The notes beneath the pieces were generated by a model that saw only the letters and a list, made by a program, of their open reading frames with translations, did no database searches and had not been told where the DNA came from. Shown here piece by piece: positions 1 to 64,000 of a DNA stretch of 64,000 bases (position 1 is its first letter; every line of letters starts with the position of its first letter). The translations under genes and the position numbers were made by a program. Origin of the DNA: Prosopocoilus inquinatus (taxonomy: Eukaryota > Arthropoda > Insecta > Coleoptera > Lucanidae); contig CM069873.1 of the NCBI GenBank assembly GCA_036172665.1, forward strand, positions 32,666,001-32,730,000, given 5' to 3'.

Positions 1-1558
1 AGGTACAATTTTACTTCTTTAGCGAATTGCTTAAAATGTTTAATGTGTTTCAGTTCAGTGGGTAGCGCGTTATATGCGGTTATCATTTTATATTTTGGAC
101 CTCGTTCATATCGAGAAGAATGATGTTTTGGTATCATTAAATTACTACCATGTCTCGTGGTCATGGCCGTCAACACATCGCAATTTCTTATAAAAATGTC
201 AGAGTTATAAAGTCCACCGTGTTGCCTGTAAAAAAGTAACAATTTATAAATATATAAGCAAGGAAGTGGAAGAATATCTAAGTTTCTGAAATAATTTCTA
301 CACGACGTTCGTGACGGAAGTTTAAGCATGCATCGAATTATTTGCTTTTGTAACACGAAAACCATATTTGAATTAGTAGATGACCCCCAAAATAATATAC
401 CATGGGATAAATGACAATAAATGTAAGCATAATAAAAAATTTTTATTACATGAAGACTAACTTCATTTCTCAGTTGAAAAATTGCATAGAACGCTTTTCT
501 CAGTTTAGCACATATATTTTTAGTTTGTTGTTCCCATTTCAGCTCAGAATCCATAGATACACCTAGAAATTTTACTGTTTCACTTTCTTTAACTAACTTT
601 TCAGTCATTGTAATGTGGAAGGACTCTTCTTGAGAAATTTTATTGTAAAAACTTATCGCAGTAGTTTTTTGTTCATTTAAATATAAAAAATTTGACTCAC
701 ACCAATTAATCATGTTTTTGATTACGTTTGTAGCTACCATGGATAGATTAACGATGGTTGATTCACTAAAAATGCAAGAAGTGTCATCAGCAAATTGATA
801 CAATGAATTTATTTTTAAGTTCGCATGAAGATCATTATCATTAACATATATTAAGAACAAAATAGGGCCCAAGATAGAACCCTGTGGAACTCCTTGTGAA
901 ACATCAGCAAAAGAGGAAAGTACATTTTTGCGTTCTTTATTCACGACTGCATTGATTGAAACTTTTTGTGTTCTGTTAGTCAAGTATGACTTAAAAAGAT
1001 GTAGGACCTTACCGCGAATACCGTATGCCGACATTTTATCCAAAAGAAACGCGTGGTTGACCGTGTCAAATGCCTTTGACAGATCAAAATAAACGCCGAT
1101 TACCTTATTATTCTTTTCTAATTCCTCTAATATAAATGTGAGGGATTCAAATATAGCAAGTTCGCAGGATTTTTTTGGTAAGAAGCCGATTTGGCGCGTG
1201 GTTAATATACGGTTTAAACGAAGATAAGATAACAATCTCACATATATGGCATTTTCAAATATTTTGGAGAATGACGATAGTAATGATATGGGACGGTAAT
1301 TATTGATGTCAGTTCGACTTCCATTTTTATGGACAGGAATTACTTTGGCTTCCTTAAGTTTCGTTGGAAAAATGCCGGATTTAAACATTTCATTGATAAT
1401 ATTTGATCCAAACCTGATGATAATTTTGGATGAATATCATTAATTATATTGAATATCTCCAAAACACTACATGGCTTTAGAAACATTGATGAAGTGACTG
1501 AGACCGTAACAGTTGATGCTAAATGATTGTAAGTTGCAGTCGGAAGGTCCTTAGTAGG
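1..1558 (-). pseudogene. Non-LTR (jockey/CR1-type) reverse transcriptase, 5'-truncated, continues past left edge
   Basis: Read on the minus strand, a single frame stays open from about 1436 to base 1, so the ORF leaves the window. It has the reverse transcriptase signatures in order: NNYRPISLLSSFSKIFE near 1300, FDLSKAFDTVNHAF near 1070, SQGVPQGSILGPILF near 870 and the catalytic box QFADD near 790 (F in place of the usual Y of YADD), followed by the WCESNFLYLN and VKFLGVSMDSEL thumb motifs. Upstream of 1436 the frame meets TGA, but a second frame (1390-1558) reads SSGLDQI, which is the normal upstream motif, so one frameshift lies near 1390-1420. The homology stops at about 1558, which is 5' truncation as is usual for target-primed retrotransposition. 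The product would copy the element's own RNA at a nicked target. No endonuclease domain is present here. The strand, family and frameshift are seen directly; the exact clade is inference. Confidence 0.88.
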
Positions 1559-2386
1559 AATTTAATTTTAACAAATTAATAATTATGTAATTATACGTAT
1601 ATAATATTATATAATTAACAATTAAAATAATAATCTATTTCATAAAAATTCAAAAACGTTTAGTTTTCAAATTTAGATCGCGTGACGTTGAAGCGCCGTC
1701 TATTATCCCCAAAGAAAATAATTTACATAAGAGTCATTTAGAGCGCCATAAAAATTGTTTAAGTGCATATCCCTTAACAACATTATATATATATTCACGC
1801 TAAGGATCCAGCAAAATTCCTGCCTTCTAACTTGACGTAATGATTTTAATTTCAAAATTAAATTAAAATCCGAAAACCTGATGCAAAATTTTCAGAGCAC
1901 CTTTCGTCTTCTCCATTATTTTTATTAAATTTATTTCATTTTATTTATTTTAAGGAAATAGAAAATTAAAATAAATTAATCGATCTTCGAGAAAGCGATT
2001 TCTTCTTAACATTCTCAGTAATTTTTTTTTTAATTAATCGAAAGTATAGAATTATAGGGCACCAGTGTCATTTAGAGTACCATCTCCTGGCCAAAAGGGA
2101 AAACTATATTAATCGAATTGTAAATCATTTTTCATCACTGACGTTCTCGTCTCATCTTCTAATTTTAGATTTTATTCCTTTAAAATTATTTTCAAGAAAT
2201 AAAAAAGAAAAACATTTACAGAACGGATCATTATCATCTGTGCGTCATGTCTTGGTCAAAAGAGAAGGCACACCATCATCTCTAGCGTCGTCTCTTGACC
2301 AACAGTGAAGATTATTTTAATCGAATTTCAAAAATATTTCATCGCTGACGTTCTTATCTCATCGTTTCGTTCACTTCTCATCGTTT
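1559..2386. other. AT-rich intergenic DNA
   Basis: No gene seen. About 2085-2165 and 2240-2365 are diverged copies of one sequence (both contain a TTAATCGAATT block followed by ATCACTGACGTTC or ATCGCTGACGTTC), so an old tandem duplication lies just outside the copia element. A short direct duplication (CTCATCGTTTCGTTC type) sits at 2358-2391. Confidence 0.5.
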
Positions 2387-2391
2387 CGTTC

Positions 2392-2597
2392 TCTTGGAAT
2401 TATATACTAAGATTTTTGGTCATAGAAAACTCAATATTCGGTTTTAAGAAAAACTGTATTGACATTTTTTATGTAAGAAACAAAATCAACTATTTTATTC
2501 ATTATGTTTTGAAAACAGTAAACATCAGCTTGCTATTTTAATTCTCGTAGTGATTCAGTAGTGCATGAAATATTAAACAAAAATCTGAATTCCAACA
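2392..2597 (-). repeat. copia 3' LTR
   Basis: 206 bp, 5'-TGTTGGAATT...AATTCCAAGA-3' on the minus strand, preceded by TSD copy CGTTC (2387-2391). It matches the split right-hand LTR along its whole length. Confidence 0.93.
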
Positions 2598-2626
2598 CTT
2601 CCCCTCAATACGAGAATGTTCTACGT

Positions 2627-5600
2627 TCAACATCCATCTCCGATATGATGCATTCCGGATAGGTTGACACAATTTTTCAACTTCAGTCTCGGTAGACCCT
2701 TCGTAAGCATATCAGCTACGTTGTCACTAAAAGAGATGTGTCGAATTTGGAGACGCCCGTCGTTAACAGCTTCACGAATAAAGTGGTGACGGATATCTAT
2801 GTGTTTACTTCGAGCATGATAAACCGGATTCTCGGCAAGCATCATGGCACCAAAATTGTCATTTAACACCACGACATCTGTCAGATCGTTGAACCCCAAT
2901 TCTTTAAGTGTAGAGGTCCAATATACGGCTTCCTTGGCTCCTTCAGTCAATTCCATATATTCTGCCTCGGTCGAGGACAGGGCGACCGTCCTCTGTTTCC
3001 GTGAATCCCAGGATATGGGACTTCCGCTTAAGACGGAATGAATCCTGAGTAGGAATGTCGATCATCAGGACAATTTCCCCAGTCAGAGTCAACATAAGCT
3101 TTGATTGCAGCAGAGTCCTTTGAATAGGTCAAGCCAAGATTCATGGTGCCTTTAAGATATCGCAATACCTTTCTTGCGGCATTCCAATGAGTTTTACCAT
3201 AGCAATTATTAAACTGCCTAAGAAAGCTCGCCGCGAAGTTTATATCCGGTCGAGTTGCCAACGACAAGTATGTTAAACAACCCACGAGTTCCCGGTACGG
3301 CATATCCTCCGGATCACCCATTTCCTTGATCAGTTTCGAACCAACATCGACTGGAGTGCTTACAGGTTTTGCATCAGTCAGGCAAATCGCTGTAGGAGTT
3401 GATGTATCCTCGTTGGTTCATTATAATTCGGTCTTCGTGACGATCGAATTTAATGCCCAAGTAATAATCAACGGGACCGAGATCTTTGATATCGAAATTG
3501 TCCGACAGTTTTCTCCCAAGTTGCGCGATGGATTTTGAGTTTCTTGAGACAACGAGAATGTCATCCACGTATACCGCTATTAGGACAATTCCTTCCTCTC
3601 GGCCCTTATAATATAAGCATGGATCTCCACTGGATGGCGTAGCGCCGCAGTCCAATAAGACCTGTTTTAGCTTCGCATACCATTGCCTTCCGGCTTGACG
3701 AAGTCCATATAAGGACTTTTTAAGTAGGCATACTTTATTCCCTCCGTTCAACTCGGTCAGTGCTTTTCTCGCTTTGGACCTACGATGTCATCACCACTCT
3801 CGCGAGCGATGATTTGAAGCAATTCAGGCAGTTGCTTTGGAGATTCCATCATAATTTGCTCTTCTAGATCGCCATTCAGGTATGCAGTATTGACATTATA
3901 TTGCCTAATGTGTATTCCATTTCGAGCGGCTAATGCAGCCATCAGTCTGATGGTACTAAATCGAGCAACTGGTGCGAAGGTATCCGTGAAATGGATGCCT
4001 GGTCACTGACTGAATCCCTGCGCCATCAGTCTCGCTTTCCTTCTTTCCAAGTTGCCGTCAGGTCCATATTTGTTGCGCAATACGAATCGACTTCCTATGA
4101 CTTCAGCTTTCTCAGGACGATCGATCAATTGCCATGTGTCGTTCTTGATGATAGAACTGAGCTCGCTGTCCATTGCGTCTTTCCAATCATCGAAATCGGG
4201 ACCCGATAAGGCTTGTCGTACTGGTATATCGCATAAGAACGCTTGCCCTATTTCGACCATTTCTGCAACAGACTGTGCGCTCACCCCGTATTGTTTCCGT
4301 GGTCGCCCCGGTTTACCGGTCCGTATGATCCTCGGTCTGCCTGGAGTTCTCCTGGGCGCTTGTTCTAAACCTTCAGGCGCATTTTCAAGTTGTTCTTGGC
4401 CGGTGTGTATATATATATAGCCCTTGCATTCATCTGAAAAACCTACCAAAATTCCATCTTTAGTGCGAGGTTCTAGCTTACCCTTTCCTGGTTTCCTATC
4501 TAGACAATGGACTGGAGATCCGAAGTCACGCAAATAGCTCACGTCAGGAATCTTTCCGGTCCATACCTCGTAGGGAGTTTTCCTATTCAGAACTCGTGTA
4601 GGACAACGATTCCTAATGTGATTGGCTGCGTTCACCGCCTCTGCCCAAAAGCGAGGTGGTAACCCTGATTGAATCAGCAAACATCGCGCCGTCTCGAGCA
4701 AAGTCCGATTCTTTCTCTCAGCAATGCCATTTTGTTTAGGATTGTACGGAATAGTCAATCGTCTCGTGATTCCGCGTGATTTAAAAAAATTGTCGAAGTC
4801 GTTGCTAAGATATTCTCTGCCATTGTCAGTTTGAAGGCATTTGACTTTACGGCCCCTTTGGTTTTCGACGAGTATAATAAATTCCTTGATAACTTTGAGT
4901 ACCTCGTCCTTGGATTTCAAAAATCGAATTTCGCACCAACGCGAATAGTCGTCTATAAATTCCATGAAGTATTTCGCCCCATTGAGAGATCCTACGCGCA
5001 TTGGTCCGCAGATGTCCGAGTGAACTAAATCTAACAACTCCGTTCTGCGTTTGGATTTCTTCGGAAAAGGTGCCCGGTTCATTTTTCCCTTAATACAAAC
5101 CGAACATTCAAGTCCGTCACCCAACTCTTTGCGATTCAGGCCGGGTATGGTACCTTTACGCTCCGCTTCGCGAAGATCTGACATATTCAAATGTCCAAGA
5201 CGTCGATGCCATGAGATTCTCGAAGCGCATGTGAATTTTTCGGGAAATTCTGACTCGGATGCGGTAACTCGAACGCACTCTTCGTGTTCGCGCGTGTAAT
5301 AAAGTCCATCGATTCTATCTGCGATTAACTTGTTGTTATCAAACTTAATTTCGAAACCTTGATCGGCAATTCTACCTACGGACAAAAGATTTGTTCGCAA
5401 ATCAGGAAAGTGTAAGGTCCGATTAAGCGAAATGTTCTTTACTGCACCGCGCACGCTCGTCGTGAACCTGGGGGTACCTTCAGCGACACTTTGCGTTGTT
5501 GTGCTATTCGCTAGGCTAAGAACTCCACGCTTCGAATCGTTAATGTCCGAAAAGAATGCAACATCATTACATAAGGATGATGTAGCACTGCTGTCCAAAC

Positions 5601-5772
5601 ACCATTTTTGTGCGCGTTCAGTGGACTTTTCAGCGCCGTTTGCGAACTCACGTTTAGCGTCTTTCGTGCGACATTGCGCGGCTTTATGCCCGAACTTTTT
5701 GCACTTATTGCACCGAATATTAAAATGACGTCCGTTCGTGTCCGTCTTGTCATTTCCCGAGTTTTCTGTCAT
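2627..5772 (-). pseudogene. copia pol: zinc knuckle, protease, integrase, reverse transcriptase, RNase H (broken)
   Basis: The longest open part (4003-5772, 589 aa) starts with a CCHC knuckle (CNKCKKFGHKAAQC), then the aspartic protease site WCLDSSATS, where the usual DSGAT glycine is serine, then the HLGH pre-integrase motif and the integrase core: first D in HSDICGPM, second D in QTDNGREY, E in QNGIAERKN. Reverse transcriptase continues in separate frames: NTAYLNGDLEE (3757-3942) and SLYGLRQAGRQWY plus catalytic YVDD (3374-3751). RNase H pieces are at 3028-3321 (AYVDSDWGNC) and 2627-2956 (VVVLNDNFGA, KHIDIRHHFIRE, ADMLTKGL). At least three frame changes or stops (near 4000, 3755 and 3325) inactivate it. 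Order PR-INT-RT-RH identifies Ty1/copia rather than gypsy. Confidence 0.93.
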
Positions 5773-6337
5773 TTAGTTCTTAAACTTTTGACCGTGTTTT
5801 TTATTTACATACAAAACACTTGATGACGACGAACGTTCGTTCCTATGAGCGTCATATTCCTCGACGATCTTGGTCCGAAGTGCCTCCGGCGTGCGCAAAT
5901 CTACCTCCATATCTTTTAACTTCGACAGCGTCAAAGAAACGACCAACATGTTCGCGTATGTTGCCGTTATCTTCCATACGTTATAACATCAGTTGCTTCA
6001 AGAGCGTTGCCTTCCTAGCTGGTCCTTTTGATTGATAGATCGCTTCCAATCTAAGCCATACCTCTCGTGATGTAACACATCCCTTTATGTGTTTCAACTC
6101 CGTAGCACAAATAGAAAGAACGATGTCCGATTTGGCGTTGCTGTCATCCCTTATCCACGCCTTTACAGCGTTTATGGATGCTTCATCGCCGATGATCAAT
6201 TCAGGTTTCGTACTCGTTCCATTTACAAAATCCCCTCCGTCATTCTTGATGAGTAAAGCTTCCATATGAATTTTCCAAGTGTCGTAATTTTCACGATTAA
6301 GCGTATCAAATCTCAACACGTTTGTCGAATTCATCAT
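5773..6337 (-). pseudogene. copia gag (nucleocapsid precursor), frameshifted
   Basis: 118 residues are open from 6337 to 5981, beginning MMNSTNVLRFDTLNRENYDT and including W at the DTWKIHMEALL block and the SREVWLRLEAIYQSKG block, typical of the copia gag (UBN2/Retrotran_gag_2) family. The start codon is the first ATG after the primer site. At about 5985 the frame ends and gag homology continues in another frame to the pol ORF start at 5772. Gag would form the particle that packages element RNA; this copy cannot make full-length Gag. Confidence 0.85.
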
Positions 6338-6389
6338 GCACAGAATTTCTTGTATTTTGCTTCAGATACTTATGACCAAATTACCACGC

Positions 6390-6404
6390 TCTGGGCCCAT
6401 AACC
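6390..6404 (-). other. copia primer-binding site
   Basis: The minus strand reads GGTTATGGGCCCAG immediately after the 5' LTR. This is the copia-type site that pairs with an internal stretch of initiator tRNA-Met (half-tRNA primer) rather than with the tRNA 3' end. The sequence is seen; the primer identity is from knowledge of copia. Confidence 0.85.
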
Positions 6405-6460
6405 TCTTGGAATTATATACTAAGGTTTTTGGTCATAGAAAACTCAATATTCGGTTTTAA
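6405..6460 (-). repeat. copia 5' LTR, internal-side fragment
   Basis: First 56 bp (plus-strand sense) of the right LTR, interrupted at 6461 by the hAT-like element. Its last 8 bp GGTTTTAA form the left target duplication of that insertion. Confidence 0.92.
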
Positions 6461-6629
6461 CAATGATCTGGTATGGGTTGGATGGAATGTAGAGTGAGAG
6501 GTATTGCGACGAACATTAGAGAGAGAGAAAACTAGCCTCGATCAGCTGGGTTGGGGCAAAAACGTCAAAATTAGTTTGACAATGTCAAAACGTGAAAACA
6601 TTCGTTGTCTGTGCGTTTAGTCTGTTAGT

Positions 6630-8052
6630 TTTCCGTTCTGCATGGAGCTCTGGGTAGCACCCCACGAGTGCTCACGATTATCCTTAACGACCAAAGCGCT
6701 AAAATCAAAAGTAAAAAAGTTCCGGCGATTTTTTTGTGTCTCGATATGAAATTTTGTCAAAGTGCAAAATGGAAATTTTTCTCGAAAATTTTTCCGTTCT
6801 GCATGGAGTTCTGGGTAGCACCCCACGAGTGCTCACGATTATCCTTAAAGACCAAAGCGCTAAAATCAAAAGTAAAAAAGTTCCAGCGATTTTTCGTGTC
6901 TCGATAAGAAATTTTGTCAAAGTGCAAAATGGAAATTTTTCTCAAAAATTTTTCCGTTCTGCATGGAGTTCTGGGTAGCACCCCACGAGTGCTCACGATT
7001 ATCCTTAAAGACCAAAGCGCTAAAATCAAAAGTAAAAAAGTTCCAGCGATTTTTCGTGTCTCGATATGAAATTTTGTCAAAGTGCAAAATGGAAATTTTT
7101 CTCAAAAATTTTTCCGTTCTGCTTGGAGTTCTGGGTAGCACCCCACAAGTGCTCACGATTATCCTTAACGACCAAAGCGCTAAAATCAAAAGTAAAAAAG
7201 TTCCAGCGATTTTTCGTGTCTGGATGTGAAATTTTGTCAAAGTGTAAAATGGAAATTTTTCTCAAAAATTTTTCCGTTCTGCATGGAGTTCTGGGTAGCA
7301 CCCCACGAGTGCTCACGATTATCCTTAAAGACCAAAGCGCTAAAATCAAAAGTAAAAAAGTTCCAGCGATTTTTCGTGTCTCGATAAGAAATTTTGTCAA
7401 AGTGTAAAATGGAAATTTTTCTCAAAAATTTTTCCGTTCTGCTTGGAGTTCTGGGTAGCACCCCACAAGTGCTCACGATTATCCTTAACGACCAAAGCGC
7501 TAAAATCAAAAGTAAAAAAGTTCCAGCGATTTTTCGTGTCTGGATGTGAAATTTTGTCAAAGTGTAAAATGGAAATTTTTCTCAAAAATTTTTCCGTTCT
7601 GCATGGAGTTCTGGGTAGCACCCCACGAGTGCTCACGATTATCCTTAAAGACCAAAGCGCTAAAATCAAAAGTAAAAAAGTTCCAGCGATTTTTCGTGTC
7701 TCGATAAGAAATTTTGTCAAAGTGTAAAATGGAAATTTTTCTCAAAAATTTTTCCGTTCTGCTTGGAGTTCTGGGTAGCACCCCACAAGTGCTCACGATT
7801 ATCCTTAACGACCAAAGCGCTAAAATCAAAAGTAAAAAAGTTCCAGCGATTTTTCGTGTCTCGATAAGAAATTTTGTCAAAGTGCAAAATGGAAATTTTT
7901 CTCAAAAATTTTTCCGTTCTGCATGGAGTTCTGAGTATCACCCCACGAGTGCTCACGATTATCCTTAACGACCAAAGAGCTAAAATCAAAAGTAAAAAAG
8001 TTCCAGCGATTTTTCGTTTCTCGAATTGAAGTGTTGTCAAAGCGTAAAATGA
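6630..8052. repeat. 160-bp tandem satellite, nine units, with a 320-bp higher-order pattern
   Basis: The landmark GTGCTCACGATTATCC recurs at 6668, 6829, 6989, 7149, 7309, 7469, 7629, 7789 and 7949 (spacing 161 then 160). From about 7120 to 7760 two unit types alternate (GCTTGG/CACAAGT/TTAACG versus GCATGG/CACGAGT/TTAAAG), giving a 320-bp dimer repeat. A degenerate outlying piece (GAGTTCTGGATAGCACC) is at about 8220. Repeated 107-aa frames on both strands are by-products of the periodicity. Confidence 0.93.
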
Positions 8053-8499
8053 AAAAAAAATAATTTGAATTTCTTTTCTTTTAAGAGTAGTATGGTACTT
8101 AAACTAATAATTATTTAGTATTTATAGGTCTCTGCACCCAAAAATAAAATGTTTCTTCGTGTTCTGATCTTTTGTAGAATAAGGGGGACATAGTAATTTC
8201 AAAATTTCGAGATTCCGTTTAGAGTTCTGGATAGCACCTCAATAGTTCTAGAGAAAGTCTTAATGGTGAAATTAATTATTTCCAACAATTAACATTTTAT
8301 AGCCAATTTTCAAATTCCGTTTTGTGAACTTAGCACCCCAAATTTTAAAAGTCATTTTTTTATGTTTAATCCGCTAGAACTCTTTTTAATTTTGACAGAA
8401 CTCCAGAACTCTTTGGGGTACTATCAGAACTCCTATAAAAAATCACTTTTTTGAAAAATGGGGTGCCAACTTCACAGAGGTTAGATTTTAAGTTTTATG

Positions 8500-9409
8500 C
8501 AATGATGTAATAAGGTTAGATGGAGTCTAGCGTCATTTTGAATAGGACTGCATTGGCTTTAACATTAGAGAGAGAAAGATAATATGAGCATTCCCTAAGA
8601 GTAACAAAGATCAGAAATGGCCGATACCACGTGGTTTGGGGCAAATGAAAGCTTAGTTCAGATGCATCCGGATACGCAAAAAACTAGCCAATCAAAAACA
8701 TATTGCAATAAATATTTTGCAAATTCGGAATGCATCTCAACTAAGCTTAATGTGTTTGCAAACACCGTTGCCATGGCAAGTAAGCGGTGGAATAGCGAAT
8801 TGTCAAAAATTAATGAACTTCGTATTTTATAGTTCATATTCCAATTTTAAATTAGACTATCGAATCTATTTTTACAATTTGCACATGCGTGTAATACGAA
8901 ATGTATTCAATATTTTAAGTAATTTTAAAATGCGTCTAACCTCTCTGTAGATGAATGTATTTATATCTTTTTGTCGCTTATTTATGCAATCATCAGCGAA
9001 ACAAGTAGGTATTCTACATTTTATTAACGCGATTATTGAAATATGATAATAAAAGATAATTAAGAAACCTGCTTATCTTTTTAGAGTACAATAGTAACTC
9101 ACATAAAACTAAAAATCTAATAAAATGACATTCAAAATCAATTTAAAACATCCCGTGAAAACTAGAAGCGAAATCAATGGATGTTGAACTTGTCAAATAA
9201 CTTGAAATCGAGAAAACAACCCCACAAAATCCAATCTGAAAACTGAGAGACTAAACGCACAGACAACGAATGTTTTGACGTTTTGACATTGTCAAACTAA
9301 TTTTGACGTTTTGCCCCAACCCAGCTGATCGAGGATAGTTTTCTCTCTCTCTAATGTTCGTCGTGATACCTCTCACTCTACATTCCATCCACCCCATACC
9401 AGATCATTG
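8500..9409. mobile_element. hAT-like non-autonomous element (inner copy, opposite orientation)
   Basis: 910 bp, flanked by the perfect 8-bp direct repeat GTTTTATG (8492-8499 and 9410-9417). It begins with end Y (CAATGATGTAATAAGG) and finishes with end X (CCATACCAGATCATTG), so it is the same family as the outer element but inverted. Its Y arm (8500-9107) pairs with the outer Y arm (9411-10019), and its X arm (about 9240-9409) pairs with 6461-6630. The inner copy lacks the 160-bp array. A 71-codon open frame occurs in both Y arms (8617-8832 plus, 9687-9902 minus); I do not regard it as a gene. Confidence 0.85.
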
Positions 9410-10027
9410 GTTTTATGTAAGTAACTATTTTACTCTAAAAAGATAAGCAGGTTTCTTAAATATTTTTTATTATAATATTTCAATAATCGCATTAATAAAA
9501 TGTAGAATACCTACTTGATTCGCTGATGATTGCATAAATATGCGACAAAAAGATGTAAATGTATCCATCCACAGAGAGAGTAGACGCATTTTAAAATTAC
9601 TTAAAATATTGAATATATTTCGTATTACACGCATGTGCAAATTGTAAAATTAGATTCGATAGTCTAATTTAAAATTGGACTATGAACTATAAATTACGAA
9701 GTTCAATAATTTTTGACAATTCGCTATTCAACCACTTACTCGCCATGGCAACGGTGTTTGCAAACGTATTAAGCTTTGCTGAGATGCATTCCGAATTTGC
9801 AAAATATTTATTGCGATTTGTTTTTGATTGGCTAGTTTTTTGCGTATCCGGATGCATCTGAACTAAGCTTTCATTTGCCCCAAACCACGTGGTATCGGCC
9901 ATTTCTGATCTTTGTTACTCTTAGGGAATGCTCATATTATCTTTCTCTCTCTAATGTTAAAACCGATGCAGTCCTATTCAAAATGACGCTAGACTCCATC
10001 TAACCTTATTACAGCATTGAGTTTTAA

Positions 10028-10177
10028 GAAAAACTGTATTGACATTTTTCATGTAAGAAACAAAATCAACTATTTTATTCATTATGTTTTGAAAACAGTA
10101 AACATCAGCTCGCTATTTTAATTCTCGTAGTGATTCTGTAGTGCATGAAATATTAAACAAAAATCTGAATTCCAACA
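10028..10177 (-). repeat. copia 5' LTR, outer fragment
   Basis: Remaining 150 bp of the right LTR. 56 + 150 = 206 bp, exactly the length of the left LTR. The hAT target duplication copy AGTTTTAA lies at 10020-10027 (one mismatch to GGTTTTAA). Confidence 0.92.
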
Positions 10178-10182
10178 CGTTC

Positions 10183-10752
10183 TTATCTTATCGTTGATTT
10201 TTTTAAATAACTAATTAATTTCAACGAAAACGAAATGACTTTGAAAGGGCTTCCTCTATAAAGTATAGCGAAATTAAAAAGAATAATAGAAAATAGATAT
10301 TTTTATTGTACTGTAGCTGACGATTTATTGACCCCCAAATAGCTCCTATAGGTTCGTTAACTTGATTCTCAACTGATCCCTACAGATTCATCGACTTTTT
10401 TTACGTTTTCATCGAACCAGCCGGGGTCAATTTAAAAAAAAAAAGAAAACGAGAGTTGATGGTTCTCAGGTTTTGAAAAACATTTATAACAAACGACGGT
10501 CTAGCGTTGCCTAACAAGCGCAAGAAACAAAAAATCTTCGACGAATTGGATATAAGCAAAACCTTCGTTTTGGTATCGTAAAATAAATAAAACCGAAAGC
10601 AAAAGGTGTTCGAATTCGCATCGAATTTCGACTTTTTCTTCATAGAAAAGAAAACAAACCCTAACTAAGAAATAAATTTACAAGTGTGCATGAGGATATT
10701 CCTTGAAAGAAACATATAAGAAAAAGTTAAAATTAAAATAACTATAATAATA
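10183..10752. other. AT-rich intergenic DNA
   Basis: No supportable gene or repeat structure seen. The one longer frame (10401-10643 minus) has no recognisable motif. Confidence 0.45.
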
Positions 10753-11359
10753 TACCGGGTGGAAAGTTTCAAACCCGAACATAGCAAACTTGTATTGAAA
10801 ACTATGTTTCTGTGAATTGCTGCTCGCCATTTGAAGATACAAAAATGGCAATGGTATTAAAGAAAAGAGAAAATTGTGGACAATATTGTGGTGTTAAGAT
10901 TATTTCTAAATATTAATACTTTCGGAATAGAAATAAAATTTTCAAATTTTAAACGAAAAATTTAGTCGCCTATGTCAGGTTTGAAACTTTCAGTTGTTTC
11001 AATTAATGGAAAATAATGTATACGTCAGTCAAAAAGTATTATGAATTATTGTACAGAGCAAATAATAGGTAGGTACTCTTGTCGTTAAGTTACAACAATT
11101 CTTTCTTTATTAGAATGATAATTGTATTCTACGTCATTGCATACAAAAATACTGTTGTTTCTGATACCATCAATAAACTTGAAATTATGCCATGGGCAAT
11201 CAATACCGACTCGTGTCGATACTAAATCAGTTTTAAATTCAATAATTGTACTAAGAATTAAATAAGTTTCATCCTGTTCAAGAATAAGTAACACACAACT
11301 GTAAATATTAAAAAAAAAACATCAATTTCACAAATCCAGTTGCCATCAACATTGTATTG

Positions 11360-11575
11360 AAATTAATTGAAATTAACATCCGCCCACAATAATTTTTATA
11401 TCCGTAGATACGTATTTCGGTAGCTAAGCTGCCATCTTCAGTACGCTACCAACTTAAAAAAACAAAAAAATGTCTGGAAACAACCTAATCACACTGACAA
11501 AATCATAAAAATGTTAATACGTATCTACGGATATAAAAATTATTGTGGGCGGAGATTAATTTCAATTATCTCTTA
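11360..11575. repeat. Inverted-repeat insertion carrying a Penelope-type hammerhead
   Basis: Left arm 11363-11418 and right arm 11515-11572 both contain CCGCCCACAATAATTTTTAT and the ATCCGTAGATACGTA block in opposite orientation. Between them lies a hammerhead ribozyme motif (see separate entry). It is nested inside the 10755-12441 element and looks like a short Penelope-terminal or retrozyme-like insertion. Confidence 0.6.
11403..11445 (-). ncRNA. Hammerhead ribozyme, 43-nt Penelope type
   Basis: The minus strand shows stem I CGUA/UACG, core CUGAAGA, stem II GGCAGC/GCUACC (one mismatch, C opposite A), GAAA, stem III AU-ACGU-AU, and cleavage base C17 before UAC. Compared with the copies at 37.8-41.8 kb, stem I has changed on both sides (AGCG/CGCU there), so pairing is kept by covariation. 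As in those copies there is one extra U between the core and stem II. Confidence 0.7.
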
Positions 11576-12443
11576 AACCACAGACTCCTTTACTATTTTA
11601 GATTGTATTGAAATTAACAAGAATAGTAGGAAAGTATTTTGTGAAGCAATGCAGGAGGAAAGAAATAAATCCTAACAGTTTTTCATCGTCAGTATGATAT
11701 ATAGATGAATGGAATTTTATTTTGAATAAGAAGCATATTGTACAAAATTCTGGTTATTGAATTGCAAACTTCAAATCTGACATATACGTTGTTCACAAAT
11801 TAAGAAACCACCACCTGTTGCAACATGTTGCTATAAAACATAAATCCCCTATAGGAGATTATCAAAAAAATAAGTTGGCAAGGTATTTGAAGTTTCATGT
11901 CAAAGAAATCTGTCAGTTCAATGTTGCAATTGGATTATTTATATTTATATTCATTTTAACGAGCCGTTTCAATTAATTACAGTTTGTCTGTCATAAAATT
12001 GCTTGCGAACGATAAGGTAAAAACCATGAATCTATCATAATTGTTAAATTTAGAACCAGGGATTTTGTTCCGCACGTATAACCTTATCGTTTATTTCAAA
12101 CACTTGCCAATTTTGTTACCAAATTTTTAACTAAGCCACTGTTGCCAGTTGTATTTTTCACAAGACAACACCGCCAATGGTTTTTTTAATTTGTCAACAA
12201 ATTATACTAAGACGACTACATTTTTCATTTGAAATTAAAAAAAATAATTTCTATTTCAAAAGTATTGAAGTAAGTATATTAACACAATATGAATAATTTT
12301 AACACGATAACATTGGCCTTAATTCTATCTTTCATTTAATACCATTACCATTTTTGTATCTTTAAATGGCGAGCAGTAATCTACAAAAACGTAGTTCTCA
12401 ATGGAACTTTGCTATGTACGGGTTTGAAACTTGCCACCCGGTA

Positions 12444-15400
12444 TATTAATTAAAATAAAGTTTTCCAGGTGTAGTTTCCCAAAAAATTAATAGATACTGT
12501 TTTCTTTTTGATGTAACAACTTTACTAGAAATTAGTTTTGATCCCAGTAAAATGTCGGCTTTAACGATGACTTTGATGACAGCAGGGGGATTTCCAACGG
12601 CGACGATTTTTGCAAAGACCTGATGCTTAGCAAAATTTTGTTGGTTAATTCAGTATTTGCAATATCTCGCTCAAAAAATCAATATTTTTTGTTTTTAATG
12701 AATTTTTAATTCTACGTAAAGTTTTCTAATAGTGTTTCGATCTCCATTCCGGGAAATCTAAATCTAAAATAAAAATTTGATAAAACGGGTAGCAAATGTG
12801 TGCATTTTTTTGAAGGCAAAGCTAATTTAGGACTCTGTACCTACACATAATAATAAAGCAGACGTCACGTTATGACAGTTACTGGATAAATTGCGCATTA
12901 CAGAGCCCACCATATTGCCCTAATGTCCAGGGATTCCTGCTGAATTGAATGCGTGACTGCATTTGCAATGCAAACAATGGGCGGGCGAGGGTGTTTTATG
13001 GGGATGCAGAATTTTTCCGTAATTGTGATATGACATTTTGATATACATACCGCATTTCAATGCCAATTTCCAACGTATTAATTAAGTCGCGTAAAGCAGA
13101 AAATATTCCAAATCACAAGAGAATTACTTGTTAACAACACATACATAGATCATCCCCATAGCACAGTTTAAAATTTTCACTTTTCGTTTAGGAAACTTGG
13201 AAAAACCAGATAATTTCCTCAAGCCAAAGTAGTCATTATAAATCTAGTAAGCTTTTAACTACAAAAGCTTTTCTTTTCTCTTAATCATCAGATTCACTGA
13301 CGATTAAGTTACAAATAATAAATAATGATAACTATGCCTTGCAGTTTGAACATCTGACTTCGATTCTCTGCGTAACATGATAAGATAGACCTTTAAAACA
13401 AAAAAAGTCGTTTTCGTCTTATGCAAGGGCCTAACGTGCATTTCGGGTAAATTTCTTATTTTTATTATTTAAATTTTTAATGGATCATCAGTATCAGTAA
13501 AGTAAAAATCTTATTTGCATTTTCATATTTGAAAGCGTAGAATTAAGAAATATGGAGTTGTCAATGAAATTTGTGGAGCAAAGAGATGATTTATTATTAC
13601 AACATCATTGAACAATATTGCTTTAATTCTGAAAGTACATGGCAGGCTGAAGAGGTAGAATAGTATATTGGACACGTGAAATTTATCGCTCAGGTCTTTT
13701 TTAATAAAAAGCGGACATTTGAAGAGACAGAGCCGAGGGGATAGGGTGTATCTGGGGGCGCAAGAATTACCAAAAGTGAGCAATGAAGCGGAATATTTAA
13801 TTAGTCCGTCAGCACCGCAATGCGGCTGTAATAATTCAAATTTAGCAATGTGGATCTATCGAGCCCTTGCCTAACTACACAACGGTAAATTAAGTGGCGC
13901 ATCTGTCTCAGTGCATTGCGGTTCCCAGATTTGAACAGCTGTTCACATCCATATCCGTTATTTTATTAATCTTATTTCTCTGCGCGTTATTCTTCGCCGA
14001 CTTATTCCACGTTGTGTTTGATTTACACGCCCAGCTTGAAATCTATGCAAATTTAGACGCCGACTCGACTTCGACATTTGTGATTCAATCAGAAATCAAA
14101 AGGGCTTACATTTTCTTAATACATGTAATTTTTTTTAATTTAGAAATTTTACATCATCCATTATCGGATCTTTTTTTCAATAGCAGGCCTAAATTTTAGG
14201 TATGTTCAGAATAGCGTATGCATGTCTCAATAACGAAACTGTAAAACATGAGAAACAGGGTTTTCACAATAGCCGTCTCTGTATGTACTCTTCTACTGAA
14301 GAGAGATGTAGAGGAATATTACTTGTTACATGAAAATCTTAAAACAAAGGGAAAAAGAAATAGGGGAAGTCGTGGTAAAGGAAGGCAGAACAAAAATGAA
14401 GAAGCATTGTATTGAGACCTTTACTATTGTGAATGCATTGATATACTCCTTTGTTTTGTTCCTTCTCGATCGTAGAATGTCGTTACCTAAGCTTTTCGTA
14501 AAGTATATCGGTCATTTTTCCCTATTTTGGTTCTTCCCTTTCTTTTTCTTGCATTTGTTATCTTTTTTCACAGTTCCAATTTTCTCGTTCTCATTTTAGG
14601 TGTAAAGACCTATTGTTCTACTTCTTCCTAATGTACTTCTTCCGGAACTGTCTGGTGGTGGGTTTTCAACGAGTCAACTTTTCAACAGTCGTAATGGGTG
14701 TGCGTGTTAATCAAACGCGAAAATAATGAGCGCCACCTAATCTTAACCCGAAACAAGGAGAGGATCGAAGGAAAAGGAAATGACTCACTATGCAACAATA
14801 TTTAATAACGATCAAACATATCGACAGTCATAGTGTGTGTGCACCTTGAATATCACCCTAGTATGTATGCACCCTTAAACTGATAATCAATAAACCAATA
14901 TGTTAAAATATGTTAAACGCTAAAAATTTTACCTAATTAAATACTTGCCCAGCTATCTTAAATATGGAAACAAATTTAAGTAATTAAACTAATCAGTGAC
15001 GGATTCATCAAAAGTTTTACATATATTGAAACATGAATTTAAATATAACTGGCGTGACGCGCCCAAAGCAAAACAATGAAAGTAATAGCTACAGCATCGA
15101 GGAAAATAGCCCGTCCAATCTCCCAGATGCCGATTACGCATCGTAACACTCCCGGTGTAGCGCAGATCTGAATCGTTCGATTGCCCGGTTTAACAGAGAC
15201 GCGCGTTGTTGAGTATTCTCAGGTATTCGAAATTCGAATAGGGAAGAAAATACTAAAATTTCTCAGCTATTAATCGTTATTAAAATTAATTATTAAATAA
15301 CGTTCCAAATTTTCGTTCGTTCGTTCGTTTCGATTTGCCATGAGAATGTCTTGTGTTTTAAAGCGAGAAAATGATCTCTCAACATAACAGGTTGTGAGAG

Positions 15401-16336
15401 ACGCTTTCTCTAGGTAAATTTTGAACTCTTCAATATTTACGGAGAGACTGAGCAATCAAATAAATGTCGAATCGTCAAAATCAAAATTAATGAGACTCAG
15501 AATTCGATTGTAGAATTCCCGTGCCTTTCGGAAATGCAGCGAGATTTCGAGCCCCGCCGCGCGCCGAATACAACGCCTCTGAGTTTGGACCCTCAGATTC
15601 GAGGCCTTAGTAATAACAGTTCGCAAAATTCGGCTTAAGACCGTAGCCGTAGATAAGGTTTTCTCCCACTTGTTAGTCACCGCTTTCGGTCGGTACGATC
15701 TTTCACTACCATTGACGTCTGAAATGAAGACGCCAAACGAGAATGACTTCGGTTCAGAGCAGTATCGCCGAAAGCCGAGTCCACATCAACGCTATGCTGC
15801 TCCCCCAGAAGACATTTTTTTTCATCCCATTCAAGATTCCAAAATGAATGGAGATGTATTGCATCTTTGTTAATTTCTCCTTGGAGATGTTGCTTCTTTA
15901 TAAAATTCGTGCTCTTGCAAAGCGTGGTTTATTTTTTTAAATTTCTTACTTGATTACATATTGCAAACATTCCATTTCTTACTTATCTTCATTAATATAT
16001 TCTAGCATTTTGTGTTTATGTCTTCATAATTTTCTTCTATATTTGTTATTTTATTTTGATGATGTTGAAATATTATACAGGGTGGGCCAACAGTGAGTGA
16101 GCGGAAGATTGTGGCGTTACTATTGAAAATTTTTGAAATCAGTTCGCGCGCTGACATACATTCATCAATGACACTTCTAAAATCCAATAAACTTCTTTTT
16201 TCCATAATTTCTTTTGGCGTTGACTCTCTTTTCCATCAATTTAGCTTTCTTCTTCCATATAAATTCCGAGTATGTCTTGAACCCTTTTTCTTTGCTTTTC
16301 TTTCAATTTTGAAGTAAATTAAATCTATTTTTTGTG
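12444..16336. other. Gene-poor intergenic DNA
   Basis: No coding region I can support. About 15480-15880 is distinctly richer in G+C/CpG than its surroundings and contains a 67-codon frame (15670-15873 plus, ending DVLHLC) without known motifs; it could be an exon or regulatory DNA. 16078 carries a TACAGGGTGGGCC sequence typical of the end of an insect mariner-like element. The rest (12444-15480) shows no structure I recognise. Confidence 0.4.
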
Positions 16337-17169
16337 CCGTGTGTCCCGCTGACCTTTCTAGAGTATTTATTTATTAATCGATTTACGTGAATTTTGGAGA
16401 CAATCAATTAAACAAAAACAGAATTTTTCGACATACGCTAGTCGTCATAGGACTTCCGGTTTAGCCGGAAGTGATATCAACTTTCTTATTTTATTTATTT
16501 TCTTATTTCGCCTTTAATTTACACCCGTAGCTTCTTAATTAATAAAAAATATTTCACAAAATGCAACTTTATGCAACTCTAAATTTATCAAAACCACCAT
16601 TCATAAAATGTCTATGTTAATGTGTTTCCTAGTTTTGTTCTTAATTAGTAGGCGTTGCACAACGACATGAAAACCCGTTTTTGGGTATTAGAAGAAAAAA
16701 TAAAATAGCCATAACTTTAACGTGACTACATTTTTAAAAATAGTAGCAGTGTTCAATTAACTCATAAATGCCTCCCTCAAATTTGATTTTAAAACGTAAA
16801 ATATTACTACAGGTAGTAACTTTTGCTTGTTAATTAATTTTGCTTTAAACTCTTGTAACTTTTTAGTTATTGCGTTTTTACGAAAAATTTATTAAGTAAA
16901 ACTCATTAATTTGATCTCCCCTAGCTACCCTTTTAATCTCCTCCGTAGGTTATGAGACACCCAGTATTTTTACATATTTAAAATCTACGAGAATCATTAT
17001 TATTTATTTTATCTGAGAATCATTACGTATGAATTGGTAATTTTGGTTTCCATGACAACGAAAAAAAAGCTTTTTTATTTCTCAATTTAGAAAGCTATGA
17101 ATCGCAATTTTTCGATCTAATGCGATTAAGTGTTTAGAAAAAATTTCTCCTTTCATTGTATTTTGTTTT

Positions 17170-17385
17170 TTAACATTTGAAATTTTCGTTTAATTCCTGG
17201 CCTCCAGTTGGAACCGCGTCTCTCCTCAGATTTCTTCTGCTGCCGACATTTTGCAGAAAAACTTCCTCAGGGCTGCTGCAACTGGTATTGGTGCTGCTGC
17301 TGCTGGTGCTCTTGCTGCTGCTTCTTGTAAGTCGTTGAGACTGAGTTGTCATGTCCGTTGTCGTGGTATTTATAGTGGTCGGTGG
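17170..17385 (-). CDS. Short serine-rich ORF with upstream TATA box (hypothetical)
   Basis: 60 codons from 17352 to 17170 on the minus strand, beginning MTTQSQRLTRSSSKSTSSSS, then a Thr/Ser/Cys run and a basic C-terminal half (SRRNLRRDAVPT). A TATAAATA box lies about 30 bases upstream of the likely start region (near 17374-17381), and this block is richer in G+C than its neighbours. The serine run comes from a GCTGCTGCTG-like triplet repeat. I do not recognise a family. It could be a first exon of a transposon or host gene, or chance. Confidence 0.25.
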   Translation of the reverse strand, partial: PPTTINTTTTDMTTQSQRLTRSSSKSTSSSSTNTSCSSPEEVFLQNVGSRRNLRRDAVPTGGQELNENFKC

Positions 17386-17488
17386 GGGCAGCGGGATGAA
17401 ACGGTGGGTGGGGATTGATCTGTTGGTGCGTGACAGATCGTTGATGAGATGTTTAAATGTACTGTCAAGGTAGAAGCCAGTTCAGGTT

Positions 17489-18508
17489 CAGGTGACCTAT
17501 TCTTGACAAGCGCGTTTTTGAATGCGCATGTTGTGTGTGTATTCTTGACCGTTCTATTTTCCAAAACGTATGCGTTTTTGTTGCGAGTGTTTGAATTAAA
17601 TTGAATAAGTATTGTCAGTATGTATAATCATGGCAGAAGAATTTCTGTACTAAATGAACAGAGGAGGGATGCAAAGAGAAAAATCCCTCGACGATTAGCT
17701 TTGCTTTACTTTACTTCGGAGACCATTTTGAGAAAGTATGAGGATCTAAATATCTACTTATATTGGGATGACTGAAGGTAGGGTGGCCGACGTCCTCTAT
17801 TTTTAAAATAATGCAAAATAAGTCCCAGTACTATTTATTAACTACTGCCACATTATAACATGCGGAACATAGGTGATGAGATCTTTCTTATCGTATCCTC
17901 TTTTCTTCGGCTTAGTTTTAATTGAAGGTCTTAAGAAAATTCTAAATGAACAAATTTTTGTAACTCTGCAATTTCGTTATAGGTATTTAGCTAGCATTAG
18001 ACACGCAGCTTTTTTAGATGTTTCATATTTTCTTCTTTGGTAGGAGTCTTCTTAAATTAAGGTAATAACTTGAAGAAGACTGTCGATGCATTATAATCAC
18101 TGACATCCCATTAATTTGCGTAATTTTAATGAATACCCACATTTCGCAAATAGTGTTTAAAATTCATTTATAACAAATGTGTACCTGTTACAAAATAAAT
18201 CGTACTTACTTATATTTAATGACTTTTAACGTAAGCGAGATATCTTATGTATATTTTGTAGAGTTAGATTTAATTTCAAAACGTAAAATGCTTTGCAATA
18301 CTTGTCATTCACGACGGGCACGGTAGAATTTTGACAAATTTGCGACATTGCCAAAGCTCGCCACTCGAATAAATGCGAGCGCTATCATTTATTTTCGAAA
18401 GAAATTTTCGAGTGGTCTAGAATAATTTATCTAAAGCGTATACGCTTTTCGCACTCGCATATTACAAATGCGAGCGCAAAAATTCACTTGTCAAGAATAG
18501 GTCCCCTG
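17489..18508. mobile_element. Harbinger-type MITE
   Basis: 1,020 bp with ends CAGGTGACCTATTCTTGAC and (complement of right end) CAGGGGACCTATTCTTGAC, flanked by GTT on both sides (17486-17488, 18509-18511). The CTATTCTTGA core is shared with the termini of the two-gene Harbinger element at 49571-52966, so this is probably a non-autonomous relative mobilised by that transposase. No coding capacity seen. Confidence 0.72.
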
Positions 18509-18529
18509 GTTATTGGGTGTTTGAAAATT

Positions 18530-18875
18530 TCTAAGCCTTCAAGTTAACTAATTTGAAATTTTCACTAGGTCGTAACTCATTTTTATTTATAGAACTTCAT
18601 GTGTTTCTTAGCTTAATTCACAGAACACTTTTTTTCTGAGTGTGCTGATACCAAATACGTCATGTTTTCTTTGAAACTCATTTGAAATAAAAGGACTGTA
18701 AAAATTTAATAAAACACTCTATTTTAAATTACTTTCAAAGAAAATATGTATTTGGTATCACCCTTCTCAGAAAGAAATGTTCTGTTAAACTAAGCTAAGA
18801 AGGAGGTTCTATTAAAAAAAAATAGTTACGACCTAATGAAAATTTTAAATGCTCTAAAAATGTTAAAAGTCAAAA
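18530..18875. repeat. Long imperfect hairpin (inverted repeat)
   Basis: The arm at about 18543-18690 (TAGGTCGTAACTCATTTT, TGATACCAAATACGT) is repeated inverted at about 18725-18865 (TTGGTATCA, TAGTTACGACCTAATG). Arms are near 130-150 bp; probably a foldback MITE. Confidence 0.7.
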
Positions 18876-18995
18876 TACAAAGGAATGATTTTCTTGAAAC
18901 ACTTGATCGCATTAGATCGAAGAAATGCGATTCATAGCTTTTTAGAAAAATTTTTTGTGCAAATCGTTTTTGATTGCAGTGAGAACCTCGAGCAG

Positions 18996-19042
18996 CCTCT
19001 GGACAGCTGTTTCAGCCCTGCTTGGGGCTTCTTCAGCAGAAA
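18996..19042 (-). ncRNA. Hammerhead ribozyme, 47-nt retrozyme type
   Basis: Stem I UUUCUG/CAGAGG (four Watson-Crick and two G-U pairs), core CUGAAGA, stem II AGCCC/GGGCU closing a CAAGCA loop, GAAA, stem III AC-AGCU-GU, then cleavage base C17 (GUC). All invariant hammerhead core positions are present. Confidence 0.9.
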
Positions 19043-19307
19043 CGTAGCTCGACATTCCCACTGCAGACCAAAAACGACTTGCCCAATTTATTCGCAAATG
19101 CGATGTAAGAATGATGAACATATAAAATAGCGACATCTTACTATCGCTTTTTGACCTAACATTGCAGTAGGATAGACAAATTGAAGCGGGATTTGCTCCT
19201 AATGAGTCCCCCATGCAAGGCGGTCATGCTTGCTGTCAAAGCATAATGAAAGATTTTAGAAAGATTTTGTGCAAATCGTTCTTGATTGCAGTGAGAACCT
19301 CGAGCAG

Positions 19308-19354
19308 CCTCTGGACAGCTGTTTCAGCCCTGCTTGGGGCTTCTTCAGCAGAAA
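19308..19354 (-). ncRNA. Hammerhead ribozyme, 47-nt retrozyme type
   Basis: Identical to the copy 312 bp to its left; complete core and stems. Confidence 0.9.
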
Positions 19355-19890
19355 CGTAGCTCGACATTCCCACTGCAGACCAAAAACGACTTGCCCAATT
19401 TATTCGCAAATGCGATGTAAGAATGATGAACATATAAAATAGCGATATCTTACTATCGCTTTTTGACCTAACATTGCAGTAGGATAGACAAATTGAAGCG
19501 GGATTTGCTCCTAATGAGTCCCCCATGCAAGGCGGCCATGCTTGCTGTCAAAGCATAATGAAAGATTTTAGAAAAATTTTGTGCAAATCGTTTTTGATTG
19601 CAGTGAGAACCTCGAGCAGCCTCTGGACAGCTGTTTCAGCCCTGCAATCAAAAACGATTTGCACAAAATTTTTCTAAAATCTTTCATTATGCTTTGACAG
19701 CAAGCATGGCCGCCTTGCATGGGGGACTCATTAGGAGCAAATCCCGCTTCAATTTGTCTATCCTACTGCAATGTTAGGTCAAAAAGCGATAGTAAGATAT
19801 CGCTATTTTATATGTTCATCATTCTTACATCGCATTTGCGAATAAATTGGGCAAGTCGTTTTTGGTCTGCAGTGGGAACGTCGAGCTACG

Positions 19891-19937
19891 TTTCTGCTGA
19901 AGAAGCCCCAAGCAGGGCTGAAACAGCTGTCCAGAGG
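19891..19937 (+). ncRNA. Hammerhead ribozyme, 47-nt retrozyme type
   Basis: Complete core and stems on the plus strand, first full unit after the inverted junction. Confidence 0.9.
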
Positions 19938-20202
19938 CTGCTCGAGGTTCTCACTGCAATCAAAAACGATTTGCACAAAATTTTTCTAAAATCTTTCATT
20001 ATGCTTTGACAGCAAGCATGGCCGCCTTGCATGGGGGACTCATTAGGAGCAAATCCCGCTTCAATTTGTCTATCCTACTGCAATGTTAGGTCAAAAAGCA
20101 ATAGTAAGATGTCGCTATTTTATATGTTCATCATTCTTACATCGCATTTGCGAATAAATTGGGCAAGTCGTTTTTGGTCTGCAGTGGGAATGTCGAGCTA
20201 CG

Positions 20203-20249
20203 TTTCTGCTGAAGAAGCCCCAAGCAGGGCTGAAACAGCTGTCCAGAGG
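20203..20249 (+). ncRNA. Hammerhead ribozyme, 47-nt retrozyme type
   Basis: 312 bp from the previous copy; complete core and stems. Confidence 0.9.
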
Positions 20250-20718
20250 CTGCTCGAGGTTCTCACTGCAATCAAAAACGATTTGCACAAAATTTTTCTA
20301 AAATCTTTCATTATGCTTTGACAGCAAGCATGGCCGCCTTGCATGGGGGACTCATTAGGAGCAAATCCCGCTTCAATTTGTCTATCCTACTGCAATGTTA
20401 GGTCAAAAAGCGATAGTAAGATGTCGCTATTTTATATGTTCATCATAGCTTTTTAGATTGAAAAATAAAAAAAGTTTTTTTCGTTGTCATGGAAACCAAA
20501 ATTACCAATTGATGTGTTCGGACTCGTAATGATCCCTAGATTTCAAATATGTAAAAATGTTAGTTGATATCACTTCTGACGAAACCGGAAGTCCTATGAT
20601 GACTAGCAGTATGTCGGTATATTCAATTTTTTGTTTGATTTATTGTCTCTAAAATACAGGTAAATCGATTAATAAATAAAGACTCTAGAAGGGTAAACAC
20701 ATGACGTGGGACAGCCGG

Positions 20719-22495
20719 TGTAATAGTATCTTGGACAAATCATTTCTGTTGAATTGCTTAAATTCTGAAATTGTTTTATTGTTTATTGTATTTAAGTTAG
20801 CAGTAATAAAAATTTAATGATAAAATTTCGTGTTAAGATGAAATTATTGTTAAATTAAAAAGTTTAAATGAAATATACCATGTTTTAAAATAGAAGTTTT
20901 TGTTGAAATAAATAAATTGTGAACGAACTACGTTCAGTGCAACTAAAATTAACATAATATTGTCAACAAAATAATACAATAATAATAATACGTGCGAATG
21001 TGTATTACAAATAATTCGTCAGCAATTTATCAGTTTTAAAAAAATAGGCCATTCCAATGAAAATATTATGTAGCAACGTATAGTACTTTTTTTAACTGTG
21101 GCCATAGGGATTTACGTGCTAATAATTTTGCCTCGTGTTGACATATGTTCTGTTCAAAATTTTAAGCTAATTTCTGTCTCTAATAATCAATTACATAATT
21201 TATTACAAATTACACATTGCCAGAATAACAGATGCATCTTTAAATTAATTTGATACTGTCAGCATCGATTGTCGGTATTAAGACAAAAGTTACTCCTCTT
21301 GTACTATTTAAAGCTGAAAATCAGTACTGCCAACTTAAACATTTATTCTCGATCACATTGTACTTTAAGTTTTATTATTTACATGTATGTATAATTTTAG
21401 CTAGTGGCTTGTATTAAACTTGCATTAAACGATCGGACAACACAATTATTATATACATTTGGGTAAATAAACTTGAAAGCTTATCGATTGTTTTCCTGTA
21501 TAAACGTTCATAAATATGTATCAGCAGTGCCTCTGCATATGGTAAGAATGTAAATTATTTCAGAGCTGAAATTAATGGATTACAGAGGAGAATATTGATT
21601 AGCTGTTACATAAATTAATATTTAAACCGGGCGCCGCTCAATGTACGATTCAATGTTTTATTTATATTACGCATTTTTAATTAGACATTTTAATAGCGCC
21701 GTTATTAATAAAATATTTTTTGTTGCTCAGTAAATTTTAATTTTGCGTATCTGGTTTAAAACGAGATGGGATTAATTACATTTTGCCTAGGAGATTAAAT
21801 AAATAACTAGTGCTCTAGTAGCTTCAATTAATATAAGTAAGTACCTATTAAAAGAATATGTTGCCTGGGGGAAAAGAGACAACAAAACAAACAAAACGAT
21901 TAAATAAACTGAATAAAATAAAATAAAAAAATTGTATAATTTTTAATTTAATAATTTATAATTTACTTGCTATTCGGCTACTATCTAAGTATTTTAGTAC
22001 ATATTACTTCTTACTTTTCCGATCTTACATCACATTTAATCATAAGTTTTCAGTAAGTTAATGCTGTAGATGGTATTTTTGTTGGGGAAAATACAAAAGT
22101 TAGTATATTTTATGATGTTATCATCTAAAAAAAGGGAAACTTGGAACGATGAATTCATTCCTCAAAGTGTTGTTGTTTAAACCTCGATTTGTGTAATAAG
22201 GTAAGTTTTCGATTGGAGATATTTACATAATGTTACCACAAGTTCTCGCAGACTTAAATAAGTATATCAACCTTCTCGTTTGATATTTTTAGAAAATCTA
22301 ATTAGTGATTTTCTGGCGATTACAGATCCTTGTAATCGGCTTATCAAAATACTAAGTATAACGTAACAATAATTAGACTTTACATCAATGTTATTTCAGT
22401 GAAACAACTTACTGAATCGTTGTAATATTAAAGTATTCCAAATGCACTACACAATTTAGGTTTTTGTACGTACGAAATTTTGTGCCTCATATATA
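20719..22495. other. AT-rich intergenic DNA
   Basis: No gene, inverted repeat or recognisable element seen. Confidence 0.45.
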
Positions 22496-23639
22496 CAGGC
22501 TGGTTCAAAATAAGTATGCTGTTAACCACAGAAGGTACACGAAAAAACAAACCACAAGAACTGAAGACGTGGGGTGTCTAATTTGTGTAGTTTTTAAGAT
22601 AAAATAAAGATTCAGATAAAAATTGGTTGATGGGCAGTTGGTACAGCTGTATTGCGTCACAAGAGTAATGGACCCTCGCGAAGGAAAACGGAACACCAGC
22701 GTTTACCTTGAACTAAAACTATAAAATGTTTTTGGTAATGAAATTCTGCAGAAGAAACATACAGTGTGTAAAGTGATGTGGTTTCCTGTAGGGAAAACTT
22801 TTTTAATAAGGAGAAAAACTTATTTTTTATAACAAAATTTGCTTATGTCGAAACCCCTTATAGTCAAAGAAAAATCCAATATCCACTCAAGATGAGATCA
22901 AAAACTTGAAATTATGTCGAGTCGTTGATTTTAAATATAGTCCAAATGTTATATCAGTATTGTACTACCTGTAATTGTCGACGTTAGACAAAAGACAAAT
23001 GTGATTTCGATAAAACATTTATTGCTTTTCTGTTTCTAAACAAGGATGGTCGAGAAATTAAATAACTGTATTGCATATTTATACCAGACTTTTCCTCTAC
23101 CATAACATTTCATCAGATAGATTCGTTGATCTAATGTCAACATTTTTATCAGGTTAAGCTTGAACCAACAGTAAATGTCGTTGGTTAACGAGTAATATAT
23201 GGGTAATATAATACCGATGTAACATTCGGACTCATATTTAAAATCAACAACTCGACATAATTTCAAGTTTTTGATCTTATCTTAAGTGATTACTGGATTT
23301 TTCTTTGGCTATAATGGGTTTCGATACAAGCAAATACTTTATAAACAATAAGTATTGCTCCTAAAACTCATATTAAAAAAGTATTCCCTATAGGAAACCT
23401 CATCACTTTACACATTGTATAACGTGCTATTAATTCATGTGGTCTTCGAACTTGTAAATGTGTACATGTAATATATGAATCACGGTTTCCATTTTGAATT
23501 AAAAGCAAACTGTTTTTTGAAATGTCCAAGAGAAACTTATTTTTCAATTCATACTTGTATACATTTTTCAATTTCATACTTGTATACATATTAGCAAATA
23601 CGCTCGTAACGGATCAGACACTTATTCTGAATTGCCCTG
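22496..23639. mobile_element. mariner-like remnant with TA target duplication
   Basis: Ends CAGGCTGGTTCAAAATAAGT (22496) and the complement CAGGGCAATTCAGAATAAGT (23639), flanked by TA. A second, inner inverted repeat spans about 22782-22935 and 23250-23408. The minus strand at about 23080-23150 encodes LDQRIYLMKCYGRGKVWYK, which resembles the N-terminal helix-turn-helix of insect mariner-like transposases (compare 59107-59307); the catalytic part is missing. Confidence 0.65.
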
Positions 23640-23993
23640 TATGTATGATGCATACACATTAATAATAACAATAACAACTCTAAAATTATTCATATTTATT
23701 ATTTTTGGATCGGTAAGTGTATTCAATATTATTTTATTTGTAAAGATTTTACTTACCTCCTCTCCTAATCCTAATTGAATTCGACTCTTGTCCGATGAAA
23801 TATATGAGAAAATAGTTTTTAAACTTTAAACGGACAATGTAAAATAGGAATGAACGTTCAATGTTTCGCCATCGCTTGATACCTTTATCAGTAAGTATAA
23901 CTGATAAAAAAATCTACTAAATGAATAAAAAAAAACAAACGCATTTTTTAATTCCTCAAAATCAAACAAAAAGGCAATCATTGCGTAAGTATA

Positions 23994-24268
23994 CCGGGTG
24001 TCCCACGCTGTGTGTTCACCCTTCTAGAAACTTTATTTATTAATCAATTTACATGAATTTTGGAGGTAATAATTTAATTAAAAAATGAAATTTTCCGACG
24101 TACTGCTAGCCACCATAGGATTTCCGGTTTTGCCGGATGTGATACCAACTTTCTTATTTTAAATAGAATACCTTACTGATCGTTACAAATTCGAATACGT
24201 ATCAACTGGTAAGTTTGGTTTCCATGGTTTCGATTAATAAATAAAGATTCTACGAGGGTGACACCCGG
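23994..24268. mobile_element. 275-bp MITE, CCGGGTGTCCC ends, TA duplication
   Basis: CCGGGTGTCCCACGCTGTG at the left and CCGGGTGTCACCCTCGTAG on the complement of the right; both continue into TTTATTTATTAATC. TA on each side (23992-23993, 24269-24270). Same family as the outer ends of 16337-20718. Confidence 0.85.
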
Positions 24269-24270
24269 TA

Positions 24271-25392
24271 GATACAAACAAACACTAATTGATGCAGTTC
24301 CTGAAAAATTATTGAATAATAAAAAGAATCTAAGGGCCAGTTGTTCAAATCGTCTTTCAACTTTGTAAAAAAATCCGAGGGCCAGTTGTTCAAACATCAA
24401 ACAACTTAATTACAATGCTATTGAAATACATGCATTTACATTTATGGCCACAGTAACAGAACCAAGTTAAATTATATGGTTCAAATGTTCGAATAAAATT
24501 TGAAGATTATGCAATAATTACAACATTGTCGAATTTGAATTCTAAAAAATTTCAACATATTTATAATTCGTGGAAAGCAACTCACTTATAGTTTATTTTG
24601 AACAATTTTTTTTTAGTGACAATTATCCAAAAAGGAAATAATTTTTGTTTCGTGATTAAGTAAGTTTCTTAAAAACTGCGTATTTATTTAAAATTCTATT
24701 CACACGAAACAGAACATAATCCACAATCTTTAAATAAAATAAAATTTTTGTTGTCCGTACTAATTCAGCTAATTTTAAATACTAGTGCCATCTATCCTTT
24801 GGTAAGGTTATTCAGCAATAGGCAACTGGGATGACAAGAGTGAGAAGTGTAGCTCTCATATCATAGAAGGCCATGAATTATTTCCATTAGCTTCCATTAG
24901 TTGGTTTATTGAAACATCTAAAATAAAACTAACATCAACAAAACTGAAGCAATTCTAAAAAACGCAAACAACGAACTGAATTGAAACAAGCAAGCTTTCA
25001 TCAATAAAATATTCGATAGTTATTTGGTTTTAGAATTGAAAAATGTAATAAAATCAATACAATGAAATATAATTCCTGGTCATCTATGTTATTCTTCTCC
25101 CTTTTGCCCGCTGCTTACCCAAGGTGGCCACGGGCCAGATTACTTTTGAAAACTGGTTTAAATGACAGAAAATATCTAGGCTCCTTGGATGGGTAATTGG
25201 GAGATTAGAGAATAAATAGAATGATATAAAATGTACTGTCATAATATGTAATTAAAATATTGTCACTTCAGTACGGTTTCATTAAGAATCTTCACAATAC
25301 GTAATAGTAGCCAACTGTCTTATAAAAAGTAGTCCAATTTCCCCCAAAATGTAAAAGACGTTCGTTAGGCAATAAATTATTATAATCATAAC
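24271..25392. other. Intergenic DNA
   Basis: No gene seen. GGGCCAGTTGTTCAAA occurs twice (about 24333 and 24373), a small local duplication. Otherwise featureless. Confidence 0.45.
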
Positions 25393-25588
25393 CAGAGAAA
25401 AGAATTCAGGCCACTTAGTGTCGAACGCTTTTTACGTCGAATGTACTGTACGATGCATCGAATTGTTATTGAGTGGAAGGGGAAGAAGTGAAATGCGAGC
25501 GTTCGCACGTTATGAGCAAGGCTGATACAGTACGAGTACTAAATTTTCGTACCGTTCGCGGAACAAGTGGCCCGAATTCTTTTCCTTG
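25393..25588. mobile_element. hAT-type MITE, 196 bp
   Basis: Flanked by the perfect 8-bp repeat ATCATAAC (25385-25392, 25589-25596). Terminal inverted repeats CAGAGAAAAGAATTCAGGCC and CAAGGAAAAGAATTCGGGCC. The interior is CpG-richer than the flanks. Confidence 0.85.
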
Positions 25589-25893
25589 ATCATAACTTTT
25601 CCGATAATTACTAAACCTTTGGCTTTTCTTTTATTCTATTTATTTTTTTCTAGCCTAAAGGACATTTTGGTTAGCAATTACATTAACAAAAAAGTGTATA
25701 AAAATAATTACTTCAGTAAGCATAAGTGTTTTTTAAATTTTTAAATGGTATGTACAGTTACGGAAACAGAAAGTGGGACAGTAAACTTTCGTTAGTTTAA
25801 ACCTTACTTCTAAATTTCAGTAACTATGGTAATTTATCAACCTTCAAATTAAGTAAAATGATTAATCATTCCGTTTATAATGAAAAATTATAA

Positions 25894-26167
25894 GAGTGAT
25901 GAACAGATAAATTAGCGACATCTTACTATCGCTTTTTGACCTGACATTGCAGTAGGATAGACAAATTGAAGCGGGATTTGCTCCTAATAAGTCCCCCCAT
26001 GCAAGGCGGCCATGCTTGCTGTCGAAGCATAATGAAAGATTTTAGAAAATTTTTGTGCAAATCGTCTTTGATTGCAGTGAAAACCCAAGCAGGGCTGAAA
26101 CAGCTGTAGAGAGGCTGCTCGAGGTTTTCACTGCAATCAAAAACGATTTGCACAAAATTTTTCTAAA
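25894..26167. mobile_element. Retrozyme-like repeat, locus 2 (short, degraded ribozyme)
   Basis: A minus-oriented partial unit (25915-26080) joins a plus-oriented partial unit (26083-26167) at an inverted junction. 12-bp target duplication GAAAAATTATAA (25882-25893, 26168-26179). Only the 3' half of the ribozyme remains (GGGCUGAAACAGCUGU), so it cannot self-cleave. Confidence 0.82.
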
Positions 26168-26179
26168 GAAAAATTATAA

Positions 26180-26887
26180 CTAAAAAATACCTCATACAAA
26201 TAAATCATACTAGTGTAATAGTTAGTTTTTATTTTACTTACAATTATTGCCATGCGAAATAAAATGAAACAAAATAACAGTCATGCAGCTTTTCGATTGA
26301 ATTATTGAATGAAGATTTCTAATATACATATTCCACATCCAAAAAGTTACATAATTCTTCCAAAGGCCTCATTAATTCCGTTTGAGTCACTGGTCGAAAA
26401 TTTTCACTTACATTTTCCTTAGAAAGACGATACGTTCTTAAGAACCCAATTTGACAAATTATTTCTGACTTCACTGACGCTAATAAATTAATTAACAGTG
26501 TCACTTCCGTCACCAAGGAAACTTCACACCATCAAAATAATCGGAAATTTCGTTGTAAGACTTGTCCCGCTTTATGTTTCCGAAACTGTACACTTGCTTG
26601 CAATAAAATCGCGTACACCTTCAAAATCGAGTAGCCGAGTTTTCACCTATTTTTTGCTTTATAAATGGCACGATATAGAGAACACTGTACGCTCACTCGC
26701 CGCCATTTTCAGTTTAAAATTTTGAGCAAGTTGAGTAGTTTGTGAAAATTCGCTAGATGGCAGAACCGTTTCGCGGGCTGTACGTTTTTATACCACGGGG
26801 GTTTATGTCTATTGCCACAGTTTTAAACGCAATTATAATTCCCTCCAGGTCGCTTGGATGGCAGTGATGGCACTCTGTTTACAGTAA
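26180..26887. other. Intergenic DNA with a dispersed repeat
   Basis: About 26600-26660 (ACACCTTCAAAATCGAGTAG then CCGAGTTTTCACCTATTTTT) recurs at about 49450-49495, so it belongs to a dispersed repeat of unknown type. No gene supported. Confidence 0.4.
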
Positions 26888-27092
26888 TCTGTAATCCTTA
26901 GAACATATAAAATAGCGACATCTTACTATCGCTTTTTGACCTAACATTGCAGTAGGATAGACAAATTGAAGCGGGATTTGCTCCTAATGAGTCCCCCATG
27001 CAAGGCGGCCATGCTTGCTGTCAAAGCATAATGAAAGATTTTAGAAAAATTTTGTGCAAATCGTTTTTGATTGCAGTGAGAACCTCGAGCAG

Positions 27093-27139
27093 CCTCTGGA
27101 CAGCTGTTTCAGCCCTGCTTGGGGCTTCTTCAGCAGAAA
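27093..27139 (-). ncRNA. Hammerhead ribozyme, 47-nt retrozyme type
   Basis: Complete core CUGAAGA...GAAA, stem II AGCCC/GGGCU, cleavage C. Confidence 0.9.
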
Positions 27140-27675
27140 CGTAGCTCGACATTCCCACTGCAGACCAAAAACGACTTGCCCAATTTATTCGCAATTGCGA
27201 TGTAAGAATGATGAACATATAAAATAGCGACATCTTACTATCGCTTTTTGACCTGACATTGCAGTAGGATAGACAAACTGAAGCGGGATTTGCTCCTAAT
27301 GAGTCCCCCATGCAAGGCGGCCATGCTTGCTGTCAAAGCATAATGAAAGATTTTAGAAAAATTTTGTGCAAATCGTTTTTGATTGCAGGGCTGAAACAGC
27401 TGTCCAGAGGCTGCTCGAGGTTCTCACTGCAATCAAAAACGATTTGCACAAAATTTTTCTAAAATCTTTCATTATGCTTTGACAGCAAGCATGGCCGCCT
27501 TGCATGGGGGACTCATTAGGAGCAAATCCCGCTTCAATTTGTCTATCCTACTGCAATGTTAGGTCAAAAAGCGATAGTAAGATGTCGCTATTTTATATGT
27601 TCATCACTCTTACATCGCAATTGCGAATAAATTGGGCAAGTCGTTTTTGGTCTGCAGTGGGAATGTCGAGCTACG

Positions 27676-27722
27676 TTTCTGCTGAAGAAGCCCCAAGCAG
27701 GGCTGAAACAGCTGTCCAGAGG
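27676..27722 (+). ncRNA. Hammerhead ribozyme, 47-nt retrozyme type
   Basis: Complete; plus-strand half of the locus 3 array. Confidence 0.9.
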
Positions 27723-27987
27723 CTGCTCGAGGTTCTCACTGCAATCAAAAACGATTTGCACAAAATTTTTCTAAAACCTTTCATTATGCTTTGACAGCAA
27801 GCATGGCCGCCTTGCATGGGGGACTCATTAGGAGCAAATCCCGCTTCAATTTGTCTATCCTACTGCAATGTTAGGTCAATAAGCGATAGTAAGATGTCGC
27901 TATTTTATATGTTCATCATTCTTACATCGCATTTGCGAATAAATTGGGCAAGTCGTTTTTGGTCTGCAGTGGGAATGTCGAGCTACG

Positions 27988-28034
27988 TTTCTGCTGAAGA
28001 AGCCCCAAGCAGGGCTGAAACAGCTGTCCAGAGG
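27988..28034 (+). ncRNA. Hammerhead ribozyme, 47-nt retrozyme type
   Basis: 312 bp from the previous copy; complete. Confidence 0.9.
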
Positions 28035-28257
28035 CTGCTCGAGGTTCTCACTGCAATCAAAAACGATTTGCACAAAATTTTTCTAAAAAAAAAAAAAAAT
28101 TTTCTGAAAGTTTTTTAGAACAGAATAACATATTTTCCAACGTGTCAAATGTACATAAAAATTGTCCATGGTTTTTCTCATATTATCACTTGCTGTGTTC
28201 TTTCAAACCTAAACACCTTAAGTCGTTTTTGGTCTGCAGTGGGAATGTCGAGCTACG

Positions 28258-28304
28258 TTTCTGCTGAAGAAGCCCCAAGCAGGGCTGAAACAGCTGTCCA
28301 GAGG
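28258..28304 (+). ncRNA. Hammerhead ribozyme, 47-nt retrozyme type
   Basis: Complete. Spacing from the previous copy is 270 bp because the unit is interrupted by the A-rich insertion with loss of unit sequence. Confidence 0.88.
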
Positions 28305-28482
28305 CTGCTTGAGGTTCTCACTGCAATCAAAACCGATTTGCACAAAATTTTTCTGTAATCCTTAGCATATTTTTAAGTTACCATGGTTACCTTTTATTGA
28401 TTTTGAAAAGTTTGGAATCGGTTGTCAGAAACCAAAGTATTAATTAGATTTCTTCTTTAATTAAACGTTTAAATTTCGTTTG

Positions 28483-28690
28483 CGGCCATCCCAGGCGAAC
28501 GAACAGGACAATTTGTGATAAAAATAAGGTAAGAGAGAACGATAAGCGAAAAGTGCACTTTTTCGGCTATCCCGGCCGCGCAGCCTTATTAAGCTCCGGA
28601 GCGAAAAATGATCCGAGCAAATGTAGTCGTAATTTAAAGAAAGAAAATCACAAATTGTCCGTTTATTATTCTGGAATAGCCCTAAACTAG
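28483..28690. mobile_element. MITE with ACAATTTGTGAT-containing inverted repeats
   Basis: The left arm GGCCATCCCAGGCGAACGAA then GGACAATTTGTGAT pairs with the complement of the right arm (GGCTATTCCAGAATAATAAA then GGACAATTTGTGAT). The interior is rich in CpG. Target duplication not clear. Confidence 0.6.
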
Positions 28691-28859
28691 TATCTTGGGC
28701 AAGAATGCAGCTCAATGTATTAGATTATTTAATTTCCTGAAGAATACTTAAACCGTTAACGCAGAAATATTTTTAAATTACGCGCCTTTTTTATTTTAAT
28801 TCCCCCCAGGCCGCGTGAGGCGCGCGTTTTGTTGCTCCACATATACAATGTTGGCTTTG

Positions 28860-30946
28860 ACATCTAATATATCTTTTATCTATGTTTTATACAGGAATCG
28901 ACCGCTCTTGTACACAACTTTATATTTGTATTCTTGCAGCTCAGAATCCATCTTTCAATTCTAGCACTGGGTTTTGAACGTGGAGAGAATATAAACTGTA
29001 TAGCTCGGTGATCCGTAATCAATTCGAACTCTAATCAAAAAATCATGTTGTGAAATCTTTCGCACGCATACACTATCGCCAATGCTTCTTTCTCCTTTGT
29101 GGATAACGCTTTTCACATTCAGTTAAACTCCGACTCGCATACGAAATAACTCTCCAATTGTTCTCATCTTTTTGCACCAACACCGCGCCTAGTCCCACTG
29201 GACTTGCATCAGCAAAAACTCTTGTTGGAGCCTCTGAGTCATAAATTCCTAAGCATTTCGCCTTAGATAACTCTGATTTTAACTGATTGAACGCTTCATT
29301 TTCTTTGCAACTCCATGCAAATTTAATATTATGTTTGGTTAATTGACGTAAAGGAGCGCTAATTGTTGCCAAATTGGGTAAAAAGGCACCACAAAAATTT
29401 ACGAGTCCAAGAAAACTACGTGTTTCATCCCGATTTTGTGGTGGTCTGCATTTCTCAATTGCTTCCACTTTTGATTGCAAAGGCTTATAACCCGAGCCCG
29501 AAATAAGAAAACAAAAAAAAAAACAATTTCCCTCTGCTTCAATTTACATTTTTTCGGTTTTATAGTCAAACTATGTTTTCTGAGTCGCTCCAGTACCAAA
29601 CGTAACCGATGATCATGTTCCTCTTCCGTTCTTCCAAAAACGAAAATGTCATCAATAAAATATCTACACCATTTAAACCCAACAGTATTGATTTTAGAAC
29701 CCTCTGGACATTTCTGGAGCGCAGCTCAAACCAAACATCAGTCTCTTGTTTCGGTATAAACCTGATTCTGTCACAAAAGTAGTTATGTTTCTAGATTGCT
29801 CATCTAATTCTACCTGATGATATGCGCTATTTAAATCGAGAATACTAAACAAGTTGCAGTTTTTAAGTTTAGGCAAAATGTCTTCTAACATCGGTAGTGG
29901 GTATCGCTCTCTTACAATCGCCTCATTGTCCATACACAAACGAATGTTTCCATTCATTTTGATAATAGGTACAATCGGTGAAATCCATGGAGTAGGTCCC
30001 TCTACTTTTTCGATAATATCTAAATTCAGCATATTCTGAATATCTGCTTGTACTTTATCACGTATTTTAAAAGGAAATCGTCTCATAGGCTGAGCTACCG
30101 GTGTATAATTTTTATCGATGGGTAATGTCAACTGAAAATTTTTTATTTTGCCCACCCCGTTACACAACGTTTTACCATTTAAAAGCATGTCTACATTACC
30201 AACTTGCAAATTACTCCAACTTTCAGTACTTGCAATTTCTCCACCGTATCATAACCTAACAACGGTTGCCCATTTCCACAATGACTATAAAATTCGCCAT
30301 AGTTTCTTTATTTCCTACACTAATTTTACATTCAAATTCTCCTAACAAAGTTAAGTTTTCTTTTTGACCATATGCATACAATTTTTTCTCCGAAAATTTA
30401 TTAGACTTAGAAACAATTTTCTGCTGTTTACAACTGTTCCACGTCTGACGATCTATGATATTACAGGAAGCCCCAGAGTCAATCAACATTCTTAATGACA
30501 CACCGCCCACGTTCGCATTTACATATTTATCACTTACAGTTCTTATCCTGTCTCGTTGCTGTATTCCAAACGCGTATTGCTCTTCTGATGAATCCTTGTT
30601 TACCTGACGTACCTTGGACATCCGGTATTGGGTTGATTTCTCCTTTTCCTGTTCTGGTTTTTTCTTCTCTACCGTCTTCGTCTTGCACACAATCGCAAAA
30701 TGTCCTTTATTATGGCATTTGTTACACGTTTTCATCTTGCTGGGCACCTATTGTCTGTACGTACATGTCCTTCCTGACCACACTATAGCACGTCACCCTT
30801 TTATTTTTTGTAGGCAATTGTTTTGGTTTTAACCTGTTTTGACTAACTTTTGCCACTGTATCACCATTCATAATCTTCATTTGTTGCATCGAAATTTCAA
30901 TAGCACAAGCAATGTCAATAACTTCCTTATTGAACTCGACCACCAC
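28860..30946 (-). pseudogene. Ty3/gypsy gag(3')-pol: zinc knuckle, protease, reverse transcriptase, RNase H (broken)
   Basis: Read right to left: gag tail FNKEVIDIACAIEIS (30722-30946), a CCHC knuckle CNKCHNKGHFAIVC and the protease active site MLIDSGASCN (30256-30747), RT with ILDLNSAYHQVELDE (29694-30209), the catalytic FIDD box near 29650, then RT/RNase H with FLGLVNFCGAFLP and FADASPVGLGAVLVQ (29073-29480), continuing out of frame as EKEALAIVYACERF to about 28860. No integrase follows, so the 3' part is lost. Frameshifts near 30250, 29690, 29500 (an A-run) and 29090 destroy it. The gag start and 5' LTR are not upstream in this orientation; they lie adjacent in the opposite orientation (30947-31535). 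Confidence 0.9.
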
Positions 30947-31535
30947 TTAGATGTTACATTTTGGCGACGAGAAAAAAAGAAATAAATTAATATAGTGTTG
31001 AATCCATTGAATACTTAGGTTGAATAAAAGTGTTATGTATTAAATACGGTGAAAAGAAGTTAAAAAAGTGTAATACGGAGAAAATGGCGGAAGCAAACAT
31101 TGGGGTGCCGGCATTTGATGTAAATGAAGCGAACATTTTTCCTCGCTGGGAAAGATGGATCAGAGCATTTGAACTATGTATGTTGGCTAAAAATATTGTT
31201 GATCCTAACCGAAAAAAAGGGTTTGCTGCTACATTATGGAGGAATGGGGTTGCAAGATATTTTCTTCGCCATTCCGAATGCCGATGTAGTTCCGACAGGC
31301 GGTGATGCTTATGTTATAACAAAACAAACGCTCACTGATTATTTTAAGCCGAAATCTAACACATCATATGAGCGGCATATTTTTCGAAACATGTCACAAA
31401 AAGAATTGCGCAATTTGTAACCAGATTGCAACAGCAAGCAAAATATGGCGAATTCACTAACGCAGATGAAGAAATCCGTGATCAGATAATTGAGAAATGT
31501 TTTCACAAAGAGGTGAGAAAACGAGCGCTTGCCCA
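30947..31535 (+). pseudogene. Ty3/gypsy 5' part: LTR tail, primer site and gag N-terminus (inverted relative to pol)
   Basis: Starts with the last bases of an LTR (CCACTTAGATGTTACA) that match the end of the solo LTR at 41910-42110, then the primer-binding site TTTTGGCGACGAG and a leader, then gag from ATG 31084 (MAEANIGVPAFDVNEANIFP, WERWIRAFELC). Gag shifts frame near 31240-31260 and again near 31420 and continues to KEVRKRALAQ at about 31530. The next expected gag block is FNKEVIDIACAIE, which is exactly where the minus-strand fragment begins, so the two pieces look like one element with an inverted 5' segment. Confidence 0.78.
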
Positions 31536-31850
31536 AGCAACACCGTTTGGTTTAATAAACGTTTGTTTTTAGTTTAAATCATTGGTTTATGTGTAGTATA
31601 TTCATAACGTTGATACAACGACAAAATGTCCGCGCGAAAAACGTTTATTACTGGTTTATCATTTATCAGATTTATTGGTAATTGACATACGTATTTTAAA
31701 CTTAAGAAAAAAACGTAGTAATATAAGTTTATGAATACGTTTAAAAGTAACAAATGAAATACGTCTAATACTTGTATCCAAAAAACATTGAGCTGTGGTT
31801 AATCATAAACGTTGATATTTGTTAGTCGTAAAACGTGTTATATACGTTGT

Positions 31851-31990
31851 TTAAATATCTGTATTAAAGGTATCTTAAATATCTATATTAAAGGTATCTT
31901 AAATATCTATATTAAAGGTATCTTAAATATCTATATTGTAGGTATCTTAAATATCTATATTATAATTATCTTAAATACCTATATTATAGG
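31851..31990. repeat. 24-bp tandem repeat
   Basis: About six copies of AAATATCTATATTAAAGGTATCTT with small changes in the later units, giving a repetitive NIYIKGIL reading frame. Within the subterminal zone of the candidate 10-kb element. Confidence 0.88.
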
Positions 31991-32692
31991 TATATTAGTA
32001 GTAACAGGACTTTCGTATTGCCGATATCACGGATATATTCTCACCGCTGCAATTAATAGGTAGATAGCCACAACACTTAAGAATCGTTATCAACGTGCGA
32101 ATTTATTGATTTGCAGTGATTCTTCTTAATCAACAATCTGAAGATATTCACTGCAGTTCAATATATTCCATGTCGAAAACGATGCTCGAGTGTTGCGGTA
32201 CCTACATATTTTTAAAATGTGCAGCGGTGATGTCAGCCGTACGAATGTTTTATCACCACCAAGTTGTCTGATAATTATCCTTTCAAGGAAAGTCATTCTT
32301 CTTGCTTTACTTTCGTAAACTATGTGAGACGTTAGTTTACTAAAGTACAACAGCAACAAAGCATCTGACGTCATTTCAAAAGTATAATCTGACGATCACG
32401 TTAGTAAATTTAAATTTCTCTTTATTGGACGAAAATATATAAATTTAAATTTCTTACCTTGTTATACCAAAAACATTGAACGAGTTTAAATAAGTTGATA
32501 CAGCGTTTTCAATTCACTCCACTAGTGCGAACTCAAAAGTATTTTTATATCACAGAATTGAAATGAGATGTTACAGTAGGCTCCCCCTGTATAACCGAAC
32601 ATTAACGAGACGCCGGATACAAAACAAAGACCGCTGCACATCATGAAAGTATTTTATTGCATGAAAATATTACATATATGTTTGTTAACAGT

Positions 32693-33502
32693 TTACACTA
32701 AAAATCTCTTTTTGTAGTTGTATCTGCTCTTGGCTAATTTCAACCAATCTTGAATGGCTTTTATTATTACATAATCTGTTGCATCGACTACCTCTTCTCT
32801 CCCAGAAAATGTTATTTTTACTGCATCTGTGGAAACAACAAATTTTTATTTATTTATTTTTTTAAATCATTTATTTAAAGGTTTGTAAGCATGGGAAACC
32901 AATTGAAACGTGAAATACGACTCATCCCTATGCTCTATCCCCGACTCCTTTCCAATCCCAAAAACAATGTATTAAACAAAATTATTTTATGTTCAAATCT
33001 AAATTTTCTTTCACTAGCACTTTTCCGCTTAAATAGTCTTTCAATTCTTTGATTTGAGTTAACTCGATTTTTTGTAAACTCGCATTTGATTTTTACCAAC
33101 AGCACAAGATGTTCTAAATTTAAGAATTTAATTAATTAAATTGTTAAGAAACTATTACAAATTAAAATACCTATGTGAAAACGGATTGATGTACAACTTG
33201 ATACATAAACCTACGAAATATCAAAAATAAGCCAACGGCAAATAGATCTAGGACGGAGCAATGAAGAAGACAATTATCTCTATCTATCTTTATATTAAAT
33301 CGAGACTAATGATGCACTAACCATTGATTAACGTGTACATTTTTGTGTCTTTTAATGCGTACTTTCTTTTCTGATTATCATTCTTAGGTGTAGTTCCAGC
33401 CCAATTAAATTTCTGACCAAGTTTATTTGTAATCAAAAATTGCAACATCTTCATTGTTGCTCCTCTTACACTCGAACCACCAACCGCAGCAATACGACTC
33501 CT
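32693..33502 (-). pseudogene. DUF4806 protein, C-terminal two exons only
   Basis: Exon 33502-33322 encodes RSRIAAVGGSSVRGATMKML, then FLITNKLGQKFNWAGT and a lysine-rich stretch; it is preceded by TTACAG and followed by the donor GTTAGT. Exon 32826-32693 begins after TTTCCACAG and encodes AVKITFSGREEVVDATDYVI, then IKAIQDWLKLAKSRYNYKK and a stop. The phases join correctly (AAT-G/AT-GCA). The GGS(S)VRG...FNW.G...AI..WL..A pattern matches the DUF4806 domain common in insect transposon-associated proteins and the gene at 58335-61124. No N-terminal exons are recognisable to the right, so it is partial. Confidence 0.78.
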
Positions 33503-33581
33503 CTGTAATTATTTACACATCATTAATAAAAATTACTTTGCACGGCTAAATTTTGTCAGTTTTTTCCAAGGTTTCTAACTC

Positions 33582-33742
33582 CCGTATTCATAAACAAAAT
33601 TTACACTATTCGTTCGCTTAAATTCGCTATATTTTATAAAAATTACGGATTTTCCACCAAAAATGCGGAAAATATGTGGCGTTTATGAAATATAGCGGCT
33701 TTTAACCGGACGCGTAGTGTAAGTTTTATTTGTGAATACAGG
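33582..33742. mobile_element. Short MITE
   Basis: The left arm CCCGTATTCATAAACAAAAT then TTACACTA pairs with the right-arm complement CCTGTATTCACAAATAAAAC then TTACACTA. About 160 bp. No clear target duplication. Confidence 0.65.
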
Positions 33743-34457
33743 ACTAAGCGACTGATTGATGATACTGATAAATTACTGAATGACTCTGAAGCCTAATTGT
33801 ATAATTCCAGTTGAACTTTATGTGAAAGCTTGAACCCTTATCAACAATTGTTGAAATGATCGTTGTTATGGGTTTAACATTAGTTTAAATTTAAACTGGT
33901 ATTGGTCCGGTTTTTCCATCATAGTTTAACTTTAAACTTAGCTTTATTCTCGTGGTAAGTATTGTAAAGACATTACATTACGTTACATCGTCAAAGGACC
34001 TGTGCTTTGTGCATTTATTTATCTTACCATGTAAGCAAAGTTCCTATCTTCCGCAAGCCAAACTTCAAATGACACAAAATATTGTTTATGGTCAATTGGT
34101 AAGTCTGGCGTATCAGGCGGTCGGTCAATTGATACCATATATTTTGTTCTCACCGCAGTCAAGATTTCTTGCAACAAAACAGATCAATACCTTTAAAATT
34201 CAAAAATGGGACTGTAAAATGTGCATCGTTATTATCCTTGTATGTTTCTGGATTATGATTTGTAAGAATTGGTAAGGTCGTAATATTATTTCTGTTTCTA
34301 AGACTATATAAAGCAACTTTTGTATTGTTCGATATTTTTCGACGAAGATGTCTCCGCGATACAAGTTTCGACATGACGTGTTGTTTTTTCCAAATGTGAT
34401 GGATACCAAAGTAAAAAGTCTAAAACAATCAATATCGCTATACTTAGTTTCCTGATA

Positions 34458-36330
34458 CAGGCTGTTTCAGACCACCCGTTCCGCCCCATTTTCTAAAATG
34501 AGTAACATTTGACTCATTTAATGGCGATATATAATTTTTCAAGGTCAACCGGAAGTAGATGTATCTGAGACGAAATTTAGAATTTTTAAAACATTAAGTA
34601 GGATTTCTTAAAACAAGTTTTACTTGAACAAATTTTTAATACATACCTTAGTTTTCGAGAAAAAAATTAAATTATGCTAAAAACATGACAATTTGTTTCT
34701 TAATCACGCATTGTTTTTGTTGGTTTCAAACAGGTTGACAGGTTGGACATTTCTAAATCCCGGATTTTTTTCTATTTTGATAAATGTTCAAATGTCTGCC
34801 ACCATAATTGATATATTTTTGCATTCGACTTTTCATGATGACGGTTCAAATTCATATGAATTTGACATTGTTCTTGTTCATTCATAATTGAGAAAGAGAC
34901 TGTTTTTAAAATTCAGTTATTTTTGTTTTTAATATTTCAATATTTTCAGTGTTTCATAGCCATTCCTATTTATTTAATTAAATTTGTTTGTTATTGTTTT
35001 TTTGTTTAATTTTATAGCTTTCTTTTAAATATTGTAAATGAACATGATTTTTATGAACCTCTGCCAGAATGAAAAGTCGAATACAAACATATGGTATTTA
35101 TGGTGCTAGATATTTTGGGCATTCAGGAAGATTGAAGAATTTTTATAATTTAAAAACATTAAACATATTTATCTGTAATCTTTATCAAACATTGTAAAGT
35201 TTCAAGCCTGCCAAAATAACGTAAGTACGATTAGGACTACACATTAGCAAGGCACACACACACAGTTTTAACTGCAGGTTTACATATTTCACAGAAAGAT
35301 AAAACTTTGTTTTTGAAACCGTAGATAAATCTGCTTGCCAGTTCACTAATCTTACAGTTTTATCTGTATGTTTATTAAAACCGTTATCTTTCGCCAAAGC
35401 TTTCGCAGTTTAGCAAGTGTACAGAATTAAAAATAAATAAAAATAATGTACTTTATTATTAATTTATGTTAACTGCATCAGGCCTCTACAACTGTTGTTA
35501 TCTGAAAAAAAGACGAAACTTGCCTTTGTTAAAAGAATTACAGGATAGTGATCCCAACGACTTTAGAAACTATCTCAGGATGGATGAATCAACGTTCCCA
35601 AAATTTTTCTCATTTCTTTGCGAAAAGCTCCTCTGAAAGTTTGAATTTTCTTATCACAAAATCTTTCCTTCCATCCATTTGATTTATAATAATTAATTAG
35701 CTCTGCGTATGCCTTTGATTTAATATTTTTGTTAGTGTATTCCTTACATTTTGTTTTCCACAAATAGAGTGTTCCCTGTATATTGCAACAAATTCTTTTA
35801 CAAATTCTTTAGACATTTTATATTATAAAAGAAGATACGTATTGTTTGTCCGGTTTAAAAATCACCTTTTGCTAGAGAAATAACTGTGAGATTTATTTCG
35901 GTGTTAATTGCAGTAAGACGTGTGCTGATCTGACGGTTTAACTGTCTCAGAAATATGCGAGTTTAGACTTGTACATGAACGTCCACTAATACGCAGTTTA
36001 TCTCGCAGTTTTAACTTGTTGGTCCCAATCCCGCAAATAATGCTCTGTGTGTATGCCTTGCTATTGTCATGTTTTTAGCACATTTTAATTTTTTTTCTCG
36101 AAAACTATTTAAGATATTTGTTCAAGTAAAAGTGGTTTATTTTCAAAAATTCTATTTAATGATACTTAATATCCCATTTAAAATTTTAAAGTTCGTCTCA
36201 GATACACCTACTTGCCGTTGACCTTGAAAAATAATTAAATCGCAGTTTCCTATGAATTCTAATTTTTGAGAAAAAGGAATGGGATGGGACGGGACGGGAC
36301 GGGACGGGACGGGTGATCTGAAGCAGCCTA
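34458..36330. mobile_element. Long-TIR DNA element, TA duplication, 1.87 kb
   Basis: Ends CAGGCTGTTTCAGACCACCC (34458) and the complement TAGGCTGCTTCAGATCACCC (36330), with inverted repeats extending over about 240 bp (shared blocks CGAGAAAAAAATTAAA, AGGTCAACCGGAAGTAG-like). TA flanks at 34456-34457 and 36331-36332. The right repeat has a (GGGAC)n expansion at about 36284-36313. The interior carries fragments of Harbinger-type genes. Confidence 0.75.
35479..35817. pseudogene. Fused remnants of a Harbinger transposase (+) and a MADF/Myb-like protein (-)
   Basis: The plus strand up to about 35600 reads LPLLKELQDSDPNDFRNYLR then MDESTF, the N-terminal pattern of Harbinger transposases. The minus strand from about 35817 reads MSKEFVKEFVAIYREHS and, after a one-base frame change near 35763, WKTKCKEYTNKNIKSKAYAE to KIQTFRGAFRKEMRKI, the pattern of a MADF (Myb/SANT-like) DNA-binding domain. 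The fragments abut head-on, as expected if a two-gene Harbinger-like element lost its middle. Confidence 0.6.
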
Positions 36331-36775
36331 TATACAAAGACGCAGTTTGGTAATTTGGTTCGATTCAAAAAGAATTTACGCGTTCGATCCGTCTAAGTTT
36401 ACCATAAGCCAAACATAATGAAATGCATTCAGATCACTTCTAAGTGATCTGCTAAAAACGAATTAATTTCGATTACGAATCGAATGCAGCTAAAGAAAGA
36501 ATAATGTACATACCTGTGTCCTTGATGTTCAATTTTTACACGCTGATGCAAATGGCGATCTGTAGGGCGTACTCAAAACTTGAACTTGAGGGTGAAGCAC
36601 AGGCGACAACCAAAGCCTTTAGTCGCTTTGTTCACACCACATATCACGTGTAAGCAATCTAGCGTTGTGATTGATAGATACGTACGAAATCATCCGATGC
36701 ATGCCGATTGATACTAATTTATAAACACAAAACCAAAGACGTTAAATAAACGTAAAAAATAATGATATATAAAAC

Positions 36776-37294
36776 ATATAAAATAGCGACATCTTACTAT
36801 CACTTTTTAACCTGACATTGCAGTAGGATAGACAAATTGAAGCGGGATTTGCTCCTAGTAAGTCCCCCATGCAAGGCGGCCATGCTTGCTGTCAAAGCAT
36901 AATGAAAGTTTTTAGAAAAAAATTGTGCAAATCGTTTTTGATTGCAGTGAGAACCTCGAGCAGCCTCTGGACAGCTGTTTCAGCACAAAATTTTTCTTTG
37001 ACAGCAAGCATGGCCGCCTTGCATGGGGGACTTATTAGGAGCAAATCCCGCTTCAATTTGTCTATCCTACTGCAATGTCAGGTCAAAAAGCGATGGTAAG
37101 ATGTCGCTATTTTATATGTTCATCATTCTTACATCGCAATTGCGAATAAATTGGGCAAGTCGTTTTTGGTCTGCAGTGGGAATGTCGAGCTACGTCTCTG
37201 CTGAAGAAGCCCCAAGCAGGGCTGAAACAGCTGTCCAGAGGCTGCTCGAGGTTCTCACTGCAATCAAAAACGATTTGCACAAAAATTTTCTAAA
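36776..37294. mobile_element. Retrozyme-like repeat, locus 4
   Basis: A minus partial unit (36776-36983) and one plus unit (36984-37294) meet at an inverted junction. 12-bp target duplication GATATATAAAAC (36764-36775, 37295-37306). One complete ribozyme, on the plus strand; the minus one is cut at the junction. Confidence 0.86.
37195..37241 (+). ncRNA. Hammerhead ribozyme, 47-nt retrozyme type (stem I variant)
   Basis: As the other copies, but stem I is UCUCUG/CAGAGG: the change U to C converts a G-U wobble into a C-G pair, which keeps or strengthens the helix. Confidence 0.9.
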
Positions 37295-37476
37295 GATATA
37301 TAAAACGTATCTCAAAATTTGTTTAACACCGTAATCGCTTTCAGTGCACATCACTATATTTTTCTGTTAATAAATCATTGACTTTCCTTCTGTTTAAACA
37401 AATCCAACAATTTGAACACAAAAAATAAAATCTACAAAAATAATTTTTATATAAAGTCAATAATTACAATACTCGT

Positions 37477-37733
37477 TTAAAATACGTATATTTATTCAAC
37501 CTTTATCATATACGTTTAAAATTTATACTATAACCTATACTAAAATAAACTGTAGTTTTATAAACTTTTATTAAACCATTCAATTTTACTTGCAAATTTA
37601 TTTCTATTTTAAGCCAGTACTTTGGCGTACTCGTGTAAAATACGTATATTTATAAAACTTTTACCACATACGTATAATATATATGAAACACTTATACCAT
37701 AACCAAAATTAAACTAAATTATAGTATTATCAA
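37477..37733. repeat. Subterminal direct repeat (about 160 bp period)
   Basis: AAAATACGTATATTTAT followed by a CATATACGT or CACATACGT block occurs at about 37483 and 37646, each ending in a TTTATTAA-containing segment; the second copy runs into the candidate terminal repeat, now split by the Penelope insertion. Confidence 0.6.
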
Positions 37734-37814
37734 TAATCACAAAGCAACACAAAACCTGTGGCTGTAATCCAAATAAATAGTGAGAAAACCCCTCTACCAC
37801 ATTAATTCACTGAA

Positions 37815-37857
37815 AGCGAATACGTATTTCGGTAACGATGTTACCATCTTCAGCGCT
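37815..37857 (-). ncRNA. Hammerhead ribozyme, 43-nt Penelope type
   Basis: Minus strand, sense to the RT gene: stem I AGCG/CGCU, core CUGAAGA, one extra U, stem II GGUAAC/GUUACC, GAAA, stem III AU-ACGU-AU, cleavage U17. The extra U between core and stem II is atypical of classical hammerheads; activity is inferred. Confidence 0.75.
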
Positions 37858-37973
37858 AAACTGATATTAAACTTTAAAACAACAAATAAACTAAACTAGA
37901 CTAGCCGCCCTCCCCCCCTCTCTTTCTTTGTACCGTATTATGCATGCAAAGCAAACCGGGATTCTTCGAAAAT

Positions 37974-39133
37974 CTAAAGGTCGAAGAGGCAAGAAGCGGT
38001 CGGCCCGGACTTCTCAAAATTCATTAATCTATTCCTATTTCTGTGAATCTCCAAGCTTTCGAAAGAATCTAGGTTTGTTTTGTTATTAATTTGTTTGATT
38101 AATTCTATTTTACTTACCGAATGATTGTTTTCAAGCACGTGTAAGGCAACACTAGATTTATCAAAGCGTTTGTATTTTAAATGAGCCAAGTGTTCTTTGA
38201 ATCTAATTTTTAAGGATCTTTTTGTTTGCCCTACATAAATTTGATCACAATTTTTACAACTAATTTTATATATACTTGATTTATCCTCCGAATCTACTTT
38301 ATCTTTTGGATTTCCCAGCAACGATTTTAAGCTGTTATTGTTGGTGTAAACTATTCTTAAACCTAATTTTTTAAAAATTGTATTCAACCCTTTAGTATAT
38401 TGAGGATAAAACGGCATTTTTACAATTTTCTTATAATCTACCTCACCTATTTTGTCAGATTTTAGTGTGGTTATTTTATTAATCTCTAATTTTTGTTTTT
38501 GTTTTCTAATAATGTTATAGATTACATCGGGTTGGTAACCATTGTACGTGGCGATTTTAATAATTTCTTGAATTTCTTTACTATAATTAGCAGTTGATAA
38601 AGGGAATGTCAGCAACCTATGCACTAAGAAATTTAAGGCCGTTAATTTATATTGTTTGCAATGATTTGAATCCGCGGGAATGAATCTATTAACATTAGTA
38701 GATTTCCTATAAACGTTAAATTCTAATTTATTACTATTTCTAGTTACTAATGTTGTCTAAGAAGGGTAGTTTATTGTTAGTTTCAATTTCATAGGTAAAT
38801 TTGATGGTGGTGAATTTAGAGTTTAAACTTTTAAGGAATTCCTCTATTGAACATTTACTTTGGTCAAAAACACAAAATATATCATCGACGTATCTCACCC
38901 AGATTTTAGGAAAATAATCTAAAGAGGCTTTAAGTTCCGTTTCAAATTTACCCATAAACAGATTTGCCATAAACGATGACAAGCTATTTCCCATGGCTGC
39001 CCCTTCCAATTGTTGGTAAAACTCGTTGTTAAATTTAAAGAAATTTTGATTCATCCATAAACTAGTGAGTTTAATTAATTCATCCACTTCTTCCTTATCG
39101 AAGCTATTCTTTGATAAAAGTTCTTTCAGGTAA
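37974..39133 (-). pseudogene. Penelope reverse transcriptase + GIY-YIG endonuclease (5'-truncated, minus copy)
   Basis: From 39133 leftwards: YLKELLSKNSFDKEEVDELI, EGAAMGNSLS, catalytic YVDD (RYVDDIFCVFDQ), KLPFLD; a small frame change near 38755 (LDN versus LDTLVTRNS in the other copy) breaks the frame. The second ORF (38624-37974, 216 aa) ends with the GIY-YIG nuclease signature IYKISCKNCDQIYVGQTKR and KIRFKEHLAHLKY. RT copies RNA and the nuclease nicks the target. The gene begins mid-RT, at the inverted junction with the plus copy. Confidence 0.9.
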
Positions 39134-40545
39134 CCTAAAATGATTACGGAGACCAAAAAAACCATGTTAGACTGCAGTAAAGCGATTACGAACGCTTTAC
39201 GTTACAAATTAACAACATCTAACCCAATAATCCCTAGATTGTATTGTTTACCAAAAATACACAAACCAGGTAACAGCATGAGACCCATTGTATTCTGTAT
39301 AAATTCACCGACTTCTTTATTATCGAGGTGGTTAAGTGATAAATTTAATAACCTTCCAGTCAAATTACCCGATTTTTCTGTTAAAAAATCATTAGAATTT
39401 ATTGAAAAATTAAAAAATCTAGAAATAAAACCAAACGAAATTTTAGTATCCTTCGATGTCACTTCGTTGTTTCCTAGTATACCTGTAAAAACCACCTTAG
39501 ATTACCTGAAAGAACTTTTATCAAAGAATAGCTTCGATAAGGAGGAAGTGGATGAATTAATTAAACTCACTAGTTTATGCATGAATCAAAATTTCTTTAA
39601 ATTTAACAACGAGTTTTACCAACAATTGGAAGGGGCAGCCATGGGAAATAGCTTGTCACCGTTTATGGCAAATCTGTTTATGGGTAAATTTGAAACGGAA
39701 CTTAAAGCCTCTTTAGATTATTTTCCTAAAATCTAGGCGAGATACGTCGATGATATATTTTGTGTTTTTGACCAAAGTAAATGTTCAATAGAGGAATTCC
39801 TTAAAAGTTTAAACTCTAAATTCACCACCATCAAATTTACCTATGAAATTGAAACTAACAATAAACTACCCTTTTTAGACACATTAGTAACTAGAAATAG
39901 TAATAAATTAGAATTTAACGTTTATAGGAAATCTACTAATGTTAATAGATTCATTCCCGTGGATTCAAATCATTGCAAACAATATAAATTAGCGGCCTTA
40001 AATTTCTTAGTGCATAGGATGCTGACATTCCCTTTATCAACTGTTAATTATAGTAAAGAAATTCAAGAAATTATTAAAATCGCCACGTACAATGGTTACC
40101 AACCCGATGTAATCTATAACATTATTAGAAAACAAAAACAAAAATTAGAGATTAATAAAATAACCACACTAAAATCTGACAAAATAGGTGAGGTAGATTA
40201 TAAGAAAATTGTAAAAATGCCGTTTTATCCTCAATATACTAAAGGGTTGAATACAATTCTTAAAAAATTAGGTTTAAGAATAGTTTACACCAACAATAAC
40301 AGCTTAAAATCGTTGCTGGGAAATCCAAAAGATAAAGTAGATTCGGAGGATAAATCAGGTATATATAAAATTAGTTGTAAAAATTGTGATCAAATTTATG
40401 TAGGGCAAACAAAAAGATCCTAAAAAATTAGATTCAAAGAACACTTGGCTCATTTAAAATACAAACGCTTTGATAAATCTAGTGTTGCCTTACACGTGCT
40501 TGAAAACAATCATTCGGTAAATAAAATAGAATTAATCAAATAAGT
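39134..40545 (+). pseudogene. Penelope reverse transcriptase + GIY-YIG endonuclease (plus copy, two nonsense mutations)
   Basis: Starts further upstream in RT than the minus copy: RLYCLPKIHKPGNSMRPIV, SFDVTSLFPSIPV, EGAAMGNSLSPFM. At 39736 the codon for W in KIWVRYVDD is TAG, and at 40423 a leucine codon in KRSLKIRF is TAA; otherwise the frame is open through YVDD to VGQTKR. The C-terminal end is cut at about 40545, where an oppositely oriented terminal repeat begins. About 95% or more similar to the minus copy by eye, so both are recent. Confidence 0.9.
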
Positions 40546-40581
40546 AGTGAGAAAACCCCTCGACCGCATTAATTCACTGAA

Positions 40582-40624
40582 AGCGAATACGTATTTCGGT
40601 AACGAAGTTACCATCTTCAGCGCT
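40582..40624 (-). ncRNA. Hammerhead ribozyme, 43-nt Penelope type
   Basis: Same motif in the third terminal-repeat piece; loop UUC instead of AUC. Confidence 0.75.
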
Positions 40625-40955
40625 AAACTGATATTAAACTTTAAAACAACAAATAAACTAAGCTAGACTAGCCGCACTCCCCCCCTCACTTTCTTTGTAC
40701 CGTATTATGCATGCAAAGCAAACCGGGATTCTTCGAAAATCTAAAGGTCGAAGAGGCAAGAAGCGGTCGGCCCGGACTTCTCAAAATTCATTAATCTATT
40801 CCTATTTCTGTGAATCTCCAAGCTTTCGAAAGAATCTAGGTTTGTTTTGTTATTAATTTGTTTGATTAATTCTATAATCACGAAGCAACACAAAACCTGT
40901 GGCTGTAATCCAAATAAATAGTGAGAAAACCCCTCGACCACATTAATTCACTGAA

Positions 40956-40998
40956 AGCGAATACGTATTTCGGTAACGAAGTTACCATCTTCAGCGCT
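40956..40998 (-). ncRNA. Hammerhead ribozyme, 43-nt Penelope type
   Basis: Identical to the previous copy. Confidence 0.75.
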
Positions 40999-41375
40999 AA
41001 ACTGATATTAAACTTTAAAACAACAAATAAACTAAGCTAGACTAGCCGCACTCCCCTCCTCACTTTCTTTGTACCGTATTATGCATGCAAAGCAAACCGG
41101 GATTCTTCGAAAATCTAAAGGTCGAAGAGGCAAGAAGCGGTCGGCCCGGACTTCTCAAAATTCATTAATCAGAGATTCACAGAAATAGGAATAGATTAAT
41201 TGATTAATGAATTTTGAGAAGTCCGGGCCGACCGCTTCTGTGCCTCTTCGACCTTTAGATTTTCGAAGAATCCCGGTTTGCTTTGCATGCATAATTACGG
41301 TACAAAGAAAGTGAGGAGGGGAGTGCGGCTAGTCTAGCTTAGTTTATTTGTTGTTTTAAAGTTTAATATCAGTTT

Positions 41376-41418
41376 AGCGCTGAAGATGGTAACTTCGTTA
41401 CCGAAATACGTATTCGCT
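41376..41418 (+). ncRNA. Hammerhead ribozyme, 43-nt Penelope type
   Basis: Plus-strand copy, after the inverted junction near 41180. Confidence 0.75.
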
Positions 41419-41749
41419 TTCAGTGAATTAATGTGGTCGAGGGGTTTTCTCACTATTTATTTGGATTACAGCCACAGGTTTTGTGTTGCTTCGTGATTAT
41501 AGAATTAATCAAACAAATTAATAACAAAACAAACCTAGATTCTTTCGAAAGCTTGGAGATTCACAGAAATAGGAATAGATTAATGAATTTTGAGAAGTCC
41601 GGGCCGACCGCTTCTTGCCTCTTCGACCTTTAGATTTTCGAAGAATCCCGGTTTGCTTTGCATGCATAATACGGTACAAAGAAAGTGAGGGGGGGAGGGC
41701 GACTAGTCTAGTTTAGTTTATTTGTTGTTTTAAAGTTTAATATCAGTTT

Positions 41750-41792
41750 AGCGCTGAAGATGGTAAAATCGTTACCGAAATACGTATTCGCT
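41750..41792 (+). ncRNA. Hammerhead ribozyme, 43-nt Penelope type (stem II variant)
   Basis: Stem II is GGUAA/UUACC with a five-base AAUCG loop, one pair shorter than the others. Confidence 0.7.
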
Positions 41793-41876
41793 TTCAGTGA
41801 ATTAATGTGGTAGAGGGGTTTTCTCACTATTTAATAGTATTATCAACGTTTATTAAGCCAAACGGTGTTGCTTGGG

Positions 41877-42110
41877 TTGAGAAGGGGAATCCCATCCTCG
41901 TCGCAGAAATGTAACATCTAAGTGGTGGTCATAGATAGTGGTGGTCAAGTTCAATAAAACATCGAAGTAACACACATACATCTTTATTGCGTCGATACAT
42001 ATACGCAACTCTCCTTGATCATACATCGATCTCTGTCTAATAAAAATCAGTAGTATTAATTCGCGTACTTAACTACTTACGACATCTAGCGGTACTATTA
42101 CAACACTACA
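41877..42110 (-). repeat. Gypsy LTR (5' end of an element) with primer site
   Basis: 41910-42110 is a 201-bp LTR reading TGTAGTGTTG...GATGTTACA on the minus strand. The next bases (41909 downwards) are TTTCTGCGACGAGG, a variant of the TTTTGGCGACGAG primer site at 30957. It is the same family as the LTR tail at 30940-30957. Internal sequence stops after about 33 bp at the candidate TIR. The LTR contains a short internal duplication of GACCACCACT. Confidence 0.75.
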
Positions 42111-42837
42111 CTATATAACAAGTCAGTCATTGAAAGTAGATTAACTTCAGAGTGCAGATGTTCTTAACCGTTCCTTCTGCGAACCCAGGGACCAGGAGAG
42201 AGAGCCAATTCCCATGTAAATTTTTTGTCCACGTAATATGACGTAGTAATACTTAGTAACGTATTTATCTGTTGCGATGGCGCCACTATTCTACGCGCGC
42301 TTTTTACGCGCCTTTTTAATTTAAATAATTGTTTAGGTTTTCTTCTCCATACATTCATTTAAGTAATACGTTATATTCTGCAAAGACTCTAAAATGCTGT
42401 AATATACATTAGAATTACAGAATATAACGTATTACCTAAACGAATGTGTGGAGAAGAAAACCTAAAGAAACGGAAAATCAAGCTTAAATTATGATATTTA
42501 CTAGATTTTAAGCTAATAAAAAAGCCACATATTATTCTCAAATTACTATATTTAACTGCAAAAGTAACTGCTAATAATAACTTTATTTGTACATTGTTAT
42601 TCATGAAGTTCATAATTTATGGAAATGCTTTCAAAATTGCAATTCAATACATTCTTTCTTTATCCGTACATATTATTTTTGACTTTAAGTGTGAATATCT
42701 TAAAAATTACTGCAAATTAAACTTTTTTTTAACAATTTTTATTCAGAATACTGTACTTTGACCACCTCTATATTTTATAAATCAGCTAATCACTCACACA
42801 TTAATAATACTTGTTGTTGTTGTTATTATTATTATTA
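42111..42837. other. Intergenic DNA with inverted repeat
   Basis: About 42310-42380 (TTTAGGTTTTCTTCTCCATA, then CATTCATTTAAGTAATACGT) is repeated inverted at 42412-42465, with TATATTCTG at the apex: a hairpin of about 60-bp arms. No gene seen. Confidence 0.55.
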
Positions 42838-43027
42838 ACATATAAAATAGCGACATCTTACTATCGCTTTTTGACCTAACATTGCAGTAGGATAGACAAA
42901 TTGAAGCGGGATTTGCTCCTAATGAGTCCCCCATGCAAGGCGGCCATGCTTGCTGTCAAAGCATAATGAAAGATTTTAGAAAAAATTTGTGCAAATCGTT
43001 TTTGATTGCAGTGAGAACCTCGAGCAG

Positions 43028-43074
43028 CCTCTGGACAGCTGTTTCAGCCCTGCTTGGGGCTTCTTCAGCAGAAA
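43028..43074 (-). ncRNA. Hammerhead ribozyme, 47-nt retrozyme type
   Basis: Complete core and stems. Confidence 0.9.
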
Positions 43075-43524
43075 CGTAGCTCGACATTCCCACTGCAGAC
43101 CAAAAACGACTTGCCCAATTTATTCGCAAATGCGATGTAAGAATGATGAACATATAAAATAGCGACATCTTACTATCGCTTTTTGACCTAACATTGCAGT
43201 AGGATAGACAAATTGAAGCGGGATTTGCTCCTAATGAGTCCCCCATGCAAGGCGGCCATGCTTGCTGTCAAAGCATAATGAAAGATTTTAGAAAAAATTT
43301 GTGCAAATCGTTTTTGATTGCAGTGAGAACCTCGAGCAGCCTCTGGACAGCTGTTTCAGCCCTGCTTGGAGCAAATCCCGCTTCAATTTGTCTATCCTAC
43401 TGCAATGTTAGGTCAAAAAGCGATAGTAAGATGTCGCTATTTTATATGTTCATCATTCTTACATCGCATTTGCGAATAAATTGGGCAAGTCGTTTTTGGT
43501 CTGCAGTGGGAATGTCGAGCTACG

Positions 43525-43571
43525 TTTCTGCTGAAGAAGCCCCAAGCAGGGCTGAAACAGCTGTCCAGAGG
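43525..43571 (+). ncRNA. Hammerhead ribozyme, 47-nt retrozyme type
   Basis: Complete core and stems. Confidence 0.9.
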
Positions 43572-43836
43572 CTGCTCGAGGTTCTCACTGCAATCAAAAA
43601 CGATTTGCACAAATTTTTTCTAAAATCTTTCATTATGCTTTGACAGCAAGCATGGCCGCCTTGCATGGGGGACTCATTAGGAGCAAATCCCGCTTCAATT
43701 TGTCTATCCTACTGCAATGTTAGGTCAAAAAGCGATAGTAAGATGTCGCTATTTTATATGTTCATCATTCTTACATCGCATTTGCGAATAAATTGGGCAA
43801 GTCGTTTTTGGTCTGCAGTGGGAATGTCGAGCTACG

Positions 43837-43883
43837 TTTCTGCTGAAGAAGCCCCAAGCAGGGCTGAAACAGCTGTCCAGAGG
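43837..43883 (+). ncRNA. Hammerhead ribozyme, 47-nt retrozyme type
   Basis: 312 bp from the previous copy; complete. Confidence 0.9.
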
Positions 43884-43931
43884 CTGCTCGAGGTTCTCAC
43901 TGCAATCAAAAACGATTTGCACAAATTTTTT

Positions 43932-43932
43932 C

Positions 43933-43963
<31 letters not shown>

Positions 43964-44370
43964 GTTATTGTTATTCTTATTCTTATTCTTATTCTTATTC
44001 TTATTCTTATTCTTATTCTTATTGTTATTGTTATTGTTATTGTTATTCTTATTATTCTTATTCTTATTCTTATTCTTATTCTTATTCTTATTCTTATTCT
44101 TATTCTTATTCTTATTCTTATTCTTATTCTTATTCTTATTCTTATTCTTATTCTTATTCTTATTCTTATTCTTATTCTTATTCTTATTCTTATTCTTATT
44201 CTTATTCTTATTCTTATTCTTATTCTTATTCTTATTCTTATTCTTATTCTTATTCTTATTCTTATTCTTATTCTTATTCTTATTCTTATTCTTATTCTTA
44301 TTCTTATTCTTATTCTTATTCTTATTCTTATTCTTATTCTTATTCTTATTCTTATTCTTATTCTTATTCG
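43932..44370. repeat. Long microsatellite: (TTA)n then (TTATTG)n and (TTATTC)n
   Basis: Starts as TTA repeats directly after the retrozyme array, changes to hexamers and runs as (TTATTC)n to 44369. The long Leu/Phe reading frame is a by-product. Confidence 0.97.
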
Positions 44371-45840
44371 TTCGGTAGGTAATACGATGTAGGATACAGG
44401 TTAAGTCTCCGTATTAATTTAATCTTCCTGCATTCATGTCCTGGATACACATATCTGTAACAATTTATATTTTACTGCCATTGTTAACTTGGTAAAATAA
44501 AAATCTTATTATGGATTGTTATGATGCTATCAGTAATGCTAACCTTTCATCAGTGTGACACATACACATCTTGTATCAAAATTGTCAATTGTTACCTAAA
44601 TTAGCAGCCCCAATTCCAAATTGAAGGAAATTTGGTCTGATTGGAACATGAATTGCATCCAATAACTACACATTTAAATCTTCTTTTGCAGATCTTGCGA
44701 GGTCCATTTTTCTCAAACTCTGTTTATGTTGGAGACTATTCTTGGTTGGTCACATAAAAATAATTTAATCATCAACAATGTTTATTTAACGGACAATTTG
44801 ATTTAACCCATTATATTTGTACCAGTTCTTTAATTTACTTAAACGATCACGATCACCGCCATCACTAAAGCAATTGACATTGACAATGCGAGACATTTCA
44901 TTCGCGCCAAGTTTACAATTACTCCTAGCGCCATCTCTGCGGATAAATACGTTACTAAAACAGCCTGCACAAAAATTCTCAATTGCCAATAAATCTCTCT
45001 CCTGCCAGGGACCAACCGTCCGCTCCTCTCTTGTTAACCGGGTTCACAGGTCAGAATCCGCAGGAACGATATGCATCAGATTTTTTCCTTTTACACAAAG
45101 GAGCTCTTCAGGGGCTTCAAACCAAACTCTTCAGGGACTTCAAGCTCTGTATTCTGTTTCACAAAACAGTTTTCCATTGAACAACTAACTTTGAACGGCT
45201 CCAGGATTTAAGACCTGGGGCGTCACAATTGAAATGGAAAGTAGCTATCGTGGACAGATTCGAATCTAGATTCGGAGAAACGTTTCAGATGTTAAGACTC
45301 CTCTAGAATTACCCGGGAACAGTAACGATTAACTTTGTCAAAAGAAGTCCCGGACTATAAGATTTGCTAATATTCACACTCTAAATATTCAATAATTGAA
45401 CATGGGGCAAAATAGAGATTGCTAATTGATTGCTAAAATACAAGTACCTGCTCTTATCTTATATATATTACTGGCGCTAAAAATATACGTACATAAAAAA
45501 GTTACTCTTACTCGTATAATTTACACGATATTTATAATTAGCTAGATACACTAAAGATATTTTTTAGCCGCTGATTATTATGAATAAAATACTTCTAACT
45601 AAATAGCTATAGATTGCGAATGCTTAGATTTAGGGCTACGGTTCCTGTATAAAAGAATGCTTATTTTTAAGATATCTATCAAAATCTGCTATAGAAATTG
45701 CCACATTTCATTAAAAAAAAGTATATATTTCAACTAACTCGGAGAATGACCGATGGTGAATCCGGACTTACTATACAATTTTTGCAGGGTATTCCCCGTA
45801 TTGTTAATAATACTCCTAATATCCCTAATAATTTAAACAA
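44371..45840. other. Intergenic DNA
   Basis: No gene I can support. Frames at 44786-45188 on both strands lack known motifs. The region is less AT-rich around 44900-45350 and might hold unrecognised exons. Confidence 0.35.
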
Positions 45841-46497
45841 TTTACATTGAAACATTTATTATCAAATTTCTCGCAGTATACGTCAGAAGTTTGTGAATTT
45901 TTTAATGCTGCTAGCTCTTGTCATTGGTTGCACCCAACTGTACACAACGTTGAAATTTTACCTTCACAATTTTATACGCTCGGTCGTTATGATGAAGTGG
46001 GTGTAAACCGCGATGGTGGAGTTCTACTGGCCTTCAAATAGCACTGTTTGATAGAACCTGTTGATTTATACCACTTATTAAATCTTTTGTACATTGATTG
46101 TCTTGCTTGTAAATGTCACCTTGGCAGAAAGACATTGCTTATTATTCTAGTGTACTTTCCGCATATTGCTACATTACAGGAATTATCTATATATTTTGTA
46201 ATTTCTTTGAAGAATTGTCAGTATATTTTGAGGATACTTTGCTTAAGGGCGACTTCAATCTGCCTGAATATATTCTAAATGAAACAAATAGTAGTATCCA
46301 ATTTTTAATATTAAAACAATACAATACAATTGCAAATTTGTCTGGCAGATTACTTGATCTGGTGTTCTCCAGTAATTTCTGCAATATTGAACGTGATCCT
46401 GTTCCCCTAATGAATGAAGACACTCATCATTCCTGCTTTATCTGTCACGTTAACTATTCAACACCTCTTCGTTAAAATTGATAACAGTAATGTTAAA

Positions 46498-46778
46498 TAG
46501 ATAAAACAGCGACATCCTTCAATCGCTTTTTGACCTGACATTGCAATAGGGTAGACAAATGGAAGCGGTTTGCTACATAATAAGTTTACCCCGTGTAAGG
46601 CGGCCATGCTTGCGGTCAAAGCATAATGAAAGTTAAAAAAAAAAATTGCAAATCGTTTTTGATTGCAGTGAAAACCTCGAGCAGCCTCTGTACAGCTGTT
46701 TCAGCTCTATTTGGAGCTTCTTCAGCAGAAATGTAGCTCAAAAAAGCGATCGTAGGAGTCGCTGTTTTAATTTTTTTT
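46498..46778. mobile_element. Retrozyme-like repeat, locus 6 (diverged)
   Basis: A single diverged unit mostly on the minus strand, with an inverted tail (AAAGCGATCG...GTCGCTGTTTT) mirroring its start. Target duplication AGTAATGTTAAA / AGTAACGTTAAA (46486-46497, 46779-46790; one mismatch). Sits inside the non-LTR pseudogene. Carries one complete ribozyme with compensatory stem changes. Confidence 0.82.
46685..46731 (-). ncRNA. Hammerhead ribozyme, 47-nt retrozyme type, covariant stem II
   Basis: Core CUGAAGA and GAAA unchanged. Stem II is AGCUC/GAGCU where other copies have AGCCC/GGGCU: a C-G to U-A double change that keeps the pair. Loop CAAAUA differs freely. The cleavage base is A instead of C (permitted H17). 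Confidence 0.92.
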
Positions 46779-46942
46779 AGTAACGTTAAAATATTCAATT
46801 TTAAGAGAGCTAATTTTGTGGAACTATATCGTCATATATATCTTATCGACTGGTCTTGTCTACGTGATTACTCTAATGTTGATGACATGATACAGCATTT
46901 CTATGGCATCCCGAACAACCTACTTAGCAAATATGTTCAAAG

Positions 46943-47183
46943 TTACACCGTTGTACATGGTCGGCATTTTCCGTCTTCGTTTAACTCAGAAATTATTAAG
47001 TACAAAGTTTTTTTAATCTCGAAACGGACAGAATTATGAAGGGAAAGCACAACTTTTCGCTATAGATTTAATGCTTCGTCACGAAGCTATAAATCTATCC
47101 GTTTCGAGATTAAAAAAACTTTGTACTTAATAATTTCTGAGTTAAACGAAGACGGAAAATGCCGACCATGTACAACGGTGTAA
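46943..47183. repeat. Perfect-looking inverted duplication inside the non-LTR pseudogene
   Basis: Arm 46943-47028 is repeated inverted at 47098-47183 (TTACACCGTTGTACATGG ... CTCGAAACGGA). The 69-bp loop contains a smaller hairpin (CTATAGATTTA...TAAATCTAT). Confidence 0.93.
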
Positions 47184-48864
47184 ATTTTGTACTTACAATT
47201 TTCATCGGACAAGAACCAACTTCAATTCAGAAATTATTAATAACATTCGTTTAAAATCATTGTTCCATAAGAAATATGCTTTTACTAAATTAAAATGTTA
47301 TCGTAATAATTCCTTTACTTATCGAAAACTTGTGAAAAAAACAATTTCTACTGAGTACAAGAAATTTATAAGTAATATTCAGAGTAATATTGCTGACAAT
47401 CCTAAGAAATGTTGGTCCTTCATCAGATTGATGAAAGATAATACAAGAATCCCCGCTGAAAAGTTTTACAATTTTAACTCTCTTGATAATCCTCAAAAGA
47501 TTGTTGATAGCTTTGCATCGTTTTTTAATTCGGCATTCATTCCATCTACGGTTCCACCTACAGCTTTTGCTACCTTAATCTCTTTTAACTTACACTCCTC
47601 TTCCTAAACATATTCGTAATTACAGAAGTTGACATTCTCAGTGCCTTATCAGAATTAAAAAGTCCTTGAGTGCTGGACATGACCAAATATCTAGTGTCCT
47701 GTTAAGAGACTGTAAATTAGCCTTCGTAAAGCCGTTACATATGATCTTCAATGCTGCACTAAAAAACGGTACTTTTCCCTCAATTTGGAAACTATCTAAG
47801 ATAATTCTCATATTTAAAACTGATGCAGCTTCAGCTATAACGAATTATAGCCCTATTTCACTGTTGTACAATTTCTCTAAGGTCTTCGAAGTTGTATTAT
47901 ACTCGTACAGTCGCGGTCAAGCTAATCGAGACCGATTGACAGTTCTGTAGCCTATATTGTTCCTCTATCCTTACGTAAGGCAAAATAGATGCCCTGAACA
48001 GCATGGCTTTATAGACAAGCGCTCAATTGTAAGTAATCTCGCTTGCTTCTCTAATATAGTATCTATGTGAGTCAATTGATAACGGCTTTCAAGTTGATGT
48101 TGTGTATACAGACTTTACTAAAGCTTTTGCCAGGATAAATCACGGGCTTCCGATATCAAAACTAAGCTCCTTTGCTCTTTGCAACACATTAATGCTTCTT
48201 TTGCAATCATATCTTGCTAAAAGACGTCAAAACGTGTACTAAAATAGTTTTTTTCCTATACTTATGTCGTCTCTTCTGGTGTTCCTCAAGGTGCCAACTT
48301 AGGTCCTCTTCTCTTTGTTTTATTCGTAAATGATCTTCCTTTATCGCTTGTCAACCGAAGTAAAATCTTGATGTATGCTGATGATGCAAGGATTTACCGA
48401 ATTGTAAATAACTCTAAGGATTCCTTGCTTCTTCAAAACGATTTGAATTTCTTTTTTGATTAGTGTACATTAAAAGTATTTACCTTGAATGTTAAAAAAT
48501 GTAGGACCGTTTCTTTCTCACGTAGGATGAGCAATCATCTATTTCTCTATCAGCTAAATAATCAAAATCTTTGTTAAAAAGTGACTGTAATCAAAGATCT
48601 TGATGTTCTTTTTGATGACCGCCTCCTATTTATTCATCATATCAATGATGTTAAAAAAAAAAAAAAAAAACCTTTCTGTTTTAGGTTTCATCATCCGAAA
48701 TACTCGAGACTTTACTAATTACAATGTCTTAAGGGGACGATTCATTTCAAATTGGCGGGAATTCCTTCCCATGTAAATAATAGGAAGAAAGAATTTCGAT
48801 ATTTTTTCAAAATTTAAGCACTAGTTTGACTTGAAAACGGATGTAATACGTTCCACAAAGCATA

Positions 48865-49020
48865 AGCTACGACGTGATCTATTTTTAAACTGAAATGGAA
48901 GTGTAAATTACTTTAAAATAAATAAATAAATCAGTCGATGTCATACACACCAACAGAAAATATTATTTTAAGAAATAATCACAGCAAATCAGAAGAAATA
49001 AAATAGATCACGTCGTAGGC
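48865..49020. repeat. Hairpin, 20-bp arms
   Basis: GCTACGACGTGATCTATTTT at 48865 pairs with AAAATAGATCACGTCGTAGG ending near 49020. Probably a small MITE; the rest of 48736-49570 shows no gene, apart from the dispersed repeat also seen at 26600. Confidence 0.65.
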
Positions 49021-50060
49021 AAACATATAAACTATAAGTAGTATCAGTTATTTCAGTCTACGTTCAGTAGTTTTCAAGAAAATATCTGAATTTTCTGAAA
49101 AATTTGTAGAAAATATAGCTTAAATTAAAACCAACTGCAATGGTTTGCTGGTAAGGCAGATTTTGCTTAAAAATACATGAAATTCGTATGTTCACTAGTG
49201 TTGAGGTAGATGGCTCTGAATAGTGAATTAGGAGGTGGAGGAGAATCCCAAGCCAGGAGGGGAATACAATTTGAAGTTCTGTAGTCTGTACGTGGTCTGT
49301 ACCAACAATGATTCCAAATCATTATAACTGCCGCGCGAGTCTAGCGTTCGTACCTTGACGTATTAGTTTATTTAAAATTAAATATACCATGAAATAACAA
49401 TTACAACAAATGTTTTGTACTGTATGTCGCCGCCAAAAAATCTTTTACACCTTCAAAATCAAGTAGCCGAATTTTTACCTATATTTTTCTTTGTAAATGG
49501 GCATTTTGAGAATTTTGTCATGTTTCCAAACGTACAGGTTAGAAACTGAGACTAAAATGATCACTATTTTACCTGGACCCCTATTCTTGAAATAATTCCC
49601 TACAACTTTCTCATGAGAAGTGGGCGGAGTTACGCCGAGTTCTCTCGAGAACGCATAAGTTGGTATTCTTGAAAAGTTCATTAGCGCTTATCGCATGAGC
49701 GTCGTGAGAACCTGTTTCTACTGGTCTGCGGTAAGAGAAGTTACATTTCTCAGAAGTGGTGTGTGTTTATTTACGTGTGTGTTATTTTAACCTTAAAATG
49801 AAATTGAGAAACTTTAATTAATCCTTGAAAGTAAGTACTAAATTGTCGTCTTATTTATGTAACTGCTTTAAAGTAAATTTCAGAACATAACTTATAAATT
49901 ACCGAGAATATAAAAAAGAAATTTGAGTTAGTACTGTCGTTTATAAGTTATGTTCTTAAATGAATTTTAAAATAATGTGTATAATGAATTCACCATTAGT
50001 ATGAATATAACAATTTGACTCTTGGTTGCAGGTTATAGTACCTTTATTTCAAAGTAGAAC

Positions 50061-51404
50061 ATGGATTTAGATGAAATTTTAGAAGCAAACGCAGTCATAC
50101 AAGACTTGCAAGATGCAGAGGAACAAGTGGATTATCAACGACAGGTACTGCAAATGACAGACCCATTCACTCTGACAGATCAGAATTTCATGACGAAGTT
50201 CCGAACAAGCAAGGAACTAACAAGAGAGATAATTGAACTTGTTACCCCTTTTATGCAACCTGCAACAAGAATGTCTGCAATGACAGTGCAAAGAAAGGTA
50301 AGTAATATGGTTTATTGAAATGAATATAATTGAATTTATATTATTTTTTAAGGTTCTTGTAGCTTTACGTTTTCTTGCATCGGGTAGCTATCAAGAACTA
50401 ACAGGCAGTAATAGTTACACAGCTGTCAGTCAACCTACAGTTTCTCGGGCCCTTCATGAATTCTGCGATGCTCTATTGCAACCTCCAATTTTTGACAATT
50501 GGGTACATTTTCCTAATAACATGGGAGAACTGCAGCAGTTAAGAAATAGGTAAATCTATAAAAGATATAATACAGTTATGATGAATAATTGCTTATATTG
50601 TAGATTTTATGCTAAATATGGTGTGCCTGGTACAATAGGTATTATCGACTGCACCCATGTTGCTATAATAAGGCCTGCTGATAACAATCCTCTCCATCCT
50701 GAACATATATACATTAATCGTAAAAGTTATCATTCGATCAATGTACAATTGGTATAGTGTGTTACAGCTGAATTGTACACTTATAATTTACATATATATG
50801 TATTGGTAGATATGTGATGAAAATCTGAAAATTTTGAATGTAAATGCCCGATTTCCTGGCAGTTGTCATGATGCACATATTTGGAGAGTCCCAAATTTCC
50901 CAATTAATGGAAGAGTTGTACAGACGGAATGATCAGAATATTTTTTTTCTTTTGGGCGATTCAGGTAAATTATATTTCTTTATATTGATAGTACCTAGCT
51001 AAAATAACATTTCAGGTTATCCCTTAAGACCGTGGCTGATGACGCCCTTACGAAATCCAGAACCAGGGACTCCAGCAGAAGCATTCAATAATGCTGTTTT
51101 ATCAGCTAGAAGTACAATTGAACGATGTAATGGAATACTGAAAAACAGATTTCGATGCTTATTAAAACATCGAGTACTCCATTACACTCCTACTACAGCT
51201 GCAAAAATTATACATTCATGCATAGTTTTACACAACATGTGTATACATCACAGACTACCTGAACCAGAGGCTCCAGAAATTGATGAAGATTTTGGAATGG
51301 ATATTCCTGTAGAGGATTTTCAAGACCCCATTGGCCGAATTAATCCAGATCTTACCGCTGGCAGACGGTTGCAAAGAAGAATAATTGCGACACATTGTAA
51401 TTGA
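50061..51404 (+). pseudogene. Harbinger transposase (HARBI1-like, DDE_Tnp_4), one frameshift
   Basis: Exons inferred from GT-AG sites: 50061-50297, 50353-50549, 50604-50751, 50810-50964, 51016-51404. Starts MDLDEILEANAVIQDLQDAE. The second exon has the helix-turn-helix block FLASGSYQELTGSN...SQPTVSRALHEFC. Catalytic DDE residues: D in GIIDCTHVAI, D in LLGDSGYPLRPWLMTP, E in STIERCNGILKNRFRCL. The protein ends HCN-stop at 51404, roughly 380 residues, typical for the family. In exon 4 the frame breaks near 50887: HIWR is followed, in a different frame, by SQLMEELYRRNDQNIFFLLG, so one small indel separates this copy from function. The enzyme would cut at the TIRs with help from the Myb-like partner. 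Confidence 0.93.
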
Positions 51405-51489
51405 AATGTTTTTTTTATTATATAAACAATAAATATATACCAAACATATAGAACTGAAAAACATAACTTCTTTTAATATTAAAAAAAAA

Positions 51490-52662
51490 TTAGCTTAACC
51501 CATTTTCTATATTTTTTAATGTGTGCAGGATTTCACTGTGGATCATGTTTCGCTCCTTTAATATATTAAGTTTTTCTTCATGGTATTTATTGTCTCTTTC
51601 AAGTTTTATTCTCAACAATTTGAGTTTTTCTTCATAATAATTTTCAAGAGCTACTTTTTTTTCTTTTGAGACTGTTACCAGTTCTTTGGTCAAGGTCAAT
51701 GATTTTTCCAGGCGTTTTACTTTTGTCATTCTGGTAGCTGTTTCTGGGGAATTCAGTAACCGCTTTCGGGAGGGTGTGGGATTGCCTATCCTTGCTTCTT
51801 TATTTATGGTGGACTTTGATGTCTGTGCACTTCTGCCAAAATCCAATACCTGTATAAGAAAGAATATCTGTATGCAACTGTTTACGTAAGTATTGGAAAA
51901 TCTAGGGTTGATAGACACCATGATATAAAAAAAATTACGATTCAATAATATAACATAAACATACCTCACTTTCTTCAGAATCAACTACTTTACTACTGCC
52001 TGCGGCTTGTGATACAACAGTTTGATCTTGCAGTAAATCGAGTGTTTGTGGCTCTGGCTCTTGCAAATCGTCTTCTTGCAAGTCCTGTTCCTTGATAAAA
52101 GAAAAACTTTTGTGAATATTTTTAAGTGTACTAGTGTTTCATTAGATCTTTATATTTTGCATGTTACAATAGTAACTATAAAAAAAATTAATGATACAGA
52201 AATTCAACAACTTACCTCAAACTGAAATGCACAAGTAGATTCCATGATACTTTGGTTCCCTTCTATTACTGTTGGCACTATAATGTCATTTACAATTTCT
52301 AAGTCACTTTCTGTTAGCTTTATGTTGCAAGGAGACCCTCCTCCAGTGCCCATAGCATGCTGTCTAATGACAGCAGTCTTAGCTTTGGCATTTTTCTTCA
52401 AATCCTGCCATGTCTAAAACACAAGCATCAAATCTATTAACAAACTCACATTGATAATCATACATACCTTACGCCACTGCATCCATGTTTTTTGTGGGGC
52501 TGCTGGTACAGCGTTTAGTGAAACAGTTACTTCTTCCCACAATGTTTGGGCAATTTGTTTAGTAAAACTGGCTGTGAATTTTCCAGTTTGTAAATCGTGA
52601 TGGCTTTTAATAAATTCAATAAGAATATCTTTTTGAACATTTTTAACTTGCCCACTTCGCAT
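51490..52662 (-). CDS. Harbinger Myb/SANT-like DNA-binding partner protein
   Basis: Exons 52662-52468, 52413-52216, 52090-51965 and 51849-51490 join at GT-AG sites with consistent frame. The N-terminus (MRSGQVKNVQKDILIEFIKS, ...KQIAQTLWEEVTVSLNAVPA, KTWMQWRK then TWQDLK) is a trihelix Myb/SANT-like domain (Myb_DNA-bind_5 type, regulatory-protein-zeste-like). The middle is acidic and glutamine-rich. The C-terminal 80 residues are a charged coiled coil (ENYYEEKLKLLRIKLERDNK, NILKERNMIHSEIL). Known Harbinger partners bind the transposon ends and carry the transposase into the nucleus. No stop or frameshift seen. The exon structure is inferred. Confidence 0.85.
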
Positions 52663-52966
52663 TTTCTTGAGAAACTAAACTTGCCACCGTGTATGCCACC
52701 GTCAGTGAAACACAAACCGTAATCCGGCACTTTACAAATAGAAAACAGCTGATTTATACTCTATTCTCATTGGGTAAAGTTCGATAATAGCACCGGCAAC
52801 ACTGTAAAAGTTCTCGCAGGAACTTCGCATTACATTCCCACTCACTGACGTTCAAGAATATCAGTTTCACAATCAAGAGAAAGGAACATGAACTTCTAAG
52901 GAAGTGATTTCCTATGTTCACGTGTGAACTTTATAGTTCTCTCGATGTCAAGAATAGGGGTCCTGG

Positions 52967-53924
52967 TATGAGTCAGACAGTATCATTTGTTCAGTAAATA
53001 TTACGCCATTCCAAATATTTAACGTCACATAAATATAATTCAATCGAAATAGAATTGTCGATTGCTTATGTTCTGCTAATTAATTAATATAATTTTCTTA
53101 ACACTTGAAAGACTCTTCAAAGTTGAATGTTGATGACAAGATTATACAGGATGGGCCAATAGTGCATATTCAGTAGATAGCGCGTACATGAATGCAGATT
53201 TTTAAAATCTGTTTTCGCTATTACTTACCTATGGTTTAGATGCACGATTTAAAATTAGCTACAATTATACAGAGTGTTCCGTATGGTTGTGCCAGACCAA
53301 AGTTATGTTTTTTTTTTAAATGGAACATACTGTATATTATGGTTTATTTCGATTAACCTTTAAGAGTAGATAAATTTATTATAAGAATATTACGTATCTA
53401 AACCTAATAGTTTCCGAGATATTGACAATGTAAAAAAATGGTATTATTTGATGTTTTACAGATTAGATGTTTATTAAAATTTGGCATTTAAATCTTACAG
53501 TAACATTACATAACCTCTATGCAACAGAAAAAAATTTCCATCTCGAACATATTCCTATAATTTTACACTGGGTGATTCATAACTCCCATGTTTATTTTAC
53601 TCGATTACTTTAATTGGAACACCCTGTTTGCAAATTTTTCTTCCCACATATTATTTGTGCATCGTAGTAATTTTATTTAAGCTATAATCATTCATACTAC
53701 TGAGAATCGGTATTCGTCTTCTAACTTACTCGTTTTCTGCACAGATCAACTACAATAATAAGCTATAATCATTCACTACTGCTGTCAATCACTATTCGTC
53801 TTCTAAGTTACTCGTTTTCTGTCAGTCTGAATTTCAATTGTTTGGCACTGACAAATTAAATCTCAAGACCAACTTAATACAACGAAAAGCAGGTGTACGC
53901 GATGTTTTTTGCAAGCCACAGTAC
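52967..53924. other. Intergenic DNA with small element ends
   Basis: TACAGGATGGGCC (about 53145) and TACAGAGTGTTCCGT...AAATGGAACATACTGTA (53273-53332) resemble mariner-type MITE ends; the latter may be a complete tiny MITE. CTATTCGTCTTCTAA/CTCGTTTTCTG occurs twice (53713-53741, 53791-53820), a local duplication. No gene seen. Confidence 0.5.
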
Positions 53925-54323
53925 TATAGCAGCCTTAAAATTTCGCACAATTCAGTTTTTCATTGTAAATACGGTTTTTAGTGACTTGTCAAAACTATTT
54001 AATCATTTTGAATGGCAGATTCCAAATCTTAAAATTGAAATGTTTAAAATACCAAATCACATGCTTTCTGAAGTAGAAAAATGGTATTGCTTACGTTTAT
54101 TTTACTTTTCTGTTAAATTCTATTACTTCGGTCCTAATAGTTAATACTAGTAATACTTTTCTGCTGTAGTTAAAATATAACCAACAATCTGAGAACCGAC
54201 ACTTTTCAGTGTTATGTCATTAGTGTCAAATTTAAAGAGAAACCCTGGTTGACAAAACTAAAATTTTGATAAAAACAGGTTACTTGACAAAAAATCGTGC
54301 GAAATTTTAAGGCTGCAATAGTA
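53925..54323. mobile_element. MITE, 399 bp
   Basis: Left arm GCAGCCTTAAAATTTCGCAC (53936) and right arm GTGCGAAATTTTAAGGCTGC (ends 54315) are exact inverted repeats with further partial pairing outward (AGTACTAT/ATAGTACAT). Confidence 0.8.
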
Positions 54324-54501
54324 CATTTAACGACACAAACATTGCTGGGTAGCTGTAATTATGAACTGTCATTTACGAACGACAAACAAATTAGCTTTTT
54401 TAAAGATAAATTAATTTTCCACTTTTTGTCTTAGTTGTATGGCTAACATGAACAAATATTTTTCAAAGCAAAATAATCACTGAACTTTAACAAAATTCTT
54501 A

Positions 54502-54772
54502 GGGCCGTTTTCATAATCAGACTAAATTTAAAGTTACTTTAACCTAAAAAAATACATTTGTTTCCCTATACTTAGGCCCGGTTTCTGGAAGCGATTTATA
54601 GGCCTATTAGTTTAACTAATGATTAGAATGTGGCACAGATGCAGTATAACATAACGTATGTTACATTCTAATCCTTAGTTAAACTAATTGGCCCATAAAT
54701 TGCTTCTAGAAATCGGGCCTTAAAGTGACTTCAAATTAAAGCTTCCTTAAAGTCTGATGATGAAAATGGCCG
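54502..54772. mobile_element. MITE with TTA target duplication (outer of a nested pair)
   Basis: Ends GGGCCGTTTTCATAATCAGA and, on the complement, CGGCCATTTTCATCATCAGA. TTA at 54499-54501 and 54773-54775. The arms contain AAAGTTACTTTAA-like sequence on both sides. Confidence 0.82.
54575..54719. mobile_element. MITE with TTA target duplication (inner, 145 bp)
   Basis: Ends GGCCCGGTTTCTGGAAGC and complement GGCCCGATTTCTAGAAGC; near-complete palindrome (TTAGTTTAACTAA-type arms). TTA at 54572-54574 and 54720-54722. Nested in the outer MITE. Confidence 0.87.
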
Positions 54773-54939
54773 TTAGAATTATTAAATTTACGTCAAAAAG
54801 TGGGATAGGTTAATCACTCGTTAAAATAGGAATTAAGTTGTCTGAAAACATTTCGATCAAGTTTTAGATATTGTTAAATAATCATACATATGTATTTGCG
54901 TTATTCCCGAAATGTACACGACATGTACACGAACACAAG

Positions 54940-55312
54940 GATCACTTTTTCGCCGAACTCGTTTGTGTGTCGCTAATGATGGACGCCACGTCGAATAATA
55001 GACATGACCATTTTTTTTTAATTTTTATCTGAAAGTAGATAAAAATACCATAATTTAGATAAATTCCTTTTTTTTTAAAGTTGTGAAAAATAAGAGGAAT
55101 TTAAATTGATTAAATTCCCGCCAAGAATCACTTTTTCGCCGAGCTCTTTGTGTGTCGCTAATGATGGACACCACGTCAAACAATAGACAACAAGACCATT
55201 CTTTTAAAGTTTTACTTGAAAGTAGATAAAAATACCATAATTTAGATAAATTCTTTTTTTTAAAGTCGTTAAAAATAAGATAAATTTGAATTGATTAAAT
55301 TCCCGCCAAAAC
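54940..55312. repeat. Tandem duplication, two units of about 185 bp
   Basis: ATCACTTTTTCGCCGA at 54941 and 55128; both units contain TGTGTGTCGCTAATGATGGA, AAAGTAGATAAAAATACCAT and end ATTAAATTCCCGCCAA. Confidence 0.9.
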
Positions 55313-55643
55313 ACACATTCTGACCGTGTGACGTCAATGTTCATAAGTTGTCAAGTCGTAATAAGTGAATACAAATACGAACACATAAAACTTATTAAAA
55401 TTAATAGTAAAACATCAATATTGTGCTGTACCATAATGTAAAAATACCTCTGCAAGAACTCCGAATAAATTATTTATAAAAATGTTAAAACACTAGAGAA
55501 ACGTGTAAATTGCCATAAGCGAATGAGAAATAAGTTTGCAATAGATCGCCATGTTGTCAAGTATAAGCATAAACACTCGCACATAACCTCAGTAATTTGT
55601 TAACCATGTTTCGTTTGTCTGATAGTTGGACGTCAATATAGTA

Positions 55644-57433
55644 GGGACATTCAACGGATACAATCGATTCACAATCGATTTATGATTACATACAGTTTAG
55701 CGTTCAACGTGTATGAATCGATTGTTAAATTTTTAATCGTAAAAATTTTACGATGCAAGCGATGCGATTAAATATGGCGTCGAAGTGTCATTTGCTGTCA
55801 AAGATAAGAAGTGGTGTGGTTATGTGTACTAGTTGTTTATTTCAGAAATAAGTAAAAAAGAGACTTATGCTCTTTAATAAAATGGACCTTAGAAATTATA
55901 CCTTGTGTAAGTGGCTATATTTGCATCTTACGAAGAAATACATCATTTAAAAGTGCTATTATTCCAGTTTTATGGGATTACTTTGAGACATGAAAGAAAG
56001 AAATTACAAGGAACGTGAACGTGAATTTTGAATGAAAAAAGCGATTCAGTTTGTGACAGCTAATCAAATCGACCAAATATTTCTCCCTCGTTATGAGTTT
56101 TTATTACTTTAAGGTATTTTGCCAAGGTCTGCTACCAGCTCGAATTAGGTAAGTAATATATTTAATTTTAAACTCGAAAATTAGCGCCTTTTCCAAACGT
56201 GTACCATCACTTTGGATTCCATTCCCCGTTTGACATTCATGTTTAACCTTAACTTTATTTTATAGATGATTCATATGGTCCAATGGAATGTTCCTAGCCA
56301 AACTTCACCAACTCGAATTGTATGTAAAGTTTGTCATGGCATTACAAGCAATTGCTGCTGCATGATCTCTTAATACTTATATTACAAACTAGCCAGGTGC
56401 AGAAGGGATGCTCAAGATTCTCAAATATGAACTTCTTCAGTGGTTCAAAATGACCTGAAGGTAAAATGATTGGATCTGTTCATATAATTAGATAAATTAA
56501 CCGGTTTATATAATTTTGATACACACATTCTTTTATTACAGATGTTTTAGATATTGCTGCTCTACTTTCTGGAAGCAGTGCGTTGTCGGCAACAAATTAT
56601 ATGTGACATCCTTTTCATCTAAAGAGCAATAACTGTTTCGTATTCGTTCATTAGTTATTTGTGGATAATGAAAGGGTGTTGTAAATTCGTTTAAGAAAAA
56701 ATAATGGTTATTGAAAACTGATATAAACTGAAAAATTATGTATAAGCACGATGGACAATATAACAGGTGACTCAACCAGAGTATTCGGCTGTACGTTGGT
56801 GTGTGCAGGAAAGCATATGGTCAATGTGCAACAGCGATAGCTGAATGCAGGGAATCAAGACATCAATGTGCAAGAGAGAACGGTGCTTAATCCTTCAGCA
56901 TGAGATAACATAAATTATTTCTTACATTTGTGTGCCCCAACTGAATGCGCCATCTTATTGCTTTATAATCCTGTATCGTGTGTAAAAGTAATATTTGTGA
57001 ACACACACAAAACTTAACTAATAAAGTATTACGATCTCCATGACTTTTCATTTCGTTTACATATAAAGGTGCATTAGCCCTGCATACACAAGATACATTT
57101 GGTTGATAGATATATGTGCATACACAACGCATTTGCATGAATGATCAGTGTATACTGTGTACAATGTCCTAATTAATAATTACAGATTATTTGAATGCAG
57201 TACATCAGATCTCAATTATAGAATAAACATTCTATTTTCCAATTAATTTGCAACTTCATTTTCAATACTTAATGCAACTATTCCTGGTTAGAGGTTATAG
57301 TTCACCTGTCACAATAAACCACTGACGTTTATAATTAATCGATTTATTTGTTGAATGCCCCTAGTGCGTTTATGAATCGATTTAAATCGATTCGATCCGA
57401 TTATAATTAATCGATTTGTTTGCTGAATGCCCC
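55644..57433. mobile_element. DNA element with GGG(A/G)CATTCA termini, 1.8 kb
   Basis: GGGACATTCAACGGATACAA then TCGATT at the left, and on the complement GGGGCATTCAGCAAACAAAT then CGATT at the right; TA flanks. The right end is duplicated (GAATGCCCCTA at about 57353 and 57425). The interior (55880-57140) has scraps suggestive of old coding DNA but no frame I can assign. Confidence 0.6.
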
Positions 57434-58334
57434 TAATTATTCTGACTGTAAACTGAGTCGTTCTATAAGATTAATTACTTCCAAATTTCATTCTAGCAAT
57501 TAAAAATTTTGCATTTATTTTGCAAACATCCTCTATAACAGTTGCAACCAAAATTTAATTACATTACGCATAATTACGTCACTGTTATAATTTTCAACAT
57601 AATTAAATAATAAAATCCTCACTTTCTATCTATATTTTTCGTTTCCCCAATGACTATTAATTTTCGTTTTTGAAAACACACTACCACTGCTGACAGATAT
57701 CTAAATTTTTTTGATAATCACAATAAAAACGTCGTATTCTTGAAATACGGTTTGTTTTATTAGTTTCTTTTTATTTGAATTGATTATTAGGTGAACGGAG
57801 AAATTGTTAGGTGAACTTTAAAATTATAAGGATGAAAAAAAATTAAACATTATACTTAATATAATTAATATTATATATAAATTAATAATAATTTGAATCG
57901 ATTATCACGACGGTGAAGTGGCGACATTACCTCACGACACACCCAGTATAATTCACCATAATATAATTCATTCAAAGTTGACCACAATTGTTAACAGCTA
58001 TACTCTAATTTTTATTGATAGGCAGAAATTTACAGATTGTTCTAAAGTGTTACACAACTTGCAGACGACAAAAGATTTCAAAGTAGCCCCGAATCGTTAC
58101 CAACTAGTTGCCGTTTTAATAAAATAAAGAAGAGAACACAAATAACTGACTAATAAAAGAGCCACATTCATTTACAACTGCGCGTTTTCCGCCTGTCAGG
58201 AGAAAATAGACCATAGGCATATCTCTTAACTGAAAATTATTCCTAATCATTAATTTCGAGAATGTTTTGTTTTCAAAACAAACTGTATAAACAGGAATTC
58301 GGAAAATCTAATGTCGGACAAACTGAAAACATAC
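57434..58334. other. AT-rich DNA downstream of the DUF4806 gene
   Basis: No gene seen. It should contain the 3' flank of the minus-strand DUF4806/transposase element, but I could not locate its terminus. Confidence 0.4.
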
Positions 58335-58801
58335 TCACTTATTATTACTCCGCGTAGGTGCATGTCGTAACCAATTTTTAATGCTGATAACAACTTCTTG
58401 TTCAGTACAACCTTCTTTTCTCTGTATTATGCCTAAAATATAAATTATAATAATTTAAAAGATACATAGTTGCCTATCGGTAACGACAAATAACTTACTC
58501 AGAACAACTGCAGCACAAGTAAGTTTTGAAAAAAATTGTTTCTTTTTTGCTCCTAACCAGCTGAATTTGGCAGCAAGTTGATCGGTGAATAACCTTTGCA
58601 ATAATAACTTTGTTCTATTGTCTACTCCATGGCCACCTATTTTTTCTAATTTGTTGATCTGAAAATATTGTACATAATAATTGTCTTTAATTACTTTCAA
58701 AATAAGCTGAGAGCTGCAACTTTGCCTTTTTCTAAATCTGGAATCACCAAACAAAATTTCCAAATATATTTCGGCATATTTAAATAGTTCTAGTGATTAT
58801 A

Positions 58802-59463
58802 CAGTGTGTCCATGGATTTTCTGCAATAGAAGAAAATCTTTTTTATTTTATGTTTTAGGAAAAACGTTTATTCTTTATAAAAAAATTTGCTTGCACTAAA
58901 ACCTTCAAAAATTATAGAAAAATTCACACACTGCCTCGTTTATGGATTTAAATTTAGAAAACATGCTTACTTACTCTCAAAAATTTGCCTAAGTTCAAAT
59001 TACATTCATAATTATCGCATTACCCGGACTTGTCAAAGTGATTAATCAAACTTATTCCTTAAGTACTTATTGATAATTAATACCTCTAGTTAAAGTTACG
59101 CTTACGTTGCAGCAACGGATTTACTTAATAAAATGTGACGGAATCGGAGAAACGACTTACCAAACGACCATCCATAAATTTAATGTAAAATATCCTGATA
59201 TTCATGTTACAATTAATACGTTAAAAAATATTATCCAAAAGTTCGACGAAACTGGTTCTATAGCTAAAAGGAAGAAAATAAGCTATGGCTATGGTATCAG
59301 TTTATGAAAATCCAAAATCGTCTTTGCGTAAAAGAACTGCAGACCTTGGTATCAGCAAAAGTTCATTTTTTTAAGAAAGAAAATACTTAAATGAATTAAA
59401 ACAATGCATCAAAATCAAAATCAGATGTCATTCTACCATTGCAGAAAATCCGTGGACACACTA
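58802..59463 (+). mobile_element. mariner-like remnant with transposase N-terminus, in a DUF4806 intron
   Basis: Ends CAGTGTGTCCATGGATTTTC (58802) and complement TAGTGTGTCCACGGATTTTC (59463), TA flanks. 59107-59307 encodes QQRIYLIKCDGIGETTYQTT...KNIIQKFDETGSIAKRKK, the helix-turn-helix (DUF4817-like) N-terminus of insect mariner-like transposases. The DDE part is deleted. Confidence 0.82.
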
Positions 59464-60329
59464 TAGAATAAACAAAGTAAAATTTGAAAACATGCTCTAC
59501 TCATTATTTGTTTAAATGAATGCTAGGTTTAAAACAGACAAATTTACACACAAATAATATTACATATACATATATATATATACCAGCTTTGTTTTGAATG
59601 CAAAGGACTTCAACTGCTCCTCCATTTGTTCTAATTTTTCTTCTGTAGCTAGAGGAAAATCCTGCAATACATCACCCTCATCATTGACATCTTCAGCTTG
59701 TGTATCATTTTTCTTAGTTAATGCATCTACACTTTGTGATAATTTTATTAAGTGCATTTTAATAAAGGATAAATCTCTGTTTACTTTGTTTTGAAATTCT
59801 GAAACGTTATAAATACTTTGTTTTCAAAAAAATATCAATTTAATAGTATAGTTACCTTGATCTGCTATAGATTTGTCTCACACTATCGAATCTGTCCGTG
59901 TTAAGTCAGTTGAGCTACTGCCGCTGCCTGATTTTGAAGTAGTACATTCATCTATGTCTACTCGTGTTATTTTCTTTAGTTTTGTTGGCGGTATGACATT
60001 CTCTAAAGTACATTCTGTATCTAGCAGTGATGCTTCAATACGTCTTGTTGGTTGGGTGATATTCTCTGCAACTCTATTCAAGCAAGGAGTTGGTGGCGGC
60101 GGTAATGGTTTCAATCGTAAATGCTCCATTTCGTCTTCACTTGTATCACTACTAAGCCGTCTCTTTTTTCTGGATTTTCTACTTTTCTTTGATGCCTCCC
60201 AATCAGTGCTCAGATCCGTTTGCTCTTCAGCAAGCAATAACTTCTTTCTACCAACTTCATAAGAAGCTTAAAAATAATAAAATTTACTCTTTATTCTCCT
60301 ACAAATGATATTCAAACTAGCCAGATAAG

Positions 60330-60846
60330 AAAAAATTTAAATTTTTTTGCCGCAAATCGTTTTTGATTGCAGTGGATCACTCGAGCAGCCTCTGTACAGC
60401 TGTTTCAGGCCTCATTGGGGTTAGCAGAAACGTGGCTCGAGAGTTCCACTGCAAACCAAAACGACTTGTCCCTAGTTATTCGCAAAAGCGATGTAAAAGT
60501 CATGAATAGATTAAGTAAAGACATCTTAATTAAAATTGCATGCTGACCATCCTAATGCAATGTAAGGTCAGGATACGATTTTAAGATGTCACTACTTAAT
60601 CTATTCATGACTTTTACATCGCTTTTGCGAATAACTAGGGACAAGTCGTTTTGGTTTGCAGTGAAACTCTCGAGCTACGTTTTTGCTGACGAAACCTCAA
60701 TGAGGGCAAATTTTTTAAAATTTTCATGGTGCTTTGACAGCAAGCATGGCCGCCTTGCATGGGATGACTTATTATGTAGTAAACTGGCTTCAATTCGTCA
60801 ATCCTAATGCAATATGCAGTCAAGATGTCGCTACTTAATCTATTAA
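60330..60846. mobile_element. Retrozyme-like repeat, locus 7 (most diverged)
   Basis: Minus partial unit (60345-60540) and plus partial unit (60565-60830) around an inverted junction. 12-bp target duplication TAGCCAGATAAG (60318-60329, 60847-60858). The ribozyme strand reads UUUCUGCUAACCCCAAUGAG then GCCUGAAACAGCUGUACAGAGG: stem I, GAAA and stem III remain, but the CUGAAGA core is lost, so it is dead. Confidence 0.8.
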
Positions 60847-61187
60847 TAGCCAGATAAGGTTAATTTGAAGTTTCAAAATATATAGTAATGAAAAAGTGTT
60901 AGAATTATAGAGTAAATTAACGTCTATGTACTCACAATAAGTTCCCAAAATTTTCATTTCATACTAGGCCAATCGTCTTGAGGTTGTTCAAAATTTTTAA
61001 CTGCTGCAGTATATTTCAAAGAGCTGTTAAATAAGGGCCAATAACATTGATCGGCTTTAATCCAATGTATTGGTACAAGTTGGACGCCATCATTGAATTC
61101 AACACACCATTGCTTTTGCTCCATAGCTGAATATATTAAAACATTTCAAGAAAAATTAAATCTAAAATAATCCTTAAATAATTAATA

Positions 61188-63251
61188 TTACTTACAGTTC
61201 AATGGATAACGTTTCCTCTCAGAAGAAGAAGTTATAAATTGAATATTATATTTATATGGACACGGAATTAATAAATAATTAATTATAAATCTGTATGCAG
61301 AATCTTTTACATATGCGCAGCCTATTAACGTCGAAGAACAAGGACTACTATACAGTTCTGTAGTTTGTAAAAATTTTTTACCGATCACCATCATGCAATC
61401 ATTCAATGAATGTTAAACAAAATTTAGAGCTAACACTACCTCTTCATTTATTTTACAACAATTATCTGGTGCTGAAGTTAACAGACAATATGTTCCTGTT
61501 TTCATAACTTCGTATTGTTTCTCAGCGGTACAATTATCAAGAAGCGGTCCTCTTCAGTGTTTCTTTAAAAAAAAAGGTTTCTTAAATACCTTTTATGTAA
61601 TTGTTGTAAAGGTTTCTCATGTTTGCGTAACATACGTTTCAAAGTACGCATATAATTTTCAAAAGGAAAGGCACTAAAACTATCAAGTGATCCTAAATTA
61701 TTAACATCATCTAGAAGATGACATAAACCATGAACATTATGTGATGTAAGCTCTTTTCCATACAAAATTTGAAAACACTGAATAAAATATTTTAAAAGGT
61801 TGTGTGCATATTCTCCATACTGATGTATGTGCTTGTTATTGCATAGTATTCTGATAGCAACATGGAGTGACAGTAGGTGTTCATATACCTCCTTTGGTAC
61901 TATACAAAATAAAACCACTGGTGAAGTGTACAATAAAAATTGTCGCAGTTCTGTGGCTTTCCATTTCGAAATATTTTTAATTTCTTGTGGTCGACGAGCA
62001 AATTCTTTTGGTATATGACGTCTTAAAGATAACAGATTGGTCGATAATTTACAAATTTGTTTATGTTGAAGTCGTACGTTCAGACTACCATTCAACCACA
62101 AACCGATAACTTTTTTGACAACACCTATGCAAACTAAATGCATATAGTCCAGTGGAATTTGCGATACTAAACCGAAACTTGAAATATTTGTCAAAATTGT
62201 GTGTCCTAAGTGAAAATCTTTGTCTGTTTGTAATACAAAGCTTTCATCTGTACGTTTTAAACAATCCACTTCAGGAAAACATATTCTCCTGTCAAGATAT
62301 TCTCCTTCTTGAATACATTTTGTACATCCAAAATAACCGGTATGTCCTTTAGTTTTCGTTATGGCCGGCGCATCGCATATGATGCAACGAAGTCGTACGT
62401 TAAACTTAAAGCCTTTATATAATATACCACATTTTGTCAGATGAATCATTTCATCGACAAATTCTTGTAAGAATTGATTTGGATTTTCTGGTTTTGCGTA
62501 TCCATGATACGCACCAATTAAAAAAACTTTTCCCTTTGGATAAATACTGCCAAGGATTGGCCAGAGCTGACTATTGTTAGAGTTTGAAAGTGGTAAACCA
62601 TCAATGCCAACATCAATTTGTATATCAGAATTTACTTCTGCAAAATCACACTTACTTAAAATATTCAATATGGCGTTTTGTATTCCAAAATGGCAATAAT
62701 AACCAGAATCGATGGTTTTTATTTTTGTAACTCTTGGTGTCTGGAGTAAAGTTCTAGCATCCTTTGGCAGAGACAAATTATTTTCTTGTTTTCGTAGGAC
62801 AACTAATAAATCGGATATAGCTGTATGGCAAATATTATATTTAATTGCCCACGCGGCCAATTCATGTTTTATATTGAACGCAACACTGTCACCTTCATAT
62901 ATTTGTTTTCCATTTTCATCTATTTCCTCAGAGTTTTTTATAAAACCATCACTAGTATGGATGTTTTAATGAATTGTCATGAGTTGTATTGAAACATTCA
63001 TCCTCTGAGCAACATTTTTCTTGCTCGAATGAATTATTATAAAATTCATTTTGTAGTTCTTCTTCAATGAAAACCGAACAATGTTTTTTATTAGCTTCCA
63101 CGCTTTCCTTACTGGCTTCTGGTTGTAAATGAGGATTTAAATGGTTGACATGACGTTGGGATACTCTTGCATTTCTACTGTCTTTAGAAAGTAACCTGCG
63201 CAAATGTCTTCTAGATATATTTATTATATCTTTCTTCTTACGTGTCCTCAT
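61188..63251 (-). pseudogene. Transposase_21 / EnSpm-like transposase, broken into three pieces
   Basis: The N-terminal piece (63251-62952) starts MRTRKKKDIINISRRHLRRL, basic. A one-base shift in an A-run near 62968 leads to the main frame, which is open from about 62968 to 61565: NSEEIDENGKQIYEGDSVAF, then DVGIDGLPLSNSNNSQLWPI, FVDEMIHLTKCGI, IICDAPAITKTKGHTGYFGC then TKC (putative zinc ligands), LDYMHLVCIGVVKKVIGLW, FLLYTSPVVLF, SAFPFENYMRTLKRM. After a break near 61562 the C-terminal part continues (TGTYCLLTSAPDNCC near 61490; KKFLQTTELYSSPCSS to 61188). The IDGLPLS/LWPIL/DAPA/DYMH series matches a large insect transposase family that I relate to EnSpm/CACTA (Transposase_21); the class assignment is the least certain part. 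The DUF4806 gene follows 64 bp downstream on the same strand. Confidence 0.82.
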
Positions 63252-64000
63252 TGAAATGTTTCACAGGTCAATTTTCTGAAGCTCTATCTTAAAAAAAATC
63301 GGTTCAAATGGGCTAATAAACATATTTTAAAAGGGGTGTTTCCTTTCTAAATGGATCACACTGTATGGTTTAACCTGTCCCCATTAGAAATGAATTCGAA
63401 GTACTACTCAAGAAATACGATGCGTTAATAAATTATTTAGATCAACTCTTGCTATGAAATTTTTATCACTGCATAGTGAAAACCATTTTTGCACTTTTTT
63501 ATGAGTTTTATGCCGTAAAAATTAGTAAATTTGACACTTTGAAAGTTCATTCGAATGAAGCGATACTTTAATAGACCATAAAAATCTCTAGTTAAATTGC
63601 ACAGCAAGAGTTAATTTAAATAATTTAATAACACAATGTGAAGAAACAACGTTCCAAATTTTCTCAAGAGATTCATTGTCAGTATTAAAACACTGAAAAT
63701 GGTAATGATGCATAAAATCAAGACATAACCACGAATAGTGATTATCAACGGAAGAAATTCACATAAAAAAAATATATTCCTGCGACTATTTTTTGAAGGT
63801 TAAAATCACTGCCAATTTTATTATACGAATATATAATATAATATCAAATAATTAATTATCTGTTTCATTTAAAAATCAAACACTCAACTTTATTGTAATC
63901 TCTTGGATAAGTACATGTATAAATATAAAAGAATTTACTTGCCTTATCAAAATAATTGAACACACATCGATCACTCTTTGAATTCAGAAGCGAAGAGAAC
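63252..64000. other. Upstream flank of the transposase
   Basis: No gene seen. AGGGGTGTTTCCTTTCTAAA then TGGATCACACTGTA (about 63337-63364) reads on the complement as TACAGTGTGATCCATTTAGA, a typical mariner-like element end. The rest is AT-rich without structure. Confidence 0.4.

What the first reader, a model, noticed from the sequence alone, without database searches (positions are those of the whole stretch)
18947..20442. Retrozyme family: 312-bp tandem repeats each encoding a complete hammerhead ribozyme
Every full unit has all conserved hammerhead parts: a stem I helix, CUGAAGA, stem II, GAAA, a palindromic stem III and a C cleavage base. Twelve intact copies lie at five loci (18.9, 26.9, 36.8, 42.8 and 46.5 kb), at exactly 312 bp spacing within arrays. 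A tandem array transcribed through would self-cleave to 312-nt monomers able to circularise. This matches metazoan retrozymes, non-autonomous retroelements with circRNA intermediates. A protein-based annotation would list the units as anonymous 96-aa ORFs or plain satellite.
Basis: partly seen in the sequence, partly recalled or inferred. Interest (0 to 1): 0.95.

Follow-up and report, generated by a model that had tools for sequence, protein, structure and literature searches.

The report
Self-cutting RNA jumper with Penelope-like scars
This insect DNA carries many copies of a 312-letter mobile element whose RNA contains a hammerhead ribozyme, and the scars left by its insertions look like those of a Penelope-type retrotransposon in the same genome, which points to the enzyme that probably moves it.

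Summary
The window has 13 hammerhead sites (12 intact, 1 diverged) in a 312-bp repeat; a 34-nt ribozyme pattern occurs 13,016 times in the 650-Mb genome. It is a new family of a known kind, metazoan retrozymes. In 70 insertions sampled in order from one contig, 121 of 140 outer ends fall in two ranges of the RNA (T1 near R60, T2 near R200); 49 of 70 insertions have one of each; target duplications peak at 12 bp and are AT-rich. A Penelope-like element (PLE) of this genome also ends at two fixed points, with 13-14 bp duplications in 6 of 7 pairs examined. A purified PLE is reported to cut and extend both target strands from two internal RNA sites (PMC11167929). Best explanation: PLE-type enzyme copies the retrozyme RNA from both nicked strands. 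In 44 of 45 insertions the T1 arm crosses the ribozyme's cut site, so the template was circular or uncleaved. Cleavage, circular RNA and the helper's identity are untested.

The parts
18932..20457 (.). Locus A: T1 arm 18940-19645 (-), T2 arm 19642-20446 (+), with 15-bp target duplication TCATAGCTTTTTAGA at 18932-18946 and 20443-20457
18995..19043 (-). Hammerhead, core begins at 19036 (locus A)
19307..19355 (-). Hammerhead, core begins at 19348 (locus A)
19890..19938 (+). Hammerhead, core begins at 19897 (locus A); RF00163 match 19891-19937
20202..20250 (+). Hammerhead, core begins at 20209 (locus A); predicted cut after 20243
   Evidence: cut site by the consensus, not tested
25882..26179 (.). 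Locus B, older: T2 arm 25891-26092 (-), T1 arm 26084-26167 (+), 12-bp duplication GAAAAATTATAA at 25882-25893 and 26168-26179
26888..28365 (.). Locus C: T2 arm 26901-27388 (-), T1 arm 27385-28088 (+), about 130 nt of other sequence, further piece 28220-28351 (+); 14-bp duplication TCTGTAATCCTTAG at 26888-26901 and 28352-28365; hammerhead cores at 27133 (-), 27682, 27994 and 28264 (+)
36764..37306 (.). Locus D: T2 arm 36773-36984 (-), T1 arm about 36990-37294 (+), 12-bp duplication GATATATAAAAC at 36764-36775 and 37295-37306; hammerhead core at 37201 (+)
42831..43934 (.). Locus E: T2 arm 42831-43372 (-), T1 arm 43368-43934 (+), inside TTA-type microsatellite, so the duplication cannot be read; hammerhead cores at 43068 (-), 43531 and 43843 (+)
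46470..46792 (.). Locus F, old: T2 arm 46489-46739 (-), 9-bp repeat CGTTAAAAT at both sides; diverged hammerhead core at 46725 (-) with predicted GUA site
60318..60858 (.). Locus G, old: arms 60325-60528 (-) and 60549-60847 (+, in pieces), 12-bp duplication TAGCCAGATAAG at 60318-60329 and 60847-60858; no site passing the hammerhead descriptor
37721..41846 (.). Penelope-like element (candidate type of helper): RT and GIY-YIG pieces on both strands, five Penelope-type hammerhead motifs, 13-bp duplication ATAGTATTATCAA at 37721-37733 and 41834-41846

Best explanation
It is a non-autonomous retroelement of the metazoan retrozyme kind. Its 312-nt RNA carries a type I hammerhead predicted to cut at R312/R1 (R1 = first base after the cut). 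Inferred cycle: read-through transcripts are cut to monomers and joined into circles by a host ligase; the endonuclease and reverse transcriptase of a Penelope-like element, acting in trans, nicks both strands of AT-rich DNA about 12 bp apart; both nicked 3' ends prime reverse transcription on the same RNA strand, one near T1 (R60), the other near T2 (R200); the two cDNAs meet at a random point, mostly with short microhomology. That yields head-to-head arms, two preferred outer ends and a 12-bp target duplication. In the predicted fold T1 and T2 lie unpaired in one multiloop at the end of a long helix that continues stem I. Shown by sequence: ribozyme core, preferred ends, inverted arms, duplications, a template continuous across the cut site, a like signature in one PLE family of this genome. 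Inferred: cleavage, circle, and the PLE as helper.
For: Ribozyme: 13 sites against 2 in 150 shuffles; RF00163 end to end, 23.8 bits. Ends: 61 T1 and 60 T2 among 140 outer ends of 70 insertions; 49 of 70 have one of each. Minus-then-plus neighbours in 58 of 71 clusters, plus-then-minus in 3. Flanking repeats of 12+ bp in 27 of 70 against 2 of 3000 mismatched pairs; 85% AT against 64%. Junctions scattered, overlap 0-5 nt in 33 of 45. T1 arm crosses R312/R1 in 44 of 45, T2 arm in 22 of 45; arms of one insertion differ less (1.7% against 4.0%) and share more variants (56 against a maximum of 39 in 300 permutations). PLE of this genome: outer ends at two points, 13-14 bp shared by 6 of 7 pairs, at most 9 by mismatched pairs. 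PMC11167929 (parts 1-2 of 4 read): a purified PLE cuts and extends both strands from two internal RNA sites that match the ends of genomic copies. Long helix: 112 of 169 changed cells still pair, local stems 26 of 80.
Against: No RNA or enzyme data. No shared sequence motif between retrozyme and this PLE beyond chance, and other PLE families exist here, so the helper is not identified. Duplications differ a little: 12 bp (retrozyme) against 13-14 (PLE); T1 and T2 are about 140 nt apart in the retrozyme, about 40 in the PLE. 21 of 70 insertions do not have the T1/T2 pair and 43 of 70 share fewer than 12 bp. In the minimum-energy fold stem III is not formed (probability 0.00) and a helix within the ribozyme region takes its place, though stems I and II are mostly above 0.9. 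The two oldest copies give no excess of compensatory change over slid controls, and 6 of 55 pairs of copy G are broken. Two of three arrays with several units are heterogeneous, which does not favour one monomeric circle as the template. PMC11167929 found that ribozyme cleavage was not needed for insertion in vitro.
Confidence: 0.75

Rival explanations
1. A SINE-like element moved by a LINE: ordinary target-primed reverse transcription from one 3' end, the inversions arising by twin priming as known for L1 (recalled).
For: T1 alone would be an ordinary fixed 3' end; duplications of 7-20 bp are usual for LINEs (recalled); reviews keep LINEs as candidates (PMC11722881, passages seen).
Against: The second outer end is also preferred (60 T2 ends, R186-211), and head-to-head arms are the rule (58 of 71 clusters); twin priming would give a variable second start (recalled). 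No LINE of this genome was examined as a control.
Confidence: 0.1
2. One cDNA is made from T1 and folds back on itself (self-priming), giving the inverted arm.
For: Arms of one insertion share variants. PMC3846280 (passages seen) infers self-priming for rotifer Penelope elements, on an antisense template.
Against: A fold-back copy should not stop at a second preferred point T2; in 9 of 45 insertions the trimmed arms do not overlap in the RNA at all, so one cannot be a copy of the other.
Confidence: 0.07
3. Plain satellite DNA that expands by DNA-level events; the hammerhead is a relic.
For: Tandem units exist; hammerhead-bearing satellites are known in cave crickets (PMC2808323 and PMC2837043, listings and abstract starts only).
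Against: Dispersed short insertions with target duplications, preferred ends and scattered junctions; most arms are about one unit or less.
Confidence: 0.04
4. PLE machinery as above, but the template is an uncleaved linear multimer and not a circle, so the ribozyme plays no part in transposition.
For: Arrays A and C mix unit variants; [quoted passage not shown]
Against: Array E is homogeneous; circles of animal retrozymes are abundant in coral, mussel and axolotl (PMC7229834). Neither decides for this element.
Confidence: 0.3

Closest known systems
Metazoan non-LTR retrozymes (Cervera and de la Pena 2020, PMC7229834; parts 1-4 of 6 read)
   Same: Type I hammerhead, short repeat within the published 150-450 bp, GC below 50%, no coding function found, target duplications longer than 4 bp, PLEs with their own hammerheads in the same genome
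   Different: Here copies are mainly head-to-head arms with two preferred ends; the words inverted, head-to-head and opposite orientation do not occur in that paper's main text (supplement not seen). Circular RNA not tested here
Penelope-like elements (PMC11167929, parts 1-2 of 4; PMC3846280, passages)
   Same: Two preferred ends, one reaching further (the tail), inverted arm, AT-rich targets, target duplication of similar length, hammerhead near the start sites
   Different: The retrozyme encodes no RT or endonuclease; its two ends are about 140 nt apart in the RNA instead of about 40 in this genome's PLE
Plant LTR retrozymes (as described in PMC7229834; PMC4918200 seen only in listings)
   Same: Non-autonomous element with hammerheads, proposed circular RNA intermediate
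   Different: Plant ones have type III ribozymes, LTRs, 4-bp duplications and circles of 600-800 nt
pDo500 hammerhead satellite of cave crickets (PMC2808323, PMC2837043; listings and abstract starts only)
   Same: Insect repeat with a hammerhead
   Different: Described as satellite DNA; insertion ends not compared

Membership tests
Metazoan non-LTR retrozyme | Type I hammerhead with conserved core | tested here: met
   Descriptor; RF00163 end to end but below its cut-off. Loop-loop contacts not examined
Metazoan non-LTR retrozyme | Repeat unit of 150-450 bp, tandem, GC below 50% | tested here: met
   312 bp, GC 43%; tandem units present, though most sampled insertions are short inverted arms
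Metazoan non-LTR retrozyme | Target duplications longer than 4 bp, no LTR | tested here: met
   Mode 12 bp
Metazoan non-LTR retrozyme | No protein-coding function | tested here: met
   96-aa frame without relative; indels in older copies. Absence of a relative is not proof
Metazoan non-LTR retrozyme | Self-cleavage and circular RNA | not testable with these tools
   No RNA data
Mobilised by PLE-type machinery | Both outer ends at preferred RNA positions with inverted arms, as in PLEs | tested here: met
   121 of 140 ends, 49 of 70 insertions with one of each; PLE ends
Mobilised by PLE-type machinery | Sequence motif shared with the helper's RNA | tested here: not met
   No better than shuffles for the one PLE family compared
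Penelope-like element (as a member) | Encodes RT and GIY-YIG endonuclease | tested here: not met
   Unit has no such frame; works like a PLE insertion, is not a PLE
LINE-mobilised SINE | One fixed 3' end, variable 5' end | tested here: not met
   Both ends preferred in 49 of 70
Plant-type LTR retrozyme | Type III ribozyme, LTRs, 4-bp duplication | tested here: not met
   Type I topology, 12-bp duplications

The most novel reading that the evidence does not exclude
The retrozyme RNA is a minimal substrate for two-ended priming: a ribozyme-made circle that presents two reverse-transcription start sites in one multiloop, so that a dimeric PLE enzyme primes from both nicked target strands and copies the same RNA strand from both sides. 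If general, one mechanism explains the head-to-head structure of PLEs and of animal retrozymes and names the machinery that moves the latter.
Probability: 0.42. Interest if true: 0.85.

Novelty: new variant of a known kind. Interest (0 to 1): 0.72.

Why it matters
Reviews of 2020 and 2024 (PMC7761336 and PMC11722881, passages seen) leave open which retrotransposon moves animal retrozymes; the 2020 one says that the repeats show no conserved motif that would help to deduce it. The insertion scars of this genome speak for Penelope-type machinery and give two positions (about R60 and R200) that can be tested with a purified enzyme. They also show a template continuous across the ribozyme's cut site, which bears on what the ribozyme is for.

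Tried and rejected
Clustering of arm junctions near the ribozyme, suggested by the window loci, was not seen in 45 genomic insertions. A motif downstream of both ribozymes (TCGAGG..TTCTCACT in retrozyme and PLE) is no better than chance: 417 of 500 and 227 of 2000 shuffles scored as well. A common template for loci A and C, which share one junction, is not supported, as their variants differ. Stem II covariation at R288:R297: among the 100 places listed of 200 that depart from C at R288, counted by eye, 78 have U (68 with G, 8 with A, 2 with U opposite) and 22 have A or G (all with G opposite); without the baseline (not completed) this is inconclusive. Relatives elsewhere: none in phage records, viral contigs or prokaryote genome contigs. 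The miRNA-family scores come from the inverted-repeat hairpin at the junction of locus A. Host: nearest named proteins are insect ones (best Callosobruchus maculatus at 58% identity); the order was not settled and one search did not help.

Full report
Coordinates. R1 is the first base after the predicted cut (GUC|C); the unit runs R1-R312. T1 and T2 are the two preferred outer-end positions found below.

The ribozyme. [quoted passage not shown] A descriptor written after seeing the motif gives 13 sites in 64 kb and 2 in 150 shuffles. Rfam finds nothing at curated thresholds; RF02275 scores 14.5 bits at four sites, and RF00163 on the site alone 23.8 bits, E 3.8e-4. The old copy F changed one stem II pair from C-G to U-A. 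Against: the energy model does not form stem III and puts another helix there.

Anatomy in the window. Seven loci carry the unit. Six share 12-15 bp at their flanks, one of these (E) inside a microsatellite and so uninformative; F shares 9. With fixed 24-nt windows 6 of 7 share 12 or more, random window pairs 11 of 4000. Arms are head-to-head at A, B, C, D, E and G; F has one long arm. Outer ends by BLAST: T1 at R57-65 in A-E and R71 in the diverged G, T2 at R197-208. Locus C holds three retrozyme pieces and about 130 nt of other sequence inside one 14-bp duplication, as if the enzyme had switched templates (inference).

Genome scale. The window is G000:C5:32666001-32730000 of a 650-Mb genome. 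A 34-nt ribozyme pattern with four loose positions occurs 13,016 times (6456 + 6560), its reversed control 0 times: one per 50 kb, against one per 5 kb in this window. I took 60 stretches around 81 of the 100 listed places, in order along contig C1. They hold 71 retrozyme clusters; one at a stretch end was dropped, leaving 70. Copies without this ribozyme pattern are under-represented by design. Of 140 outer ends 61 are T1 (R50-67), 60 T2 (R185-216), 4 lie in the T2 range in the other orientation and 15 elsewhere. The ranges were set after looking at the ends; together they make up 16% of the unit. 49 of 70 have one T1 and one T2 end (26 and 23 in the two orientations), 2 have T2/T2, 1 T1/T1, 18 another mix. 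T1 peaks at R60-61 (34 of 61). Shared flanking strings reach 12 or more in 27 of 70 (21 of exactly 12) against 2 of 3000 mismatched pairs; among the 49, 38 share 9 or more and 6 share 7 or fewer. In the 29 of the 49 with 11 or more the duplication is 85% AT; the 60 stretches as a whole, elements included, are 64%. 58 of 71 clusters have a minus-then-plus junction and 3 a plus-then-minus one; 13 are a single piece. Junctions lie all over the unit, with 0-5 nt overlap in 33 of 45, so the insertions are independent events and not copies of one inverted unit.

The template. In the 45 insertions with exactly two arms and T1/T2 ends (4 of the 49 with more pieces left out), the T1 arm crosses R312/R1 in 44 and the T2 arm in 22. 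A monomer linearised by the ribozyme would end at R1. So the template was a circle or an uncleaved multimer. Arms of one insertion differ at 1.7% of compared sites, arms of different insertions at 4.0%; they share 56 variants, permutations 15 on average and 39 at most. In 9 of 45 the trimmed arms do not overlap. Array E is homogeneous, arrays A and C mix variants, which could mean a multimer or a switch between templates.

RNA shape. The unit folds better than shuffles (z -5.9). The circular prediction is a long helix (R2-R47 with R228-R276) continuing stem I; its far end opens into a multiloop in which T1 (R48-69) and T2 (R186-210) are unpaired. In genomic copies 112 of 169 changed cells of the long helix still pair, against 26 of 80 in the local stems; cells count copies, not events. 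The old copies F and G do not add covariation beyond slid controls, and G breaks 6 of 55 pairs. The shape is a prediction.

The Penelope comparison. A PLE lies at 37734-41833, with RT and GIY-YIG pieces on both strands, five hammerhead-like motifs and a 13-bp duplication. Rfam did not match the one motif tested; the name rests on the core, its place and the literature. Its start-site region has 695 candidate places in the genome, 40 scored. I took 20 short ends: 7 pairs chosen because a minus and a plus hit lay close together (so the head-to-head layout of these is by choice) and 6 single ends. By script 9 stop 9-13 nt and 11 stop 49-54 nt into the reference tail; two of the nine (L098, L106) continue, after a small insertion, to the second point. 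Six of seven pairs share 13-14 bp, L101/L102 (two T2 ends) does not; mismatched pairs share at most 9. L091/L092 is a duplicate of the window's PLE with the same target site, and L110 repeats the flank of L095, so the 20 ends are not all independent. PMC11167929 reports for a purified Anolis PLE that both target strands are cut, preferably AT-rich, and extended, that reverse transcription starts at two adjacent internal sites, and that these match the ends of genomic copies. PMC3846280 (passages) describes inverted ends and 8-10 bp duplications in rotifers. The retrozyme thus has a PLE-like signature, with a longer distance between the two points and a slightly shorter duplication.

What is new. 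PMC7229834 (parts 1-4 of 6) and the passages seen of PMC7761336 and PMC11722881 propose PLEs as movers of animal retrozymes because both have hammerheads, occur in tandem and co-exist. Library searches listed no paper on the two-ended insertion structure of animal retrozymes; main texts under open licences only, no supplements, so this is no proof of absence. The element is a new family of a known kind; the two-point, head-to-head architecture and its match to a PLE of the same genome are the new part.

Limits. One genome, one contig sampled, no RNA, one PLE family, no LINE control. The host is an insect by its nearest transposon proteins, not further identified.

Noticed in passing
window 11366-11603: Small element with a Penelope-type hammerhead motif on the minus strand (11441), an inverted partial copy of it, and a 16-bp direct repeat ATTGTATTGAAATTAA at both sides: looks like a miniature PLE of another family.
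   Followed up: partly
window about 36.8-41.9 kb: Locus D and the PLE recur together at G000:C5:44.80 Mb with the same target site, so this stretch is probably a segmental duplication.
   Followed up: partly
window 28089-28219: About 130 nt, beginning with a run of A, that is not retrozyme but lies between retrozyme pieces inside one target duplication; origin unknown.
   Followed up: no
window 18940-20446 and 26901-28088: Loci A and C have the same arm junction (R23/R293) although flanks, variants and T2-arm lengths differ; coincidence or hot spot.
   Followed up: partly
window 6629-8055: Another tandem array: 160-bp unit, 8.9 copies, 96% matches.
   Followed up: no
window 43935-44369: TTATTC microsatellite of 73 copies directly beside retrozyme locus E.
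   Followed up: no
window retrozyme units, sense strand: One frame of the 312-nt circle has a single stop per turn (103 codons open); no protein relative found, so probably chance.
   Followed up: partly
L056 700-3101 and L086 1900-2400: Pieces of further PLE families with the same kind of hammerhead motif (CTGAAGATGGCAGC...GCTGCCGAAATACGTA), so several PLE families are possible helpers.
   Followed up: partly
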